Source: Stakelama portus | Lineage (GTDB): Bacteria > Pseudomonadota > Alphaproteobacteria > Sphingomonadales > Sphingomonadaceae | Assembly (NCBI RefSeq): GCF_003171655.1 | Contig: NZ_QFZL01000005.1 | Coordinates: 62,001 to 126,000, forward strand | Length of the DNA stretch: 64,000 nucleotides | Direction of reading: 5' to 3' | Shown here: positions 1-64,000 of the stretch, piece after piece | Numbering within the stretch: the first letter of the stretch is position 1 | Layout of the letters: every line of letters begins with the position of its first letter | The notes under the pieces: generated by a model | What the model saw: the letters and a program-made list of their open reading frames with translations, nothing else | Database searches by the model: none | What the model was told of the DNA's origin: nothing | Made by a program: the position numbers and the translations under genes

Positions 1-206
1 GCAATATCGTGACCGAGGATCTGGTCTTCATGCTCCAGGCGATGGGACTGAAGACCGGGATCGACCTGCCCCGGCTGCTCGAGGTGCGCAAGATCGTCGC
101 CGATGCGTTGCCCGGCGAGCCGCTTTATGGATTCACCCCCGATGCCGGGCTGCCGCTCGGCTTCACGCCCGAACCGAACCCCGCCAAGCTGGAGGCCGCC
201 GAATGA
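1..206 (+). CDS. HMG-CoA lyase-like protein, C-terminal fragment
   Basis: Only the last 67 codons are in the window; the reading frame is open to the left edge, so the gene begins outside it. The visible part, NIVTEDLVFMLQAMG followed by an ETG-like KTGIDL segment, matches the C-terminal end of the hydroxymethylglutaryl-CoA lyase/pyruvate carboxyltransferase TIM-barrel family (known family pattern GN-x-ATED-x-V-x-ML-x-GMG). These enzymes cleave 3-hydroxy-3-methylglutaryl-CoA or related 3-hydroxyacyl-CoA esters. The stop overlaps the next start (ATGA), so it is co-translated with the amidase downstream. The substrate cannot be judged because the catalytic residues lie outside the window. Confidence 0.75.
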   Translation, partial: NIVTEDLVFMLQAMGLKTGIDLPRLLEVRKIVADALPGEPLYGFTPDAGLPLGFTPEPNPAKLEAAE

Positions 207-883
207 CGATTGGTACGAAGATGGTGCGCGACGACCGCACCGCGCGCCAGATTTTCGAAGATGTGATGGCCAATCCGGCGCGCACCAAATTCGGCTTTGG
301 CGAAAAGCTCGCCATCGTGAATGTCGATTTCCAGAACGCCTATACGCGGATCGACGAATTCAAGACCGCCTATGAAACCGATCCGCGCCAGATCGAATAT
401 GCCAACACCATTTCGCGGCTGGCGCGCGAGCGTGGCATGCCGGTGATCTGGACGCATGTCGCCTATATGGACGATGCCAGCGATGCCGGCGTCTGGGGCA
501 CGCGCACCGACACGCCCGACAGCCTGCAGAACATCAAATATGGCTCGCGCCGCCATGCGTTCGACGATCGCTGCGAAATCGATCCCGACAAGGACGCGAT
601 CTATACCAAGCGGATGCCCTCGGCCTTTTTCGAAACGCCGCTGCAAAGCCTGCTGGTGTGGCACAAGGTCGACACGCTGGTGATTACCGGCGGATCGACC
701 TCGGGCTGCATCCGCGCGACTGCGGTCGACAGCCTCAGCCGCGGCTATCGCACGATCGTCCCGATCGAAACCTGCGCCGACAAGCATGAAAGCTATCACT
801 TCGCCAATCTGACCGATCTTCAGCTCAAATATGCCGATGTCGAACCGGTGCAGACCGTGATCGACTGGCTGGAGGCACGCTGA
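203..883 (+). CDS. Isochorismatase-family cysteine amidohydrolase
   Basis: 226 residues with the complete cysteine-hydrolase fold. The catalytic triad is visible: Asp42 (VDFQNAY), Lys136 (YTKRMPSAFF) and Cys169 (GGSTSGCIRATAVDS), with the non-proline cis-peptide region just before the Cys. The family includes N-carbamoylsarcosine amidase, maleamate amidase and nicotinamidase, all of which remove ammonia from an amide or carbamoyl group; the extended N-terminus is most like the carbamoylsarcosine/maleamate amidase branch. It overlaps the lyase-like gene by 4 bases and the next gene by 1 base, so it is in the middle of a tight operon. The exact amide substrate is not readable from sequence. Confidence 0.88.
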   Translation: MTIGTKMVRDDRTARQIFEDVMANPARTKFGFGEKLAIVNVDFQNAYTRIDEFKTAYETDPRQIEYANTISRLARERGMPVIWTHVAYMDDASDAGVWGTRTDTPDSLQNIKYGSRRHAFDDRCEIDPDKDAIYTKRMPSAFFETPLQSLLVWHKVDTLVITGGSTSGCIRATAVDSLSRGYRTIVPIETCADKHESYHFANLTDLQLKYADVEPVQTVIDWLEAR

Positions 884-1824
884 TGCGCGAAGGCGAAAAG
901 GATCCGGGCCTCTATGATTTCCGGCCGTATCGCGACCGGACCAGGCTCGAATGGCCCGATGGCAAGAAAGTCGCCGTCTGGGTGTCGCCCAATCTCGAAT
1001 TTTACGAGATCGACCCGCCCGCCAATCCGCATCGCAAAAGCTGGCCCAAGCCGCATCCCGATGTGGTCGGTTATGGCCATCGCGATTACGCCAACCGCAT
1101 CGGCCATTGGCGCATGGCCGAAGTCATGGAAAAACACGGTTTCAAGGGATCGGTGTCGCTCTCGGTGGCGCTTTGCCAGCACCACCCGGACGTAGTGGCG
1201 AATGCCAATGATCTGGGCTGGGAATTCTTCAGCCACGGCATTTACAACACGCGCTACAGCTATGGCATGGATGAAGCGCAGGAACGCGCGATCATCGAGG
1301 ATTCGATTCGGACGGTCCGCGACGCCACCGGCCAGACGATCAAGGGCTGGCTCGCGCCCGCGCTTACCCACACGCCGCGCACGCTCGATCTGATCGCCGA
1401 ATATGGCATGACCTATACCTGCGATCTCTATCACGACGATCAGCCGGCGCCGGTGCATGTGAAGTCGGGCAAGCTCGTCTCGATGCCCTACAGCATCGAA
1501 GTGAACGACCATTATGGCTTCTTCGTCTATAACATGAGCCCGCGCGAATATGCCGATACGCTGAAGCGCCAATATGACCGGCTGGCCGCCGAAGCCGAAG
1601 CGAGCGACGGGCCGGGCGGCACGGTGATGTGCATTCCGCTGCACAGCTATCTGATCGCCCAGCCGCACCGGATCGGCCCGTTCGAGGATGTGCTGCGCCA
1701 CATCGCTGCCGATGGCCGCGCGTGGATCACCCGATCGGGTGACATCGCCGATCATTTCCTGTCGCATGGCGGCTATGACGCCGTCGCCGCCGACGCAGCC
1801 CGTTATGCAAAGGGTGACGCATGA
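883..1824 (+). CDS. Polysaccharide deacetylase/allantoinase-like hydrolase, copy 1
   Basis: 313 residues, NodB-homology (carbohydrate esterase 4) fold of the PuuE/allantoinase type. The usual TFDD metal motif is replaced near residue 35 by a SPNLEFYEID stretch, and the second motif is SHGIYNTRYSYGMDEAQER, as in the metal-poor allantoinase branch that acts on cyclic ureides and related C-N bonds rather than on polysaccharides. Start ATG shares one base with the stop of the amidase gene. The next gene is a diverged paralogue. Together with the amidase this suggests hydrolysis of a nitrogen-containing compound (inference). Confidence 0.8.
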   Translation: MREGEKDPGLYDFRPYRDRTRLEWPDGKKVAVWVSPNLEFYEIDPPANPHRKSWPKPHPDVVGYGHRDYANRIGHWRMAEVMEKHGFKGSVSLSVALCQHHPDVVANANDLGWEFFSHGIYNTRYSYGMDEAQERAIIEDSIRTVRDATGQTIKGWLAPALTHTPRTLDLIAEYGMTYTCDLYHDDQPAPVHVKSGKLVSMPYSIEVNDHYGFFVYNMSPREYADTLKRQYDRLAAEAEASDGPGGTVMCIPLHSYLIAQPHRIGPFEDVLRHIAADGRAWITRSGDIADHFLSHGGYDAVAADAARYAKGDA

Positions 1825-2750
1825 GCCTCGATCCCGCCTATCTCGAATATCCCAAGCGGCGCGAGGGCATGGACCATGACCTCTACACGCCTTCGCCGAT
1901 GCCGAGCCGCAAACCGGTTGCGTGGCCGGGAGGCAAGCCGGTTGCAGTTACGCTGCTGGTCAATCTGGAATGGTTTCCGATCACGCCGGAGGACAAGCCG
2001 TTCCGCGCACCGGGGCATATGGTCACGCCCTATCCCGATTTCCGCCATTATACCGCGCGCGAATATGGCACGCGGGTCGGCTTCTATCGCCTGCTCGACG
2101 CATTCGCCAAAGCGGGAGCGACGGCAACGATCGCAGTCAATTCGGCGATTGCCGAACGCTATCCCAGCATCATCGCCGATATTCTGAACGCGGGGCATGA
2201 GATCATTGCCCATGCCACCGATATGAACGCGACCATCGCGTCGGGCATGGGCGAAGATGCCGAGCGCGCGATCATCGCGCAGGCGCGCGACACGCTGGCG
2301 CAGGCGATGGGCAAGCCGCCGCGCGGCTGGCAATCGATTGCGCGGTCGCAAAGCTTCGACACCCCCCGGCTGCTGGTCGAAGCGGGCTTCGACTATATGT
2401 GCGACTGGGTGAATGACGACCTGCCCTATCTCGCGACGACCGAGGCCGGCACGATCGTGTCAGTGCCGTTCAACCACGAATTGTCCGACCGCCAGATGAT
2501 CGCGGTGCAGCAGCATTCGATGGACAGCGTCGCGCAGCAGATCGAGGATGCGCTCGACTGGCTGAAGCGCGAAGCGGCGCAATATGGCGCGGGGCGCGTG
2601 CTGCCCTTCACGCTGACGCCTTATATCACCGGCCTGCCCTATCGCATGGATGCGTTCGAGGCGCTGCTCGGCGGACTGGCGAAGGACGATGCGACGTGGT
2701 TCGCCACCGCGGGCGAGCTGGTCGACGCATGGAAGCCGCAGGCTGGGTAA
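1821..2750 (+). CDS. Polysaccharide deacetylase/allantoinase-like hydrolase, copy 2
   Basis: 309 residues, same fold as the gene before it and overlapping it by 4 bases (ATGA). It has LLVNLEWFPITPED in place of the TFDD motif and HEIIAHATDMNATIASGM at the second motif. The two copies share layout (PGGK/PDGKKVAV near the start, Y-x-x-R-x-G repeats, a C-terminal PLHSYLIAQPHR/PFTLTPYITGLPYR block) but are clearly diverged, so they may form a heteromer or act on successive intermediates. It is the last gene of the forward operon; the following 240 bases hold a palindromic repeat. Confidence 0.8.
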   Translation: MSLDPAYLEYPKRREGMDHDLYTPSPMPSRKPVAWPGGKPVAVTLLVNLEWFPITPEDKPFRAPGHMVTPYPDFRHYTAREYGTRVGFYRLLDAFAKAGATATIAVNSAIAERYPSIIADILNAGHEIIAHATDMNATIASGMGEDAERAIIAQARDTLAQAMGKPPRGWQSIARSQSFDTPRLLVEAGFDYMCDWVNDDLPYLATTEAGTIVSVPFNHELSDRQMIAVQQHSMDSVAQQIEDALDWLKREAAQYGAGRVLPFTLTPYITGLPYRMDAFEALLGGLAKDDATWFATAGELVDAWKPQAG

Positions 2751-2768
2751 GGGCCTCGACCCTCAACA

Positions 2769-2859
2769 CCGTTTGCGCTGAGCCTGTCGAAGCGCAGCCC
2801 TGCTCTTGCGCCACGTTGCAGAAAGAAGAGCAGGGCTTCGACCGGCTCAGCCCAAACGG
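2769..2859. repeat. Sphingomonad REP-like palindrome
   Basis: A 27-base arm at 2769-2795 (core GCTGAGCCTGTCGAAGC) is repeated in inverted orientation at 2833-2859 with three mismatches, and an inner inverted pair (CCCTGCTCTT / AAGAGCAGGG) extends the stem, giving a large hairpin. A decayed third half-copy is seen near 2905-2935. The same motif recurs at 43047-43131. It lies between two convergent operons, where such a hairpin could stop transcription from either side. Confidence 0.8.
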
Positions 2860-2992
2860 CCCCTTTTGGGGCACAGGCTGCGGCCAGACATCCCCCGGTC
2901 GGGCTGCGCTTTGTCGAAGCCCTGCCCTTCTCTTTCATGCCATGTCGATAGGGGAGGGCCGGCGTTCAAACCGCTCGGCCCTGAACAGCGAC

Positions 2993-3322
2993 CTAGGTGT
3001 CAGTATCCGCCGCGCCCTCATGTCCGCGCGGATCGAGGATCACGCGCAGCGCGCGCGTCAGCAGCGCTTCGGTCGCGTCATAGCGTTCCTGCGCAATGTC
3101 GCCATCATAACGGATGTCGCGCAGATCCTCGACCGGCTCGCCGCGCAGTTCGGCAACCAGCCGCTCGAGCCGGTCGATCCGATCGTTGGAAACCGCCAGC
3201 TCGACGGTCAGCGCCAGCGCGATATTGAGCACTTCCTCTGCCTCGCGGCTTTGAAGGCTGATCGGGCGCGGCCCGCGTGCAGATGCGATCAGCGCCGAAA
3301 GCGCCTCGGTCTTGCTGGTCAT
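2993..3322 (-). CDS. Small coiled-coil protein, companion of methyltransferase 1
   Basis: 109 residues, no recognised domain. The middle part (RIDRLERLVAEL and ERYDATEALLTRALRVI) is a helical, charged heptad-like stretch. It aligns by eye with the small protein at 10900-11193 (RVDTIERLLDEKG and ERSEWTQQFIRRVLR), so the island has two copies of this unnamed family. The start lies 2 bases after the methyltransferase stop (TGACCATG), which indicates translational coupling. It may be a small subunit or assembly partner of one of the island enzymes (inference). Confidence 0.65.
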   Translation of the reverse strand: MTSKTEALSALIASARGPRPISLQSREAEEVLNIALALTVELAVSNDRIDRLERLVAELRGEPVEDLRDIRYDGDIAQERYDATEALLTRALRVILDPRGHEGAADTDT

Positions 3323-3324
3323 GG

Positions 3325-4467
3325 TCAGGCAGGCTTCCGTCCGCTGATGGCGTACCAGCGATTATTGGCAAAGCCCTGGAGCGCGGCAAGATCGTGTTCG
3401 ATCACCGTATCGGCGGGAAAGCCCGCGGCGATCATGTCGGCGCGCAGATCGGCGGTGGCATAGGTGTTCCAATGCACTTCGCCGTTGAAATGGGTGTCCC
3501 AGTCCCGCTCAACCTGATGCACTATCGTCGGCTGGTTCCGGATCGCGACATCCTGATGGATGACAATTCCGCCCGGACGAACGACGCGGAAGGATTCGGC
3601 GATCATCTTGCGACGCTTCTCCTCTCCGATTTCGTGCATCAGATTGTGCGAGACCACGAGGTCGAAGCTGTCCTTTTCGAACTTGAGCTCCGACGCGTCC
3701 ATTTGGTGAAAATGGACGGCGACTCCGAGGGACTCCGCACGCGCATGCGCGTAGCGGAGCATGCCTGCACCCAGATCGAGCGCATGCACTTCGGATTGCG
3801 GCCAGTGCGCGGCATAGGCAGCCGAAGCCGCGCCCGCCGAGCACCCGATATCGAGCATCTTCCTAGGAACGAAACCGCCGAAATGTTCTTCGAGCAGTTT
3901 CAATATCACCCCTGCCTTGCTGTCCCCCCGGCCAATGCCCTGGCCGAAGGAAAAGACATTGCCGCCGCATTCGTACAGTGCGCCGGCAACGACATCATAT
4001 GCGCCCTTGTCCATGGCATAGCCGCCGGGCTGAAGATGAATGTCGACATCGGCGACTTCGGGCGAAGGATCATAGGATGGGTCGAGCGCAAGGCTGCCCA
4101 GCTTGTCGGGCGAATCGATCAGATTCGCAGTCGCCCGCGTCATGCGATCAAGGTCGCGATAGATCGGTTCGCCGACCGAAACCCAGATCATTTCCTGCGC
4201 GGCGCGATTGGCGGCGCTCCAGCGGCGATAGCTGGGCGACATCAGGAACGCTTCCTGCACTTCGGCGGGCGATTGCGGCAGGCGGCCATGCGCGGCGACG
4301 AATGCCGGTCGCGCTTCCTCGCCATAACGCTCGACATTCTTCGAGCGGACTTTGGCGTTGAGCAGCTTTCGCAGCATCACCACCGCTTCCTGACGGCTGC
4401 GCTCTTCGGCGGTGGCTTGCGGCAATACCGCGTGCTGGACGTCGCGAACCTTCATCACCAACCCCAT
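3325..4467 (-). CDS. Class I SAM methyltransferase 1 with long N-terminal domain
   Basis: About 380 residues. The C-terminal half is a Rossmann methyltransferase: motif I LDIGCSAGAASAAYA, acidic residue ALDLGAG, then FDLVVSHNLMHEI and LRVVRPGGIVIHQD-like motifs. The first about 170 residues match no domain I know, but the same N-terminal region recurs in the methyltransferase at 18629-19834 (LDPSYDP...VADVDIHLQPGGY versus LDPDLEI...VTALDVHLTPGC). The start is uncertain: an ATG at 4509 would leave almost no leader after the operator at 4515; I prefer 4467, or 4455, which has GGGG seven bases upstream. A palindromic operator-like site lies directly upstream. Confidence 0.78.
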   Translation of the reverse strand: MGLVMKVRDVQHAVLPQATAEERSRQEAVVMLRKLLNAKVRSKNVERYGEEARPAFVAAHGRLPQSPAEVQEAFLMSPSYRRWSAANRAAQEMIWVSVGEPIYRDLDRMTRATANLIDSPDKLGSLALDPSYDPSPEVADVDIHLQPGGYAMDKGAYDVVAGALYECGGNVFSFGQGIGRGDSKAGVILKLLEEHFGGFVPRKMLDIGCSAGAASAAYAAHWPQSEVHALDLGAGMLRYAHARAESLGVAVHFHQMDASELKFEKDSFDLVVSHNLMHEIGEEKRRKMIAESFRVVRPGGIVIHQDVAIRNQPTIVHQVERDWDTHFNGEVHWNTYATADLRADMIAAGFPADTVIEHDLAALQGFANNRWYAISGRKPA

Positions 4468-4514
4468 GCTTTGTAGCAGGATGAGACCATAATCAGCGGT
4501 TTGATGCAACTATT

Positions 4515-4534
4515 TTGTTCTAGATATAGAACAA
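4515..4534. promoter_or_regulatory. Operator-like palindrome A, upstream of methyltransferase 1
   Basis: TTGTTCTAGATATAGAACAA, a 20-bp inverted repeat with 18 of 20 symmetric positions. On the minus strand it reads TTGTTCTATATCTAGAACAA and matches four other sites in the island. It fills the short gap between the VOC gene and methyltransferase 1. Proposed binding site of the GntR regulator encoded at 5564-6334 (inference). Confidence 0.7.
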
Positions 4535-5467
4535 TTACCGCGCTTCGATCAGTTCGACCAGTTCGCCCGCCGGGCCGCGCAGCACGCATGCCTGGCGCCC
4601 GCCATAGACCGCCTCGTCACGGCGGGCGGGCGGCCAGATCGCCTCGCCCGCGAACGGCGCGAGCGATTCGACTTCGAACGTCGCGATCGCATTGCCCGGC
4701 GGCAGGTGCCCGGCGATCACCGGGCGCGGCGCGGCGGGGAAACGCGGTCCGGTGGGATAGGCGTCGAGCTCGATCAGATTGCCGCGCTGGCGCATGCCGA
4801 TCGCGCTCAGTTCGATCGTCTGTTCCGGATCGAGCCGCTGTGCCGCCTGAATCACCGCAACCTTGCTCTGGCGGACCGGGCGCTCGCGCAGTTCGAACTT
4901 GTCGACATACCAGCGCAGCAGCGCGTTGAAGTCCCACCCCGCCGTCACGACGATGAAAGTGCGCCCGACAAAACCGGCGGGCGGCGGCAGGATCGACGTT
5001 TCGCGATCGCCGCTTTCCATCGTGAAATAAAGGCATTCGTTCGCCGGGCCGCGCACCTGCATCGCGACGATCGAGGGCATGAACTGCAGCGGCTTTGGTG
5101 GACCGATGATCTCGAACGGCGAATCGGCAAGCCGTTCGGCAAGCGCATGGACATCGTCGACGATGATTTCGAACGCATTCCATCCGAAGGTCGTCAGCGG
5201 ACGATAGCCGCGCGGCGCAGGCGTCTGCACCAGCCGCACGAACACATCGCTTTCGCCTTCGGGCACCAGCGTCACCATCGGCGCACCCGCGCTTGCCGGC
5301 GCTTCCCAACTGGCGGCGAGCGCGGCGGGAACGGTGCCGCGCTCGACCACGCGGTGGCCCAGATAGTCGCACCATACCCGTTCGGACGCATCGATGTCGG
5401 GCGTCGCCGTGGTTGCGGCAACGATCCGCAACAGCCCAGGCTGCGTGTCTGTGGTCCAGTCGTTCAC
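4535..5467 (-). CDS. VOC (glyoxalase/dioxygenase superfamily) protein, two-domain
   Basis: 310 residues with two vicinal-oxygen-chelate modules: residues about 10-150 (LRIVAATTATPDIDASERVWCDYLGHRVVERG ... ECLYFTM, given here in parts) and about 165-305 (FIVVTAGWDFNALLRWYVDKF ... GELVELIEAR). The terminal Glu of each module is present, but the His ligands of classical extradiol dioxygenases are not obvious. The family covers glyoxalases, epimerases and ring-cleaving dioxygenases, so it could be the missing ring-opening step or a lyase. It sits downstream of the GntR gene and has its own operator-like site. Confidence 0.72.
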   Translation of the reverse strand: MNDWTTDTQPGLLRIVAATTATPDIDASERVWCDYLGHRVVERGTVPAALAASWEAPASAGAPMVTLVPEGESDVFVRLVQTPAPRGYRPLTTFGWNAFEIIVDDVHALAERLADSPFEIIGPPKPLQFMPSIVAMQVRGPANECLYFTMESGDRETSILPPPAGFVGRTFIVVTAGWDFNALLRWYVDKFELRERPVRQSKVAVIQAAQRLDPEQTIELSAIGMRQRGNLIELDAYPTGPRFPAAPRPVIAGHLPPGNAIATFEVESLAPFAGEAIWPPARRDEAVYGGRQACVLRGPAGELVELIEAR

Positions 5468-5520
5468 ATGCCCTCCGCTCGGTTGCCGCTATGGCGCTCG
5501 GCGAAGATGTACGCTTGCTA

Positions 5521-5540
5521 TTGTTATATATCTATAGCAA
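5521..5540. promoter_or_regulatory. Operator-like site B, upstream of the VOC gene
   Basis: TTGTTATATATCTATAGCAA, 53 bases before the VOC start and 24 bases beyond the GntR stop. It matches site A at 16 of 20 positions and is itself an imperfect inverted repeat. Its position suits repression of the VOC promoter. Confidence 0.68.
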
Positions 5541-5563
5541 ATCGTCACCTGACGGTGACGGGT

Positions 5564-6334
5564 TCACAACAGCCGCACGTCGCCGCTGGGGGAATTGAGA
5601 TCGAGCGTGATCTGATATTTGTCGGGGCGGAATTGCGCCAGGATATGCTGGACGGGGCGCCCGTGCACATCCTCGACCGTACGGCTGACGCGCAGGATCG
5701 GCGACCCGATATCGACCTGGAGGATCGCCGACAGTCCGGCGTCGGCAAGCGTCGCCGAAATCGTCTGACGCGCGGCACCGATCTGCACGCCCGCTTCGGC
5801 GATCAGAGTCAGGATCGGCGTCGAATTGAGCTTGGCCCGCGTCATCCCCGCGCCGATATCCATCGGCAGATAGGTGATATAATGGCCGATCGGGCTGTCT
5901 TCGAGCCAGCGGACACGGCTGATCCGCAGCACTTCGGTGCCCGCTTCGATATGCAGCGCTTCGTCGATCGGCGGTCGCGCCGGGACCGGATCGACTTCGA
6001 GCAGCTTCACCCGCGTCGTCCTGCCGAAGCTCAGCAGCGATTCGAGCGCCTGTTCGATATTCCCCTGAAACGGCTTGGCCGGCGAACGAAAGATGACCGT
6101 CGTGCCCACGCGCCGCTTGCGTTCGACCAGATGGTTGTCGGCCAGTTCGTCGAGCGCCCGGCGCGCGGTAATCCGCGACACGCCGAACTGGGCCGAAAGC
6201 TCCTGCTCGGTGGGAAGACGCGATCCGAACGCACGCTCGCCGCTGGTGATCTCTTCGCGCAGCTGAAGGAATATCTGATGATAGAGCGGTACCGCCTGCA
6301 TCCGATCGACGCCGACCGGCTCATCGCTTTCCAT
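5564..6334 (-). CDS. GntR-family regulator, HutC type (UTRA domain)
   Basis: 256 residues. The N-terminal winged helix (PLYHQIFLQLREEITSGE, then LPTEQELSAQFGVSRITARR) is followed by a UTRA ligand-binding domain from about residue 90 to the end (GHYITYLP, ILRVSRTVED, KYQITLDL). HutC-type regulators are usually repressors released by a pathway intermediate. ATG at 6334 is preferred over the in-frame TTG three codons earlier. It is divergent from the GlcG-like gene, and is the only local regulator in the island, so the five 20-bp sites are most simply assigned to it. Confidence 0.9.
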   Translation of the reverse strand: MESDEPVGVDRMQAVPLYHQIFLQLREEITSGERAFGSRLPTEQELSAQFGVSRITARRALDELADNHLVERKRRVGTTVIFRSPAKPFQGNIEQALESLLSFGRTTRVKLLEVDPVPARPPIDEALHIEAGTEVLRISRVRWLEDSPIGHYITYLPMDIGAGMTRAKLNSTPILTLIAEAGVQIGAARQTISATLADAGLSAILQVDIGSPILRVSRTVEDVHGRPVQHILAQFRPDKYQITLDLNSPSGDVRLL

Positions 6335-6429
6335 GGTCAACAACCGGCACCCCCATCTACTTGATATTGTTCGTGGCTGCTGCCCGAGAGGATTAACTTA
6401 CCTGAATCAATTTCCATAGGGATGTATTC

Positions 6430-6825
6430 ATGCTGACGAAACCCGTTCTTGCACCGACCGACGCCCGCCGCCTGCTCGACGCTGCGATCGAGGCGGCGGA
6501 TGCTGCCGGATATGCGATGAGCATCGCCATTGCCGATGACGGCGGATACCCGCTGGCGATGCAGCGTATGGCCGGTGCCGGGCTGATGACCGGCAAGGTT
6601 TCGCTGGAAAAGGCGCGCACGGCTGCGCTGCTGCGCGCGCCGAGCGCCGTGTTGCAGAACCGCGTCAAGGAAGATCCCGCGCTGCTCGCGCTCACCGACT
6701 ATCTGCCGATGGCGGGCGGCGTTCCGATTCGTGTCGATGGCACGGTGGTCGGCGCGATCGGCGTATCGGGCGGCACGCCCGAACAGGACGAATCGGTGGC
6801 GGAAGCGGGAATCGCCGCGCTCTGA
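6430..6825 (+). CDS. GlcG/HbpS family small protein
   Basis: 131 residues of the GlcG/HbpS (DUF336) family, recognised by LLDAAIEAADAAGYAMSIAI, the GKVSLEKARTAAL segment and the closing GTVVGAIGVSGGTPEQDE. Members bind haem or cobalamin in a few cases and accompany many catabolic clusters with no defined activity. It is divergent from the GntR gene and ends 15 bases before the convergent MFS gene. AGGGATG stands about 9 bases before the ATG. Confidence 0.85.
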   Translation: MLTKPVLAPTDARRLLDAAIEAADAAGYAMSIAIADDGGYPLAMQRMAGAGLMTGKVSLEKARTAALLRAPSAVLQNRVKEDPALLALTDYLPMAGGVPIRVDGTVVGAIGVSGGTPEQDESVAEAGIAAL

Positions 6826-6840
6826 CGCGCGATCGGCGAA

Positions 6841-8058
6841 TCATTCGTTCCGGTGCTGGGGCAATGGCAGGCGCAGACCGGCAACCACTCCGGCGAGCAG
6901 GCAGGCGGCTGAAATCGTCAGCGCCGTACCGACGCCCACCCGGTCGGCAATGATGCCCCAGAGCGCCGATCCGATCGCCAGACCGCCGAACGTCGTCGTC
7001 TGGTACAAGGCGATGGTGCGCCCGACCAGGTCGCGCGGCGTCGCCAGTTGCAGCGTCACGTTGAAGGTGGACAGCGTCGATACCCAGCCCGCGCCCGCGA
7101 GCAGATGCGCGACGATCGCGATCGGGACCGATCGCGTCAGGCCGATCGCCGCCACTGCGGCCAGGAACACGCCGATCCCGGCGCGCAGCACGAATTCCGA
7201 CCCGTAACGCCCGCGCAGCATCACCGACGCCACCGCGCCGCCCATCGCCCCCACGCCGAAACAGCCGAACAACATGCCGAGCAGGTCCGGCCCGCCATCA
7301 AGCCGCACCGCAACCACCGGCATCAGCCCCCAGATCGCCGCCGCGCTGAGGCTGAACATCCCGGCGCGGATCAACAGCCCGCGCGTGCGCAGATGCGTCA
7401 TGCCATAGCGGAACCCCTCGGCCAGCACCGCCCAATAGCCGCGCCGCGCCTGTTCGGTCCGCTCCGGGCGCCAGCGCCACAGCACCGCGATGATGCCCAG
7501 ATAGGACAGCGCATTGACGATGAAGGCGAGCGTCGCTCCGGCAACCAGCACGATCGCGCCGCCGATCGCCGGACCCAGGCTGCGCGCGACATTATTGCCG
7601 ACGATATTGGCAGCCACCGCCGACGGGATTTGCGCGCGCGGCACCAGTTCGCCCACCGATGCCTGCCAGGCGGGCCAGTGCACCGCCGTGCCGCATCCGA
7701 TCAGAAAGGTAAGCGCCAGCAGCAGCATCGGCGTCAGCGCGCCGATCGCGGCGAGCGCCGCCAGCACCACCGAAAGCAGCAGCATGACGAACTGCGCGCC
7801 CAGCATCACGCTGCGCCGGCTGAAGATATCGGCAAGCGCGCCCGCCGACACGGCGAACAGCATCACCGGCAGGTTGGCGGCGGTCTGGACCAGCGACACC
7901 ATCGTCGCCGATCCGTTGAGCTGCACCATCGCCCAGCTGGTCGCGACGACCTGAATGAAGGTGCCGAATTGCGACACGATCGTCGCCGCCCACATCGCGC
8001 GGAACCGCGCATGGCGCAGCGGTTCGGGCAACAGTGCGAAAGCCCGTGTCGCGATCAG
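6841..8058 (-). CDS. MFS transporter, EntS/MFS_3 type
   Basis: About 405 residues with twelve predicted membrane helices and the FRAMWAATIVSQFGTFIQVVATSWAM start typical of the EntS-like exporter branch. The start is unclear. In-frame choices are GTG at 8124 (70-base overlap with the SDR gene, no ribosome site), TTG at 8031 (no ribosome site) and CTG at 8058, which has GAGGAG 6 bases upstream and overlaps the SDR stop as CTGA; the last is used here. Last gene of the minus-strand unit that starts at 11193. Likely exports or imports a pathway compound. Confidence 0.82.
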   Translation of the reverse strand: MIATRAFALLPEPLRHARFRAMWAATIVSQFGTFIQVVATSWAMVQLNGSATMVSLVQTAANLPVMLFAVSAGALADIFSRRSVMLGAQFVMLLLSVVLAALAAIGALTPMLLLALTFLIGCGTAVHWPAWQASVGELVPRAQIPSAVAANIVGNNVARSLGPAIGGAIVLVAGATLAFIVNALSYLGIIAVLWRWRPERTEQARRGYWAVLAEGFRYGMTHLRTRGLLIRAGMFSLSAAAIWGLMPVVAVRLDGGPDLLGMLFGCFGVGAMGGAVASVMLRGRYGSEFVLRAGIGVFLAAVAAIGLTRSVPIAIVAHLLAGAGWVSTLSTFNVTLQLATPRDLVGRTIALYQTTTFGGLAIGSALWGIIADRVGVGTALTISAACLLAGVVAGLRLPLPQHRNE

Positions 8059-8906
8059 TGCATCTCCTCGCCGCCCGAGACATTCATTGCCTCGCCGGTG
8101 ATGTAGCGCGCCTGCCCCGAACACAGGAACGCGCAGGCATTGGCAGTGTCGGACGGCTCGCCAACGCGGCCCAGCGGGATGCGGCTGCGCATCGCGGCGA
8201 GATATTCCTCGACCGTCTGGCCGCGCGCCTTGGCCATATATTCATTCTGCCAGCTGCCCAGACCGGTGGTGACATGGTTGGGGCACACCGCGTTGACGGT
8301 GATCTGCTCGGGCCCCAATTCGATCGCGGCGGAGCGGGTCAGGCCGACAATGCCGTGCTTCGATGCGATATAGGAGGATGTCAGCGCCGAACCCGATTTC
8401 GACCCGCGGCTGCCGATCGAAACGATGCGGCCACGGCCCCATCCTTCCTGAATTTCCTGCTTCAGCATCTGGCGGACCGAATGCTTCATCGCGAAAAATG
8501 CGCCGCGCAGATTCACGTTGAGCACCGTGTCCCACATTTCCTGCGTCGCATCGACCAGCGGCCCGAACAGATAGCCGACTCCGGCATTGTTCACGAGGAT
8601 GTCGAGCTTGCCATAGGTTTCGACGGCGTGCGCGACCATCGCCGCCACCTGCGCCTCTTCGCGCATATCGGCCTGAAAGGTCGAGACATGCGGGTTGATC
8701 GCGCGCAATTCCTCGGCAACCGCCGCCATTTCCTCGCTCGCGCCGACGCCATGCGCGGGCGCCATATCGCCCTTGGTCTCCCCCAGATCATGGAGGACGA
8801 GCTTCACGCCATCCTCCGCCAGCTTGCGCGCAATCGCTTCGCCCAGCCCCTTGCGGCGGCCCGCGCCGGTGACGATGGCGACCTTGCCTTCCAGATCGGG
8901 ATACAT
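8055..8906 (-). CDS. Short-chain dehydrogenase/reductase
   Basis: 283 residues, classical SDR: nucleotide motif TGAGRRKGLG near residue 12, NNAG near residue 102, catalytic Ser in SIGSRGSK and the YIASK tyrosine-lysine pair. It will oxidise or reduce a carbonyl/alcohol with NAD(P). The ATG at 8906 has AAGGAG 7 bases upstream; the longer reading frame to 8984 overlaps the gene before and is rejected. It follows the flavoenzyme gene by 11 bases and is translationally linked to the MFS gene. Confidence 0.9.
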   Translation of the reverse strand: MYPDLEGKVAIVTGAGRRKGLGEAIARKLAEDGVKLVLHDLGETKGDMAPAHGVGASEEMAAVAEELRAINPHVSTFQADMREEAQVAAMVAHAVETYGKLDILVNNAGVGYLFGPLVDATQEMWDTVLNVNLRGAFFAMKHSVRQMLKQEIQEGWGRGRIVSIGSRGSKSGSALTSSYIASKHGIVGLTRSAAIELGPEQITVNAVCPNHVTTGLGSWQNEYMAKARGQTVEEYLAAMRSRIPLGRVGEPSDTANACAFLCSGQARYITGEAMNVSGGEEMH

Positions 8907-8917
8907 GGTGTAGCTCC

Positions 8918-10897
8918 TTAAATGTCCATCGCCGCGCGATAGCCTTCGCTCGTCGCCGACAAAGTGATGCGCGGTGCCTTGCAATCGCCGACCAGCCGCA
9001 CGTCGATTCCTGCCGCGCGCAACGGTGCGGCAAGGCCATCGTCGGGAATGCGCGGCGTGGCAAAAGTGAGGAAAGACACGCCGGTCAGCGTTTCCTGGGC
9101 ACCGCTGAAGATATTGGCATAGGCGATCTCGCCGTCCTCGATCCGGGGCGCGGGCAGCGGGCGTACCGAGGTGAGGATGCGCGCGCCCTTGCTGTAGAGC
9201 CGCTGGTACACGCCCTGCCGCACGATCAGCGATTCGTCGCTGGCGATGCGTTCGCGCGGGGTCAGGATCGTTACCTGCTCGAACCGGGTCATCAGAAACT
9301 CGGCGGCGTCATAAGTGAAGGCGCTGTGATCCTCGTCCCAGATCACCGCCATGCCTTCCATCTGCGTCGCATAGGGGCGCAGCATCACTGCCGCCGCGCG
9401 AATATCGGGCACCAGCCCTTCCTCGCGCCATTCCTTCGGCAGGAAATCCGGCCAGGACGGAGTCGATCCGGTGGCGAGAATGACCTGGTCGGGCGCCAGC
9501 GCGATGATGTCGTCCACCTCGGCCCGCTGCCCCAGATGCAGCGTCACGCCGTGGCGCGCGGCAGCAAGCGCCTGATAGTCATATATGCTGCTCAGCCCTT
9601 CGCCACCGGGCAGATCGGCATGGACACGCGTCTTGCCGCCCGCTTCGTCCGATGCGCCGAAGATATGGACATCATGCCCGCGCGCGGCGGCGACCCAGGC
9701 CGCTTCCATTCCGGCAATGCCCGCGCCGACCACCACCACGCGCTTGCGCACCGAAGCGGGCGGCGGCGTCCAGTCGGCCTCGTCGGGCGCACCCACGCGC
9801 GGATTATTGTCGCAGAGCAGACCCCGGCCCGACGTGATCATGCTCCAGCAGCTGTTGCACGACACGCAATAGCGTATCTCCGCCTCGCGCCCCTCGCGCG
9901 CCTTGTTCGGCCAGGCGGGATCGGTGACCAGCGGGCGGGCGAGCATGATCAGATCGGCCTTGCGCTCACGGATCAGCCGCTCGCCTTCATTGGGATCGGT
10001 GATCAGCCCCAGCGCGCCGAGCGGCACACCCGGTGCGCCTGCGCGCCCGAGTGCTTCGATCGTGTCGACATAGGGCAGGCGCGGCCCGTGATTGTCGGGC
10101 AGGTGCCTGTAGAGCGTGTCCGAATGGCTGCCCCAGCAATAGGTGAGATAATCCATATCGCCGGTCGCGTGCAGCGCCCCGGTAATCGCCTCGGCTTCGG
10201 TCAGGTCGATCCCGTCGGGCATGCCGTCTTCGGCGGGCAGCTTCAGCCCGATCAGGAATTCCTTGCCGCATTCGGCGCGAATGCCCGCCATCAGCTCGCG
10301 CAGCAGCCGCGTGCGCCCGTTCAGGTCGCCGCCATAGGCGTCGTCGCGATGGTTCGACCGGCGCGACAGGAACTGGTGGAAGATATGGCCGTGCCCCGCC
10401 GAAATCTCGACACCGGAAAATCCGCCGGCGGCAAGCAGGCCGCACGAGCGGACGAATTCGTCGATCATCCGCTTCACGGCGTCCGTTTCGAGCGCGTGCG
10501 GGACCGTCCAGCTCAGATCGTCGGCAAGCGCGCTGGCGCCGCGCGCATCGAGATTGCGGAACCCCGCACGAAAACCGCGGCCATTGTCCTGGATCTGGCC
10601 GAGCATATGCCCGCCCTCGCTGCGAACCGCCTCCGCCCAGCGCGGCAGCATGTCGGCATTGATCCCCGAAAGCACGGCAGGTCGTGTCGGGATATTCTGC
10701 CAGTGCAGCATCCCCATCGGCTCGCTGACCAGCAAAGACGCGCCGCCGCGCGCGCGATTGGCATAATAGGAAATCAGCCGGTCGGTGACCCGGCCCTTGT
10801 CGGCATAATGCGTCGATGTCGACGCATGGACAATGCGGTTGGGGAGCGTCAGCCCCCCAACACGCACCGGGGAGAAAAGATTCGGATAGGCAGTCAC
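8918..10897 (-). CDS. Fe-S flavoenzyme of the 2,4-dienoyl-CoA reductase/TMADH family
   Basis: 659 residues. An old-yellow-enzyme FMN barrel (PNRIVHAS ... GHGHIFHQFLSRRSNHRDD, residues about 1-350) is followed by a 4Fe-4S cysteine set C-x2-C-x2-C-x11-C (YCVSCNSCW ... LLCDNNP), spaced as in trimethylamine dehydrogenase, then FAD/NAD(P) modules (VVVVGAGIAGMEAAW). Such enzymes reduce C=C bonds of enoyl or aromatic intermediates or demethylate amines. The GTG start lies 2 bases after the stop of the small coiled-coil gene; an upstream extension to 11251 would read through that gene and is rejected. Confidence 0.88.
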   Translation of the reverse strand: MTAYPNLFSPVRVGGLTLPNRIVHASTSTHYADKGRVTDRLISYYANRARGGASLLVSEPMGMLHWQNIPTRPAVLSGINADMLPRWAEAVRSEGGHMLGQIQDNGRGFRAGFRNLDARGASALADDLSWTVPHALETDAVKRMIDEFVRSCGLLAAGGFSGVEISAGHGHIFHQFLSRRSNHRDDAYGGDLNGRTRLLRELMAGIRAECGKEFLIGLKLPAEDGMPDGIDLTEAEAITGALHATGDMDYLTYCWGSHSDTLYRHLPDNHGPRLPYVDTIEALGRAGAPGVPLGALGLITDPNEGERLIRERKADLIMLARPLVTDPAWPNKAREGREAEIRYCVSCNSCWSMITSGRGLLCDNNPRVGAPDEADWTPPPASVRKRVVVVGAGIAGMEAAWVAAARGHDVHIFGASDEAGGKTRVHADLPGGEGLSSIYDYQALAAARHGVTLHLGQRAEVDDIIALAPDQVILATGSTPSWPDFLPKEWREEGLVPDIRAAAVMLRPYATQMEGMAVIWDEDHSAFTYDAAEFLMTRFEQVTILTPRERIASDESLIVRQGVYQRLYSKGARILTSVRPLPAPRIEDGEIAYANIFSGAQETLTGVSFLTFATPRIPDDGLAAPLRAAGIDVRLVGDCKAPRITLSATSEGYRAAMDI

Positions 10898-10899
10898 AC

Positions 10900-11193
10900 T
10901 TAATGCGGTTCGTGCGCGCGCAGCACCCGGCGAATGAATTGCTGGGTCCATTCGGAACGCTCGGCCTCGGTCGATGCGCCGGGCTTGTACGCCTCGATCT
11001 CGTCGCGGCTGACGCTGCCCTTTTCGTCGAGCAGCCGCTCGATCGTATCGACACGCTCGCGCAGTGCCGCCGTTTCGGCCATCAGTTCGAGCAGGAACGT
11101 CATCATCTGGTCGACGGCGGGATCTTCGTAAAACTGCGATCGCTTGCCCTTGGCCGCACGCGGCAGTTTCACTGTGTCTTTCGATTCCGTCAT
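10900..11193 (-). CDS. Small coiled-coil protein, companion of the Fe-S flavoenzyme
   Basis: 97 residues, highly charged and helical (MMTFLLELMAETAALRE, RVDTIERLLDEKG). It has no known domain and resembles the 109-residue protein at 2993-3322. Here it is coupled to a flavoenzyme rather than a methyltransferase, with only two bases between its TAA and the next GTG. The ATG at 11193 is chosen over 11241 because the latter would lie inside the terminator-like hairpin. Confidence 0.68.
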   Translation of the reverse strand: MTESKDTVKLPRAAKGKRSQFYEDPAVDQMMTFLLELMAETAALRERVDTIERLLDEKGSVSRDEIEAYKPGASTEAERSEWTQQFIRRVLRAHEPH

Positions 11194-11221
11194 TGCCGAA
11201 CCCTGTTTTCCTGCAAGTCGC

Positions 11222-11262
11222 AATAAAATGGGGCGGAGCATCCGAAGACACTCCGCCCCATT
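11222..11262 (-). terminator. Hairpin between TonB receptor and flavoenzyme unit
   Basis: An 11-bp perfect stem (ATGGGGCGGAG / CTCCGCCCCAT) with a 12-base loop, followed on the minus strand by TTTATT. It comes 12 bases after the receptor stop. As the next gene starts only 28 bases further and no separate promoter is visible, it may be a partial terminator that lowers expression of the cytoplasmic enzymes relative to the receptor. Confidence 0.75.
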
Positions 11263-11274
11263 CGGATTACATCA

Positions 11275-13596
11275 TCAGAAGTCGAACCGTCCACGCAGCA
11301 TCCAGGTGCCCGGAGCATTGAGGTACGGATAGATCAGGTACGATGTACGATATACTTCGTCGAAACAGTTGCTGCATTCGAGCGTCAGCGACACGTTCGA
11401 CGGCATCTTCAGCGTCAGACCGGCGTTGAAGATGCTGTAGCCTTCCTGGAAACCACGCGGATCGTTCGAGGTCGAAACCCAGGTGTCCGACGTGTAGCGC
11501 CACGCCACCGACGGAGTGAGCGTATATCCGCCGCCCATTTCGGCAGTGTAGTTGCCGCCCAGAGTCGACGTGAAGTCGGGCGCACGCGTCGGCTCCGCGA
11601 TCCGGCCGTCGGGCGTGACGATGCTGTTGTTACAGCGGGCAGCCACGCCGTTCAGGCAATCTTCCTGCTGGTCGATCGTACCGGCATTGATGTTCTTGTA
11701 CGTCGCATGCTGGAGACCAGCCGACCAGTACAGGTTCAGATTGCGGATCGGCGATGCCGAGACTTCGATTTCCAGACCATAGTTTTCAAGATCGGCGACG
11801 TTGCGCGTCAGATAGGTGATCGTGCCCGTCGTCGGATCGAGACCGCCGCCCGGAAGCTGCTGATCATAATCCATGAAGTAGAAGCCGGTCAGATTGACCC
11901 GCAGCGCGCGATCGAACCATTCCGAACGCAGGCCTGCTTCATAGGACCAGATGGTTTCCTGCGTGAACGCCTGAGCACCGGTGGCGTAATAGGCACGCGC
12001 GTTCCAGCCGCCAGCCTTGAACCCGCGGGTTGCCGAGGCATAGACGTTGATGTCGGGCGTGATCTTGTACTGAAGCGCGAAACGCGGCGTCCATTCCTTG
12101 GACTTGAGCTCGACCGGGATACCGGCGTCGATCAGGTCCTGGGTGCTGAACGGCACATAGAGCGCATTGCCGGCGGGAAGCGGGCTGTCGTTCGGCTTGA
12201 ACCGGATGTCCTTGGTTTCGTCGGTATAGCGGATACCGGCGGTGAAGGTCAGTTCCGGCGTCAGGTGGAAATCGCCCTGCGCGTAACCGGCATAGTCTTC
12301 GATGTCGTTATAGACCGTGCGATCGGCGCTGCGCGTGGCATTGGCCACACCCGAAAGCGGCAGCACGGTATTGGCGAAGTTCGATTCGTTGGTTTCGCGG
12401 AAATAATAAACGCCCGCGACATAATCGACGAAGCCGCCGAACGCCGAACCCGACACCTTGATTTCCTGGCTGAACTGCTTGTGCCAGCTGTCATTGGCGA
12501 GCGGCGTCGAGAAACCGCGCGACGACGAGACGTAATCGATGCCGTCGAGCACCAGCGACGAACTGCTGACACCAGCAAAGCTGTCCGTCAGATATTCCTG
12601 ATACAGGTGACGATAGCCGGTGATGAAGTTGATCGTGGCATTGTCGCCCAGACCGACCGTGAAATTCGACGTCACGGCATAGGATTCCGCAGTGTTGCCG
12701 AGCATGTTGTCGGCGAGCTGCGGGTTGACCATGTCCGAACCGATCGGGGTATCGGTGCGCAGCGGCGTGAAGCTGATGCGGCGATCATTTTCGGCGTCGT
12801 AGAAATTGGGCAGGTTGTTCGCCGACGAATTGACATATTCGCCGGTGAGATCCCAGGTCACGTCCGGGCTGAGATAGGCGCGGATATCGCCACGGAAGCC
12901 ATAGCTTTCCTCGCCATTCAGCTTTTGGCCGGTCGTCAGATCGTCGACATAGCCGTCGGCCGAAACATAATAGGCCGAGAATTTGGTCAGCAGGCTCGAG
13001 CTGACCGGCAGATCGACCGAGCCGCGCAGCTGCACGCGGTTGTACCGGCCATAGCCGCCCTCGACAAAGCCGCCGACTTCATCGCGGGGCTTGCGCATCA
13101 CGACGTTGATCGCGCCGCCGGTCGTGTTCTTGCCGAACAACGTACCCTGCGGGCCGCGCAGCACTTCGATACGCTCGACGTCGAAGAACGAGAAGTTATT
13201 CGCACCCTGACGCGCGATATAGACGTCGTCGACATAGGTGCCGATCGGCGGATCGAAGGTCGCGATCGATTCGGTGTTCGACAGGCCGCGCATCGAATAG
13301 GCGTTGGCGGTGCCGACCGACGTGTTGTTGTGGCCGATCAGGTTGGGAACATAGTTCACCAGATCCAGCGTGTTGCTGATCTGCCGCTCGGCAAGATCTT
13401 CGGCGCTGAACGCGGAAACCGCGATCGGAACATCCTGCAGCCGCTCTTCGCGCCGCTGCGCAGTGACGACGATTTCGCCCGAAGCGGTCGTGTCCTGCGA
13501 CTGCGAAGTGTCACGGGCAGTCTGTGCGTGGGCCGAGGCGCTCGAAAGGAGCACGGCACCCACGAAAAAGGCTAACTGGGATTTACGCTGGATCAT
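11275..13596 (-). CDS. TonB-dependent outer-membrane receptor 1
   Basis: 773 residues. A signal peptide (MIQRKSQLAFFVGAVLLSS ... AHA) is followed by a TonB-box-like region EIVVTAQRREERLQDVPIAVS, the plug domain (VERIEVLRGPQGTLFGKNTTGG) and a 22-strand barrel ending in a C-terminal phenylalanine (WMLRGRFDF). This is the sphingomonad-type receptor for siderophores or, often, aromatic/oligosaccharide substrates. ATG at 13596 has GGGGGAG upstream; the longer frame to 13680 is rejected. Operator-like site D lies about 90 bases upstream, so uptake is probably controlled with the catabolic genes. Confidence 0.93.
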   Translation of the reverse strand: MIQRKSQLAFFVGAVLLSSASAHAQTARDTSQSQDTTASGEIVVTAQRREERLQDVPIAVSAFSAEDLAERQISNTLDLVNYVPNLIGHNNTSVGTANAYSMRGLSNTESIATFDPPIGTYVDDVYIARQGANNFSFFDVERIEVLRGPQGTLFGKNTTGGAINVVMRKPRDEVGGFVEGGYGRYNRVQLRGSVDLPVSSSLLTKFSAYYVSADGYVDDLTTGQKLNGEESYGFRGDIRAYLSPDVTWDLTGEYVNSSANNLPNFYDAENDRRISFTPLRTDTPIGSDMVNPQLADNMLGNTAESYAVTSNFTVGLGDNATINFITGYRHLYQEYLTDSFAGVSSSSLVLDGIDYVSSSRGFSTPLANDSWHKQFSQEIKVSGSAFGGFVDYVAGVYYFRETNESNFANTVLPLSGVANATRSADRTVYNDIEDYAGYAQGDFHLTPELTFTAGIRYTDETKDIRFKPNDSPLPAGNALYVPFSTQDLIDAGIPVELKSKEWTPRFALQYKITPDINVYASATRGFKAGGWNARAYYATGAQAFTQETIWSYEAGLRSEWFDRALRVNLTGFYFMDYDQQLPGGGLDPTTGTITYLTRNVADLENYGLEIEVSASPIRNLNLYWSAGLQHATYKNINAGTIDQQEDCLNGVAARCNNSIVTPDGRIAEPTRAPDFTSTLGGNYTAEMGGGYTLTPSVAWRYTSDTWVSTSNDPRGFQEGYSIFNAGLTLKMPSNVSLTLECSNCFDEVYRTSYLIYPYLNAPGTWMLRGRFDF

Positions 13597-13684
13597 GTTG
13601 CTCCCCCTTTCTCTGGAGTTCAGTTTCCTGCGGAATGTGCAACGGTTTTCCCCGCGTACGACCCGGGGGTTCGCTGTCATTTAT

Positions 13685-13704
13685 TTGTTATATGTTTATA
13701 TCAT
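13685..13704. promoter_or_regulatory. Operator-like site D, upstream of TonB receptor 1
   Basis: TTGTTATATGTTTATATCAT, matching site B at 16 of 20 positions. It lies in an AT-rich stretch between the hydrolase stop (13781) and the receptor start (13596), about where the receptor promoter should be. Confidence 0.62.
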
Positions 13705-13780
13705 TATCGGCCGCTGTCCATAGTCTTTTGCGGCCGCGTCGACTTTGAAGGGAAATTTATTCCCATTCGAAAACAGCGCC

Positions 13781-14635
13781 TTACGATTCACTATCGGCAA
13801 TGGTCGCAGAGTGTGCCGTTTTGGCCACACCATCCAAAAACCTCTCGACCGGCACCCACCATTCGGCGATTCGGTCGAGCACCATTCCCGGTCCGCCGGG
13901 CAGTTCGGCATAGGCCCAGTCGGGCCGTGCTTCGCGCAGCCGCGCGGCGGAAGGAAACACTGCGTCGGTGCGGCTGCCGATGATCAGAGTCGGCACCGAA
14001 ATACGCGGCACATCGGCTTGGAAATCGAACAGCGGAATGACCGAATGGCCATGTTCCTTCCACGGACCGTGGAGGAAATAGGTGATCACCGAAATATGGA
14101 CGGTCTCGTCGCTCCAGTCCTTGTCGCCGACGCGGCGAACCCAGTTCCAGCGCTCGGCGATATGGCTGCCGTCGGGGGCGATTTCCTGATTGTCGGGAAA
14201 GCGGCCGATCCGTGCGGCACGGTCTTCGGCCGACATGAACGGCGCGTTGTCGAGGATCAGCGCACGCACCAGATCGGGGCGATCGGCGGCCAGCCGCCCG
14301 GCGGCAAGCCCGCCGCCACGATGGCCGAGCACCACTGCTGGCGCCAGCCCGAGCGCATCGATCAGCGCACCGGTCGCCGCCGCATAGGCCTCGATCGACG
14401 GAGCGGCGGGCGGATCGGACATGCCGTGCCCCGGCAGGTCGATCGCCACCGCGCGATAGCCGGCCTGCGCGATCAGCGGCATGGCATGGCGGAACTGGAT
14501 CGACGACCAGGGCGCCTGATGCACCAGCACCACCGCCGGCCCTTCGCCCATGCTGCGATAATGAAGCTGGCCGTCCGGCCCGTCGACATAACCGCGGCGT
14601 TCGCCCGGCAAGGCAGTAAGGATCGGCAGCGTCAT
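13781..14635 (-). CDS. Alpha/beta-hydrolase-fold protein 1, nucleophile and His replaced
   Basis: 284 residues with the alpha/beta-hydrolase core (AVVLVHQAPWSS, AIDLPGHGMSDPP). At the nucleophile elbow the usual G-x-S-x-G reads GHRGGG with Arg106 in place of Ser, and near the C-terminus the expected catalytic His is missing (LPGGPGMVLDRI). An acidic residue remains in IIGSRTDAVFP. It therefore cannot use the normal Ser-His-Asp mechanism. It overlaps the FAD enzyme gene by 4 bases (ATGA). A paralogue is at 16213. It may have a ligand-binding or non-hydrolytic role, or use a different mechanism. Confidence 0.82.
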   Translation of the reverse strand: MTLPILTALPGERRGYVDGPDGQLHYRSMGEGPAVVLVHQAPWSSIQFRHAMPLIAQAGYRAVAIDLPGHGMSDPPAAPSIEAYAAATGALIDALGLAPAVVLGHRGGGLAAGRLAADRPDLVRALILDNAPFMSAEDRAARIGRFPDNQEIAPDGSHIAERWNWVRRVGDKDWSDETVHISVITYFLHGPWKEHGHSVIPLFDFQADVPRISVPTLIIGSRTDAVFPSAARLREARPDWAYAELPGGPGMVLDRIAEWWVPVERFLDGVAKTAHSATIADSES

Positions 14636-16092
14636 ACGGCTTCCTTCAGGGGTATCATATGTGCGCCCAGCAGGCGGCCGAACGTCATTGCCGGCGTCAC
14701 CATCATGCCGCCGCACGCGGCCTTGCCCATGGTCTGGCTCGATCCGAGCACTTCACCGGCGGCATAGAGATTGGAGATCGGCGTGCCGTCGCGGCGGATC
14801 ACGCGCAGCATGTCGTCGACCGCAAGGCCCACCGCGCTGGAAATCGCGCTCGCCTGCATGCGGATCGCATAATAAGGCGGTCTGGCGATCGCCAGCGGCG
14901 CATGTTTGCGCCCGAAAAAATCATTGCCGGTCAGCACGCCATAGTTGAACCCGGCGATCGAGGTTTCGAGACCCGCCGCATCGATCCCGGCTTGCTCTGC
15001 CAGCGCTTCCACGCTGTCCGCGCGGATGAAGGCGGGGCCGCCACGATCGAAGGCCGCGACCATCTCCGCATGCGTCCAGCCGACGACGATCGGTGGGGCG
15101 GCGTTGAAAATCGCATCGTCGAACACGACCCAATATCGATAATGCGGCTGGAACAGCAGCGCCATTTCGCGTGCGTCGACGCTTTCCACATCCTCGCGGA
15201 CGAACCGGCACCCCTTGTTGTTGACATAGATTTCCCACGGCTTGCGCCGCTCGGGGAAATGCTCGATCCGGCCCGCCATCCGCGCGGGAAAATCGTCGGT
15301 GTCGAACAGCGTGCCGAAATTGACGAAGATATTTTCCGCACCGCGGGCATAGCCGCCGACCGCTTCGCCAAGCATCAGCCCGGCCCCGCGCGACCATCGA
15401 TATGGCCCGGCATTATATTGCGGATATCCGTTCAGCCGCTCGAACATTTCCGGATTGGCGGCATATCCGCCGCAGGTCAGCAGCACCGCCCCGGCATCGA
15501 TCCGTTGCGACACGCCGTCCGCGCGGCGCGCGATCAGGCCGGTGACCGCGCCGCTATCGTCGGTCGTCAGCTCGGTGACTTCGTGGCGCAGCGCAACCGT
15601 CATGCGCCCTTCGGCCACCAGTTTCTCAACGATCGGCAGCAGCACGTCCTTGACGCTGATGCCGCCTTCGGCACCCCAATAATAGCGCGGCTGAAGATAG
15701 GGTTCGTGGCCGAATCCCTTGACCGGATGTTCGGGCAGCGGCTCGAACCCTTCGTCCATCAGCCAGTCGAACGTGTCGGCGGCATGATCCACTGCCAGCC
15801 GGACGAGCCCCGGATTGGCCGTGCCGCGGCTGATCCGCATCACGTCCTCATAATGCTGTTCGGGGCTGTCCTCGATACCGCGTTCACGCTGCAGCCGGGT
15901 GCCCGCCGCGCTCATCTGCCCGGTCGCGACCCAGAGCGATCCGCCAAGCTGATCGGCATGGTCGAGCACGAGCACGCGGGCACCGCGCCGCGCGGCAAAG
16001 ATCGCCGCAGGCAGTCCGGCCGATCCCCCGCCGACAATGGCAAGATCCCAGTGCCCGGACAGGTCGGGGGCGGTCGATCCGCCGGGGGTCAT
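14632..16092 (-). CDS. FAD-dependent dehydrogenase, fumarate reductase/ketosteroid dehydrogenase type
   Basis: 486 residues, FAD_binding_2 fold: dinucleotide motif LAIVGGGSAGLPAAI at the N-terminus, LLTCGGYAAN in the middle and a C-terminal GEVLGSSQTMGKAACGGMMVTPAMTFGR flavin loop (quoted in overlapping parts here). The family desaturates steroid or cyclic ketones, reduces fumarate-like double bonds, or oxidises urocanate. ATG at 16092 is preferred; GTG at 16116 and TTG at 16119 are in frame. It is first in a two-gene unit with alpha/beta-hydrolase protein 1, with operator-like site E 38 bases upstream. Confidence 0.85.
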   Translation of the reverse strand: MTPGGSTAPDLSGHWDLAIVGGGSAGLPAAIFAARRGARVLVLDHADQLGGSLWVATGQMSAAGTRLQRERGIEDSPEQHYEDVMRISRGTANPGLVRLAVDHAADTFDWLMDEGFEPLPEHPVKGFGHEPYLQPRYYWGAEGGISVKDVLLPIVEKLVAEGRMTVALRHEVTELTTDDSGAVTGLIARRADGVSQRIDAGAVLLTCGGYAANPEMFERLNGYPQYNAGPYRWSRGAGLMLGEAVGGYARGAENIFVNFGTLFDTDDFPARMAGRIEHFPERRKPWEIYVNNKGCRFVREDVESVDAREMALLFQPHYRYWVVFDDAIFNAAPPIVVGWTHAEMVAAFDRGGPAFIRADSVEALAEQAGIDAAGLETSIAGFNYGVLTGNDFFGRKHAPLAIARPPYYAIRMQASAISSAVGLAVDDMLRVIRRDGTPISNLYAAGEVLGSSQTMGKAACGGMMVTPAMTFGRLLGAHMIPLKEAV

Positions 16093-16129
16093 ATCGCTGC
16101 TCGAAACATCTTGCACCAATTCGCGTCAA

Positions 16130-16149
16130 ATGTTCTATTTTTATATCAA
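16130..16149. promoter_or_regulatory. Operator-like site E, between FAD enzyme and exported hydrolase
   Basis: ATGTTCTATTTTTATATCAA, matching the consensus TTGTTNTATATYTAKANCAA at 17 or 18 positions. It sits in the 120-base divergent promoter region and could control both directions. Confidence 0.6.
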
Positions 16150-16212
16150 ATCAGGCATTGCCGATGAAATCAAGCGCGTTCCCGATCCATTTTAGACAAG
16201 AAGGGTAATTCG

Positions 16213-17175
16213 ATGTCCCAACATCCGAAACGACGGGGGCTGACATGCTCCGCCGCCGCTCTTGCGCTCTTCTCCATTCCGGTTGCGATCGCCCGGCCCG
16301 CCTGCCCGCCCGAAGCCACGCAGAGCACCGAATGGATCGGCCTCAGCCAGCTTCATGGCGGCAAGGGCTATGTCGATACGCCGATGGGTCAGGTCCATTA
16401 CCGGCTGGCGGGCGCAGGCGATGGGCCGGTGATCGTGCTGCTGCACCAGACGCCCTGGTCGATGGTGCAATATGCCGAGGTACAGGCATGTCTTGCCCAA
16501 CGCGGCGTGCGATCGCTGGCGATCGATACGCCCGGCTATGGCATGTCGGACATGCCGGAGGGGCATCCGACGATCGCACAATATGCCGACAATCTGGTCC
16601 CGCTGCTCGACAAGCTCGGGCTCGAGCGAGTCATTGTCGCGGGGCATCATACCGGCGCAGCGATCGCGGCGTCGTTCGCGGCGCGCCATCCCGATCGCAC
16701 CGCGGGGCTGTTGATGCACGGCACCCCGCTCTACACGGACGAGGAACGCGCGACACGACGTGCCGCCGCGCACCGGACCCGCGATCTCAGCGCCGATGGC
16801 AGCCATTTGTCGGAATATTACGCCTATATCCGCAACTATGCCGGCGCGAACCCGCGTACCGAAATCACCGCCAACTGGTCGACCATCACCTGGTGGCTGT
16901 CGGGCGTCGCCGACGTTGCGCATGAGGCGGTGTTCGAAAATGACCTCGGCGCCGATCTGGCGACGGTAACCGCGCCGACAATGATCTTTTCGGATGCGAA
17001 GGATTCGCTGCACGCGAATGACCGCCGCGCCGCCGCGCTGCGGCCCTGGTTCCGCTACACGCAATTTTCCGATGGCGGCGCGCATGCGATGATGATCGAC
17101 CCCGCGCGCTGGGCCCGCCTTGCGGGCACATTCGTCGGCGAGGTTGCAGATGGAAGCGCGCCGACGGGCAACTGA
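16213..17175 (+). CDS. Exported alpha/beta-hydrolase-fold protein 2, His at nucleophile position
   Basis: 320 residues with an N-terminal signal peptide (RRGLTCSAAALALFSIPVAIA), so it acts in the periplasm. The core reads IVLLHQTPWSM, AIDTPGYGMSDMP and then AGHHTGAAIA: His146 replaces the nucleophile Ser. Asp in IFSDAKD and a C-terminal His in GGAHAMMID are kept. The HQ[AT]PWS block is shared with protein 1, so both belong to one subfamily. It is divergent from the FAD enzyme. Possible roles are hydrolysis by an unusual mechanism or binding of the imported substrate. Confidence 0.85.
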   Translation: MSQHPKRRGLTCSAAALALFSIPVAIARPACPPEATQSTEWIGLSQLHGGKGYVDTPMGQVHYRLAGAGDGPVIVLLHQTPWSMVQYAEVQACLAQRGVRSLAIDTPGYGMSDMPEGHPTIAQYADNLVPLLDKLGLERVIVAGHHTGAAIAASFAARHPDRTAGLLMHGTPLYTDEERATRRAAAHRTRDLSADGSHLSEYYAYIRNYAGANPRTEITANWSTITWWLSGVADVAHEAVFENDLGADLATVTAPTMIFSDAKDSLHANDRRAAALRPWFRYTQFSDGGAHAMMIDPARWARLAGTFVGEVADGSAPTGN

Positions 17176-17195
17176 CCCGCCGGGGCGCCTGCCCG

Positions 17196-18563
17196 TTACG
17201 CGATAGTGCGCGCCGCGCCCGGCATCTTGGTCGGGTCGATCGTGTCTTCGGGCGCATTCGCCGTGGTTGCCGCCATATCTTCGGCAAGCTTGCGATAATG
17301 GCGGAAGCCGAGGAACACGACCAGGATCGACGGAATACCGATCAACAGGACGAACCCGCACAGCACGACGCCGATCGATGCCGGATTGCCCGACCAGTCG
17401 GTCGCCGCCCCGATCAGCGGCGGGCCGAGCAGCGGGCCGATCAGCGTGATGACGGCGTTGAAGATCGCGACCGAGCGGCTGCGCATTTCACCCGGCGTGA
17501 TCATCTGCAATGCGGCAGGGCCGCCCGCAGTCGCCGCCGACTTGCCGATAAAGGCAAGGAACATTGCGCAGACCGCCAGTTCGGGAGACGGCATGATCGG
17601 ATAAAGCGCGCTCATCGGCACGGTGATGCACAGGCCGAGCATCAGCGTGCGCATGCCGACCAGATCGGCGTTCTTGCCAAGAAACTTGCCCGCCCAGAGC
17701 GCGAGCGCAGTGCCGAGCGGCCCGGCAGTGAAATAGAACAGCCCGGTCACCGCGCCGATCGCCGCGACATCCCAGCCCCAGACGCGTTCGAACAGCGGCA
17801 CGTTCCAGAATGTAAGCGTGCTCATCGCGAAATTGCAGGTCGACCCGACGATCAGGACGCCGAAGCCCTTCCACCGATCGAGCATATAGCGCACTGCGCT
17901 CATCTTCGCGCCTTCGGCTGCGCTCGCGCTGATCGTGTCGCGCTTGGCCGGTTCCTTCACGGTCAGCATCAGCAGCATGAAGATGAAACCGGGAATGCCG
18001 ACGAGCAGGAAGGTCGTCTGCCACGGCGCGAACTGGCGCCCGAGGATGGTGACATGGCCGACATCGTGCAGCGCCGCGACCAGCATCCCGCCGACCAGAA
18101 AGGCGAGCCCCGCGCCAAGATAGGGGCCGGCCATATAGAGGCTGATCGCCTTTGCCCGGCCGTCGCGCTTGAAATAGTCGCTGATGATCGACACCGAACA
18201 GGGGCTGACCACCGCTTCGCCGATGCCAAGGCCCAGGCGCAGCAGCAGCAGCGGCAGGAACGACATGGCAAAGCCGCTCATCGTCGTCATCGTGCACCAG
18301 ATGAAGATGCCGACGATCAGCATCCATTTGCGGCTCGTCCGGTCGGCCATCACGCCCAGCGGCACCGTTACCGCGACGTTGAACAGCGAAAATGCCGGGC
18401 CGAGCAGCAGCCCGATCTGGAAATCGGTAAGCCCCAGCGACTCCTTGATCGGCCCGACGACCAGCGAAAGAATGAACCTGTCGAAATAGGACAGGATGAA
18501 CACCGCGAGGAGAAGGACGACGACATACCAGCGATACACCGTGCTCTTGGGTTCGGTCGTCAC
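17196..18563 (-). CDS. MFS transporter, Spinster/GudP-like
   Basis: 455 residues, twelve helices, with the FILSYFDRFILSLVVGPIKESLGLTD start (in parts) and PLGVMADRTSRKWML loop typical of the MFS_1 Spinster/anion-cation symporter type. It probably imports a carboxylate intermediate across the inner membrane. The GTG start at 18563 has AGGGGAA 6 bases upstream. It follows methyltransferase 2 by 65 bases on the same strand and is likely its operon partner. It converges with the exported hydrolase gene. Confidence 0.85.
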   Translation of the reverse strand: MTTEPKSTVYRWYVVVLLLAVFILSYFDRFILSLVVGPIKESLGLTDFQIGLLLGPAFSLFNVAVTVPLGVMADRTSRKWMLIVGIFIWCTMTTMSGFAMSFLPLLLLRLGLGIGEAVVSPCSVSIISDYFKRDGRAKAISLYMAGPYLGAGLAFLVGGMLVAALHDVGHVTILGRQFAPWQTTFLLVGIPGFIFMLLMLTVKEPAKRDTISASAAEGAKMSAVRYMLDRWKGFGVLIVGSTCNFAMSTLTFWNVPLFERVWGWDVAAIGAVTGLFYFTAGPLGTALALWAGKFLGKNADLVGMRTLMLGLCITVPMSALYPIMPSPELAVCAMFLAFIGKSAATAGGPAALQMITPGEMRSRSVAIFNAVITLIGPLLGPPLIGAATDWSGNPASIGVVLCGFVLLIGIPSILVVFLGFRHYRKLAEDMAATTANAPEDTIDPTKMPGAARTIA

Positions 18564-18628
18564 ATGATTCCCCTGCTCATGCCGGCCATAACGGCCGATC
18601 TCTCGTCAAAATCCGCCAACGGCGATCG

Positions 18629-19834
18629 TCATTCGGAAAGGCTGCTGCCGAATATGTACCAGCCGCCCTTGCCGTGACGCGGACGCCCCGGTTCGTCCCA
18701 CGCGAATTCGGCGGCACGATCGGGATAGGTATTCGCATCAGGCAGGATGTGGGCGAAGCTGCGATCCGCGTCGAACCCGGCTTCCGCGCACAAGGCAATC
18801 GGATCCTGGGCGCGGAAAGCGGTATAGTGCGGTTCGTTATTGTGCTGGGTATCCCAGTTCCAGAAATAATCTTCCCAGGGATCGACCAGATTGGTCGCCG
18901 GCAGTTCCTGATGCACCATCAGGCCGCCGGGACGCAGCAGGCGCCGGCATTCCTTGAGCACATTGCGCGTCGCCTTCACCGAAATCTCGTGGAAGAAGAA
19001 GCTCGATACGATCAGGTCGAAATGCTGATCGGGAAAATCGAGATTTTCGGCATTTTGCTGGCTGAAATGGATCGGCACATTCAGGTGCTCCGCCACCGCA
19101 TGGCCCCAGCGGAGCAGCGGCGCGCCGACATCGACGCCATGGATTTCGGCATCGGGGAAGGTTTCGGCATAGGGGATCAGATTCTTCCCCGACGAGGTGC
19201 CGAGATCGAGGATGCGCAGCGGCCGGAAATCGGGACGCTTATGCTTGATCCAGCGACTGATGACGCGGGCAACGCCGCCCCAGCTGCGGAAATTCATGCT
19301 CGCAGAGAACACCCGCGCGCCCAGGCTGACGACCGCGCCCTGCGCGACATCGTCGTCGATCCATTCGGAATGGAAACAGCCGGGGGTGAGGTGCACGTCG
19401 AGCGCCGTGACATAGCGCGGGATTTCCAGGTCGGGATCGAGCCGGAGCGATCCGCCCGCCGGATTGCGTTCGGCGGCGTCGCGCGCAACTTCGATCATTT
19501 CGGGCAGCGCGCGCTCGACTTCATCCTGTACCGACAGAAAGCACATCTCCTGCGCATTGTATCGCAGCGCGCTGTAGAGCTGATAGCTGGGCCGGCTTTC
19601 CATCGCCGCGTCGATCGCCCGTGCGCTATCGAAAACCGTGCCGTGCGCTTCGGCCGCGGGTCGTACCCGCGATTCGAAATCTTCATGCACCACTTCGGGC
19701 ATGTCCTGGATGGCATAGCGTCGCAACGCGCTGCAGAAACGCTGCCGCCCGCGCTCGTCCAGCGTCGGCGTGGCGATCGTCTCAATGTCAGGAATGGCGG
19801 AATTCTGGCGGTCCAGCGTCGTACCCACTGCCAT
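18629..19834 (-). CDS. Class I SAM methyltransferase 2 with long N-terminal domain
   Basis: 401 residues. SAM domain in the C-terminal half: ILDLGTSSGKNLIPYA, IHGVDVGAPLLRWG, FDLIVSSFFFHEIS, LLRPGGLMVHQEL. The N-terminal half (about 190 residues) has no named domain and is shared with methyltransferase 1. ATG at 19834 has GGAGGT 6 bases upstream (the frame up to 19879 lacks one). Conservation of the long domain in two diverged copies suggests that it forms the substrate pocket or a subunit contact. Confidence 0.8.
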   Translation of the reverse strand: MAVGTTLDRQNSAIPDIETIATPTLDERGRQRFCSALRRYAIQDMPEVVHEDFESRVRPAAEAHGTVFDSARAIDAAMESRPSYQLYSALRYNAQEMCFLSVQDEVERALPEMIEVARDAAERNPAGGSLRLDPDLEIPRYVTALDVHLTPGCFHSEWIDDDVAQGAVVSLGARVFSASMNFRSWGGVARVISRWIKHKRPDFRPLRILDLGTSSGKNLIPYAETFPDAEIHGVDVGAPLLRWGHAVAEHLNVPIHFSQQNAENLDFPDQHFDLIVSSFFFHEISVKATRNVLKECRRLLRPGGLMVHQELPATNLVDPWEDYFWNWDTQHNNEPHYTAFRAQDPIALCAEAGFDADRSFAHILPDANTYPDRAAEFAWDEPGRPRHGKGGWYIFGSSLSE

Positions 19835-19926
19835 GGCGTACCTCCATCTATAGCGTCCGTCCCGCGCAGAAGGGAGCAAATTTTCGCTTGACCTTATACC
19901 GCACAGGGGCGTTTACGCCGATTGAA

Positions 19927-19946
19927 TAGTCTTATATCTAGTACAA
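19927..19946. promoter_or_regulatory. Operator-like site F, divergent promoter region of methyltransferase 2 and monooxygenase
   Basis: TAGTCTTATATCTAGTACAA, matching the minus-strand reading of site A at 16 of 20 positions including the whole TATATCTAG core. It is 22 bases before the monooxygenase start, overlapping where its promoter or transcription start should be. Confidence 0.65.
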
Positions 19947-19968
19947 ATGAAAACACAAGGGGGACGCC

Positions 19969-21168
19969 ATGGACGCGGATAAGCGGCGGACATTGATCGT
20001 GGGGGCGGGGCCGGTAGGGCTTAGCGCCGCGCGGCTCATGCAGGAAAAGGGCATCCCCTTTGTCGTCATCGAATCACAGGCCGAACTTGCCGACGATCTT
20101 CGCGCCTCCACCTTCCATCCCCCCACGCTCGAAATGCTCGACACGCTCGGCGCCGGCGCACCGCTGATCGCCGAGGGGCTGATCGGCCGCACCTGGCAGA
20201 TTCGCATGCACCCCAGCGGCGAAAAAGCATTGTTCGATCTCGCCGCCATCGCCGGCGACACTGCCCATCCCTATCGGCTTCAGTGCACACAATCGACTCT
20301 CTGCCGCATCCTGCTGGCACAGGTGCGCCAACGCGGCGGCGATGTGCGCATGGGCACGGCGGTTACCGCTGTCGAACAGGACGATGCCGGCGTTCGCGTC
20401 ACAGCCACGCGCCCCGACGGCAGCACCGAAGTCTTTGAGGGCGGCTGGCTGATCGGTGCCGACGGTGCGCGCTCGGTCGTGCGCGGCGCAGTGGCGACCA
20501 GTTTCGAAGGCAAGACCTATCCCGAAACGACGATCCTCGCGACGACGCGCTTTCCGTTCGAGGAACATCTGCCCGATCTTTCCAACGTCAACTATGTCTG
20601 GAAGGACGCCGGAACCTTCAGCCTGTTGCGCCTGCCCGGCCTGTGGCGCTGCAGCCTCTATCCCGATGGCGACGAAACGATCGACGACGCCGTGCAACCG
20701 GCCAGCATCGCGCGCAAACTTCAGGAAATCGCGCCGAGCGATACGCCGCATGTCGTCGACGAAATCCGCCCCTATCGCATCCACATGCGGATCGTGGACC
20801 GGTATCGCAACGGCCGCATCCTGCTGGCGGGCGATGCCGCGCACCTCAATTCGCCATCGGGCGGCATGGGGATGAACGGCGGCATCCATGACGCGTTCGA
20901 ACTGGTGAATACGCTGGAGCAGGTGATCGACGGCGCATCGCCCGATCTGCTCGATCGCTATGGCCGCCGCCGTCGCCCGATCGCCGAGGCCGAAATCCTG
21001 AAACAGGCCGACCGCAATCGTTCGCGGATGCAGGAGCGCGATCCCGCGCGCCGCCGCGAAATGCTGACCGAGCTTCAGGCGATCGCCGCCGATCCCGACC
21101 GGGCGCGCGACCATCTGCTGCGCACGTCGATGATCACCGGCCTGCGCCGCGCGAGCGAAATCGCATGA
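19969..21168 (+). CDS. Class A flavin monooxygenase (aromatic hydroxylase type)
   Basis: 399 residues. FAD motif LIVGAGPVGLSAA at the N-terminus, the DG motif LIGADGARSVVR near residue 165, and the GD motif LLAGDAAHLNSPSGGMGMNGG near residue 290. These three motifs mark p-hydroxybenzoate-hydroxylase-fold enzymes that insert one oxygen into an activated aromatic or N-heterocyclic ring using NAD(P)H. GGGGGAC stands before the ATG. First gene of a five-gene forward operon with 4-base overlaps. Confidence 0.9.
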   Translation: MDADKRRTLIVGAGPVGLSAARLMQEKGIPFVVIESQAELADDLRASTFHPPTLEMLDTLGAGAPLIAEGLIGRTWQIRMHPSGEKALFDLAAIAGDTAHPYRLQCTQSTLCRILLAQVRQRGGDVRMGTAVTAVEQDDAGVRVTATRPDGSTEVFEGGWLIGADGARSVVRGAVATSFEGKTYPETTILATTRFPFEEHLPDLSNVNYVWKDAGTFSLLRLPGLWRCSLYPDGDETIDDAVQPASIARKLQEIAPSDTPHVVDEIRPYRIHMRIVDRYRNGRILLAGDAAHLNSPSGGMGMNGGIHDAFELVNTLEQVIDGASPDLLDRYGRRRRPIAEAEILKQADRNRSRMQERDPARRREMLTELQAIAADPDRARDHLLRTSMITGLRRASEIA

Positions 21169-21923
21169 GCGGGCGTTATGATTATGGCCGTGCCGGGATC
21201 ATCGGCATCGGCACGCCGCAGGCCAATCCGACGGTCGAGGCGGAAATGCGCATCCTGTTCGACCCGGCCGTGCTGACACAGACGGTGCGGCTGACCAGCG
21301 GCGCGGAAGCATCGAACGATCGGCTGCGCGACTATCTGCTCGGGCTGGAGGCGACGCTCGAGCGGTACGACACATTGCGCCCGGCGGCGTTCGGCTTTGC
21401 CTGTACCGGCTCTTCCTATCTGGTCAGCGCCAATGATCAGGCGCTGCTGCTCGACCGGCTGCAACAGCGGTTCGGCTATCCGATCGTCACGGCAACCGAC
21501 GCCATCGCTGCCGAGCTCGACTCGCGGGGCGCAAAGCGGATCGCGCTCGCCTCGCCCTATCCGGGCACGCTTTCGGATGCCGCTGCGGAATTCTGGCGCG
21601 CCGCCGGATTCGATGTCGCCACGGTGCGCCGGATCGAAACCGGCATCGCCGATACGCGCGGCATCTATACGCTGGGCAGCGCCGACGCCCGCCCGATTGC
21701 CGAAGAACTGGCAACGCTCGACGTCGATGCAGTGCTGCTCAGCGGCACCGGCATGCCCTCGCTCGCGCTGCTCGCCGAAGCGCGCGACGCACCCGCGATG
21801 ATCTCCTCCAACTATTGCCTCGCCGCGCAGCTTTGCCGCGTCGCCGGGCTTCCCGATCTCGATCGCGCGCAATGGACCGCGCGGCTTGCCGAAGCCACTT
21901 CGCAAAAGGACTCCAGCCGATGA
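21165..21923 (+). CDS. Asp/Glu racemase superfamily protein (maleate isomerase/arylmalonate decarboxylase-like)
   Basis: 252 residues. The first catalytic cysteine is present (FACTGSSYL, Cys80), but the second position, normally S-C-T in a block near residue 194, reads LLSGTGMPSL with glycine. Maleate isomerase needs both cysteines; arylmalonate decarboxylase needs only the second. With only the first, this is neither in the textbook sense. It overlaps the genes on both sides by 4 bases. In nicotinate-type pathways this family supplies maleate cis-trans isomerase, which fits the neighbourhood. Confidence 0.8.
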   Translation: MSGRYDYGRAGIIGIGTPQANPTVEAEMRILFDPAVLTQTVRLTSGAEASNDRLRDYLLGLEATLERYDTLRPAAFGFACTGSSYLVSANDQALLLDRLQQRFGYPIVTATDAIAAELDSRGAKRIALASPYPGTLSDAAAEFWRAAGFDVATVRRIETGIADTRGIYTLGSADARPIAEELATLDVDAVLLSGTGMPSLALLAEARDAPAMISSNYCLAAQLCRVAGLPDLDRAQWTARLAEATSQKDSSR

Positions 21924-23389
21924 CCGATACGCCGACCGCCATCATCGACGCACAGCCAGTCACCGGCAACGGCACGCCGTTCGACGTCGTCGATCCCGCG
22001 ACCGAAGAAGTCATTGCCACCATCCCGGGAGCAGAGAGCGCACTGGTCGATCGCGCGGTAACCTCCGCCCGCGCCGCGTTCGACAAGGGCGACTGGCGGC
22101 TGCTGCCGGTCGCCGACAAGCAGAAGGTGCTGCGCGACAGCGCCGATGCGATCGATGCCGCAGCCGACGCAATCGCCGATATCGAATGCGCCAATACCGG
22201 GCTTCCCTACAGCCAGGTTCGCGGGCGTCAGGTCGGGCGCGCGGCGGACAATTTCCGCTTTTTCGCCGATTATATCGGCCAGATGACGGCGGAACTGTAC
22301 GAACAGGAAGCCAATTACCTCACGTATGTCCGGCGCGAGCCGATGGGTGTCGCGGCGCTGATCTCGCCCTGGAATTCGCCGCTGGCATTGGGGTCGATGA
22401 AGATCGCCTCCGCCATTGCCTTCGGCAACAGCTGCGTGATCAAGCCCGCCGAACAGGCGCCGCTCGGCCTGACGCTGATGACTCAGGTGATTCAGGATGC
22501 CGGGCTGCCGCCGGGTGTCGTCAATCTGCTCAACGGGCTTGGCGCGGAAAGCGGCGATGCGCTGGTCCGCCACCCGCTGATCGACGGAGTCTCCTTCACC
22601 GGCGGCACCCGCACCGGCAAGATCATCATGGAAGCGGCCGGCGCGATGCTGAAGCCGTCGATCATGGAACTGGGCGGCAAATCGGCGAACATCATCTTCG
22701 ACGACGCCGATTTCGACCAGGCGCTCGACGGCGCGCTGATCGGCATCTTCACCAATAACGGCCAGCAATGCCTCGCCGGATCGCGCATCCTCGTCCAGCG
22801 CGGCATCTATGACCGGTTTGTCGAAGCCTTCGTCGCCCGCGCGAAAAAGGTGCGCGTCGGCCATCCGCGCGATGCGGATACCGAAGTCGGCCCGCTGATG
22901 ACGCGCGCGCATTACGATCATGTGATGAGCTTCATCCCCGCCGCCGAAGATGCCGGTGCGCGCATCCTGGCGGGCGGCGACCGCGCGCCGGGCTTCGATC
23001 GCGGCTATTATTTCCAGCCGACCATCGTGGAAGTCGATTCGAACAGCCATCGCCTGTGCCAGGAGGAAATCTTCGGCCCGTTCGCGGCGATCATGCCGTT
23101 CGACACCGCCGAAGAGGCCTGGACCATCGCCAATGAATCGCGCTTCGGTCTGGTCAGCTATATCTGGTCGCGCGACATCGCGAAGATCATGGAGGGGCAG
23201 GAGCGCATCTTTGCTGGCACCGTATGGTGCAACACGCCGATGATCCGCGATCTCCACGCGCCGTTCGGCGGCTATCGCGAATCGGGCGTCGGCGCCGAGG
23301 GCGGCCGCGCCGCCGAATCCTTCTACACCCGGCAAAAGACGGTCAGCATTCCCCGCCGCCCGCTCACTCTGCCCAAGCTGGGAGCCTGA
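21920..23389 (+). CDS. NAD(P)-dependent aldehyde dehydrogenase
   Basis: 489 residues, complete ALDH: ISPWNSPLALG, KPAEQAPL, FTGGTRTGKIIMEAAG, general base Glu in MELGGKSANIIFDD, catalytic Cys in NNGQQCLAGSR and EEIFGPFAAIMPF. It resembles muconic- and hydroxymuconic-semialdehyde dehydrogenases. It should oxidise the aldehyde produced by ring opening or C-C cleavage. ATG at 21920 overlaps the racemase stop as ATGA; the longer open frame to 21815 is not used. Confidence 0.92.
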   Translation: MTDTPTAIIDAQPVTGNGTPFDVVDPATEEVIATIPGAESALVDRAVTSARAAFDKGDWRLLPVADKQKVLRDSADAIDAAADAIADIECANTGLPYSQVRGRQVGRAADNFRFFADYIGQMTAELYEQEANYLTYVRREPMGVAALISPWNSPLALGSMKIASAIAFGNSCVIKPAEQAPLGLTLMTQVIQDAGLPPGVVNLLNGLGAESGDALVRHPLIDGVSFTGGTRTGKIIMEAAGAMLKPSIMELGGKSANIIFDDADFDQALDGALIGIFTNNGQQCLAGSRILVQRGIYDRFVEAFVARAKKVRVGHPRDADTEVGPLMTRAHYDHVMSFIPAAEDAGARILAGGDRAPGFDRGYYFQPTIVEVDSNSHRLCQEEIFGPFAAIMPFDTAEEAWTIANESRFGLVSYIWSRDIAKIMEGQERIFAGTVWCNTPMIRDLHAPFGGYRESGVGAEGGRAAESFYTRQKTVSIPRRPLTLPKLGA

Positions 23390-23393
23390 ACCC

Positions 23394-23882
23394 ATGGCAA
23401 GCCTGCACGAAGAACTGACTCAGTTTCTCGACGCCTATTTCGAAGCGTGGAACCGCTATGACGTGGCCGATATGCGCGCGCTGTGGGACGAGGAAGAGCC
23501 GGACGTCACCTATCTTGCCGAGGAATGCGAGCCGCATCATGGCTGGGACGCGATCCTGGGCTATTGGGGTGTCGATCGTTCCCGGTCCGAACGGCTGGTC
23601 AGCTGGCACAGCCTGCACGCGACTCAGGCGGGCGAGGATGTCGCCATCGCCTTTTTCCATGCCAATTGGAGCACCTATATCCCCGGCAACCGGCTCTATC
23701 CCAAACCGTTCGGCGGGCCGGTGCGCATTTCGATGGTGTTGCGGCGCAAGGCTGGCGCATGGCGTGCGATTCACTATGTCGAATGCCCGCTGGCCTCGAT
23801 CATTCAGCTGCGCAAGGCGCATGAAGATGCGGTCGAACCGGCGCTGCACGAACGTCTGGCCGCAAAGGGCATCACCTACTGA
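23394..23882 (+). CDS. SnoaL/NTF2-like protein
   Basis: 162 residues forming an NTF2-like cone: helix LTQFLDAYFEAWNRYDVADM, then strands VTYLAEE, FFHANWSTYI, VRISMVLRRKAGAWRAIHYVE. The family holds small ketosteroid-isomerase-like or dehydratase enzymes and many of unknown function. It starts 4 bases after the aldehyde dehydrogenase stop, so it belongs to the same transcript and probably handles a pathway intermediate. Confidence 0.78.
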   Translation: MASLHEELTQFLDAYFEAWNRYDVADMRALWDEEEPDVTYLAEECEPHHGWDAILGYWGVDRSRSERLVSWHSLHATQAGEDVAIAFFHANWSTYIPGNRLYPKPFGGPVRISMVLRRKAGAWRAIHYVECPLASIIQLRKAHEDAVEPALHERLAAKGITY

Positions 23883-23912
23883 GCCGCCCTGCACCAAAGG
23901 AACCGCAAGCCT

Positions 23913-24464
23913 ATGACAACCGAAATCCAGTCCATCCCGGTCCGCACCATCGACGGCAAGGATGCGAGCCTTGGCGATTATGCCGGCAAGGTGCTGCTCG
24001 TCGTCAATGTCGCATCGAAATGCGGCCTGACCCCGCAATATGAAGGGCTCGAAGCGCTCTATCGCGACAAGAAGGACGCCGGACTTGTCGTGCTGGGCTT
24101 CCCGGCGAACAACTTCCTTGCGCAGGAACCGGGCACCGAAGCGGAAATCGCCACCTTCTGCTCGACGCAATATGACGTCACCTTCCCGATGTTTTCGAAG
24201 ATCAGCGTCGCGGGCGCGGATCGCCACGCGCTCTACGCGGCGCTGGTCGCTGCCGAGCCCGACGCACAGGGCCCCAATGGCGACGCGATGCGCGAGCGGC
24301 TGGCAAGCAAGGACATCCCGATCCATCCCAAGCCCGAAGTTCTGTGGAATTTCGAAAAGTTCGTGATCGGGCGCGACGGCGAAGTCGCCGCGCGCTTCTC
24401 GCCCGATACGCCGCCCAATGATCCGGCGCTGCTGGCGGCGATCGACACGGCACTGGCCGCCTGA
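23913..24464 (+). CDS. Glutathione peroxidase family protein
   Basis: 183 residues, thioredoxin fold with VVNVASKCGLTPQYEGLEALY (peroxidatic Cys at the usual selenocysteine place) and WNFEKFVIGRDG. The FPCNQF block of thioredoxin-dependent relatives is FPANNF here, so the extra Cys is missing and the active-site Gln is Asn. It reduces peroxides. Its position at the end of the monooxygenase operon suggests a role in coping with hydrogen peroxide from uncoupled flavin turnover (inference). Confidence 0.87.
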   Translation: MTTEIQSIPVRTIDGKDASLGDYAGKVLLVVNVASKCGLTPQYEGLEALYRDKKDAGLVVLGFPANNFLAQEPGTEAEIATFCSTQYDVTFPMFSKISVAGADRHALYAALVAAEPDAQGPNGDAMRERLASKDIPIHPKPEVLWNFEKFVIGRDGEVAARFSPDTPPNDPALLAAIDTALAA

Positions 24465-24519
24465 ACTCTGCCTCCGCCAAGGCCGGGCCCGGTTCGCCGG
24501 TCCCGCGCCCTGGCGGCGT

Positions 24520-25530
24520 TCAGCGCTCCAGAATGGTCCGGTACAGCGCGAGATATTTGCGCGCCATCGCCTGGGCAGTGAAACGTTCCTCGACCGAGTT
24601 GCGGCACGCCCGGCGGCTGATTTCGCCGATCTGTTCCAGCGCCTCGACGGCCTCGCCTCTGTCATGGACCAGAAATCCGGTCACGCCATCGGTGATCAGT
24701 TCGGGCATGCTGCCGCGATTGATCGCGATCACCGGGGTCCCGCACGCCATCGCCTCGACCACGCTCAGGCCGAACGGCTCGTCGAAATCGATCAGGTGCA
24801 GCATCGCCCGCGCATTGCCCAGCGCCTTTATCCGCGCCTCGCCACCAACCGGGCCATGCCAGACGATCTGCTCGCCATCGACATGCGGCTCGACTTCGCG
24901 CTCAAAATAGCCCTTGTCCTGCACGATCCCGTAGAGATGGAGGCGCAGGCCGGCGGCCTTCGCCACCGCGATCGCTTCTGCCGCCCCCTTGTCGGGATGG
25001 ATACGCCCAAAGAACAACAGGTCGTCGCTGCCCCGGGCATCGAAGGCAAAATCCTCGATCCGGATGCCGTGATGAATCGTGGCGGCATAGCGAAGATCCT
25101 TGTGCCGGTCGGCCGCGCTGATCGCGACATAATGGACGCGATCCTCGAACGGCTTGTACATCGGCAGGATGCGGGGGCTGGAAAAGCCGTGGATCGTCGT
25201 CACCATCGGCGTATCGACCAGCGGCGCAAAGGCATGCGCCGGAAAATCGGCCTGATTGTGAATCAGGTCGAATTCGCCCGCGCGCGAAAAGACATGGCTC
25301 AGATGGCGATATTCCCACACCTTGGCGTCAAGGCTGCGATCCTCTTCATATCCGCGCGGCACCACGCCATCGAGCGCGCCGGAGGTTTCCGAATCCCGCG
25401 TCGCGAACAGCGTGACGTCGACGCCCTCGGCCACCAGCGCCTCGGTCAGAATGCTCGTCACCAGTTCCCACGGGCCGTAATGGCGCGGCGGCGTGCGCCA
25501 TGCGACGGGCGCGATCATTGCGATCCTCAT
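24520..25530 (-). CDS. Glycosyltransferase family 4
   Basis: 336 residues, GT-B fold. N-terminal MRIAMIAPVAWRTPPRHYGP, the central LLFFGRIHPDKG and the C-terminal EPFGLSVVEAMACGTPVIAI motif with the EX7E pair characteristic of retaining GT4 enzymes. It transfers a sugar from an activated donor. ATG at 25530 overlaps the start region of the GH13 stop by 4 bases. It is the last gene of a GH130-GH13-GT4 unit, which suggests synthesis and recycling of a small oligosaccharide or glycoside. Confidence 0.88.
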   Translation of the reverse strand: MRIAMIAPVAWRTPPRHYGPWELVTSILTEALVAEGVDVTLFATRDSETSGALDGVVPRGYEEDRSLDAKVWEYRHLSHVFSRAGEFDLIHNQADFPAHAFAPLVDTPMVTTIHGFSSPRILPMYKPFEDRVHYVAISAADRHKDLRYAATIHHGIRIEDFAFDARGSDDLLFFGRIHPDKGAAEAIAVAKAAGLRLHLYGIVQDKGYFEREVEPHVDGEQIVWHGPVGGEARIKALGNARAMLHLIDFDEPFGLSVVEAMACGTPVIAINRGSMPELITDGVTGFLVHDRGEAVEALEQIGEISRRACRNSVEERFTAQAMARKYLALYRTILER

Positions 25531-27110
25531 CCCAAAATCACTCCCTCGTTGCGGCGCAGCTGCGGCGGCTCGCCATCGCCATGCGTCGACAGCAGGACGC
25601 GCAACCCCCGCGCCCATTCGGGCAGTTCGAAACGCTGCGGCGCGTCGGTAAGGTTGAGCAGCACCAGCAGCCGGTCGTCGCCGTCGCGCCGTTCATAGGC
25701 AAGTACGGCATCATTGCCGGCCACGGGCAACCAGTCGCCCACCGACAGCGCGGGATGCCGCCGCCGCAGCGCCAGCAGGTCGTGATGCAGCCGCCACATC
25801 GACCGCGTCTCGCGGCGCTGCGCGGCAACATTGCGCGTCTGCCAGTCGCCATGCATCGGCAGCCAGGGGTCACCGTCGCTGAACCCGCCATTGGGCGCGC
25901 CGTCCCATGCCATCGGCGTCCGCACCGGATCGCGCCCCAGCCCCTTGCCCGGCTCGTTGAGCTCGCGCGGGTCGTGGATACGTTCCGCCGGAATGGCGAC
26001 ATCGGCCATCCCGATCTCGTCGCCATAATAAATCGTCGGCGTGCCGCGCAGCGTCAGCAACAACATCGCCGCAACCCGCGCCTGCGCCGGTCCGACACGC
26101 GTCGCGGCGCGCGGCCGATCGTGATTGCCCAGCACCCAGTTGGGCCAGCCGCCCGCGGGCAGCGCCGCTTCATATTCGGCGATCAGCCGCGCGAGCGCCG
26201 GAGCATCCCAGGGCGCCTCGATCAGCTGAAAATTGAACGGCAGATGCACTTCGGGTTCGCCGCGCCCATAATAGTCCATCAGCTTTTCGACCGGCAGATA
26301 GATTTCGCCGATCAGCACGCGCGCCGGGGTATAACGCTCCGCCAGCCTGCGCATCGCCGCCGCGATCCCATGCACTTCGGGCTGGTCGGTCGAATGGAGC
26401 TGGAACACGCGCAGCATCTCGCCCATCGCCGGGGTCCAGTCGGGATTGGCAGGATTGTCGGGAAAATCGGCGTGCTTGACCATGTGCCAGAGCACGTCGA
26501 TGCGGAAACCGTCGATCCCCCGGTCGAGCCAGAAGCGCAGCACGTCGAGCATCGCTTCGACCACTTGCGGATTGCGCCAGTTGAGGTCGGGCTGCGCCTT
26601 CAGGAACGCGTGGTAATAATATTGGCCGGTCGCCGCGTCCCATTCCCATGCCGATCCGCCGAAATCGCTGATCCAGTTGTTGGGCGGGTGGCGATTGCCC
26701 TCGGCATCGATCACCGGATCGCGCCAGAGATACCAGTCGCGCCTGGGATTATCGCGGCTCGACCGGCTTTCGAGGAACCAGCGATGCTGATCCGAAGTGT
26801 GATTGGGCACGAAATCGAGCAGGATCTTGAGGCCGCGCGCGTGGCACGCCGCAATCAGCGCATCGAGATCGTCGAGCGTGCCGAACCGCGCATCGACATC
26901 GCAATAATCGGCGACGTCATATCCGAAATCCGCCATCGGCGAAGGAAAGATCGGCGAAATCCAGATCGCATCGATGCCCAGCGCCACCAGATCGTCGAGC
27001 CGCGTGGCGATTCCGCGAAGGTCGCCGATCCCGTCGCCGTTCGAATCCTGGAAACTGCGCGGATAGATTTGATAGATCACGCCGCGTTGCCACCAGGCCG
27101 GTTCGGTCAT
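25527..27110 (-). CDS. GH13 alpha-glucosidase/alpha-amylase family enzyme
   Basis: 527 residues. (beta/alpha)8 barrel with the seven GH13 regions: IDAIWISPIFPSPMADFGYD, LLDFVPNHTS, GFRIDVLWH (nucleophile Asp), VLIGEIY (acid Glu), LGNHDRP (third Asp), then a small C-terminal beta domain. The QIYPRSFQDSNGDGIGDL opening is typical of alpha-glucosidases/oligo-1,6-glucosidases rather than long-chain amylases. No signal peptide, so it is cytoplasmic. It overlaps the GT4 gene by 4 bases. Confidence 0.93.
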   Translation of the reverse strand: MTEPAWWQRGVIYQIYPRSFQDSNGDGIGDLRGIATRLDDLVALGIDAIWISPIFPSPMADFGYDVADYCDVDARFGTLDDLDALIAACHARGLKILLDFVPNHTSDQHRWFLESRSSRDNPRRDWYLWRDPVIDAEGNRHPPNNWISDFGGSAWEWDAATGQYYYHAFLKAQPDLNWRNPQVVEAMLDVLRFWLDRGIDGFRIDVLWHMVKHADFPDNPANPDWTPAMGEMLRVFQLHSTDQPEVHGIAAAMRRLAERYTPARVLIGEIYLPVEKLMDYYGRGEPEVHLPFNFQLIEAPWDAPALARLIAEYEAALPAGGWPNWVLGNHDRPRAATRVGPAQARVAAMLLLTLRGTPTIYYGDEIGMADVAIPAERIHDPRELNEPGKGLGRDPVRTPMAWDGAPNGGFSDGDPWLPMHGDWQTRNVAAQRRETRSMWRLHHDLLALRRRHPALSVGDWLPVAGNDAVLAYERRDGDDRLLVLLNLTDAPQRFELPEWARGLRVLLSTHGDGEPPQLRRNEGVILG

Positions 27111-27172
27111 CGCACGTCTCCCTTCGCACCCGCAGCATAGCGCGGGCGTGCATCGGAAGGAATCCCGCGTCT

Positions 27173-27437
27173 AGGTCGTGAACCCATAAACGGCACCGAC
27201 GAGGCGCCGGAATGGCAAACATATCGGGCCAAAGTGGCCGCCGGGAGGGCTGGGCGCCCTTCCAAGGCCGCTTTGGGTCGAGATGGAAGCCATTCCGGCG
27301 TCCGCAAGGATTTGACCAAAATGGCCCGGCGCTGCGTCGGCAGAGCTTGAAATATCGCCATATTCCTGCGCCCTGCCTCCTTGCGCTGAGCCATTTTGCC
27401 TCAAACCTCGGCGGCGCCCTTTATGGGTTCACGACCT
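27173..27437. mobile_element. MITE-like element with 32-bp terminal inverted repeats
   Basis: The left end (27173-27204) and right end (27406-27437) are inverted copies: the outer 18 bases, AGGTCGTGAACCCATAAA, are identical and the next 14 differ at three positions. The 265-base body has no convincing gene. No target duplication is visible next to the ends (TCT versus GGC), so the true boundaries may differ by a few bases. The right end contains the stop codon of the GH130 gene. It is probably mobilised in trans by an insertion sequence with matching ends elsewhere in the genome. Confidence 0.8.
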
Positions 27438-28554
27438 GGCCAAATCGTTCCTTGGCGATATGCGTCACGCGACACGCCAGGTCCGCTTCGCCCGACGCGA
27501 CGATATAATGATCGCCCGCATCCGCCAGGCCGGTGGTGAACACCACCGGGGTCGGCAGGTACATCTGATGCGCGATGCTCTGGGTCAGCGCCGGATCGGC
27601 TTCGATCAGCGGCGTGGCGTCCTCCTGCCGCACGATGCGAGTCGGATCGTCGCGGTCGAGCAGCGCCCAGAAGGTGCGATAGATGCCCACCGAATCGCGC
27701 TTTTCGACGCCGTGATAGAGCATCAGCCATCCCGCGGGAGTCAGCACCGGCTGCGAACCCCCGCCGACCCGCAGCGCCGACGTCGAATCCTTTCGCGCGC
27801 GCAGCCCCGGAGCATCGGCGGGCTTCCAGTGCAGCCCGTCGGGCGACGATGCGAAGTGGATCGCTGGCCCGCCCGCAAAAATGCTGTCGGGCGGCGGCGC
27901 GAAATAGCATTCGCCAAGCGGCCGGGTCAGCGCCATGAACTTGCCACCCGGCTTGCCCTCGAACAGCACCATGTCCTTGTTCTGATGATCGAGCACCACG
28001 CCCATCGGCTCGTAATCGAGACCGTTTACCGAGCGGTACATCGCGGTACAGTGCCGTTCGGACGATACCGCGCACACCGTCATCCACCAGCATCCGCCGA
28101 CCAGGCTGATCCGCGCATCCTCGATGCCATATTCCATATACGACGCGCCTGGCGCGACTGCCTTGTCGTAATGGACCTTCACCACCTGTCGGGCGTCGCG
28201 CGACAATTCGACCGGCAACAGCCAGGAAAGCGACGTCAGCCCCAGCTGCGGCGGATGCCGCCCGCGCAGCGCGAACTGGCGCGGGTCGTTCATTTCGATC
28301 CCCGCCACCGGATGCCGGTCGATCCGATAACGGCCCGCCTCCCACCGGATCGCCAGCGCATGCCCGTCGACGACCGGATCGGTCAGCGCTTCGGCGACGC
28401 GCACCATCATCAGCAAATTGCCGCCCGGCAACCGCGCCAGCCCGGGATTGAACGCACCGAGCACATAAGTCGGCACATCGATGCCATTGCGCAGCGGCGA
28501 GCGTGTCAGATCGACATCGTCCGGGCGAAAGATCAGATAATCATTGTCACCCAT
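27421..28554 (-). CDS. GH130 family glycoside phosphorylase/hydrolase
   Basis: 377 residues, five-bladed propeller of GH130: FNPGLARLPGG, GIEDARISLVGG, the HQNKDMVLFEGK block holding the proposed proton-relay residue, and GGGSQPVLTPAGWLMLYHG. Family members phosphorolyse or hydrolyse beta-mannosides. The last residues (QVVNP-stop) are read from the inverted repeat of the adjacent mobile element, so the native C-terminus was probably replaced. It heads the GH130-GH13-GT4 unit on the minus strand. Confidence 0.88.
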   Translation of the reverse strand: MGDNDYLIFRPDDVDLTRSPLRNGIDVPTYVLGAFNPGLARLPGGNLLMMVRVAEALTDPVVDGHALAIRWEAGRYRIDRHPVAGIEMNDPRQFALRGRHPPQLGLTSLSWLLPVELSRDARQVVKVHYDKAVAPGASYMEYGIEDARISLVGGCWWMTVCAVSSERHCTAMYRSVNGLDYEPMGVVLDHQNKDMVLFEGKPGGKFMALTRPLGECYFAPPPDSIFAGGPAIHFASSPDGLHWKPADAPGLRARKDSTSALRVGGGSQPVLTPAGWLMLYHGVEKRDSVGIYRTFWALLDRDDPTRIVRQEDATPLIEADPALTQSIAHQMYLPTPVVFTTGLADAGDHYIVASGEADLACRVTHIAKERFGQVVNP

Positions 28555-28578
28555 CGACTGGCTCCTGCTCCGACGCGT

Positions 28579-28860
28579 TTATTCCTCGCGCAGCTTTTCG
28601 TGATGCCGAATCACTTCATCGATGATGAAACGCAGGAATTTTTCGGAAAATTCGGGGTCGAGATCGGCATCCTCGGCCAGCTTGCGCAGCCGTTCGATCT
28701 GCCGCCCCTCGCGTCCGGGATCGGCCGGCGGCAGCCCCGATTCGGCCTTGTGGCGGCCCACGGCCTGAGTCACCTTGAACCGTTCGGCGAGCAGATAGAC
28801 CAGAGCCGCATCGATATTGTCGATGCTCTGGCGATAGCGGTTCAGCGTGTCGTCGCTCAT
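28579..28860 (-). CDS. Chorismate mutase, AroQ type
   Basis: 93 residues, all-helical AroQ fold: RYRQSIDNIDAALVYLLAERF, then VGRHKAESGLP and EKFLRFIIDEVIRHHEKLR. The conserved Arg, Lys and Glu positions of the chorismate-binding pocket are in place. It converts chorismate to prephenate. ATG at 28860 begins the conserved domain; the frame up to 28959 is an unlikely extension. It is divergent from the prenyl synthase gene and 18 bases upstream of the GH130 start, on the same strand. Confidence 0.9.
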   Translation of the reverse strand: MSDDTLNRYRQSIDNIDAALVYLLAERFKVTQAVGRHKAESGLPPADPGREGRQIERLRKLAEDADLDPEFSEKFLRFIIDEVIRHHEKLREE

Positions 28861-29011
28861 CTGTTCGGCTCTCCGCAGCGCAGGGGAACGCCCTTTCGCC
28901 CGAGCGGCGTGGCGACGCAAGCCCGCAAGGGGCTTCCCACATGTCGGAAACGGTTTCATCGGGCATCAGAACCCTTGCCTTCCGCTCGGTTAATCGTCAG
29001 AGGACGGGGCA

Positions 29012-30025
29012 ATGTCCGCTACCATCCATCGCATCGGCGCGCGCTCGGAACCTTCGCTGGAGCCGATGATCGCGCTGGTCGCCGCCGACATGAATCTGGT
29101 CAACAGCGTCATTCTGGATCGGATGCAGTCGGACGTGCCGCTTATCCCCGAACTTGCGGGGCATCTGATCGCCGGTGGCGGCAAGCGGATGCGCCCGATG
29201 CTGACGCTCGCCAGCGCGCGGCTGCTCGATTATCCGGGGAAACGCCACCACCGGCTCGCCGCCGTGGTCGAATTCATCCACACTGCCACGCTGCTCCATG
29301 ACGATGTCGTCGACGGATCGGACCTGCGCCGCGGCAAGCGCACCGCGAACATCATCTGGGGCAATCCGGCCAGCGTGCTGGTCGGCGACTTTCTGTTCAG
29401 CCGCAGCTTCGAACTGATGGTCGAGGACGGCAGCCTGAAAGTGCTGAAAATTCTGTCCAACGCCAGCGCAGTGATTGCCGAGGGCGAAGTCAATCAGCTC
29501 ACCTCGGTACGTCGGCTGGACCTTAGCGAAGAACGCTATCTCGACATTATCGGCGCCAAGACCGCCGCGCTGTTCGCCGCCGCCTGCCGCATCGCCGCCG
29601 TGGTGGCCGAACGCAGCGAGACCGAGGAAATGGCGCTCGACGCCTATGGCCGCAATCTCGGCATCGCGTTTCAGCTGGTCGATGACGCAATCGATTATGT
29701 GTCGGACGCGGGCACGATGGGCAAGGATGCGGGAGACGATTTCCGCGAAGGCAAGATGACGCTTCCCGTCATCCTGGCGTATGCCCGCGCCGAAGGCGAG
29801 GATCGCGATTTCTGGCGCGAGGCGATTGCCGGACGCAAGATCAGCGACGCCGATTTCGCGCATGCCGTCGAACTGGTGCGCCGCACCCGCGCGCTCGACG
29901 ACACGCTCGCCCGCGCGCGCCATTTCGGCCAGCGCGCGATCGACGCGCTCGGCATCTTCCCGGCAGGCGACGCACGCGACGCGATGGTTCAGGCCGTCGA
30001 ATTCGCAGTAGCCCGAGCCTATTGA
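29012..30025 (+). CDS. ispB: Long-chain polyprenyl diphosphate synthase
   Basis: 337 residues, trans-prenyltransferase fold. First Asp-rich motif LLHDDVVDGSDLRRG and second motif QLVDDAIDYV, with GGGKRMRP near the N-terminus for allylic substrate binding. Small residues in front of the first motif fit a long product such as the C50 chain of ubiquinone-10. It makes the ubiquinone side chain. No start conflict; promoter lies in the short gap after the chorismate mutase. Confidence 0.9.
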   Translation: MSATIHRIGARSEPSLEPMIALVAADMNLVNSVILDRMQSDVPLIPELAGHLIAGGGKRMRPMLTLASARLLDYPGKRHHRLAAVVEFIHTATLLHDDVVDGSDLRRGKRTANIIWGNPASVLVGDFLFSRSFELMVEDGSLKVLKILSNASAVIAEGEVNQLTSVRRLDLSEERYLDIIGAKTAALFAAACRIAAVVAERSETEEMALDAYGRNLGIAFQLVDDAIDYVSDAGTMGKDAGDDFREGKMTLPVILAYARAEGEDRDFWREAIAGRKISDADFAHAVELVRRTRALDDTLARARHFGQRAIDALGIFPAGDARDAMVQAVEFAVARAY

Positions 30026-30218
30026 GCACACCCAGATCTCTCCGCTTGGGGGAGAGACAGCAAAGCTTGACGGCGAAGCCATCTGGCGACGCTTGAGAGG
30101 GGCGGCCACAAACCGAAACGCCTCGTGTATAAACCCCTCTCAACTGCGGCTAGGCGCCAGGCGCCAAGCCTTCGCAGCTCTGCCCAAGGGAAAGAGTTGT
30201 CGAATTACCTTCCGGCGA

Positions 30219-30431
30219 TCACTCGTCATCCTCGTCGCCGTCATCATCCTCATCCGCCATCAGCAGATCGTCATCGTCGCGCTCCAGCTCCTCGGCAATC
30301 GCATCGGTGATCAGGTCGAGCTGATCGAAACTCGCGACGAATTCGGACGTGTCGCCGTCCTCGTCTTCCAGCATCAGCACATAATCCTCGCCCGTGCGCG
30401 AGATGGAAAAATGGGCAAGCAGCTTGGCCAT
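30219..30431 (-). CDS. Small highly acidic conserved protein
   Basis: 70 residues with a short folded part (MAKLLAHFSISRTGEDYVLML) and a C-terminal tail of almost only Asp and Glu. The N-terminal part resembles small DUF1292-like proteins, but this is not certain. GGAGTAGAGG precedes the ATG. The 190 bases between it and the prenyl synthase stop, and the 230 bases on its other side up to the helicase, hold no gene that I can support. Confidence 0.65.
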   Translation of the reverse strand: MAKLLAHFSISRTGEDYVLMLEDEDGDTSEFVASFDQLDLITDAIAEELERDDDDLLMADEDDDGDEDDE

Positions 30432-30662
30432 CCTCTACTCCTCTTTTCAGCCTTCCGCCCCGCAACGCACCACATCGCGGCTGGTGCCGTGAAAAAATCA
30501 TCGCGATGCTGTCCTACAGGGCGGTTTCTGTGTCATGGCGTGCAGGAATCGCGATGTCGTGCTCCTTTCCCCTTTCCTCTGCCACTGCTCCGCGCGGCTC
30601 TGCGCGAAGGGCAGATCATGGGGGACGTACCGTGAACTTCGTAAACTTCCGCGCGCGATCGC

Positions 30663-33173
30663 ATGGGTGATCTGCCGATTCACGCCGTACTTCCCGCGCT
30701 GCTCGATTCGCTGCGCCGGGGGAGCAATGCCGTGCTGGTCGCACCGCCCGGCGCAGGCAAAACCACCGCCGTCGCGCCGGCATTGCTCGACGAAGACTGG
30801 TGTGCGGGCGAAATCCTGCTGCTCTCGCCACGCCGCCTCGCCGCGCGCGCAGCCGCCGAACGCATGGCCGCACTCGCGGGCGAGCCGGTCGGCAGGACGT
30901 TCGGCTATGCCACGCGGATGGATACGAAACGCTCGGCGGCGACGCGCGTCACCGTCCTGACCGAGGGGATTTTCGTCAATCGCATTCAGGCCGATCCCGA
31001 GCTGGCGGGCGTTTCGGCGGTGCTGTTCGACGAAGTTCATGAGCGCAGCCTTGACAGCGATTTCGGCCTCGCGCTCGCGCTGGATGCGCAATCGGGGCTG
31101 CGCCCGGACCTGCGGATCGTGCCGATGTCGGCTACGCTCGACGGCGCGCGCTTTTCGGCGCTGATGCACAACGCTCCGGTGATCGAAAGCGAGGGGCGCA
31201 GCCATGTGCTGACCCTCCACCATATCGGCCGCAATGCCGAGGCACGGATCGAGGATTCGGTCGCCGCCGCGATCCGTCTGGCACTGCGCGAGCAAGATGG
31301 CGGTATCCTTGCCTTCCTGCCCGGCGTTGCCGAAATCGAACGGACCGCCGAACGGCTCGATCCCGGCGCAGAGATGGTGCTCCACAAACTTCACGGCAGC
31401 CTTGACCCCGCAGCCCAGCGCGCGGCGATCGCGCCCGATCCGCAGGGGCGGCGCAAGATCGTGCTGGCAACCAGCATCGCCGAAACCTCGCTGACGCTCG
31501 ACGGGATCCGCGTCGTCGTCGACAGCGGCCTTGCCCGCCGCCCGCGCTATGATCGCGCCGCCGGGATGACGCGGCTCGTTACCGAACGCGCCAGCCAGGC
31601 ATCGGTAACGCAGCGCGCAGGCCGCGCCGCGCGACAGGGGCCCGGCACTGCCTATCGCCTGTGGGAGGAAGCGGCGACTGCCGGGCTGCCACGCTTCGAC
31701 ACGCCCGAAATCCTCGAGGCGGATTTGTCGGCGCTGACGCTCGATTGCGCGATCTGGGGCGTGTCCGATCCGCGCGACCTGCAATGGCTCGATCCCCCGC
31801 CCGCCGCCGCGATTGCCGAGGCGCGGTCGCGGCTGGCAACGCTCGATGCGCTCGACAGCGACGGCCGCCCCACCGATCATGGGCGCGCGATCGCCCGCCT
31901 GCCGCTGCCGCCCCGGCTCGGCCATATGCTGGTCCGCGCGAGCGAAATGGGGCTCGCACGGATGGCCGCGCAAGTCGCCACGCTGCTCGGCGAGCGGGGA
32001 CTTGGCGGCAACGACCCTGATCTGGAGCTGCGCTTGCGGCGATGGGGCAATGAGCGCGGCAAGCGCGCCGAGGGCGCCCGCAAGCTCGCCGAACGCTGGG
32101 CGAAGCTCGGAGCAAAAACCCCGCTCGACCCGAGCGAAGTCGAGGGACGCGCCGGAGGCGCCGGGCATCGTGTCTCGACTGCGCTCGACACGAACGGCCT
32201 GGCCATCTGCATCGCGCTTGCCTTCCCCGATCGCATTGCCCGGCGCCGCGATCCCACCGGCGAAAACTGGGCATCGGTGGGCGGGCGCGGATTCCGGCTC
32301 GATCCCACCGCATCGCTTGCCAGCCACGAATGGCTTGCCGTCGCCGAAACCCAGGGCATGGCATCGGGCGCGCGCATTCTTTCCGCCGCCGCCATCGACT
32401 TCGCGACAGTCGAAACGCTGTTCGCCGACCGTATCGAAACGCGCCGCAGCGTCCGGTTCGATGCCGCCACCGGCGCCGTCGAAACGCTGCGCGAGCGGCG
32501 GCTGGGCGCGATTCGCCTGTCGAGCGGCCCCGATTCGGCAGCCAGCACCGAAGAGATCGAAGCCGCGCTTCTCGAAGGCGTGCGCGGCGGCGGCCTTTCG
32601 CTCCTTCCCTGGCGCGACGCAGCGCTGGCCCTGCGCACCCGCGCCGCCTTTGCCTTTGGCGCGGATGCCGATCCGATCAGCGAAAGCGCGCTGATCGAAC
32701 GTCTCGACGAATGGCTGCCACCGCTGCTGTCGGGCAAGCGACGCCTCGACGCGATCGGCGCCGATGCGCTTCATGGCGCTTTGCAGGGCCTGCTCGGTTG
32801 GGATGGCATGCAGACGATCGATCGCCTCGCCCCCGCCCGGTTCGAAACCCCCGCCGGATCGAGTCACGCGATCGACTATGGCGCCGAAGGCGGTCCGCGC
32901 GTCGAATTGCGCGTGCAATCGCTGTTCGGCCTGTCCGAACATCCCGCGATCGGCACCAACCGCATCCCGCTGGTGCTCAGCCTCACTTCGCCCGCCGGTC
33001 GCCCGATCCAGACGACGCGCGACTTGCCCGGATTCTGGGCGGGAAGCTGGGCGGCGGTGGCCAAGGAAATGCGCGGGCGCTATCCCAAACACCCCTGGCC
33101 CGAAGATCCCGCCAGCGCCAATGCGACGCTGCGCACGAAAAAAGCCGATGCAAGAGGCGGCGGCCCGCGATAA
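30663..33173 (+). CDS. hrpB: ATP-dependent helicase HrpB
   Basis: 836 residues, DEAH-box helicase of the HrpB family: Walker A APPGAGKTTAV, DEVH box, SAT (VPMSATLDG), LATSIAETSLTLDG and QRAGRAARQGPG, then the HA2 and the HrpB-specific C-terminal domain ending in WPEDPASANAT. It unwinds RNA duplexes; its precise target in bacteria is unknown. The start lacks a clear ribosome site. The stop is 23 bases ahead of the complex I subunit start. Confidence 0.92.
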   Translation: MGDLPIHAVLPALLDSLRRGSNAVLVAPPGAGKTTAVAPALLDEDWCAGEILLLSPRRLAARAAAERMAALAGEPVGRTFGYATRMDTKRSAATRVTVLTEGIFVNRIQADPELAGVSAVLFDEVHERSLDSDFGLALALDAQSGLRPDLRIVPMSATLDGARFSALMHNAPVIESEGRSHVLTLHHIGRNAEARIEDSVAAAIRLALREQDGGILAFLPGVAEIERTAERLDPGAEMVLHKLHGSLDPAAQRAAIAPDPQGRRKIVLATSIAETSLTLDGIRVVVDSGLARRPRYDRAAGMTRLVTERASQASVTQRAGRAARQGPGTAYRLWEEAATAGLPRFDTPEILEADLSALTLDCAIWGVSDPRDLQWLDPPPAAAIAEARSRLATLDALDSDGRPTDHGRAIARLPLPPRLGHMLVRASEMGLARMAAQVATLLGERGLGGNDPDLELRLRRWGNERGKRAEGARKLAERWAKLGAKTPLDPSEVEGRAGGAGHRVSTALDTNGLAICIALAFPDRIARRRDPTGENWASVGGRGFRLDPTASLASHEWLAVAETQGMASGARILSAAAIDFATVETLFADRIETRRSVRFDAATGAVETLRERRLGAIRLSSGPDSAASTEEIEAALLEGVRGGGLSLLPWRDAALALRTRAAFAFGADADPISESALIERLDEWLPPLLSGKRRLDAIGADALHGALQGLLGWDGMQTIDRLAPARFETPAGSSHAIDYGAEGGPRVELRVQSLFGLSEHPAIGTNRIPLVLSLTSPAGRPIQTTRDLPGFWAGSWAAVAKEMRGRYPKHPWPEDPASANATLRTKKADARGGGPR

Positions 33174-33195
33174 AGAAGCGGCAATGGAGGCAGCA

Positions 33196-33477
33196 GTGAA
33201 CAGCGCACGTATCTATCAGCGACCCAAAAACGCCATGCAGTCCGGCCGTTTCCGGACCGATCAATGGGTGCTGGAATATGATCCGATCGAACCGCAGCGT
33301 CCCGACCCGCTGACCGGATGGCCGGGATCGGGCGACACCCGCAACCAGCTGCGCCTCAATTTCCCGACGCTCGACGCGGCCAGGGAATATGCCGAACGCG
33401 AAGGCATCCCCTTCCACGTCGTCCCCGCGCCGACCCGCAAATTGAAACTTCAGGCATACGCCGACAATTTCCGGTGA
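33196..33477 (+). CDS. NDUFS4-like accessory subunit of respiratory complex I
   Basis: 93 residues, matching the ETC complex I conserved family: SARIYQRPKNAMQSGRFRTD, then WVLEYDP and LNFPTLDAAREYAEREGIPF. This small subunit is found in alphaproteobacterial and mitochondrial NADH:ubiquinone oxidoreductase. GTG at 33196 with GGAGG 6 bases upstream is chosen over ATG at 33184, which contains that ribosome site. It is located far from any nuo operon, as usual. Its stop overlaps the next start (GTGA). Confidence 0.9.
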   Translation: MNSARIYQRPKNAMQSGRFRTDQWVLEYDPIEPQRPDPLTGWPGSGDTRNQLRLNFPTLDAAREYAEREGIPFHVVPAPTRKLKLQAYADNFR

Positions 33478-33722
33478 TCGGACTGCTCACCGCGCTGTTG
33501 CTGATACCGTTGCCTGTCGCGGCCCAGGACGTGCCGAGACGCCCGGCACCGAGCCCCTCGCCCACAGCCACGCCGCGCGGTGCGTCTCGCTCGACTGTCT
33601 ATTATCCCAATTGCGCGGCGGCTCGGGCGGCAGGAGCAGCGCCGATTCGCCGGGGTCAGCCCGGCTACCGACAGGCGCTGGATCGCGACAATGACGGGAT
33701 CGCCTGCGAGCCGCGTCGCTAG
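33474..33722 (+). CDS. Secreted excalibur-domain calcium-binding protein
   Basis: 82 residues. A signal peptide (LLTALLLIPLPVAAQ), a Pro/Ser/Thr-rich linker, and a C-terminal excalibur domain YPNCAAARAAG ... YRQALDRDNDGIACE with the calcium-binding DxDxDGxxCE loop and its two cysteines. GTG at 33474 overlaps the preceding stop by 4 bases. It is too short for many gene callers. Function unknown beyond likely calcium binding outside the membrane. Confidence 0.8.
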   Translation: MIGLLTALLLIPLPVAAQDVPRRPAPSPSPTATPRGASRSTVYYPNCAAARAAGAAPIRRGQPGYRQALDRDNDGIACEPRR

Positions 33723-33731
33723 CTCAAAGCC

Positions 33732-34265
33732 TCAGCGCAACCAATCCTGCGCGAGCAGCAACAATAGTTTGACGTCCATCGCCACGCCTGCCGCCCGCTT
33801 GGCGGCGACGAAATCACCGATTTCGCTGAGCGGGACGCGGTGGACAAGGATGTCCTCGCCCGCCACGCCGCCGCCATCGCCGATTCGGGTCAGGCCATGC
33901 GCGCGCAGCAATGTGAAGCCTTCGCTGACCATGCCGGGGGAAGAAAAGAACCTGCCCAGTTCCTCGATCCGGTCGGCCTGATAGCCGGTTTCCTCTTCCA
34001 GCTCGCGGATCGCGGCGGCGTGCGGTGTGTCGCCATCATGTTCGTCGCCGATCAGGCCCGCGGGCAGTTCGAGGCAGCGCTGGCCCAGCGGCACGCGATA
34101 TTGCTCGACCAGCAGGACATGCTGCTCGGCATCGATCGCCAATATCACCGCCGCCTGAATGCCGCGCGTGCGCGCAACATATTCCCAACGGCCCTGCCGC
34201 CGGGCGACGATCCATTTGCCCTCCCACATGGTTTCGACGGGGGCATCGAAATCGGGCACAGTCAC
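33732..34265 (-). CDS. NUDIX hydrolase, ADP-ribose pyrophosphatase type
   Basis: 177 residues. NUDIX box around residue 75-97 (LPAGLIGDEHDGDTPHAAAI, then RELEEETGY) with the REx2EE core intact, followed by the GRFFSSPGMVSEGFTLLRA segment typical of ADP-ribose pyrophosphatases. It hydrolyses nucleoside diphosphate-X compounds. The start overlaps the TPM protein stop by 4 bases, so it is last in the minus-strand TPM cluster. Confidence 0.9.
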   Translation of the reverse strand: MTVPDFDAPVETMWEGKWIVARRQGRWEYVARTRGIQAAVILAIDAEQHVLLVEQYRVPLGQRCLELPAGLIGDEHDGDTPHAAAIRELEEETGYQADRIEELGRFFSSPGMVSEGFTLLRAHGLTRIGDGGGVAGEDILVHRVPLSEIGDFVAAKRAAGVAMDVKLLLLLAQDWLR

Positions 34266-34942
34266 AGCTGGATCAGCCGGTCGGGCAGTTCATTCTCGTC
34301 ATCGTCGGTCTTGGGCAGATGCTCGGACAGGATTGCGCCGATCTGTGCCACCGCATCGGCCATGCCGCCCGCCGGATCGCCCGCGCGCACCTTGTCGATC
34401 AGCGCAGCCATCGCGTCGCCCCAGCGTTCCATCGGCACTGCCTGGTGTATCGCTTCGTCGGCGATAATTTCGGCGCGATGTTCGGCAAGCGAGAGATAGA
34501 GCAAAATGCCCTCGCGCGCCGCCGTCCGCTTTTCCGCGCTGGCCCGGAACAGGGCGAGCGCGCGCCGCTGAACCCGGCGCGCCTTGGTCGCTGTCGGCGT
34601 CAGCGCCATGCGCAGCGGCCGATATTCGAGGCCATAGCGTACGATCAGAAACGCAACGACCTGAATCAGCATCGTGAAGAAGATCAGCAGCCCCGGCGCG
34701 ACGGCGTCGATCCAGCCGCCATGGCCGAGCGTCACCAGCCATTCGGGCACCGCCGGGAACAGCGCGCATAGCCCGCCGACCAGCAGCATCGCCGCGACTG
34801 CATAATGGAGTGCGACGTCGCGATAGCTGTCCGACTGATCGGACAGGATCGTGACGATTTCGCCATTGGTGCCGCGCTCGGCCTCCGCCACCGCAGCGGT
34901 AACACGGGCATGATCCGCCGCGTCGAGTTTCCAGCCTGCCAT
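34262..34942 (-). CDS. TPM-domain membrane protein
   Basis: 226 residues. TPM domain at the N-terminus (RVTAAVAEAERGTNGEIVTILSD) interrupted by two membrane helices (VAAMLLVGGLCALFPAV and APGLLIFFTMLIQVVAFLIV) and continued in ALFRASAEKRTAAREGILLYLSLAEHRAEIIAD (in parts). The third TPM protein in a row. Function of the family is debated (acid phosphatase activity or membrane-protein quality control in some members). It shares its start base with the stop of the previous gene. Confidence 0.85.
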   Translation of the reverse strand: MAGWKLDAADHARVTAAVAEAERGTNGEIVTILSDQSDSYRDVALHYAVAAMLLVGGLCALFPAVPEWLVTLGHGGWIDAVAPGLLIFFTMLIQVVAFLIVRYGLEYRPLRMALTPTATKARRVQRRALALFRASAEKRTAAREGILLYLSLAEHRAEIIADEAIHQAVPMERWGDAMAALIDKVRAGDPAGGMADAVAQIGAILSEHLPKTDDDENELPDRLIQL

Positions 34943-35778
34943 TACCAGCTCCCCGATGCGCCGCCGCCGCCGAACGACCCGCCGCCGCCGCCGAACCCGC
35001 CAAATCCGCCGCCACCAAAGCCGCCCGACGAGCCACCGCCCCAGCCAGAGCCATGATGGCCGCCGCTGCCCCAGCCGGGGCCCCAGATGATCACCGGCCC
35101 CATGCCGCCGCGATAGCGCCTGCGGCGACCGCCGCCGCCCCCCCCGCCGCCACCGCGTCCGCCGCCGATCGCAGCGAAGATGATGAACAGGATGACCAGA
35201 ATCCAGAAGGCGACGAACAGCGCCGCAACCGGATTGCCGTCGTCGCTCTTCTTGGCTTCCTGCGCCTCGAGTGCGCGTTTTTCGGCCGCCTCGAGCGGCA
35301 GCTTCATCTGTTCGGCAATGGCATTGGCCCCGGCGACGATCCCGCCGGGCATATCGCCGTCGCGAAAGCGCGGCAGAATATCGTCGCGAATGATCCGGCC
35401 CGACAGCGCGTCGGTCATGATCGGTTCCAGGCCATAGCCGACCTCTATCCGCACCTTGCGTTCGTTGGGCGCGACGATCAGCAATATGCCGTTATTCGCG
35501 TCCTTTTGTCCGATTCCCCAGGCGCGACCGAGCCGATAGCCATAATCCTCGATCGGATAGCCTTGCAGATCGGGGATCGTCGCGACCACCAGCTGGCGCG
35601 AGCTTGCCTGTTCGACCTCCGCCGACAATTGCGTCAGCTGCGCCACGGTCTGCGGGTCGAGAATATGCGCCGCATCGACCACCCGGCCGGTCAGTTTCGG
35701 GAAATTCTGCGCCAGCGCCGCCTGAGTGCCCAGCAGGAGCATCAACAAGGCGGCCAGCATTGGCTTCAGGCGGTTCAC
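34942..35778 (-). CDS. YgcG-type TPM-domain protein with glycine-rich tail
   Basis: 278 residues: signal peptide (MLAALLMLLLGTQAALA), TPM domain (FPKLTGRVVDAAHILDP ... NNGILLIVAPNERKVRIEVGYGLE), a membrane helix (ALFVAFWILVILFIIFAAIG) and a long Gly/Ser/Phe-rich tail with a histidine patch. This is the standard YgcG arrangement. It overlaps its upstream TPM neighbour by 4 bases. Confidence 0.9.
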   Translation of the reverse strand: MNRLKPMLAALLMLLLGTQAALAQNFPKLTGRVVDAAHILDPQTVAQLTQLSAEVEQASSRQLVVATIPDLQGYPIEDYGYRLGRAWGIGQKDANNGILLIVAPNERKVRIEVGYGLEPIMTDALSGRIIRDDILPRFRDGDMPGGIVAGANAIAEQMKLPLEAAEKRALEAQEAKKSDDGNPVAALFVAFWILVILFIIFAAIGGGRGGGGGGGGGRRRRYRGGMGPVIIWGPGWGSGGHHGSGWGGGSSGGFGGGGFGGFGGGGGSFGGGGASGSW

Positions 35779-36386
35779 TCGGTCTCTCCGATTTCGGCGA
35801 TGATGCCGTCGGTCCCGGCGGCGATTCCGCGCGGAAAATCGCCGTCGCGAAAGGCGGGCAAGATGGCCGTATCGATAATGTCCGCCGCTTCGGCATCGGT
35901 CAGTTGCGCTTCAAGGCCATAGCCCACTTCTATCCGCACCTTGCGCTCGTTCGGCGCGACGATCAGCAGCACGCCATCATTACTTTCCTTGCGCCCGATG
36001 CCCCAATGATTGCCAAGCGCGAGGCCGTAATCGTTGATGCTGTGATCACCGAGGCTGGCCAGCGTGACGATCACCAGTTGATGTCCCGTTGTACGCTCGA
36101 GCATTTCCGAGCGGGCCGAAAGCGCGGCTTCCTGATCGGGATCGAGCAAATCCGCCTGATCGACGACCCGGCCTGTCAGTTCGGGGAAGGCATAATCGAC
36201 CGAACTGTTGTTGGTGATCGGCGCCGTGTCGTTTGCCGACAGCGAATCAGCAGCGGCACCACATCCGGCGAGCGCGATCGCAAGCACGACCGGCGAAAGC
36301 AGACGAAGGAGACACCGCGTCCCCCCTGCCTTCCCCTCTCGCGCAGTGTCATCGAGCGACTGCGGGGGAAGGGATGCGTGCGTCAT
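35775..36386 (-). CDS. TPM-domain lipoprotein
   Basis: About 203 residues. The lipobox (ALAGC) follows a hydrophobic stretch LLSPVVLAIALAGC, so it is probably a lipoprotein. The TPM domain (FPELTGRVVDQADLLDPDQE ... GVLLIVAPNERKVRIEVGYGLEA) is nearly the same as in the next gene, pointing to local duplication. No glycine tail. The start is taken as ATG 36386; the open frame continues to 36428. Confidence 0.82.
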   Translation of the reverse strand: MTHASLPPQSLDDTAREGKAGGTRCLLRLLSPVVLAIALAGCGAAADSLSANDTAPITNNSSVDYAFPELTGRVVDQADLLDPDQEAALSARSEMLERTTGHQLVIVTLASLGDHSINDYGLALGNHWGIGRKESNDGVLLIVAPNERKVRIEVGYGLEAQLTDAEAADIIDTAILPAFRDGDFPRGIAAGTDGIIAEIGETE

Positions 36387-36459
36387 GCCCGCATCCCTTG
36401 CACAAACCGGTTCCTGTAGGACAGGCATTTCGGTTTCCCGCCGCAGACGATGCCGCGGA

Positions 36460-37050
36460 TCAGTTGCTGTTGCCGAAATTCACCGTCGGCGCGACGTCGG
36501 CACCTTCCGCCGCTTCAAACGGCGATAGCGGCTTTGCGCCGTAAAAAATCTTCGCACCGATCGCCGACGGGAAGGTGCGGATCGTCGTGTTATATTGCCG
36601 CACCGCCTCGTTATAATCGCGGCGTTCGATCGCGATCCGGTTTTCGGTGCCTTCAAGCTGGTCCATCAGCGTCTGGAAATTCGCCTGGCTCTTGAGCTCG
36701 GGATAGCGCTCGACGGTGACGAGCAACCGGCTCAGCGCACCGCTCAGCTGGCCCTGTGCATTCTGGAATGCTTCCATCTTGGCCGGGTCGGTCAGGTCAT
36801 CGGCGGAAAGCTGAACCGAGCTTGCCTGCGCGCGCGCCTGCGTCACTTCGGTCAGAATCTGCTCCTCGGATGCCGCAGAAGCCTTCACCGTTTCGACCAG
36901 ATTGGGGATCAGGTCCGCACGCCGCTGCAGCGCCACCTGCACATTGGCCCATTGCGCTTTGGCAGCTTCCTCCGCGGTCGGAACGCTATTGAGCCCGCAC
37001 GCCGAAAGCAGCAAAGCGGAAACCATCACCAGCGCTGCACGTATCTTCAT
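36460..37050 (-). CDS. LemA-family lipoprotein
   Basis: 196 residues, lipobox LLSACGLN after a short signal sequence, then the LemA helical bundle (QWANVQVALQRRADLIPNLV, TVERYPELKSQANFQTLMDQ, ENRIAIERRDYNEAVRQYN). LemA proteins commonly accompany YgcG/TPM proteins, as here. GGAGGGATCG precedes the ATG at 37050; the frame up to 37248 runs antisense into mscL and is rejected. Confidence 0.92.
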   Translation of the reverse strand: MKIRAALVMVSALLLSACGLNSVPTAEEAAKAQWANVQVALQRRADLIPNLVETVKASAASEEQILTEVTQARAQASSVQLSADDLTDPAKMEAFQNAQGQLSGALSRLLVTVERYPELKSQANFQTLMDQLEGTENRIAIERRDYNEAVRQYNTTIRTFPSAIGAKIFYGAKPLSPFEAAEGADVAPTVNFGNSN

Positions 37051-37129
37051 CGATCCCTCCGGTTGTGTGTGGTCGATATAGGACACGGCAGGCAGGCGTG
37101 AAAGGGGCAGCAGAGAGAGGGGACATTCG

Positions 37130-37585
37130 ATGCTCAAGGAATTCCGCAAATTCGTGATGCGCGGCAATGTGATGGATCTTGCCGTCGGCGTCATCATCGG
37201 CGGCGCGTTCGCCACCATCACCAAGTCGCTGACCGACGACATCATCATGCCGGTGGTCGGCTGGATTTTCGGCGGGTTCGATTTTTCGAGCTATTTCATC
37301 CGGCTGGGCGCGATCCCGGAAGGCTATACCGGCTCGACCAGCAACTATGCCGCGCTCAAGGAAGCCGGCGTGCCGTTGCTCGGCTATGGCGAATTCATCA
37401 CCGTGATGATCAATTTCCTGATCCTTGCCTTCATCATCTTTCTGTTCGTCCGCGCGGTGAACCGGATGATGGAAGCGTTCGAGGAAGATAAACCCGAAGT
37501 CGCCGCCGCAGAGCCGACCGATGTCGTGTTGCTGCGCCAGATCCGCGACGAATTGCGCGCGGGTCGTGGTGCCGGTGAAGGCTGA
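37130..37585 (+). CDS. mscL: Large-conductance mechanosensitive channel MscL
   Basis: 151 residues. N-terminal amphipathic helix and first membrane helix (LKEFRKFVMRGNVMDLAVGVIIGGAFATIT, in parts), a periplasmic loop, second helix (FITVMINFLILAFIIFLFV) and a C-terminal helix LLRQIRDELRAG. It opens under membrane tension to release solutes. GAGAGGGGACATTCG precedes the ATG. Confidence 0.95.
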   Translation: MLKEFRKFVMRGNVMDLAVGVIIGGAFATITKSLTDDIIMPVVGWIFGGFDFSSYFIRLGAIPEGYTGSTSNYAALKEAGVPLLGYGEFITVMINFLILAFIIFLFVRAVNRMMEAFEEDKPEVAAAEPTDVVLLRQIRDELRAGRGAGEG

Positions 37586-38051
37586 GCCATTCCGCCTGCG
37601 CCGGGGCGGACCGGACGATCATGATGCGCTGGGCGCGTTGATGTTCGATGCGGTCCGTTCCGGCGAGAGCCCCTATAGCGACGCGCAGCGCGCCGCCTGG
37701 GTGCCCGAACCGCGCCGGGGTGCGGATTGGGACGCGCGGATCGGCTCGCAATATGTGATTATGGCCGAAGATGCGGCGGGAAAGCCGGCTGGATTCATGT
37801 CGCTGGCCGAAGGCGGCTATATCGACTTTGCCTATATCCTGCCCCCAGCGCGCGGCACCGGGCTGTTTCGACGCCTGTTCGCCGCCATCGCAGAGGAGGC
37901 CGTAAGGCAGGGCATTTCGCGCCTGTGGGTACATGCCAGCCTGATGGCCGAACCGGCCTTCGCCGCGTGCGGGTTCACGGTTACGCAGCGCGAGCAGGTG
38001 ACGATCGGCACCGAAACGCTCGACCGGTGCGAAATGGAATTAGCGTTTTAG
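37575..38051 (+). CDS. GNAT-family N-acetyltransferase
   Basis: 158 residues, GNAT fold: FRLRRGGPDDHDALGALM, a central strand FMSLAEGGYIDFAYILP, the acetyl-CoA loop ARGTGLFRRLF and C-terminal GFTVTQREQV. Substrate unknown. GTG at 37575 overlaps the mscL end by 11 bases and is the most likely start; other in-frame GTGs occur at 37566 and 37569. Confidence 0.85.
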   Translation: MKAEPFRLRRGGPDDHDALGALMFDAVRSGESPYSDAQRAAWVPEPRRGADWDARIGSQYVIMAEDAAGKPAGFMSLAEGGYIDFAYILPPARGTGLFRRLFAAIAEEAVRQGISRLWVHASLMAEPAFAACGFTVTQREQVTIGTETLDRCEMELAF

Positions 38052-38088
38052 CGCCGGCCATTTCTCGCCCGAGGGGCGGTAGCCCGCA

Positions 38089-38520
38089 TTACGCGGCCGC
38101 CAGTTCCTCGGCATTGGCATCGGCCAGGCTGGTGCCGTCGAGGATCCGCGCGGTTTCGTCGCGCACCCGCGCCATCGCGATGCGGATCGCGCAGCTCGCT
38201 TCGTCCTTGCAATCCTTGCACGGGCGGTAGGCAGTACGGCTGACGCAGGGGACCAGCGCGAGCGGCCCTTCGATCACCCGGATAATCTCCCCCAGCGACA
38301 CCAGATGCGTCGCGCGCGACAGGCAATATCCGCCCATTTTGCCGCGATGGCTGTGGAGCAGGCCGGCCTCGCGCAGATCGGCGAGAATCAGTTCGAGAAA
38401 CTTGCGCGGAACATTGGCTTCGGCGGCGATGCGCGTCATCGGTACCGGGCGGCCACCGGCGGGCTGCTGTGCCAGAAACAACATTGCGCGAAGGGCGTAA
38501 CGGGAACGCTGCGTTAACAT
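38089..38520 (-). CDS. Rrf2-family regulator with cysteine cluster
   Basis: 143 residues. Winged helix (MLTQRSRYALRAMLFLAQQP, ANVPRKFLELILADLREAGLL) and a C-terminal cysteine set (PCVSRTAYRPCKDCKDEASC) of the kind that binds an Fe-S cluster in IscR/NsrR/RirA proteins, so it may sense iron, nitric oxide or oxidants. The ATG at 38520 begins the conserved domain. It is divergent from the tmRNA gene. Confidence 0.88.
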   Translation of the reverse strand: MLTQRSRYALRAMLFLAQQPAGGRPVPMTRIAAEANVPRKFLELILADLREAGLLHSHRGKMGGYCLSRATHLVSLGEIIRVIEGPLALVPCVSRTAYRPCKDCKDEASCAIRIAMARVRDETARILDGTSLADANAEELAAA

Positions 38521-38584
38521 GCCAGTCTCATGCCAGATTAATGTGGCGCCGTCATGGCGCGGAATCACTTTTCATTTAGTGAAC

Positions 38585-38950
38585 CGCCCCTATATTGGAA
38601 GGCGTCGGTTTCGGCCGACTATGGCGATAAACTGTGGCGTGCAATAGGCGCAGCGGACCCGGGGGCAGTACCCGGCGGCTCCACCATAACCGGTGGTGTA
38701 TCTGGACACCGTTTCTGACGGGGCCGAACCAGGATCGACGTGTGTTGAAAAGCGCCGTTTTCGCTCGGAATGGGACCACCGCGACGGCCCATACACACAA
38801 GTGCCAACGATAACGAAGCACTCGCTATTGCGGCGTAACCCCACGGCCTAACGGCCTAAGGTTATTCTGAAATGCGCGGTCGGGCCACACCGGGCAACAG
38901 AAGTGGATTCCAGCGGTACGGGAGGCACCGGGCAACAGAAGCCTCCCACT
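38585..38950 (+). ncRNA. ssrA: Transfer-messenger RNA, permuted two-piece type
   Basis: The acceptor piece comes first and ends in CGGCTCC-A-CCA at 38676-38686, with a T-arm CCGGG/CCCGG just before it. The coding piece begins at about 38720 with GGGGCCG, which pairs with CGGCTCC across the processed gap. The tag frame at 38803-38838 reads ANDNEALAIAA after the first Ala codon position is counted in, then TAA. This is the circularly permuted form known from alphaproteobacteria. Outer boundaries are estimates. The 3' part carries two hairpins with identical loops. It rescues stalled ribosomes with SmpB. Confidence 0.9.
38885..38947 (+). repeat. Twin hairpins with identical 14-base loops
   Basis: Hairpin 1 (38885-38906) has stem CCAC/GTGG and hairpin 2 (38920-38947) has stem GGGAGGC/GCCTCCC; both close the same loop ACCGGGCAACAGAA. 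The stems differ in sequence yet stay paired, so the RNA structure is under selection. They are part of, or directly after, the tmRNA coding piece. Confidence 0.75.
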
Positions 38951-38982
38951 TTCCCCGATATGATTGATCGTCGCAAGCGCGT

Positions 38983-39423
38983 TCAGGCGCGATTTACTGC
39001 GGCGGACTCGCCACCTTCCTGCAGGCTCATAGCCACCAGCAGATCGCTTTCCAGCTTCACCCGCTCATGCAATCGCGGCAGCATCGCCTGCGTCTCGACT
39101 GCAAAGCTGTCGCGATCGGCGGCGATGGCGCCCTCGCTCCAGCGGTCGATATAGCTGACCCAATTGTCCTTCAGCGTTTCGAAATCGCGTTTCACCCGAT
39201 CGATGCTGCCGCTCGCGATACCCGGCCGCGCGCGCATCGCGAGTTCATAGATCAGCGCGTCCTCACGCTTCAGATGATCCGCCACCGTGCGTGCCAATAA
39301 CGCGAGCGCATCGGCCAGCCGTCGCGGCGGCGCCCCCTGGTCGGCCAGGCGTGCCAGATCTTTGGCACAGCGATCGATCATCGCATGTTCGATCAGATAT
39401 CTGGAATGCTGACGGTCAGGCAT
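38983..39423 (-). CDS. Hemerythrin HHE-domain-like protein
   Basis: 146 residues, four-helix bundle: LIEHAMIDRCAKDLARLA, TVADHLKREDALIYELA, DRDSFAVETQAMLPRLHERVKLESDLL (in parts). The His/Glu pattern partly fits the hemerythrin HHE iron site. Possible roles are oxygen or nitric oxide sensing. It lies 55 bases downstream of the histidine kinase on the same strand, so the two may work together. ATG at 39423 starts the conserved part. Confidence 0.75.
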   Translation of the reverse strand: MPDRQHSRYLIEHAMIDRCAKDLARLADQGAPPRRLADALALLARTVADHLKREDALIYELAMRARPGIASGSIDRVKRDFETLKDNWVSYIDRWSEGAIAADRDSFAVETQAMLPRLHERVKLESDLLVAMSLQEGGESAAVNRA

Positions 39424-39478
39424 CGTTCGACTCAGTAAACCCCGCGTGCAACGAACGCCCGACATACCAGATTGCCGG

Positions 39479-40516
39479 TCAGGCCGGTAGCATCAGCCGC
39501 GCCGTCGCGCCCTTGCCGCCGACCAGTTCGAACCGGCCGCGCAGTTGCTGCGCCAGCATCGCGGCGATGCGCAGGCCCAGATTGTCGCTCGCTTCGATAT
39601 CGAAGCCTTCGGGCAGCCCGTGACCGTCATCGCGGACTTCGACGCGCAGCATCTCTTCACCGTCGCGCACCAGTTCCACTTCGATCGTGCCGTCTTCGCG
39701 TCCGGCAAAGCCGTGCTCGATCGCATTGGCGACGGCTTCGGCGACGATCAGCGCCAGCGGGATCGCGGCGTCGGGAGCGAGCAATGCGTCATGCGCGGCG
39801 CTGACGCTGCAGCGCACGTTGCGCCGGCCGCTGGCTTCCACCACATCGGCGCATAGCGGCTCCAGAAATTCGGCCATCGAACGGGTGGCGCCTTCGGCAT
39901 CGTAGAGCTGGCGGCTGATCCGCCCGATCAGCCCCAGTCGTCGCGCGGATTCGTCCAGCGCAGCGCGGGCTGCTTCGTCGCGCACGCGGCGCTTCTGCAC
40001 CGTGAGCAGCCCCGCCGCGACCTGAAGATTGTTCGATACGCGATGCTGCAATTCGCGGAACAGCAATTCGCGCGTCTTCGCCAGCGTGCGGCTGACTTCG
40101 CGCTCGGTGGCGAGATGGCCGTTCGCACGCTGCAGCCAGTGGATGATGACGATATCGGTGCCGACCACCAGAATGTAGAAGCAGAGCGCGATCATCGCGC
40201 CGAGATTGACCGTGAACGCCTCCCGCTCGCCGATGAAGAAATACCAGCTGAGCACGCCGCAGATCACGCCCGCCGCCCCGCCGATCCGCACGCCGAACAG
40301 GAAGGACGAGATAATGACTGCGGGAAAGAACGTCACATAGGGAAAACCGGACGGCAGCCAGGGATCGGCAAGGAAACGCGCCGCCAGCGCGACCGCGCAA
40401 ATGGCCAGCATCGCGACAACCGCCAGCGCGGGCCGGTCGCGCGCAATCGGCAGGCGCTCAAGCCATCGGCCCGGTGCGGTCGGCTTGTTCTGCCCCACGT
40501 CCCCTCTTCCCGGCAT
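39479..40516 (-). CDS. Sensor histidine kinase, HisKA_2 type, with membrane DUF4118 domain
   Basis: 345 residues. Four membrane helices (VVAMLAICAVALAARFL ... ALCFYILVVGTDIVII) of the DUF4118 type at residues about 30-130, a HisKA_2 phosphoacceptor block LFRELQHRVSNNLQVAAGLL near residue 153, and an ATPase domain with VAEAVANAIEHGF (N box) and DDGHGLPEG. The HRVxNN type kinases often feed general-stress or light/oxygen pathways in alphaproteobacteria. No response regulator is adjacent; the hemerythrin-like gene follows. Confidence 0.9.
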   Translation of the reverse strand: MPGRGDVGQNKPTAPGRWLERLPIARDRPALAVVAMLAICAVALAARFLADPWLPSGFPYVTFFPAVIISSFLFGVRIGGAAGVICGVLSWYFFIGEREAFTVNLGAMIALCFYILVVGTDIVIIHWLQRANGHLATEREVSRTLAKTRELLFRELQHRVSNNLQVAAGLLTVQKRRVRDEAARAALDESARRLGLIGRISRQLYDAEGATRSMAEFLEPLCADVVEASGRRNVRCSVSAAHDALLAPDAAIPLALIVAEAVANAIEHGFAGREDGTIEVELVRDGEEMLRVEVRDDGHGLPEGFDIEASDNLGLRIAAMLAQQLRGRFELVGGKGATARLMLPA

Positions 40517-40582
40517 TCAGGGACTTCGCGATACGCGGGCCGACCTGATACCGGCATAGCTATAGCGGACTGTGATTCCAAC

Positions 40583-40610
40583 GAAAAGAGGGCCGGAAAC
40601 CCGGCCCTCT
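40583..40610 (-). terminator. Terminator of pnp
   Basis: On the minus strand a stem GAGGGCCGG / CCGGCCCTC with a GTTT loop is followed by TTTTCG, about 30 bases after the pnp stop. Typical intrinsic terminator. Confidence 0.85.
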
Positions 40611-40638
40611 CTCGCGTTCAATCAGATCGCTGTAACGA

Positions 40639-42966
40639 TCAATTCTCGGTGATGAAGGACGGCAGACCGATGTCCTCGCCGCCTTCGTCGTCGCTCTTGG
40701 ATTCGCTGCGCTCGCGGCGCGGACCGCGATCGCCGCCACGGCCACCACGGTCGCCGCCGCGGCCGCCACGGCCACCATCGCGACCACCGTCACGACGACG
40801 GTCGCCACGGTCACCACGATCGCTGCGCTCACCCTTTTCACGCGGTTCGCGTGCCGGGCGCGTGTCTTCCAGCTCTTCGCCAGTTTCCTGATCGACGACG
40901 CGCATCGACAGACGGACCTTGCCGCGCTGGTCGATTTCGAGAACCTTGACCTTCACTTCCTGCCCTTCGGACAGGACGTCGGACACCTTCTCGACGCGCT
41001 CGTTCTTGATTTCGGAGACGTGCACCAGGCCGTCCTTGCCGCCCATGAAGTTCACGAACGCACCGAAATCGACGAGGTTGACCACCTTGCCGGTGTAGAT
41101 CTTGCCGACTTCGGCTTCCTCGACAATGCCTTCGATCCACTTGCGCGCGGCTTCGATCTGGCTGAGGTCGGAGGACGAGATCTTGATCACGCCTTCGTCG
41201 TCGATATCCACCTTGGCGCCGGTGGTCGCGACGATCTCGCGGATCACCTTGCCGCCCGTGCCGATGACGTCACGGATCTTGGTCTTGTCGATCTGCATCG
41301 TTTCGATGCGCGGAGCATGCGCCGACAGCTCGGTGCGGGTTTCGCCCAGCGCCTTGGCCATTTCGCCCAGGATGTGCGCACGGCCGGCATGTGCCTGGTT
41401 CAGCGCGACCTTCATGATCTCTTCGGTGATACCGGCGATCTTGATGTCCATCTGAAGGCTGGTGATGCCTTCGCTGGTGCCCGCAACCTTGAAGTCCATG
41501 TCGCCCAGGTGATCTTCGTCACCCAGAATGTCCGACAGAACCGCGAAGTCTTCGCCTTCGAGGATCAGGCCCATCGCGATGCCGCTGACCGGACGCTTGA
41601 GCGGAACGCCCGCGTCCATCATCGACAGCGAACCGCCGCACACCGTCGCCATCGACGACGAGCCGTTCGACTCGGTGATGTCGCTGGTGACGCGGATCGT
41701 GTACGGGAATTCGTCATGGCTCGGCAGCACCGGGTGCAGCGCGCGCCATGCCAGCTTGCCATGACCGACTTCGCGACGGCCCGGCGCGCCGAAGCGACCG
41801 ACTTCGCCGACCGAATAGGGCGGGAAGTTATAGTGCAGCATGAAATGCTGATAGCTGAGGCCACCCAGGCCATCGATCATCTGCTCGCTGTCCTTGGTGC
41901 CCAGCGTCGTCGTCGCGATCGTCTGGGTTTCACCACGGGTGAACAGCGCCGAACCATGGGCGCGCGGCAGGAAATGCACTTCGGCTTCGATCGGGCGGAC
42001 CTGATCGGTCTTGCGTCCGTCGATGCGGCGGCCTTCCTTGAGGATCGCAGTACGGACGATATCGGCTTCGAGCTTCTTGACCAGCTTCGACGCGACGAGC
42101 TGCTCCTGCGGCTCCTTGTCGGCCATGGCTTCCTTGGCCTTGGCGCGCGCATCGCCCAGCGCGACCTGACGCTGCTGCTTGTCGGTCAGCTTGTAAGCGG
42201 CTTCGATATCCTTGCCGACCAGCTTCTTGAGCTCGGCCTTGAGCGCGTCCTTGCCGTCATTGCCGGCAAGTTCCCACGGCTCCTTGGCGGCCTGTTCGGC
42301 CAGCTTGATGATCGCCTTGATGATGTCCTGCGACGCCTTGTGCGCGAACATCACGGCGCCGAGCATGACGTCTTCGGAAAGCTCCTTGGCTTCTGATTCG
42401 ACCATCATCACCGCATTGTGGGTGGCGGCGACGACCAGGTCGAGATCGCCTTCGGCAACCATCTCGTCGGTCGGGTTGAGCTGATATTCGCCGTCCTTGT
42501 ACCCAACGCGCGCCGCGCCGATCGGGCCCATGAAGGGAACGCCCGACAGCGTCATCGCGGCCGAAGCGGCGATCATCGCCAGAATGTCGGGCTCATTTTC
42601 GCCGTCATAGGACAGCACCTGACAGATGCAGTTGATTTCGTTGTAGAAACCTTCGGGGAACAGCGGGCGGATCGGACGATCGATCAGGCGCGAAACCAGC
42701 GTTTCCTTTTCGGTCGCGCCGCGTTCACGCTTGAAAAAGCCGCCGGGGATACGGCCGGCCGAGCTGAACTTTTCCTGATAGTGCACGGTGAGCGGGAAGA
42801 AGTCCTGCCCTTCCTTCACCTTCTTGGCGGCCGTAACGGCGCACAGCACCACGGTTTCGCCGAGCGTCGCGATCACCGCGCCGTCGGCCTGACGGGCAAC
42901 CTTGCCCGTTTCGAGCGTGAGGGTCTGACCGCCCCACTCGATTTCCACTTTCTTCGTGTTGAACAT
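40639..42966 (-). CDS. pnp: Polyribonucleotide nucleotidyltransferase (PNPase)
   Basis: 775 residues. Two RNase PH domains ([33 protein letters not shown]), a KH domain ([19 protein letters not shown]) and an S1 domain ([20 protein letters not shown]). After the S1 domain comes a tail of about 60 residues made of Gly-Arg-Asp repeats and a conserved LPSFITEN end, likely for RNA or RNase E contact. It degrades and polyadenylates RNA. It follows rpsO, the usual order, with a REP palindrome and a terminator between. Confidence 0.97.
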
Positions 42967-43046
42967 GATATTTCCTTTTCACCGGGCGCCCTATGCGTCC
43001 GGGGCATCTGATCGAGCCGTTCGCGGCTCTTTCGATTCCCTCCCAA

Positions 43047-43131
43047 CCCGTTCGGGCTGAGCCTGTCGAAGCCCCGTTCTTCTTTCTGCTTCCGAAGAAG
43101 TGCAGCCCTTCGACAAGCTCAGGGCAACGGG
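43047..43131. repeat. Sphingomonad REP-like palindrome, between rpsO and pnp
   Basis: Left arm at 43047-43074 (core GGGCTGAGCCTGTCGAAG) and inverted right arm at 43105-43131 (core CTTCGACAAGCTCAG). Same family as the copy at 2769-2859. In the rpsO-pnp spacer it may affect transcript ends and stability. Confidence 0.85.
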
Positions 43132-43177
43132 AGAGGGTTTGGTTCGGGCCGAGTGCCGGATTGCACCTGTCCCGATA

Positions 43178-43206
43178 AACGAAACGGCCCCGCAAGCGGG
43201 GCCGTC
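43178..43206 (-). terminator. Terminator of rpsO
   Basis: Stem ACGGCCCCGC / GCGGGGCCGT with a two-base centre, followed on the minus strand by TTTCGTTT, directly after the rpsO stop. Confidence 0.85.
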
Positions 43207-43211
43207 CCTTG

Positions 43212-43481
43212 TTACTTGCGAATGCCGAGCTTCGCGATGATCTCAGCGTAACGCGCGTGATCTTTCTTCTTCAGATAGTCGAGCAGGCTGCGACGCTTGT
43301 TGACGAGCATCAGCAGGCCGCGACGCGAGTGATTGTCCTTCGCGTGCGTCTTGAAGTGTTCGGTCAGGTTCGCAATACGCTCGGTGAGGATCGCGATCTG
43401 CACTTCGGGGCTGCCGGTGTCGCCGTTGCCACGGCCATGTTCCTTGACGAGCGCGTCCTTGCGCTCCTGCGTGATCGACAT
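43212..43481 (-). CDS. rpsO: 30S ribosomal protein S15
   Basis: 89 residues, the standard length. [57 protein letters not shown] match S15 throughout. It binds 16S rRNA and helps assemble the platform of the small subunit. AAGGAAAAGAC precedes the ATG. It follows truB by 23 bases. Confidence 0.98.
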
Positions 43482-43504
43482 GTCTTTTCCTTCGACATCA
43501 TGGC

Positions 43505-44398
43505 TTACAGATTGAAACCACGGACGACCCGGACAATGCCGGATTGAACTTCGGCCAGTGCGACCGGAACATCGTCCAGCATCGCAAAAACCAGTCCATC
43601 GTCTGCTGCGGCCCCGATCACTTGCTGCCCCGAACGGAGCAGTCCCGCCTGATCGGGAGTGAGGGATAGAGCCGGGATGTCGTCCAGCCCCGCCCTCAAC
43701 GGCAGGATCAGTTCTTCAAGGCGCCGCTCCTTAGCGGCATCGGTCAATTTGTCCAGCGAAATCGCGTGTTCGAGCGTGAACGGACCCGCCTTGATACGGC
43801 GTAGATAGGTGACGTGCCCCACCGATCCAACCGCATGTGCGATGTCCCGTGCAAGGCTGCGGATATACGTCCCCTTGGAGACATGGGCAGTGAGCGTGGC
43901 ATATTGCAGCCCATCCTCGTTCCACCACTCCTGAAAGCGCAGATCGTGAATCGTGACGTCGCGCTTTTTGAGTTCCACCGTTTCGCCAGCGCGCGCCAGA
44001 TCATAGGCGCGCTCGCCATCGACCTTCAGCGCGGAATAGGCCGGCGGCACTTGCTGAATCGGTCCGATGAAATCGACCAGCACGTCTTCGACATCGGCAT
44101 GATCGACAGAGGTGTCGGACCGGGCAGTCTCCTTCCCCTCAGCATCCAGCGTATCGGTTTCCACTCCGAAGCAGATGGTGAAGTCATAGACCTTGTCGCT
44201 GTCGAGCATTCGCCCGGCCAGCTTGGTCGCTTCGCCGATCGCGACCGGCAGCACACCGGTCGCCAGCGGATCCAGTGTCCCGCCATGGCCGACCTTGTAC
44301 TTGCCATATTTCCCGTCGCGCAGCGCGCGCTTGACGGCGCTTACGCCCTGGGTCGAGCCGAGCCCGAGCGGTTTATCGAGGATGATCCAGCCATGCAT
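43505..44398 (-). CDS. truB: tRNA pseudouridine(55) synthase
   Basis: 297 residues. [20 protein letters not shown], the catalytic [13 protein letters not shown] (Asp), and [14 protein letters not shown] motifs of TruB. It makes pseudouridine 55 in the T-loop of tRNA. Upstream of rpsO, as in most proteobacteria. Confidence 0.97.
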
Positions 44399-44441
44399 GG
44401 CGGGCGCGTCTAAACGACGCGGCCCGCCGGGCCAAGCGACG

Positions 44442-44834
44442 TCAGTCGAGCGTCACGACCGATTTGGAATCGACCTGAGGCGGCGCCTCGCTGGCGCGAA
44501 TACTGGCGACGCCGCACATGATAGCGAGTTGCGGCACGCGCAGAGTCGAAAACCGGTCGAACCGGGAGCTGTTTTTGGTATCGACGAGCACCGTCATCGA
44601 TTGGTCATAATGGCGAAGGCAACCCTGATTGGTCTGCACGCGATACCAATGGTCGGTCCGGTCACGCATGAACAACACGTCCCCATTGCCCTTCACGATC
44701 TGACGGATGCCGCCGTCGCTCGCGTAGGGGATCGTCGTTTCGGTGTCGCTGACGCCGGAAAGCGACTGCGCGGAAACCGGCATCGCAATGGCGGCCGCCA
44801 GCGTTGCACCGATCAGAATAGGGGTTCGCATCAT
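44442..44834 (-). CDS. Small exported DUF6491-like protein, copy 2
   Basis: 130 residues. Signal peptide (LIGATLAAAIAMPVSAQ) and a compact domain with TETTIPYASDGGIRQ, DRTDHWYRVQTNQGC and a second Cys in LAIMCGVAS. It is a paralogue of the gene just upstream, which it overlaps by 4 bases. Two conserved cysteines suggest a disulphide. Function unknown. Confidence 0.75.
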   Translation of the reverse strand: MMRTPILIGATLAAAIAMPVSAQSLSGVSDTETTIPYASDGGIRQIVKGNGDVLFMRDRTDHWYRVQTNQGCLRHYDQSMTVLVDTKNSSRFDRFSTLRVPQLAIMCGVASIRASEAPPQVDSKSVVTLD

Positions 44835-45256
44835 TCGCTATCCGACTCTTTCTGCGTTTCCGGCTGTGCGCCGTTGCGATCACGATGGCCCGGCGGGGGT
44901 GCGCTGGTCTGCACACTGATCACGCTGCACCATTGCCCCGGAAAGTCCGACGACGCGACCTTGGTCTGCGTGTCGAAACTCCCCATCGGGCCGGTCTTGT
45001 AGACCAGCTGGAACGAGGACGGGTTGGTCATGCACGGTCCGGCAATCTGAACCCGGTACCAGTCCCGACGCGAGTCCTGAACGTACAGATCGTTCGAACC
45101 CACCGGGCCGACTTCCCAGTTTCGAATGCCATTGGAATCAGCGAACGGAATTGTCGTTTCGACACCCAGTTCGCGGGCGGATTTGTCCTGCGCCATGGCG
45201 GGGGCCGCGACGGTCAGCGCCAACAGGGCAGGTGCCATGAAAAGAATCTGTCTCAT
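44831..45256 (-). CDS. Small exported DUF6491-like protein, copy 1
   Basis: 141 residues. Signal peptide (MAPALLALTVAAPAMAQ), then VETTIPFADSNGIRNW, DSRRDWYRVQIAGPC and a Cys in GQWCSVIS, matching the following gene. The C-terminus is a charged tail rich in Pro, Glu and Ser. Tandem duplication in one operon. Function unknown. Confidence 0.75.
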   Translation of the reverse strand: MRQILFMAPALLALTVAAPAMAQDKSARELGVETTIPFADSNGIRNWEVGPVGSNDLYVQDSRRDWYRVQIAGPCMTNPSSFQLVYKTGPMGSFDTQTKVASSDFPGQWCSVISVQTSAPPPGHRDRNGAQPETQKESDSE

Positions 45257-45286
45257 GGTCGATTACCTAGCATGAACCACCTGAAC

Positions 45287-45880
45287 CTAGGCTGAGCAGG
45301 CTTCGCCTTTCAATGCGCGTGCAAAGTGCCGGCGGCACATCGCGACATAGCGTTCATTGCCGCCGATTTCGGTCTGTTCGCCTTCGCGGATCGGATTGCC
45401 CGCAGCATCGACGCGCAGGTTCATCGTCGCCTTGCGCCCGCAATCGCAGACCGATTTGATTTCGACCAGCGCGTCGGCGATCGCCAGCAGCCGCGACGAT
45501 CCGGGGAACAGCGCGCCCTGAAAATCGGTGCGCAGGCCATAGGCGAGGACGGGTACATCATGTTCGTCGCACAATTCCGCGAGCTGATCGACCTGACGCT
45601 CGGTAAGGAACTGCGCCTCGTCAACGAACACGCAGGCGACTTTCCCGTCGCCCGGCGTATCGGTCACGATCCCCAGAATATCAGTGTCGGCGCCGAACGG
45701 AATCGCCCCTGCCTCCAGCCCGATCCGCGATCCGATCGTCCCCGCCCCCGACCGGTCGTCGATCGCGGCGGTAAACAGCATCGTGCGCATGCCCCGCTCG
45801 CGATAATTGAAATCGGCCTGCAACAGCGTGGTCGATTTTCCCGCGTTCATCGAGGCATAGTAGAAATAGAGCTTGGCCAT
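45287..45880 (-). CDS. tdk: Thymidine kinase
   Basis: 197 residues, type II thymidine kinase. P-loop YYASMNAGKSTTLLQA, DEAQFL base motif, and a zinc site with Cys pairs (VCDCGRKATMNLR ... MCRRHF). It phosphorylates thymidine for salvage. Minus strand, after rbfA. Confidence 0.96.
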   Translation of the reverse strand: MAKLYFYYASMNAGKSTTLLQADFNYRERGMRTMLFTAAIDDRSGAGTIGSRIGLEAGAIPFGADTDILGIVTDTPGDGKVACVFVDEAQFLTERQVDQLAELCDEHDVPVLAYGLRTDFQGALFPGSSRLLAIADALVEIKSVCDCGRKATMNLRVDAAGNPIREGEQTEIGGNERYVAMCRRHFARALKGEACSA

Positions 45881-45914
45881 GTCGCTTCTTTAACAAGCTC
45901 GGCGGCGAAGGCGA

Positions 45915-46328
45915 TCAGCTTTCCGCTTCGTCCGCCGCATCCTCGCCCAGATCGCGCGCGACACCGGGCGCGCGCAGCAGCTGGTCGATATGGCTCGCTT
46001 CCTCGAAGCTTTCGTCGGCGAGGAATTTGAGCTTCGCGGCATATTTCATCTTCACGCGGTGCGCGACTTCGCGCTGCAGATAGGCGGTGTTGGTACGCAG
46101 CGCCTTGATCACCGCTTCCTCGTCCTTGCCCAGCAGCGGCTTTACGAACACCGTCGCGTGGCGCAGGTCGGGCGACATGCGCACTTCGGTGATGCTGACC
46201 ATATGCTTTGCCAGCACATCGTCATGCACATCGCCGCGCTGCAGGATCTCGCTGAGGATATGGCGCACCTGTTCGCCCACGCGCAGGACGCGGACGGAAC
46301 GATCTTCGTTGCTGTCATTGTGGCGCAT
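45915..46328 (-). CDS. rbfA: Ribosome-binding factor A
   Basis: 137 residues. [40 protein letters not shown] and [20 protein letters not shown] match RbfA, a KH-like protein for 30S maturation. ATG at 46328 starts the family domain; the frame to 46427 runs into hairpin DNA. Separated from infB by 359 bases instead of the usual close spacing. Confidence 0.95.
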
Positions 46329-46396
46329 ATTGAATTTTTCGCGACTTTTGCTTATAGAGTTAGCACTACAGCGGAAATGTCCACGCTTCCACCTTC

Positions 46397-46465
46397 TGAG
46401 CCCGGGTGCTGCAACGCCCGGGCTCAATGCGTTTTGGGGCTTTGACGCTGCAACGCCAAAGCCCC
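46397..46465. repeat. Two tandem hairpins sharing a loop core
   Basis: Hairpin 1 (46397-46426): perfect 10-bp stem TGAGCCCGGG/CCCGGGCTCA. Hairpin 2 (46436-46465): perfect 9-bp stem GGGGCTTTG/CAAAGCCCC. Both loops contain GCTGCAACG. Hairpin 1 is followed by ATGCGTTTT on the plus strand. They lie between the small membrane peptide gene and rbfA and may end the infB-side transcript or belong to an antisense RNA. Confidence 0.75.
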
Positions 46466-46473
46466 GCAGACGC

Positions 46474-46572
46474 TTACTTGTGCCTCAGCTCAATGAGCTT
46501 CACCACCAGACCAAGCAACGCGACAACGAATGTCGCGCCACCCAGCGCCATTACTACAGCATTTGTGTCCAT
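46474..46572 (-). CDS. 32-residue single-helix membrane peptide (holin-like toxin candidate)
   Basis: Reads ATG to [23 protein letters not shown] followed by [12 protein letters not shown]. One hydrophobic helix with a positive C-terminus, strongly like the small holin-like toxin peptides of type I toxin-antitoxin systems. The ribosome binding site AAAGGAGGTGAAGGCTG is excellent, yet its GGAGGTG is paired in a long upstream inverted repeat (46580-46617). Too short for standard gene calling. The toxin role is inference; it could also be a leader or regulatory peptide. Confidence 0.65.
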
Positions 46573-46579
46573 CAGCCTT

Positions 46580-46617
46580 CACCTCCTTTCGACCGCAGTT
46601 GCGGCCGAGAGGAGGTG
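46580..46617 (-). promoter_or_regulatory. Inverted repeat that sequesters the ribosome site of the small membrane peptide
   Basis: CACCTCC at 46580-46586 pairs with GGAGGTG at 46611-46617, and the inner parts continue the stem with few mismatches (CCGCA/TGCGG and TCG/CGA). On the minus-strand transcript the Shine-Dalgarno of the peptide is the 3' arm, so translation would be blocked in the folded state. Confidence 0.75.
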
Positions 46618-46687
46618 TAGCGGCAAATCATCGATGGATACCAATTGACCTTGTTGTGAAGCGGGGCGCCACAACAAGCCCATTTGG

Positions 46688-49393
<2,706 letters not shown>

Positions 49394-49397
49394 GCGG

Positions 49398-50222
49398 CTA
49401 CTTATTTCCTTCGTTCTTCTCGTCTTCTGCGGCGTCGGACGCTTCCAACGCCGATGCGCCCTGCGATTGCTTTTCGCAAGGCGCCGATACGCGATCGGGT
49501 CCGATAAAATGCAGCCAGCGATCGAGCGCTTCGCTCACTCGCCTCGCCGCCTGAGCGTCGGTCAGCCCGGCATGTACCACATTTTCGCGGCCAAGGGCCA
49601 AGGACAATATGGTGCGTGAGACCGGCAAAGCCAATCCCCTGAGCCCCGATCCTTCGCGTTCCGACCCGACACGCCATGCCTGAGCCAGCTTTCCGGACCC
49701 GTCCGAACCGGCGTCGGCGGCGTGATAGAGCGCGCGCAGCTTGCCCTGGCGCGCAGCGGTTTCGATCCGCTCCGATCCGGTAAGCAAATGCCCGGCGCGC
49801 GATTCGAGCCCCAGCCGGTCGAGCGCGCTACGCTCCAGCGCAGCCGCGATCCGGGCACCCAGATCCTCCGGGATCGTCATGGCGGCGCCTTTGAACGCGC
49901 GCGCCAATGCCCCTTTTAGCTTGCCCTTCGCCTGCGCGGTTTCAAGCTCGCTGCGCGTCACCCCGATCCATGCTCCGCGGCCCGGCGCCTTGGCCCGGAC
50001 ATCGGGCAGCACTTCGCCATCGGGCGAAAGCGCAAGCCGGATCAGCCCTTCGCGCGGCGATTCGTCGCGCGAAAGGATACAGGTGCGCACAGGGCCGTCG
50101 CCTGCCGGACGCTTGCCGGCGGGCGCAGGGCGCTTGCCCCTGTGCCCCTTCCGCGCGGGCGGAAGGGGTGCAGTGCCATTACTGTCGGTTAGGCCGGGGC
50201 GCTCATTGCTCGGAGTCCGCAA
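49398..50222 (-). CDS. YlxR (DUF448) / L7Ae-like RNA-binding fusion protein
   Basis: About 274 residues. YlxR domain (RTCILSRDESPREGLIRLAL, PGRGAWIGVTR) and then an L7Ae-like segment (LLTGSERIETAARQGKLRAL, HAADAGSDG) with a C-terminal extension. Such fusions sit between nusA and infB in alphaproteobacteria. The start is uncertain: TTG at 50222 with AGGAGG 6 bases before it is chosen; GTG at 50237 is in frame. It overlaps the nusA end by about 20 bases. Confidence 0.85.
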   Translation of the reverse strand: MRTPSNERPGLTDSNGTAPLPPARKGHRGKRPAPAGKRPAGDGPVRTCILSRDESPREGLIRLALSPDGEVLPDVRAKAPGRGAWIGVTRSELETAQAKGKLKGALARAFKGAAMTIPEDLGARIAAALERSALDRLGLESRAGHLLTGSERIETAARQGKLRALYHAADAGSDGSGKLAQAWRVGSEREGSGLRGLALPVSRTILSLALGRENVVHAGLTDAQAARRVSEALDRWLHFIGPDRVSAPCEKQSQGASALEASDAAEDEKNEGNK

Positions 50223-51852
50223 CAGCGTCCTCCTCACCCGCCGGGGCTTCCGCCGCAGCAGGTTCCTCTTCGTCCGCGAACCAATGCGCGCGGGCGGCCA
50301 TGATGATCTCGTTGCCCTGTTCGTCGCTCAGACCATATTCGCCGAGCACGCCGCCCTTGTCTTCGGCACGTTCCGAACGGTTGGGGCTGCTGTCATTGCC
50401 ACGGCGGCGCGGTTCTGCGCGCTTCTTCTGGACGAGTTCGTCGGTTGCCAGATCGGCCAGATCGTCGAGCGTCTTGATCCCCGCCTTGCCGAGCGTGACC
50501 AGCATCGCTTCGGTCAGATACGGCATCGTCGCCAGATCGTCCTCGACACCCAACGCGCGACGTTCCTCGCGATTGGCTTCCTCGCGGCGTTCGAGCGCTT
50601 CTGCGGCGCGGCTCTGAAGCTCCTGTGCCAGCTCCTCGTCAAAGCCTTCGATCGTCGCCAGTTCGTCGAGTTCGACATAAGCGACTTCTTCCAGCGCGCC
50701 GAAGCCTTCGGCGACCAGCAGCTGGGCCAGCGTTTCGTCGACGTCGAGTTCGTTCTGGAACATTTCCGAACGTTCGACGAATTCCTTCTGCCGCTTTTCG
50801 CTGGCATCGGCTTCGGTCAGGATGTCGATCGCCTTGCCGGTCAGCTGGCTGGCGAGGCGGACATTCTGGCCACGACGGCCGATGGCGAGCGACAGCTGAT
50901 CGTCGGGAACGACCACTTCGATACGGTCATCCTCTTCGTCGATCACGACGCGGGCGACATTGGCCGGCTGCAGCGCGTTGACGACGAAGGTCGCGGTGTC
51001 GGGCGACCAGGGGATGATGTCGATCTTTTCGCCCTGCATTTCCTGAACGACCGCCTGAACGCGGCTGCCCTTCATGCCGACACAGGCGCCGACCGGATCG
51101 ATCGAGCCGTCATGGCTGATGACGCCGATCTTGGCGCGCGAACCCGGGTCGCGGGCAGCGGCCTTGATCTCGATGATGCCGTCGTAGATTTCGGGCACTT
51201 CCTGCGCGAACAGCTTCTTCATGAAGTCGGGATGCGCGCGGCTGAGGAAAATCTGCGGTCCGCGATTTTCGCGACGGACGTTGAGGATGATCGAACGGAC
51301 GCGATCGCCGACGCGAACCACTTCGCGCGGGATCTGCTGGTCGCGGCGGATCACGCCTTCGGCGCGGCCCAGATCGACGACGACATGGCCAAATTCGACG
51401 CGCTTGACGACGCCGGTGATGATTTCACCGACGCGATCCTTGAATTCCTCGAACTGGCGCTCGCGTTCTGCGTCGCGCACCTTCTGGAAAATGATCTGCT
51501 TCGAAGCCTGCGCCTGAATGCGACCGAATTCGATCGGGGGCAGCGGATCGACGATATAGTCGCCGATCTTGGCGTCCTTCTGGAGCTTTTGCGCACCCTT
51601 CAGGTCGACCTGCTTGAAATAATCGTCGACTGCCTCGACCACTTCGACGACGCGCCACAGGCGCAAGTCGCCCGAATTGGGGTCGAGCTTGGCGCGGATG
51701 TCGTTTTCGACGCCATAGCGGTTCTTGGCGGCGCGCTGAATGGCGTCTTCCATCGCCTCGATCACGATCGCGCGATCGATCAGCTTCTCCTTCGCGACCG
51801 AATCGGCAATCGCGAGCAGCTCGGCCTTGTTGGCGGAAATGGCAGTGGCCAT
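50203..51852 (-). CDS. nusA: Transcription termination/antitermination protein NusA
   Basis: 549 residues. NusA N-terminal domain (ELLAIADSVAKEKLIDRAIV), S1 (GEIITGVVKRVEFGHVVVDL), two KH domains (PVGACVGMKGSRVQAVVQEM; LAIGRRGQNVRLASQL) and C-terminal helix-hairpin-helix acidic repeats (AGIKTLDDLADLATDELVQK). It binds RNA polymerase and controls pausing. It is 6 bases downstream of rimP. Confidence 0.97.
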   Translation of the reverse strand: MATAISANKAELLAIADSVAKEKLIDRAIVIEAMEDAIQRAAKNRYGVENDIRAKLDPNSGDLRLWRVVEVVEAVDDYFKQVDLKGAQKLQKDAKIGDYIVDPLPPIEFGRIQAQASKQIIFQKVRDAERERQFEEFKDRVGEIITGVVKRVEFGHVVVDLGRAEGVIRRDQQIPREVVRVGDRVRSIILNVRRENRGPQIFLSRAHPDFMKKLFAQEVPEIYDGIIEIKAAARDPGSRAKIGVISHDGSIDPVGACVGMKGSRVQAVVQEMQGEKIDIIPWSPDTATFVVNALQPANVARVVIDEEDDRIEVVVPDDQLSLAIGRRGQNVRLASQLTGKAIDILTEADASEKRQKEFVERSEMFQNELDVDETLAQLLVAEGFGALEEVAYVELDELATIEGFDEELAQELQSRAAEALERREEANREERRALGVEDDLATMPYLTEAMLVTLGKAGIKTLDDLADLATDELVQKKRAEPRRRGNDSSPNRSERAEDKGGVLGEYGLSDEQGNEIIMAARAHWFADEEEPAAAEAPAGEEDAVADSEQ

Positions 51853-51858
51853 CGTCTC

Positions 51859-52428
51859 TTACCCTTCTACCTGTGCGTCGTCCGACGCATCTTCGCTATC
51901 TTCAAATTCTTCGGCGCCCTCGGCCGAAATCGGCACGGTGGCGGCGATCAGCCGGTCGGTCATGACAAGCTTTGCGTCCCCGATCCTGGCGAACGGCAGC
52001 TCATATTCCGCGCCGTCGATGTAGATCAGTACGTTCCGGCCGGACACACCAACCAGATCGCCCTTGAACACCTTGCGTCCGTCTTCATTCTTTTCGGCCA
52101 GCGCGATCCGCGCTTCATGTCCCGCCCAGTCGGCGAAATCCTGAAGCCGCGTCAGCGGCCGATCGATCCCCGGCGAACTGACTTCGAGCCGATAGGCATA
52201 GTCGATCGGGTCCTTGCCCGCTTCCTCGAGCGCGTCGAGCTTTTCCGAGATACGGCGCGACAGATCGGCGCAATCGTCGATCGTCAGCTGGCGCGTATCG
52301 GGGCGCTCGGCCATTATCTGCAGCGTCGGATCGCTTTGCCCGCCGAACATCTTGACGCGCACCAGCGCAAACCCGAGCGCTTTCGCTTCGGGTTCGATGA
52401 TGTCGGTCAATGCGGCGATATCGGCCAT
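51859..52428 (-). CDS. rimP: Ribosome maturation factor RimP
   Basis: 189 residues. [20 protein letters not shown], then [20 protein letters not shown] and a C-terminal SH3-like domain ([20 protein letters not shown]) with an acidic tail. It helps to assemble the 30S subunit. First gene of the nusA-infB operon; GGAGATCGG precedes the ATG. The 288 bases upstream to the sugar dehydrogenase hold no gene that I can support. Confidence 0.96.
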
Positions 52429-52716
52429 CCGATCTCCTGAAATACATATGCGGCTTCGTAGCCGGAGCCCCGCTGGGCCCCGACCTCGGCAAAGTCACCA
52501 ATGTCGAGAAAGCACGCGCTATATATGCCGTTGTCGCACATCGGGCAAGAGCGGCGATGGCCATGCCGGATAAAGCCCGTGGCGATGGAACCTGGCCCGT
52601 CGTCAGGAGATACTGAAAGGCGCCCGACATAGAGCTGTCGGCATGGTGTCGGACCGCCCAAAGCCGGCTATTCTGCCACCGACCGACCCGAGAATCGAAG
52701 GACGAGGAGAAACACC

Positions 52717-53856
52717 ATGACCCGACTGCCCCTGCTGGCAATCACTGCCCTGCTCACTTCGGCAGCCTGCTCCACGCCCGATCCGCAGCGCGCTTCGGCG
52801 CCCGACCAGTCGGGCAATCCCTTCGTCGTGACTGAAGTGGCGGATTTCGATTCGCCCTGGGCAATGACGTTCCTCCCCGACAATCGGATGCTGGTCACCG
52901 AAAAGGCAGGGACGCTCTGGCTGTTGTCGCCCGACGGCGCGACACGACAGGAAGTCGCAGGCATTCCCACCGTCGACAGCGAAGGACAGGGCGGGTTGAT
53001 GGACGTCGTCCTCCATCCCGATTTCGCGAACAACAAGCTCGTCTATTTCAGCTATTCCGAAGCGATCGAAAGCGGCGACAAGGGCGTGGTGCTGATGCGC
53101 GGTCGGCTCGACGAAAGCGGCGATGCGCCGCGCCTTGCCGATGTCGAGCGGCTGTTCGAAGCCACGCCCTATGTGTCCGGCAACGGCCATTATTCGGGCC
53201 GCATCGCCTTTTCGCCCGACGGCCACCTGTTCTTCACCAATGGCGAGCGGCAGAAATTCGATCCTGCGCAGGACAAGTCGGCAACGCTCGGCAAGGTGCT
53301 TCGCCTGACCGAAGACGGCGAACCGGCGCCGGGCAATCCGCTGGCGGCGCAGGGCTTTCATCCCGCCATCTGGTCCTATGGCCATCGCAATCTGCTGGGC
53401 ATCGCCTTCGATGCCGAAGGCAATTTGTGGGAGCAGGAAATGGGGCCGAAGGGCGGGGATGAAGTGAATCTGATCCTGCCGGGCCGCAACTATGGCTATC
53501 CGCTGGTATCGAACGGCGATCATTATGACGGACGGCCGATCCCCGATCACAGCACGCGACCGGATCTGGAAGCGCCGAAAGTCAGCTGGAACCCGGTAAT
53601 CTCTCCGGGCGGGCTGATCGTCTATTCGGGCGACATGTTCCCGCAATGGCGCGGCGATCTGTTCATCGGCGGCCTGTCGAGCAAGTCGCTGGTCCGCGTC
53701 GATGTCGAAGGCACGCAGGCGCGCAAGGGCGATCAATGGGACATGGGCACGCGAATCCGCGAAGTCGAACAGGGGCCGGACGGCGCGATCTGGCTGCTTG
53801 AGGATGGCGGACGCGGCGCCGATGGCACGCTGATGCGCCTGACGCCGCGCGAATAA
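52717..53856 (+). CDS. PQQ-dependent soluble aldose sugar dehydrogenase-like protein
   Basis: 379 residues, six-bladed propeller of the glucose/sorbosone dehydrogenase family: DSPWAMTFLPDNRMLVTEKA, GQGGLMDVVLHPDF, GHYSGRIAFSPDGHLFFTNG, YGHRNLLGIAFDAEG, EMGPKGGDEVNLILPGRNYG. The N-terminus is a signal sequence with a possible lipid-anchor Cys (SAACS). It acts outside the cytoplasm and oxidises aldoses with PQQ. GGACGAGGAGAAAC precedes the ATG. Confidence 0.92.
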   Translation: MTRLPLLAITALLTSAACSTPDPQRASAPDQSGNPFVVTEVADFDSPWAMTFLPDNRMLVTEKAGTLWLLSPDGATRQEVAGIPTVDSEGQGGLMDVVLHPDFANNKLVYFSYSEAIESGDKGVVLMRGRLDESGDAPRLADVERLFEATPYVSGNGHYSGRIAFSPDGHLFFTNGERQKFDPAQDKSATLGKVLRLTEDGEPAPGNPLAAQGFHPAIWSYGHRNLLGIAFDAEGNLWEQEMGPKGGDEVNLILPGRNYGYPLVSNGDHYDGRPIPDHSTRPDLEAPKVSWNPVISPGGLIVYSGDMFPQWRGDLFIGGLSSKSLVRVDVEGTQARKGDQWDMGTRIREVEQGPDGAIWLLEDGGRGADGTLMRLTPRE

Positions 53857-53943
53857 TCGCCGCAATGCGATCGTCGCGACAAGGCGACGGCGCCGCACCC
53901 AGGGGGGTGGTGCGACGCCGCCGCCCGGCGCGACGAACCGCGC

Positions 53944-54426
53944 TTACCAATAGAAGTTGTTGTACACCCGGACGACGGTGCCGCGGCGGACATTGACCAC
54001 CAGCAGATCGTCATAGTGACGGACATAGCGCAGGTTTCCGCGCAACGCCGGCAGGTGATAGCGCCACGGATCCGCAATCACATAGCGCGGACCGAAATAG
54101 GCCGGAGCGATCCGAACGCCGGCGCGGAACGAAGTGCGGCGGAACGGAGCCGACCAATGGCCGCGCGCGAAATAGGTGCGATTGGCCCTGCGATAATGGC
54201 GCCAGTCGTCATCGCGCCAGGCATGGGCGCGATCGCGGCGATCGTCACGACGGTCCCAACGGCTGTCGCGGCGGTCGTCCCGGCGATCATAGCGGTGATC
54301 GCGCCGGTCATGACGATCGTCGTGCCGGTCATAGGCGTGGCGCGACTGGGCATTGGCCGTCGCGGGCAACGAAACGGCGGGGATGGCGACAGCGGCGATC
54401 AGCGCCGTGGCAAGAAACTTCCTCAT
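53944..54426 (-). CDS. RcnB-family periplasmic protein with Asp/Arg/His repeats
   Basis: 160 residues. Signal peptide (FLATALIAAVAIPAVSLPATA), a middle region built from DRRDDRRD-type repeats with many His, and a folded C-terminal RcnB domain (YFARGHWSAPFRRTSF, YVRHYDDLLVVNVRRGTVV). RcnB proteins affect nickel/cobalt export in enterobacteria; in sphingomonads the role is open. ATG at 54426 with GGAGG 5 bases before it is preferred over 54429. Confidence 0.85.
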   Translation of the reverse strand: MRKFLATALIAAVAIPAVSLPATANAQSRHAYDRHDDRHDRRDHRYDRRDDRRDSRWDRRDDRRDRAHAWRDDDWRHYRRANRTYFARGHWSAPFRRTSFRAGVRIAPAYFGPRYVIADPWRYHLPALRGNLRYVRHYDDLLVVNVRRGTVVRVYNNFYW

Positions 54427-54567
54427 CATGTCCTCCTCAGCAATGGTCGGCATTGCATCCCTGGAGGGAGTTGGCCGCCGACGATTGCGTAATGGAGGAT
54501 GCCGGCTGAACGCGCTGGGAACGCGCGCTTCATCGCTCAGACAGCAAGGTTAATGTGAGGCCGCGTC

Positions 54568-55035
54568 CTATTGACCGCCAGTGCCGCCCGTCGTGCCCGG
54601 CGCACCCACCGTGCCGATATTGCCGAACAGATCCTGGAAGAACCCGTCCTTTCGGCCGAGCGTCGGCGTCGTCTTGCCATAGGGTTCGACCGAGGCGATC
54701 AGCGATTCGTCGGTGCGGTCGACCGACTTCACCGTGCCATCGGGCTGAAAGCGCACGATGATCGTCGCCTGTTGCGACGGCTTGGGATTGTTGAAACCCA
54801 GATTGCGCGTGTTGCGCGAGATATAATACCAGGTGTCGTTGGTGAATTCGCCGCTCAGCGTCGGATGGCCCAGCGTCTGCAGCACCGAATCGCGATTATC
54901 GATGCCGGGCTGAATCGCATTCACCAGATCGGGGTCGATCACATAGCCCTGATGCCCCTTGAGCGGCGTGCAGGCCGAAACGAGCACGGCCACTGCCAGC
55001 GCCAGGGCAGGGATGCGTGGGAAGGACACCGACAT
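54568..55035 (-). CDS. bamE: Outer-membrane assembly lipoprotein BamE
   Basis: 155 residues. Lipobox VLVSACTPL, then the SmpA/OmlA fold (IDPDLVNAIQPGIDNRDSVL, TWYYISRN, IIVRFQPDGTVKSVD) and a Gly-rich C-terminus. It is a subunit of the BAM complex that inserts outer-membrane proteins. ATG at 55035; the longer frame to 55125 overlaps the divergent promoter of the CBP3-like gene. Confidence 0.93.
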   Translation of the reverse strand: MSVSFPRIPALALAVAVLVSACTPLKGHQGYVIDPDLVNAIQPGIDNRDSVLQTLGHPTLSGEFTNDTWYYISRNTRNLGFNNPKPSQQATIIVRFQPDGTVKSVDRTDESLIASVEPYGKTTPTLGRKDGFFQDLFGNIGTVGAPGTTGGTGGQ

Positions 55036-55195
55036 TCGATTCTCCGGGTACAGGAACATTCTGGGCTCCGCACAATTGCATCGCGGCGCAAAGGCCTCAA
55101 TATGCGGCATCGCCGCGCCAAACAAGGTGCGGTCGGATCGATCGGTCGCGGCCCTGTCCCGCCACCGTCAACCGCATAGTTGGAACCGACGCGAA

Positions 55196-55705
55196 ATGAC
55201 ATTGCTGAAACGGCTGCTGCGCCGCGATCGCAGCGAAGCGGCCGAACTCTATACCGCCATCATCGCGCGCGGACGCGAACCGCACTGGTATGTCGAGGGC
55301 GCGGTTCCCGACACGCTCGACGGGCGGTTCGACATGATCGCCGCGATCCTGTCGCTGGTGCTGCTGCGGCTGGAGCAACAACCCGAAGCGGCCAAACTCA
55401 ACACCGCTCTGGCCGAACGATTCGTCGACGATATGGACCCGCAATTGCGCCAGATCGGCATCGGCGATCTGGTGGTCGGCAAGCATATCGGGCGGATGAT
55501 GAGCATGCTCGGCGGGCGGCTGGGCGCCTATCGCGACGGGCTGGCGGCGGGCGATATCGACGGCGCGTTGCAACGCAACCTCTATCGCGGACAGCAAGTG
55601 GCGCCCGAGGCGCTGGCGCATGTGCGCGACACGCTGATGGCGCTGCATGCCGGGCTGGAAGCCGCATCGCTCGAAACGCTCGCTGCCGGAGGCCTGCCGC
55701 GATGA
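55196..55705 (+). CDS. Ubiquinol-cytochrome c chaperone (CBP3) family protein
   Basis: 169 residues. The helical CBP3/UBCC domain: LLKRLLRRDRSEAAELYTAI, GREPHWYVEGAVPDTLDGRF, LNTALAERFVDDMDPQLRQI, YRDGLAAGD. In mitochondria the family assists cytochrome bc1 assembly. It overlaps the YceD gene by 4 bases, a pair typical of alphaproteobacteria. Confidence 0.93.
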   Translation: MTLLKRLLRRDRSEAAELYTAIIARGREPHWYVEGAVPDTLDGRFDMIAAILSLVLLRLEQQPEAAKLNTALAERFVDDMDPQLRQIGIGDLVVGKHIGRMMSMLGGRLGAYRDGLAAGDIDGALQRNLYRGQQVAPEALAHVRDTLMALHAGLEAASLETLAAGGLPR

Positions 55706-56235
55706 GCGCGCCGGAATTTTCGCGGCCCTGCCGCCTCGACCGGATCGGCGCGGGCGAATCGGTCCAGACCGTGGAGGCGACCCCCGAGGAACGCGCGGCG
55801 CTCGCGCGGCGATTCGGACTGATCGCGCTCGATCGGCTCGAAGCGGAATTCCGCCTGCGTCGGGAGGGGGAAGGAGTCGCCGCGAACGGGCAATTGCGTG
55901 CCACGGCGACACAGCCCTGCGTCGTGACCGGCGATCCCGTACCCGCAAGGATCGACGAAGCGTTCGAACTGCGATTCCTGCCCGAAACCGCCGATGGCGA
56001 ACCCGATGCCGAGATCGAGCTTTCGGAAAGCGAATGCGACACGATGTTCTTTACCGGCGGCGCGATCGATCTGGGCGAAGCCGCGGCGGAGACGATGGCG
56101 CTCGCGCTCGATCCCTATCCGCGCAGCGAAGGCGCCCAGGCCGCGCTCAAGGAAGCCGGCATATTGAGCGAAGAGGAAGCCGGGCCGGTCGGCGCACTGG
56201 CGGCGGCGTTGAAAGACAAGCTGTCGGGCAAATAG
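55702..56235 (+). CDS. YceD/DUF177 family protein
   Basis: 177 residues. RLDRIGAGESVQTVEATPEE, a central Cys in ATQPCVVTGDPVPARIDEAF, and the C-terminal DLGEAAAETMALALDPYPR block of the DUF177 family linked to 23S rRNA/ribosome assembly. The usual rpmF neighbour is absent here. ATG at 55702 overlaps the previous stop. Confidence 0.93.
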   Translation: MSAPEFSRPCRLDRIGAGESVQTVEATPEERAALARRFGLIALDRLEAEFRLRREGEGVAANGQLRATATQPCVVTGDPVPARIDEAFELRFLPETADGEPDAEIELSESECDTMFFTGGAIDLGEAAAETMALALDPYPRSEGAQAALKEAGILSEEEAGPVGALAAALKDKLSGK

Positions 56236-56257
56236 GGCCCGGCTGCCCGGCCTGACT

Positions 56258-56926
56258 TTATGCCTCGCCCCGACCGATCCCGCGGGCCAGCATCGCGGCG
56301 ACGATGTCGGCGATTTCGTCGGGCGTCCCTTCCTCTGCCCATACGCCATAGCGCAGACCGAGAAACACATTCATCCCCATGATCGCCCAGGCGTGGACTT
56401 CGCCCACGCCGTCGCGAATTTCGCCGCGCTCGGTCGCAGCTTCCAGTCGCGACCGGATGCGGTCGGCAGTGCTTTGATAGTGGAGGCGGAAGCTCTCCGG
56501 ATCGACGAATTCGGCCTCGTCGATGATGCGATAAATTTCCTTGTGCCGCCGCACGAACGCAATGAACGCTTCCAGACCCGCCCGTTCGGCATCGATCTGA
56601 TGTTCGGCTGCGCGAAGCGCCGGAGCGACATTGTCGCGGACCTGAGCCGACATGTCGCGCACCAGCGCGCGGAACACTTCGTCCTTCGAATCGAAATAGG
56701 TGTAGAAACTTCCCAGCGCGACGCCCGCGCGGCGGGTGATCCCGCTGATCGACCCGTCGTGAAATCCCTTTTCGCCGAACTCGACCGCCGCCGCGTCCAG
56801 AATCGCGCGCAGCGTGCGGCGCCCGCGTGCCGTGCGCGGCGATTTGCCCGCACTGGCCGCGTCATCGGGTGCGACACCAGCGCCATCGCTTGCCGATGTG
56901 GCCTCCGTGCCACGCCTGGTCGCCAT
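56258..56926 (-). CDS. TetR-family regulator
   Basis: 222 residues. Helix-turn-helix block (ILDAAAVEFGEKGFHDGSIS, ITRRAGVALGSFYTYFDSKD) and an all-helical ligand domain. It is divergent from TonB receptor 2, with a palindrome between them, so it likely represses the receptor and itself. AGGAGAGGC precedes the ATG. Confidence 0.92.
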   Translation of the reverse strand: MATRRGTEATSASDGAGVAPDDAASAGKSPRTARGRRTLRAILDAAAVEFGEKGFHDGSISGITRRAGVALGSFYTYFDSKDEVFRALVRDMSAQVRDNVAPALRAAEHQIDAERAGLEAFIAFVRRHKEIYRIIDEAEFVDPESFRLHYQSTADRIRSRLEAATERGEIRDGVGEVHAWAIMGMNVFLGLRYGVWAEEGTPDEIADIVAAMLARGIGRGEA

Positions 56927-56953
56927 ATTTTGCCTCTCCTGTTCGTACCAAGT

Positions 56954-56974
56954 TGAAACCCGGTTCAGGTTTCA
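56954..56974. promoter_or_regulatory. Palindrome in the TetR-TonB receptor promoter region
   Basis: TGAAACC, seven bases, then GGTTTCA, a perfect inverted repeat in the 118-base divergent spacer. Size and place fit a TetR operator. Confidence 0.68.
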
Positions 56975-57044
56975 GTATAGCCTCCGCCAACTTCATACAA
57001 CCCGCGCCATCGAAGCCGGGGTTTTGACTGGGGAGGAAGACCAT

Positions 57045-59273
57045 ATGTCACGCATGATTCCGTCTGCCCGCACGATTCTCTGTGCAGGCGCCGCTTTTGC
57101 CGCACTGGGCTCTGCGCCCGCATTCGCTCAGGACGCCGGCCAGACGACCGACGCCGCGCTCGAAGCACAGTCGGGCGACGAAATCGTCGTCACGGCGCGC
57201 CGCCGCGAGGAAAGCCTGATCGATGTTCCGATTTCGCTGTCGGTGATTTCGGGCGATACGCTCACCGAACAGGGCGCGCCCGATATCACTGCGCTGCAGG
57301 ATCGCACGCCGAACCTGACGCTTCAGATCGCGCGCGGTTCGAACTCGACGATGATCGCGTTCAGCCGCGGCGTCGGCCAGCAGGACCCGCTCTGGGGCTT
57401 CGAACCCGGCGTCGCGCTGTACATCGACGATGTCTATGTCGCGCGTCCGCAGAACGCGATTCTCGACATTTTCGACGTCGAGCGCGTCGAAGTGCTGCGC
57501 GGCCCGCAGGGCACGCTCTATGGCCGCAACACGATCGGCGGCGCGATCAAATATGTCACCAAGAAGCTGGGCAATGAATTCCACGCGTCGGGCCGCGCTT
57601 CCTATGGCAGCTATGATCAGCTCGATCTGGTCGGCACGCTGACGATTCCGCTCACCCAGTCGCTGTCGATCGGCGGCTCGGTCGCGCGCTACACTCGCGA
57701 TGGTTATGGCGAGAACCTGACCACCGGCGTCGATCAATATGACAAGGACGTGCTCGCGGCCCGCGTTTCGGCCGAATGGGCGCCGACCGACAATATCTTC
57801 GTGCGCGTTGCGGGCGACCGCACGCTCGACAAGTCGCACCCGCGCCACGGCACCCGGCTCGAAGGCAATGGCGGCCTGCCCGCCTATGAACCCACCGACA
57901 GCGTTTATGACACGCGCGCCGGAGCGGGCGATTATAACCGGGTGATGAGCCAGGGCCTGTCGGCAACCGCCGAAATCGGCCTGTCCGACGAGCTCACCTT
58001 CAAATCGATTTCGGCCTGGCGCAACGGCAACACCGATACGATCATCGATTTCGACAATACGCCCGATCCGACGCTCGACATCCCGGCCTATTATCAGGAC
58101 CGCCAGTTCACCCAGGAACTGCAGCTCCTCTATACCGGCGATCGGCTGCAGGGCGTGTTCGGCGTCTATTACCTCAATTCGCGCGCATCGGGTGCGTTCG
58201 ACACGGTGGTCGGCCTGCTGGGGCTCACCATTCTCACCTCGGGCACGGTCGATACCAAAAGCTATGCCGCGTTCGGCGATCTGAGCTACGATCTCACCGA
58301 CCAGTTCTCGCTGTCGGTGGGCGGTCGCTATACCAAGGACGACAAGACCGGATCGGTCTATCGTCAGAACTTCACCGGCCTGCGCAGCCCGCGTTTCGGC
58401 AATGCTGCGGCGGTGCCGGGCCTGCTGCGTACCGATTACACCAATGACCGCAGCTTCGATCAGTTCACGCCGCGCGTATCGCTCAGCTATCACCCGCGCC
58501 AGGACCTGAATTTCTACGCCAGCTGGGGCAAGGGCTTCAAATCGGGCGGCTTCGACATGCGCGGCGACGCGATCCTGACGCCGACCACGGTCAACGGGTA
58601 TGAGCCGGAAACGATCGACTCCTATGAAGTCGGCATGAAGGGCGCGTTCCTCGATCGCACGCTGTTCTTCAATCTCGCCGGCTTCTATTCCAACTATAAG
58701 GACCAGCAGGTCACGATCCAGTCGCCGGCTGCCGGTGGCGGCATCGCGAGCTTCGTCGACAATGCCGGCAAGGCCGAAATCTATGGTTTCGAAGCCGAAG
58801 CGCGCATGGTCCCGTCGCGTCACTTCACTGCGAACCTCGTCGTCGGCTACACCCATGCCGAATATAAGGAGTTCTTCACCTACATCGCCGGCGGCACGAC
58901 CCCGGTCGATGTGTCGGATCAGCGCGTGTTCCAGAACACGCCGCGCTGGACCGTGAACGCCTCGGCCACCTGGTCGGAAGATGTCGCGGGCGGCACACTC
59001 GCCTTCACCCCGGCCATATCGATGCGCAGCGACATTTCGATGTTCGAGTATGTTTCGCCGCTCGATCAGGACGGCTACTTCCTCGTCGATGCCAGCCTCA
59101 ACTGGACCTCGGCGGACGATCGCTATCGGATCGGCGTCGCCGCGCGCAACCTGACCGACGAACGCTACCGCGTCGGCGGATACTATTTCCCGGGCGCGCT
59201 CTACGGCAATTCGATCATCGGCTATTACGGCCCGCCGCGGACCGTGACCGGCACGATCCAGTTCCGCTATTGA
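57045..59273 (+). CDS. TonB-dependent outer-membrane receptor 2
   Basis: 742 residues. Signal peptide (ILCAGAAFAALGSAPAFAQ), TonB-box-like DEIVVTARRREESLIDVP, plug (VERVEVLRGPQGTLYGRNTI) and barrel with C-terminal aromatic residue (GTIQFRY). GGGAGGAAGACC precedes the ATG. It is under likely TetR control and followed by an MFS transporter, so the two may carry one substrate across both membranes. Confidence 0.93.
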   Translation: MSRMIPSARTILCAGAAFAALGSAPAFAQDAGQTTDAALEAQSGDEIVVTARRREESLIDVPISLSVISGDTLTEQGAPDITALQDRTPNLTLQIARGSNSTMIAFSRGVGQQDPLWGFEPGVALYIDDVYVARPQNAILDIFDVERVEVLRGPQGTLYGRNTIGGAIKYVTKKLGNEFHASGRASYGSYDQLDLVGTLTIPLTQSLSIGGSVARYTRDGYGENLTTGVDQYDKDVLAARVSAEWAPTDNIFVRVAGDRTLDKSHPRHGTRLEGNGGLPAYEPTDSVYDTRAGAGDYNRVMSQGLSATAEIGLSDELTFKSISAWRNGNTDTIIDFDNTPDPTLDIPAYYQDRQFTQELQLLYTGDRLQGVFGVYYLNSRASGAFDTVVGLLGLTILTSGTVDTKSYAAFGDLSYDLTDQFSLSVGGRYTKDDKTGSVYRQNFTGLRSPRFGNAAAVPGLLRTDYTNDRSFDQFTPRVSLSYHPRQDLNFYASWGKGFKSGGFDMRGDAILTPTTVNGYEPETIDSYEVGMKGAFLDRTLFFNLAGFYSNYKDQQVTIQSPAAGGGIASFVDNAGKAEIYGFEAEARMVPSRHFTANLVVGYTHAEYKEFFTYIAGGTTPVDVSDQRVFQNTPRWTVNASATWSEDVAGGTLAFTPAISMRSDISMFEYVSPLDQDGYFLVDASLNWTSADDRYRIGVAARNLTDERYRVGGYYFPGALYGNSIIGYYGPPRTVTGTIQFRY

Positions 59274-59320
59274 TCTGCCAGCTTTCACTTTTCCAACGGG
59301 CTGATTAGAATGCCCGGTAT

Positions 59321-59358
59321 GGGCCGGTCGCAGCACCCGCGAACCGGCCCAATTTTTT
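59321..59358 (+). terminator. Terminator after TonB receptor 2
   Basis: GGGCCGGT / ACCGGCCC stem with a 14-base loop followed by AATTTTTT. It lies between the receptor and the MFS gene, so the transporter may be expressed by readthrough or from a promoter not recognised here. Confidence 0.85.
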
Positions 59359-59371
59359 GGAGAGAAACGCC

Positions 59372-60646
59372 ATGAACGCATCCGGCGCGGCCGTGGACCT
59401 GCGGTATAGCAGAGTAGTGCTGGCGATGCTGCTGCTCGTCTATACCTTCAACTTTCTCGACCGGCAGATACTGGGCATTCTGGCGGGCCCGATTCAGGCA
59501 AGCCTGCACCTTTCCGATGCACAGTTCGGGATGATCGGCGGCACTGCCTTCGCCATCCTCTATTCGGTTCTCGGCGTTCCTCTTGCGCTGCTGGCGGACA
59601 AGATCGGCAAGACGCGCGTGATCGCCGGATCGCTTACGGTATGGAGCGGCTTTACCGCGCTGTGCGGCACCGCGACCGGCTTCTGGTCGCTGTTCCTCTA
59701 TCGCCTGGGCGTCGGGGTCGGCGAAGCGGGCGGCGTGGCGCCTTCCTATGCGCTGATCGCCGATTATTTCCCGGTCAACCGGCGCGCACGTGCGCTTGCC
59801 ATCTATTCGACCGGCATTCCGATCGGTCTGGGCTCGGGCGTACTGCTCGGTGCCTATATCGCCGCGAATGTGAACTGGCAGGCAGCGTTCATCACTGTCG
59901 GCATTGCCGGCATTATCCTCGCACCGATCTTCCTGCTGGTCGTGCGCGATCGCCCCATGCCGGTCGCTGCGGCGACGCGCGAGCCGGTTCTTTCGGTCCT
60001 TCCGATCCTGACCAGAAAGCCTGCATTCTGGCTGCTCTCGGTCGGCGCGGGGTGCAGCTCGATGGCGGGCTATGGCCTCGCGCTGTGGGTTCCCAAGATC
60101 GTCGGCGTCCAGTTCGGCTGGACCGCGCCGGAGGATCTGGTGAAGGTCGGCCAGTTCATGGCATCGCTGCTGCTGATCGGCGGCACCGCCGGGATTTTCC
60201 TCGGCGGCGTGCTGGCCGACCGGCTCGCCCGGATCAATCGCGCCTGGTACGCCCGCATCCCGTCGATCGCATGGCTGATCGCGGCGCCGATGTTCATGCT
60301 GGGGATGCTGACGCCGTCGCCGGTGCTGGCCTGGTGCTTCCTGATCGTCGCCAATGCGCTCAACACGCTGTGGCTGGGACCGATCATCACCGCCGCCCAG
60401 CACCTCGCGCCCGAACGGATGCGCGCGGGCACGTCGGGCACGTTCCTGATGGTCAACAACCTGCTCGGCCTGGGCGTCGGTCCCTGGCTGATGGGCGCGA
60501 TTTCGGACGCGATGAAGGGCAGCTATGGCGACGATTCGATCCGCTATGCCGCGATTATCTGCGTGGCGCTCTATCTCGTCGCCGCGGTGCTGGTTCTCGC
60601 CGCGATCCGCCCGCTCAAGCGCGGATGGGTCGAATCGACGATCTGA
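59372..60646 (+). CDS. MFS transporter, Spinster-like
   Basis: 424 residues, twelve helices: LLLVYTFNFLDRQILGILAG, GVPLALLADKIGKTRVIAGS, LYRLGVGVGEAGGVAPSYAL. This Spinster-type symporter form is common beside sphingomonad TonB receptors. ATG at 59372 follows GGAGAG; the TTG five codons earlier is part of that ribosome site. It probably imports the substrate delivered by receptor 2. Confidence 0.9.
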   Translation: MNASGAAVDLRYSRVVLAMLLLVYTFNFLDRQILGILAGPIQASLHLSDAQFGMIGGTAFAILYSVLGVPLALLADKIGKTRVIAGSLTVWSGFTALCGTATGFWSLFLYRLGVGVGEAGGVAPSYALIADYFPVNRRARALAIYSTGIPIGLGSGVLLGAYIAANVNWQAAFITVGIAGIILAPIFLLVVRDRPMPVAAATREPVLSVLPILTRKPAFWLLSVGAGCSSMAGYGLALWVPKIVGVQFGWTAPEDLVKVGQFMASLLLIGGTAGIFLGGVLADRLARINRAWYARIPSIAWLIAAPMFMLGMLTPSPVLAWCFLIVANALNTLWLGPIITAAQHLAPERMRAGTSGTFLMVNNLLGLGVGPWLMGAISDAMKGSYGDDSIRYAAIICVALYLVAAVLVLAAIRPLKRGWVESTI

Positions 60647-60780
60647 TTGCACGGGCGGCGGGTCCAGAGTGATCCGCCGCTACGTACAACACCGAGTCGG
60701 ACTATTCCCGACTCCCCGCCCGGCGAATTCTGCGGCAAAAATGCCGCAAATCCGAGAGCGAACAAGCCTTCCGGGTCGCC

Positions 60781-60815
60781 GGGCCGGACGATTGCCCCCC
60801 CGCATCGTCCGGCCC
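60781..60815. terminator. Hairpin between MFS gene and prfC
   Basis: GGGCCGGACGAT / ATCGTCCGGCCC, a perfect 12-bp stem with an 11-base loop between two convergent genes. No T-run follows on either strand, so its role as an intrinsic terminator is uncertain. Confidence 0.6.
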
Positions 60816-60823
60816 CTTAGCCG

Positions 60824-62392
60824 TCAGCGTTCGCGCGTCGCGGCGAATTTCACATCCGGGTAGCGTTCGGCGATATAGCCGACTTCCCACGCCGATTTGG
60901 CGAGGAACACCGGATTGCCGTCGCGATCCTTGGCCATCGCCCCGCGATTGATGTCGGTGAAGTTCTTGAGCGCCGCCGGATCGCCGGAAACCCAGCGCGC
61001 CGTGTCATACGGCGAAGGTTCGAGCGCCGCCGCAACCTTATATTCCGCGTCCAGCCGCGAAAGCAGCACTTCGAGCTGGAGCTGCCCGACCACGCCGATG
61101 ATCCAGTTCGACCCGATTTCGGGATAGAAGACCTGAGTCACGCCTTCCTCGGCCATATCGTCGAGGGCCTTGCGCAGCTGCTTGGTCTTGGTCGGGTCCT
61201 TGAGCGCGACGCGGCGCAGAATTTCGGGCGCGAAATTGGGCAGGCCGGTGAACCGGATGCCGCCCTTTTCCGACATGGTATCGCCGACGCGCAGCGTGCC
61301 GTGATTCGGGATGCCGATGATGTCGCCCGGAAATGCCTCGTCCGCCAGCTCGCGCTGCTGCGCGAAGAACAGGATCGGCGAGTGGATGGCGATCGGCTTG
61401 CCATGGCCGGTCGGCGTCAGCTTCATGCCGCGCTTGAACGTCCCCGAACAGAGCCGCATGAAGGCGATGCGGTCGCGATGGTTCGGGTCCATATTCGCCT
61501 GGACCTTGAAGATGAAGCCAGTGACTTCGTCATTGTCGGGCTGAACCGGGGCGGGCTCGGCAGGCTGCGGGCGCGGCGGCGGGGCGTGTTCGGCAAGCGC
61601 GCCGATCAGCGCATCGACGCCGAATTCCTTGAGCGCCGATCCGAAGAATACCGGCGTCAGATCGCCGTTGCGATAGGATTCCCCGTCGAATTCGGCATAG
61701 CCCGCCAGCGCCAGTTCGGCATCTTCGCGCAGTTTGGCGAGATTTTCGGGCGAGATGAGGGCATCGAGCTGCGGATCATCGAGCCCGCTGGTCTGAACCA
61801 CCTTGCCGTGAAATTCGCGGCTGGGGCCTTCGGGCAGCAACAGCTTGTTGGTGCGCAGGTCGAATATGCCTTCGAACTGCCCGCCCATCCCGACCGGCCA
61901 GGTCATCGGCGTGACGTCGAGCTGGAGAAGTTCGGCGACTTCATCGAGCGTTTCGAACACCGCGCGCCCTTCCCGGTCGCATTTGTTGACGAAAGTGATG
62001 ATCGGCACGTTGCGCAACCGGCACACTTCGAACAGCTTGCGCGTCTGGCTTTCGATACCCTTCGCCACGTCGATCACCATCACGGCCGAATCGACGGCGG
62101 TCAGCGTGCGATAGGTGTCTTCGGAAAAATCCTCGTGCCCCGGCGTATCGAGCAGGTTGAAAGTGATGCCGTCGCGTTCGAACGTCATCACCGAACTGGT
62201 CACGGAAATGCCGCGCTGCTGTTCGATCTTCATCCAGTCCGACCGTGCACGCCGCGCCGCGCCGCGCGCCTTCACTTCGCCGGCAAGGTGGATCGCGCCG
62301 CCGAACAGCAACAGCTTTTCGGTAAGCGTGGTCTTGCCGGCGTCGGGGTGGGAAATGATCGCGAAGGTGCGGCGATCGGGAGCCTTGTTCAT
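60824..62392 (-). CDS. prfC: Peptide chain release factor 3
   Basis: 522 residues. GTPase motifs AIISHPDAGKTTLTEKLLLF, DTPGHEDF, FVNKCDRE and RF3-specific C-terminal domain (VGQLQLEVLLSRLDAEYKV). It removes RF1/RF2 from the ribosome after termination. Standard length; it converges on the MFS gene. Confidence 0.96.
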   Translation of the reverse strand: MNKAPDRRTFAIISHPDAGKTTLTEKLLLFGGAIHLAGEVKARGAARRARSDWMKIEQQRGISVTSSVMTFERDGITFNLLDTPGHEDFSEDTYRTLTAVDSAVMVIDVAKGIESQTRKLFEVCRLRNVPIITFVNKCDREGRAVFETLDEVAELLQLDVTPMTWPVGMGGQFEGIFDLRTNKLLLPEGPSREFHGKVVQTSGLDDPQLDALISPENLAKLREDAELALAGYAEFDGESYRNGDLTPVFFGSALKEFGVDALIGALAEHAPPPRPQPAEPAPVQPDNDEVTGFIFKVQANMDPNHRDRIAFMRLCSGTFKRGMKLTPTGHGKPIAIHSPILFFAQQRELADEAFPGDIIGIPNHGTLRVGDTMSEKGGIRFTGLPNFAPEILRRVALKDPTKTKQLRKALDDMAEEGVTQVFYPEIGSNWIIGVVGQLQLEVLLSRLDAEYKVAAALEPSPYDTARWVSGDPAALKNFTDINRGAMAKDRDGNPVFLAKSAWEVGYIAERYPDVKFAATRER

Positions 62393-62409
62393 CGCGGCGC
62401 TTTAGCGCC

Positions 62410-63303
62410 TCAGATGCCCAGCGTCACGCCCATTACAAAGCTGCGCGCTTGTCCCGGCGCAAAGCGCAATATCCCGGGCTTGTCCCAGATTTCGCCAGTA
62501 AAGCCTTCCGGGTCGGCAATGCCATGCCAGGGTTCGATGCAGACATAGCGCGCGCCCGGCTTGGTCCAGATGCCCAGCATCGGCGTGTCGGGAAAATCGA
62601 CGGTCAGGTCATGTTCGCCATCGCCATAGCACAGGCTGCTGCTGGCGATTTCGGGCCAGATCAACGCGTCATCGACGAACAGCGCGTCGCGCAGCGCCAA
62701 GCTTGGCGGATCGCCGACCAGCGGGCTGGGCTGCGGATCGGGCGCGATCAGCCCGTCCGCGCCGACACGCCGAATCGGGATGCCGCGATCGCCCTGCCCG
62801 AACGCAATCCTGTGATCGGCGCGTTGCCCGCCATAGGGCAACGGCCAGGCAAAGGCGGGATGAAAGCCGAAACTGGCGGGCATGTCTTCCGCACCGCAAT
62901 TGGTCACTGTCGCCGTGATCATGAGCGAAGGCCGATCACCGCCCGTCACCTGAAACGCGACGTCGAGACGGAATGCGAAGGGATAGGCCGGCCGCGTCGC
63001 CGGGCCATCGACCAGCCGGAACACGGCGCGATCGGCCTCCCGCACGATCGGGTCGAAGGGGAGCGTGCGGGCAAAGCCATGTTTGGGCAGAGGATATGCG
63101 CGCCCGTTCACCCGATAGGCGCCGCCGCTGAGCGCGCCGACAATCGGAAACAATAACGGCGCCCGCCCGGTCCAGAATGCCGGATCGGCATCGGTCATCA
63201 ACTCGCGCCCCGCCGCGTCGCACAGGCTGGAAAGCTCTGCCCCGAACGGGTTGATTTCGGCGCTCAGCGTGTCGCTGGCGATCCTGATCCAGTCATCGGC
63301 CAT
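62410..63303 (-). CDS. Aldose 1-epimerase family protein
   Basis: 297 residues. Galactose-mutarotase-like beta-sandwich: INPFGAELSSLCDAAGRELM, WTGRAPLLFPIVGAL, LPKHGFARTLPFD (His), SFGFHPAFAWPL (His) and a C-terminal Glu in VCIEPWHGIADPEGF. It interconverts sugar anomers; the LacX-like branch is most similar. It starts 17 bases before prfC on the same strand. Confidence 0.9.
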   Translation of the reverse strand: MADDWIRIASDTLSAEINPFGAELSSLCDAAGRELMTDADPAFWTGRAPLLFPIVGALSGGAYRVNGRAYPLPKHGFARTLPFDPIVREADRAVFRLVDGPATRPAYPFAFRLDVAFQVTGGDRPSLMITATVTNCGAEDMPASFGFHPAFAWPLPYGGQRADHRIAFGQGDRGIPIRRVGADGLIAPDPQPSPLVGDPPSLALRDALFVDDALIWPEIASSSLCYGDGEHDLTVDFPDTPMLGIWTKPGARYVCIEPWHGIADPEGFTGEIWDKPGILRFAPGQARSFVMGVTLGI

Positions 63304-63346
63304 GGCCCCAGCATAAGCGTGCCATGCGATCGCCGTCGAGCGGGTT

Positions 63347-64000
63347 TCAGGCCGCCATATGCATCCCGGTCCCGCTGCCCGGTCGCGGCGCGGGCATCGC
63401 GCCCTGCCGCCCGCTCACCGTGAAATGATCGGTTTCCTGACGCAGCGAGACCGCTTCGGTCATCAGCGTGCGCGCAGCCGCCGATGTTTCCTCGACCATC
63501 GCGGCATTTTGCTGCGTGGCCTGATCCATCTGGCCCATCGCGGTGTTGATTTCGGCGATGGTATTCGCCTGCGCGGCGTTGGCGCGCGCCATCGCTTCGA
63601 CCAGCCCTTGCACCTGGTCCATATTGCCGTTGATCCGGTCGAGCGCGCCGTCAACCTTGTCCACCGCCACCACGGCGCGACCGATCTCCTCCTGCGTGGT
63701 GGTCAGCTGTTCGCGCGCATTGCCCGCCTCTTCCTCAGCACGCATCGCCAGCGCCGCGACCAGATCGGCGACGACCGCAAAGCCGCGCCCTGCCTCGCCT
63801 GCCCGGCCGGCCTCCACCGCTGCGTTCATCGCCAGAACGCGCGTCTGGAACGCGATCTTGTCGAGCCCCTCGATCACCGCGTCGATGCCCTTGGCGCTTT
63901 CCGAAACGCCTTGCATCGACTGGGCGGCTTCGGCGGCAACGGAGCGGCCTTCGCGCACGGCCGCATCGGCGGTCTGTGTCGTCTGCGACGTTGCCGAGGC
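63347..64000 (-). CDS. Methyl-accepting chemotaxis protein, C-terminal part
   Basis: 217 residues are visible; the frame is open to the right edge, so the sensor region is outside. The signalling domain is clear: DKIAFQTRVLAMNAAVEAGR, AGEAGRGFAVVADLVAALAM, and the return helix INTAMGQMDQATQQNAAMVE. The C-terminus is a flexible Gly/Pro tail without a pentapeptide tether. It relays a chemical signal to CheA/CheW. Confidence 0.93.
   Translation of the reverse strand, partial: ASATSQTTQTADAAVREGRSVAAEAAQSMQGVSESAKGIDAVIEGLDKIAFQTRVLAMNAAVEAGRAGEAGRGFAVVADLVAALAMRAEEEAGNAREQLTTTQEEIGRAVVAVDKVDGALDRINGNMDQVQGLVEAMARANAAQANTIAEINTAMGQMDQATQQNAAMVEETSAAARTLMTEAVSLRQETDHFTVSGRQGAMPAPRPGSGTGMHMAA

Follow-up and report, generated by a model that had tools for sequence, protein, structure and literature searches.

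IS711 belongs to the IS427 group (IS5 family). In the available parts of the cited sources, IS711 is described as duplicating the TA of its YTAR target (PMC2266754), and direct repeats of 2 are given in 10 of the 11 rows for the IS427 group (PMC3281130). The accessible text of the former also ties the palindromic Bru-RS repeats of Brucella to IS711 (PMC2266754), and bacterial MITEs such as MITEPsy1 (IS5?) and MiniMdi3 are presented, in the portions at hand, as short, non-autonomous elements with inverted ends and several copies (PMC3189936, PMC2680597, PMC10969869). The window analysed here, a stretch of 64,000 nt from Stakelama portus, contains an element that resembles such MITEs in all these respects and that, like Bru-RS, is described as a palindromic repeat tied to an IS with a YTAR target. 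It shares with the IS427 group (IS427, IS1248, ISPpa2) the type of ends, the 2-bp TA duplication and the YTAR target, but is without a transposase, measures about 264 nt and matches nine IS-bearing sequences well only over the terminal 17–20 nt. We put a probability of about 0.88 on the account as a whole, according to which a non-autonomous element with IS427-group ends inserted at a YTAR site into the TAG stop codon of a GH130 gene, this TAG was later changed to CAG, and the element belongs to an order-wide family with a cloverleaf fold whose ends have been exchanged.

The sequence-only reading had proposed an inverted-end element of 265 nt between the GH130 and GH13 genes. The element is present, with inverted repeats of 32 nt (27173–27204 and 27406–27437, 91% complementary, spacing 201 nt), and its length is 263 nt instead of 265 (Table 1). 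Both of its ends are GGTCGTGAACCCATAAA, and the flanking TA on the left and TG on the right correspond to a TA duplication of which one copy has mutated. No ORF of 100 amino acids was found inside the 263 nt, and the element is thus without a transposase gene. A branched fold was predicted for the element strand (z = −13.9). Rfam covariance models run against positions 26900–27700 matched nothing at E values up to 1, which rules out a known Rfam RNA, and a consensus scan saw no promoter-like sites near the element and one terminator-like site; the uncoupling of the downstream GH13–GT4 genes, which the sequence-only reading had raised, is conjectural. Terminal inverted repeats, a target-site duplication, the lack of a transposase, dispersed copies, empty sites and an autonomous partner, by which a MITE is recognised, were all found for the window element. 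The near-perfect ends had also been taken as a sign of recent insertion, which is unsafe, as the ends of 63 family members have a median of 27 of 28 matches, with at least 26 in 59 of the 63 and 25 in the lowest.

Table 1. Positions of the element, its parts and the neighbouring genes within the window.
Feature	Position	Strand	Remarks
MITE	27174..27436	.	263 nt; commonest family length 264 nt
Left terminal inverted repeat	27174..27204	+	begins GGTCGTGAACCCATAAACGG
Right terminal inverted repeat	27406..27436	-	holds present GH130 stop codon
Target-site duplication, intact copy TA	27172..27173	.	cf. empty site in relative G218
Target-site duplication, second copy, now TG (minus strand CA)	27437..27438	.	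T-to-C change would have opened the old stop
Arm 2, conserved 95-nt hairpin (covariance model R1)	27311..27405	-	113.8 bits
Arm 3 hairpin	27205..27300	.	27205–27239 paired with 27266–27300
GH130 gene (Pfam Glyco_hydro_130)	27421..28554	-	ORF and Pfam
GH13 gene (Alpha-amylase domain)	25527..27110	-	start 63 nt from element; Pfam
GT4-type glycosyltransferase	24520..25518	-	Pfam; beyond GH13 gene
CAG GTC GTG AAC CCA TAA	27421..27438	-	CAG, former stop position; then element-encoded VVNP and stop

A genome search for the repeated end sequence, which had been suggested as a check, was positive. With up to 2 mismatches, the 17-nt end occurs at 44 places in the 3.85-Mb genome, compared with 0 for a reversed-pattern control, and a chance inverted repeat is thereby ruled out. 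Full-length alignments to the 265-nt query were obtained at nine places, including the window copy. Among 13 two-ended copies, 11 have TA on both sides, the window copy has TA and TG, and another has CA and TA; three consist of almost nothing but ends (52–53 nt) and one is internally deleted (158 nt). According to our own gene calls, the 52–53-nt elements at L020, L021 and L071 all lie in gene stop codons. Several contigs end inside repeats (C18 at both ends; C1, C3 and C10 at their starts; C2 at its end), so that the assembly is broken there and the copy number is a lower bound. A 452-codon gene without a Pfam family is located between two inverted copies (C10:763541–765509; L003, L007), one of which lies in the stop codon of the gene, and the gene together with its flanking MITEs could be movable as a cassette.

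The joined flanks of 12 copies were searched in the relative G218, and six matched across the join. Three of these six have a TAG stop exactly at the target, in one case for two convergent genes on both strands, and the other three have no TA at the site, the gene ending with TGA there in one of them. The remaining six flank queries matched in parts only (four) or not at all (two). For one of the part-only matches (C15:181383), the corresponding place in G218 (L157 1502–1824, on its contig C16) is common to the window genome and holds a full MITE beside an older 53-nt copy.

Out of 295 genomes from the genus, 29 contain the exact 17-nt end, the window genome being one of them, and an IS5 transposase lies within 1.4 kb on the inner side of 11 of 29 exact ends in the fetched loci. 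A search for a transposase with matching ends, also suggested earlier, was thus successful in other genomes, where IS5-family elements with the same ends exist. The complete 823-bp element of Sphingomonas paeninsulae reads TA-GGTCGTGAACCCATAAACGG...GGCC-TAG; its first 20 bases are the same as those of the MITE, TA is present on both sides, and its transposase ends with ...YESTA, the TA of the following TAG being supplied by the target duplication. IS427-like transposase frames without a stop codon of their own, ending ...GCC-TAG by use of the TA of the target duplication, were observed at L125 (1501–2631), L486 (604–1429) and L218 (1–130). The transposase matched model IS5_3 (NF033580) in two parts, with E values of 3e-49 and 2.7e-41, and is 83% identical to an annotated IS427 transposase. 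Two overlapping ORFs joined by frameshift characterise the IS427 group; here, two frames were seen in L125, and a single annotated CDS in L482 and L486. In the window genome, the final 41 residues of a transposase of this type are encoded, with 98% identity, at three contig ends, read as contig-end pieces only. Contig C16 of the same genome (81664–82332, L214) encodes an IS5 relative of 64% identity in an unbroken 224-codon frame, whose ends, GGTCGTAGACTCATAAA and GGCTGTAAACTCATAAA, are similar but not identical to the MITE ends and which is a possible resident helper of the MITE.

Comparison of the MITE with nine IS-bearing sequences gave a good match only over the terminal 17–20 nt, plus two weak inner matches (E = 0.05), which rules out that the MITE core is an internal deletion of any of these nine sequences. 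YTAR is present at 23 of 25 targets and absent from the other two. In a wider set of 72 bounded family copies, 53 are flanked by TA left and right, with YTAR as the target in 49 of the 53. A transposase would be expected to act in trans on the GGTCGTGAACCCATAAA ends and to insert the element at YTAR, with duplication of TA.

The locus was compared with that of relatives, as the sequence-only reading had advised, and G218 was found to be without the element here. Its GH130 protein is 96% identical and has a TAG stop, the empty site reads GAACGATTTGGC-TAG, the flank is identical at 625 of 668 positions, and the window has GGC-CA-(element)-TA-GACG at the matching site. In 14 of 15 more distant relatives, taken from plus-oriented loci that could be read, the GH130 stop is TGA, which offers no TA, so that the TAG target is particular to the window genome and G218. 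As read from these sequences, the target of the insertion is the TA of the GH130 gene's own TAG stop codon. The element would have inserted at this TA, and TA plus the first G of the element would have rebuilt TAG, as suggested by the empty site and by other copies that still show TAG. Subsequently, a single T-to-C change would have converted TAG into CAG, so that translation now continues for five more codons, up to a TAA within the terminal repeat; this order of events is read from one relative (G218).

The present GH130 frame runs through CAG into the element and ends at TAA 27423–27421. The earlier claims that a MITE-like insertion supplies the GH130 stop, and that the frame ends in the right repeat with element-encoded last residues, agree with the genome copies, the repeated ends, the TA duplication and the empty site, with two amendments. 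First, VVNP is encoded by the element, but the preceding Q is specified by the mutated copy of the target duplication together with the first base of the element. Second, the earlier reading missed that the gene's own stop codon had been the target, the present stop having apparently taken over only after the later point change. The Pfam stretch of GH130 ends at residue 369, and the added tail lies past it. Since G is the first base at both ends of the element, TA plus G remakes TAG on whichever side a gene ends, so that by sequence logic an insertion into a TAR stop should be silent for the protein, as is seen at many other junctions. Genes of two other genomes (L135 1501, L147 1501) were observed to run into the same end sequence and to stop at the same TAA, with CGA or GCA in place of TA.

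For a null distribution of stop codons, genes were called by codon usage in 38 stretches of 20 kb and in the window, and each YTAR site there was given a simulated insertion. It comprises 561 sites, of which 64 are in a gene stop, 129 inside genes and 368 between genes; this total leaves out two further stretches, on C16 and C18, and includes a stretch with an unmasked MITE copy (L177), whose only possible effect is a higher number of stops in the null. Gene ends were taken from a home-made codon-usage caller, and 13 of 18 proteins checked, including those of three window genes, had a Pfam family and five had none. Nine of the 13 two-ended copies are in stop codons, as eight form the stop of the neighbouring gene now and the window copy would have done so before its mutation; relative to the non-coding null share of 64/432 this gives a binomial p of 1.4e-5, to be read with the caveat that there are several copies per genome and these are hence not independent. 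Two copies in the window genome lie in a stop common to two convergent genes. Of single-ended or contig-end matches, some of which are IS or decayed ends, 5/20 form a stop, and among the two-ended copies of G218 itself one of four lies in a stop, on both sides.

In a second genome (G185), 6 of 12 copies of a sister element are in stops, with null counts of 16 stop, 74 coding and 106 other sites. An order sample of 69 copies was derived from the better-scoring model matches (74 loci, from which 2 were dropped for lack of ends and 3 for short flanks); 36 copies lie in stops and a further 11 at a distance of up to 30 nt. The corresponding numbers in the local null are 35 and 12 of 225 non-coding sites, to which 66 coding sites are to be added. 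Overall, stops account for 13–16% of the non-coding YTAR null sites. When all positions within 30 nt of a gene 3' end were considered, 20 of 25 copies and 115 of 554 non-coding null sites qualified (p = 1.3e-9). Among these near-3' sites, the ratio of stops to others was 14:6 for the copies and 80:35 for the null (Fisher p = 1.0), and in the order sample it was 36:11 and 35:12. The stop share near 3' ends thus equals that of the null, so that the bias is for gene 3' ends, with stops being its main part, and a strict preference for stops over other 3'-end sites is ruled out.

We give even odds to the explanation that the stop bias merely records where insertions survive or targets lie, YTAR sites at 3' ends being harmless and insertions elsewhere being lost, so that the element would have no preference of its own for stops. 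The equal stop shares of copies and null near 3' ends are what this explanation leads one to expect, yet the loss would have to be strong to give 20/25 against 115/554, and 6 of the 13 copies lie only 39–86 nt upstream of the start of a neighbouring gene. Furthermore, gene stops are formed by none of 11 ends of transposase-bearing IS versus 41 of 138 MITE junctions (p = 0.035), a comparison of small sample size.

Family searches were performed with a covariance model of one arm. Within the genus, 4 of 295 genomes gave matches at E up to 0.001; in the order sample, 67 of 396 genomes, from 22 of 84 genera, did so at E up to 0.0001. The ends could be set in 72 of the 74 loci examined, from 28 genomes, and 58 of these 72 bounded copies, from 23 genomes, are exactly 264 nt long. 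A gap-free stack of 63 elements, picked for this exact length, gave one common predicted cloverleaf of 99 pairs with 97.6% of the cells paired, the structure being predicted from the same rows. Changes on both sides were found in 71 of the 99 pairs, compared with a mean of 48.6 and a maximum of 55 in 200 shuffles, and in 980 cells versus a shuffle mean of 279; shuffling leaves relatedness in, and sliding the partners by one or two keeps it. With partners slid in this way, at most 35 pairs and 46% paired cells resulted, although slid structures usually fare worse than one that was derived from the very rows on which it is scored. In 29 distinct rows of the single arm, 20 of 36 pairs had changes on both sides. 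Unpaired stretches (AGGAG, around GGAATAT, CGACG) are conserved as well.

An exact-motif scan found at least 115 stretches, and the named carriers among the 80 matches listed include Novosphingobium, Sphingopyxis, Sphingobium, Erythrobacter, Altererythrobacter, Tsuneonella and Stakelama. The motif is also carried by plasmids of Novosphingobium and Sphingopyxis (4 records), the phage records searched gave no match, and in a phylum sample of 398 it was present in the window genome only. The exact motif occurs in only 29 of 81 model-aligned arms and is therefore a poor probe for spread. No description of this repeat family was found in open-licence papers.

That the paired stem changes arose from repair or template switching in palindromes, and not from selection for structure, seems to us rather unlikely. 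Near-perfect ends (26 or more of 28 positions matching in 59 of the 63 elements) are compatible with it, as are the exact mirror images formed by the end differences of two copy pairs. Nevertheless, the unpaired stretches are conserved too, most bounded copies are of one length, and pure correction would be expected to remove bulges rather than to fix loops. We hold it to be improbable that the element is a bidirectional transcription terminator or an mRNA 3' cap, kept at gene ends for that purpose. The very stable predicted fold would suit such a role, as would the 3'-end bias with its stops common to convergent genes; yet positions 26900–27600 contain a single terminator-like site, close to the shuffle mean of 0.7 by consensus scan only, and the element is also found between co-directional genes such as GH130 and GH13. 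A plain Rho-independent terminator is ruled out within the reach of the same consensus scan, as a GC-rich stem followed by a T-run is not above chance.

Among the 63 elements, there are 24 different sequences of the first 12 bases. Two copies in genome G462 have an identity of 98% across 199 inner bases, but of 45% across the first 20; of their 32 differences, 14 fall in bases 1–25, 14 at the mirror positions 240–264 and 4 in the 214 positions between. A pair in G431 has the same mirror pattern, with 93% identity inside and 40% at the ends, and 14 plus 14 differences at the ends and 13 between. As judged from these alignments, both ends are shown to have been replaced together, with the length unchanged, at least twice. 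The route may have been a recombination that replaced one end, after which the other end would have been copied from the first through the palindrome. Such an exchange would let different IS427-like transposases move the element, and the ends were probably exchanged to borrow them. Four other genomes (G511, G388, G636, G368) each have two or more end types that are clearly distinct, but there the insides differ too (61–87% identity), so that these cases speak neither for nor against exchange. A gradual divergence from one ancestral end without exchange, with which the first GG and scattered bases common to the end types and the parallel differences of ends and insides in these four genomes would agree, is rejected as highly improbable given the mirror-image differences of the G462 pair (14/25 and 14/25 at the ends against 4/214 between) and of the G431 pair (14 and 14 against 13).

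The head of the hairpin, GCAGGAATATNNNNATATTTCNAG, sits in an internal loop of the AAGGA/GACGC kind, and was found several times each in a few assemblies of Clostridia, Oscillospiraceae and Chromatiaceae. Of 24 loci from these and other odd taxa, 10 have inverted ends and 14 have none; nine of the 10 measure 98–166 nt and have other ends, and one is of the usual size and end type. Palindromes with the head motif and other ends were observed at L383, L390, L401, L424 and other loci in Clostridia and Chromatiaceae assemblies, and the motif was also seen in six viral contigs (L466–L471). The loci outside the order were chosen by the head motif, which makes their model scores partly circular, and the metagenome assemblies may be mixed; the head outside the order is a lead only. 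A tentative wider view, which we hold to be possible at somewhat less than even odds, is that of an order-wide parasite of parasites, about 264 nt long, which has a cloverleaf core under selection and both ends of which are traded for different IS427-like transposases, with stops as silent landing sites (TA plus G giving TAG) and a head also found on palindromes of Clostridia and Chromatiaceae. If this were true, the head would be a module that is recognised as such and predates all of the ends.

What happened at the locus is of a common type, although its history is a neat one; more unusual is the family from which the element comes. Compared with bacterial MITEs as described in the available text of the cited sources, it is distinguished by a near-fixed length, a cloverleaf with many paired changes, exchangeable ends and a bias to gene ends and stop codons. 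The near-fixed length, the conserved loops and the paired changes lead to the proposition, open to experiment, that the interior of a MITE has a role, and the mirror-image end differences between copies that are otherwise 98% identical provide a natural case for how a non-autonomous element changes its transposase. At the level of the protein, a target TA that combines with a leading G into a stop codon would allow mobile DNA to insert harmlessly at the border of a coding region, and the protein can gain residues from the insertion at a later time. Rickettsia palindromic elements (RPE) are likewise repeats that code for part of host proteins, but, in the portion of the source at hand, they are in-frame insertions within ORFs (PMC10969869), whereas the window element encodes only the last residues, after a lost stop codon.
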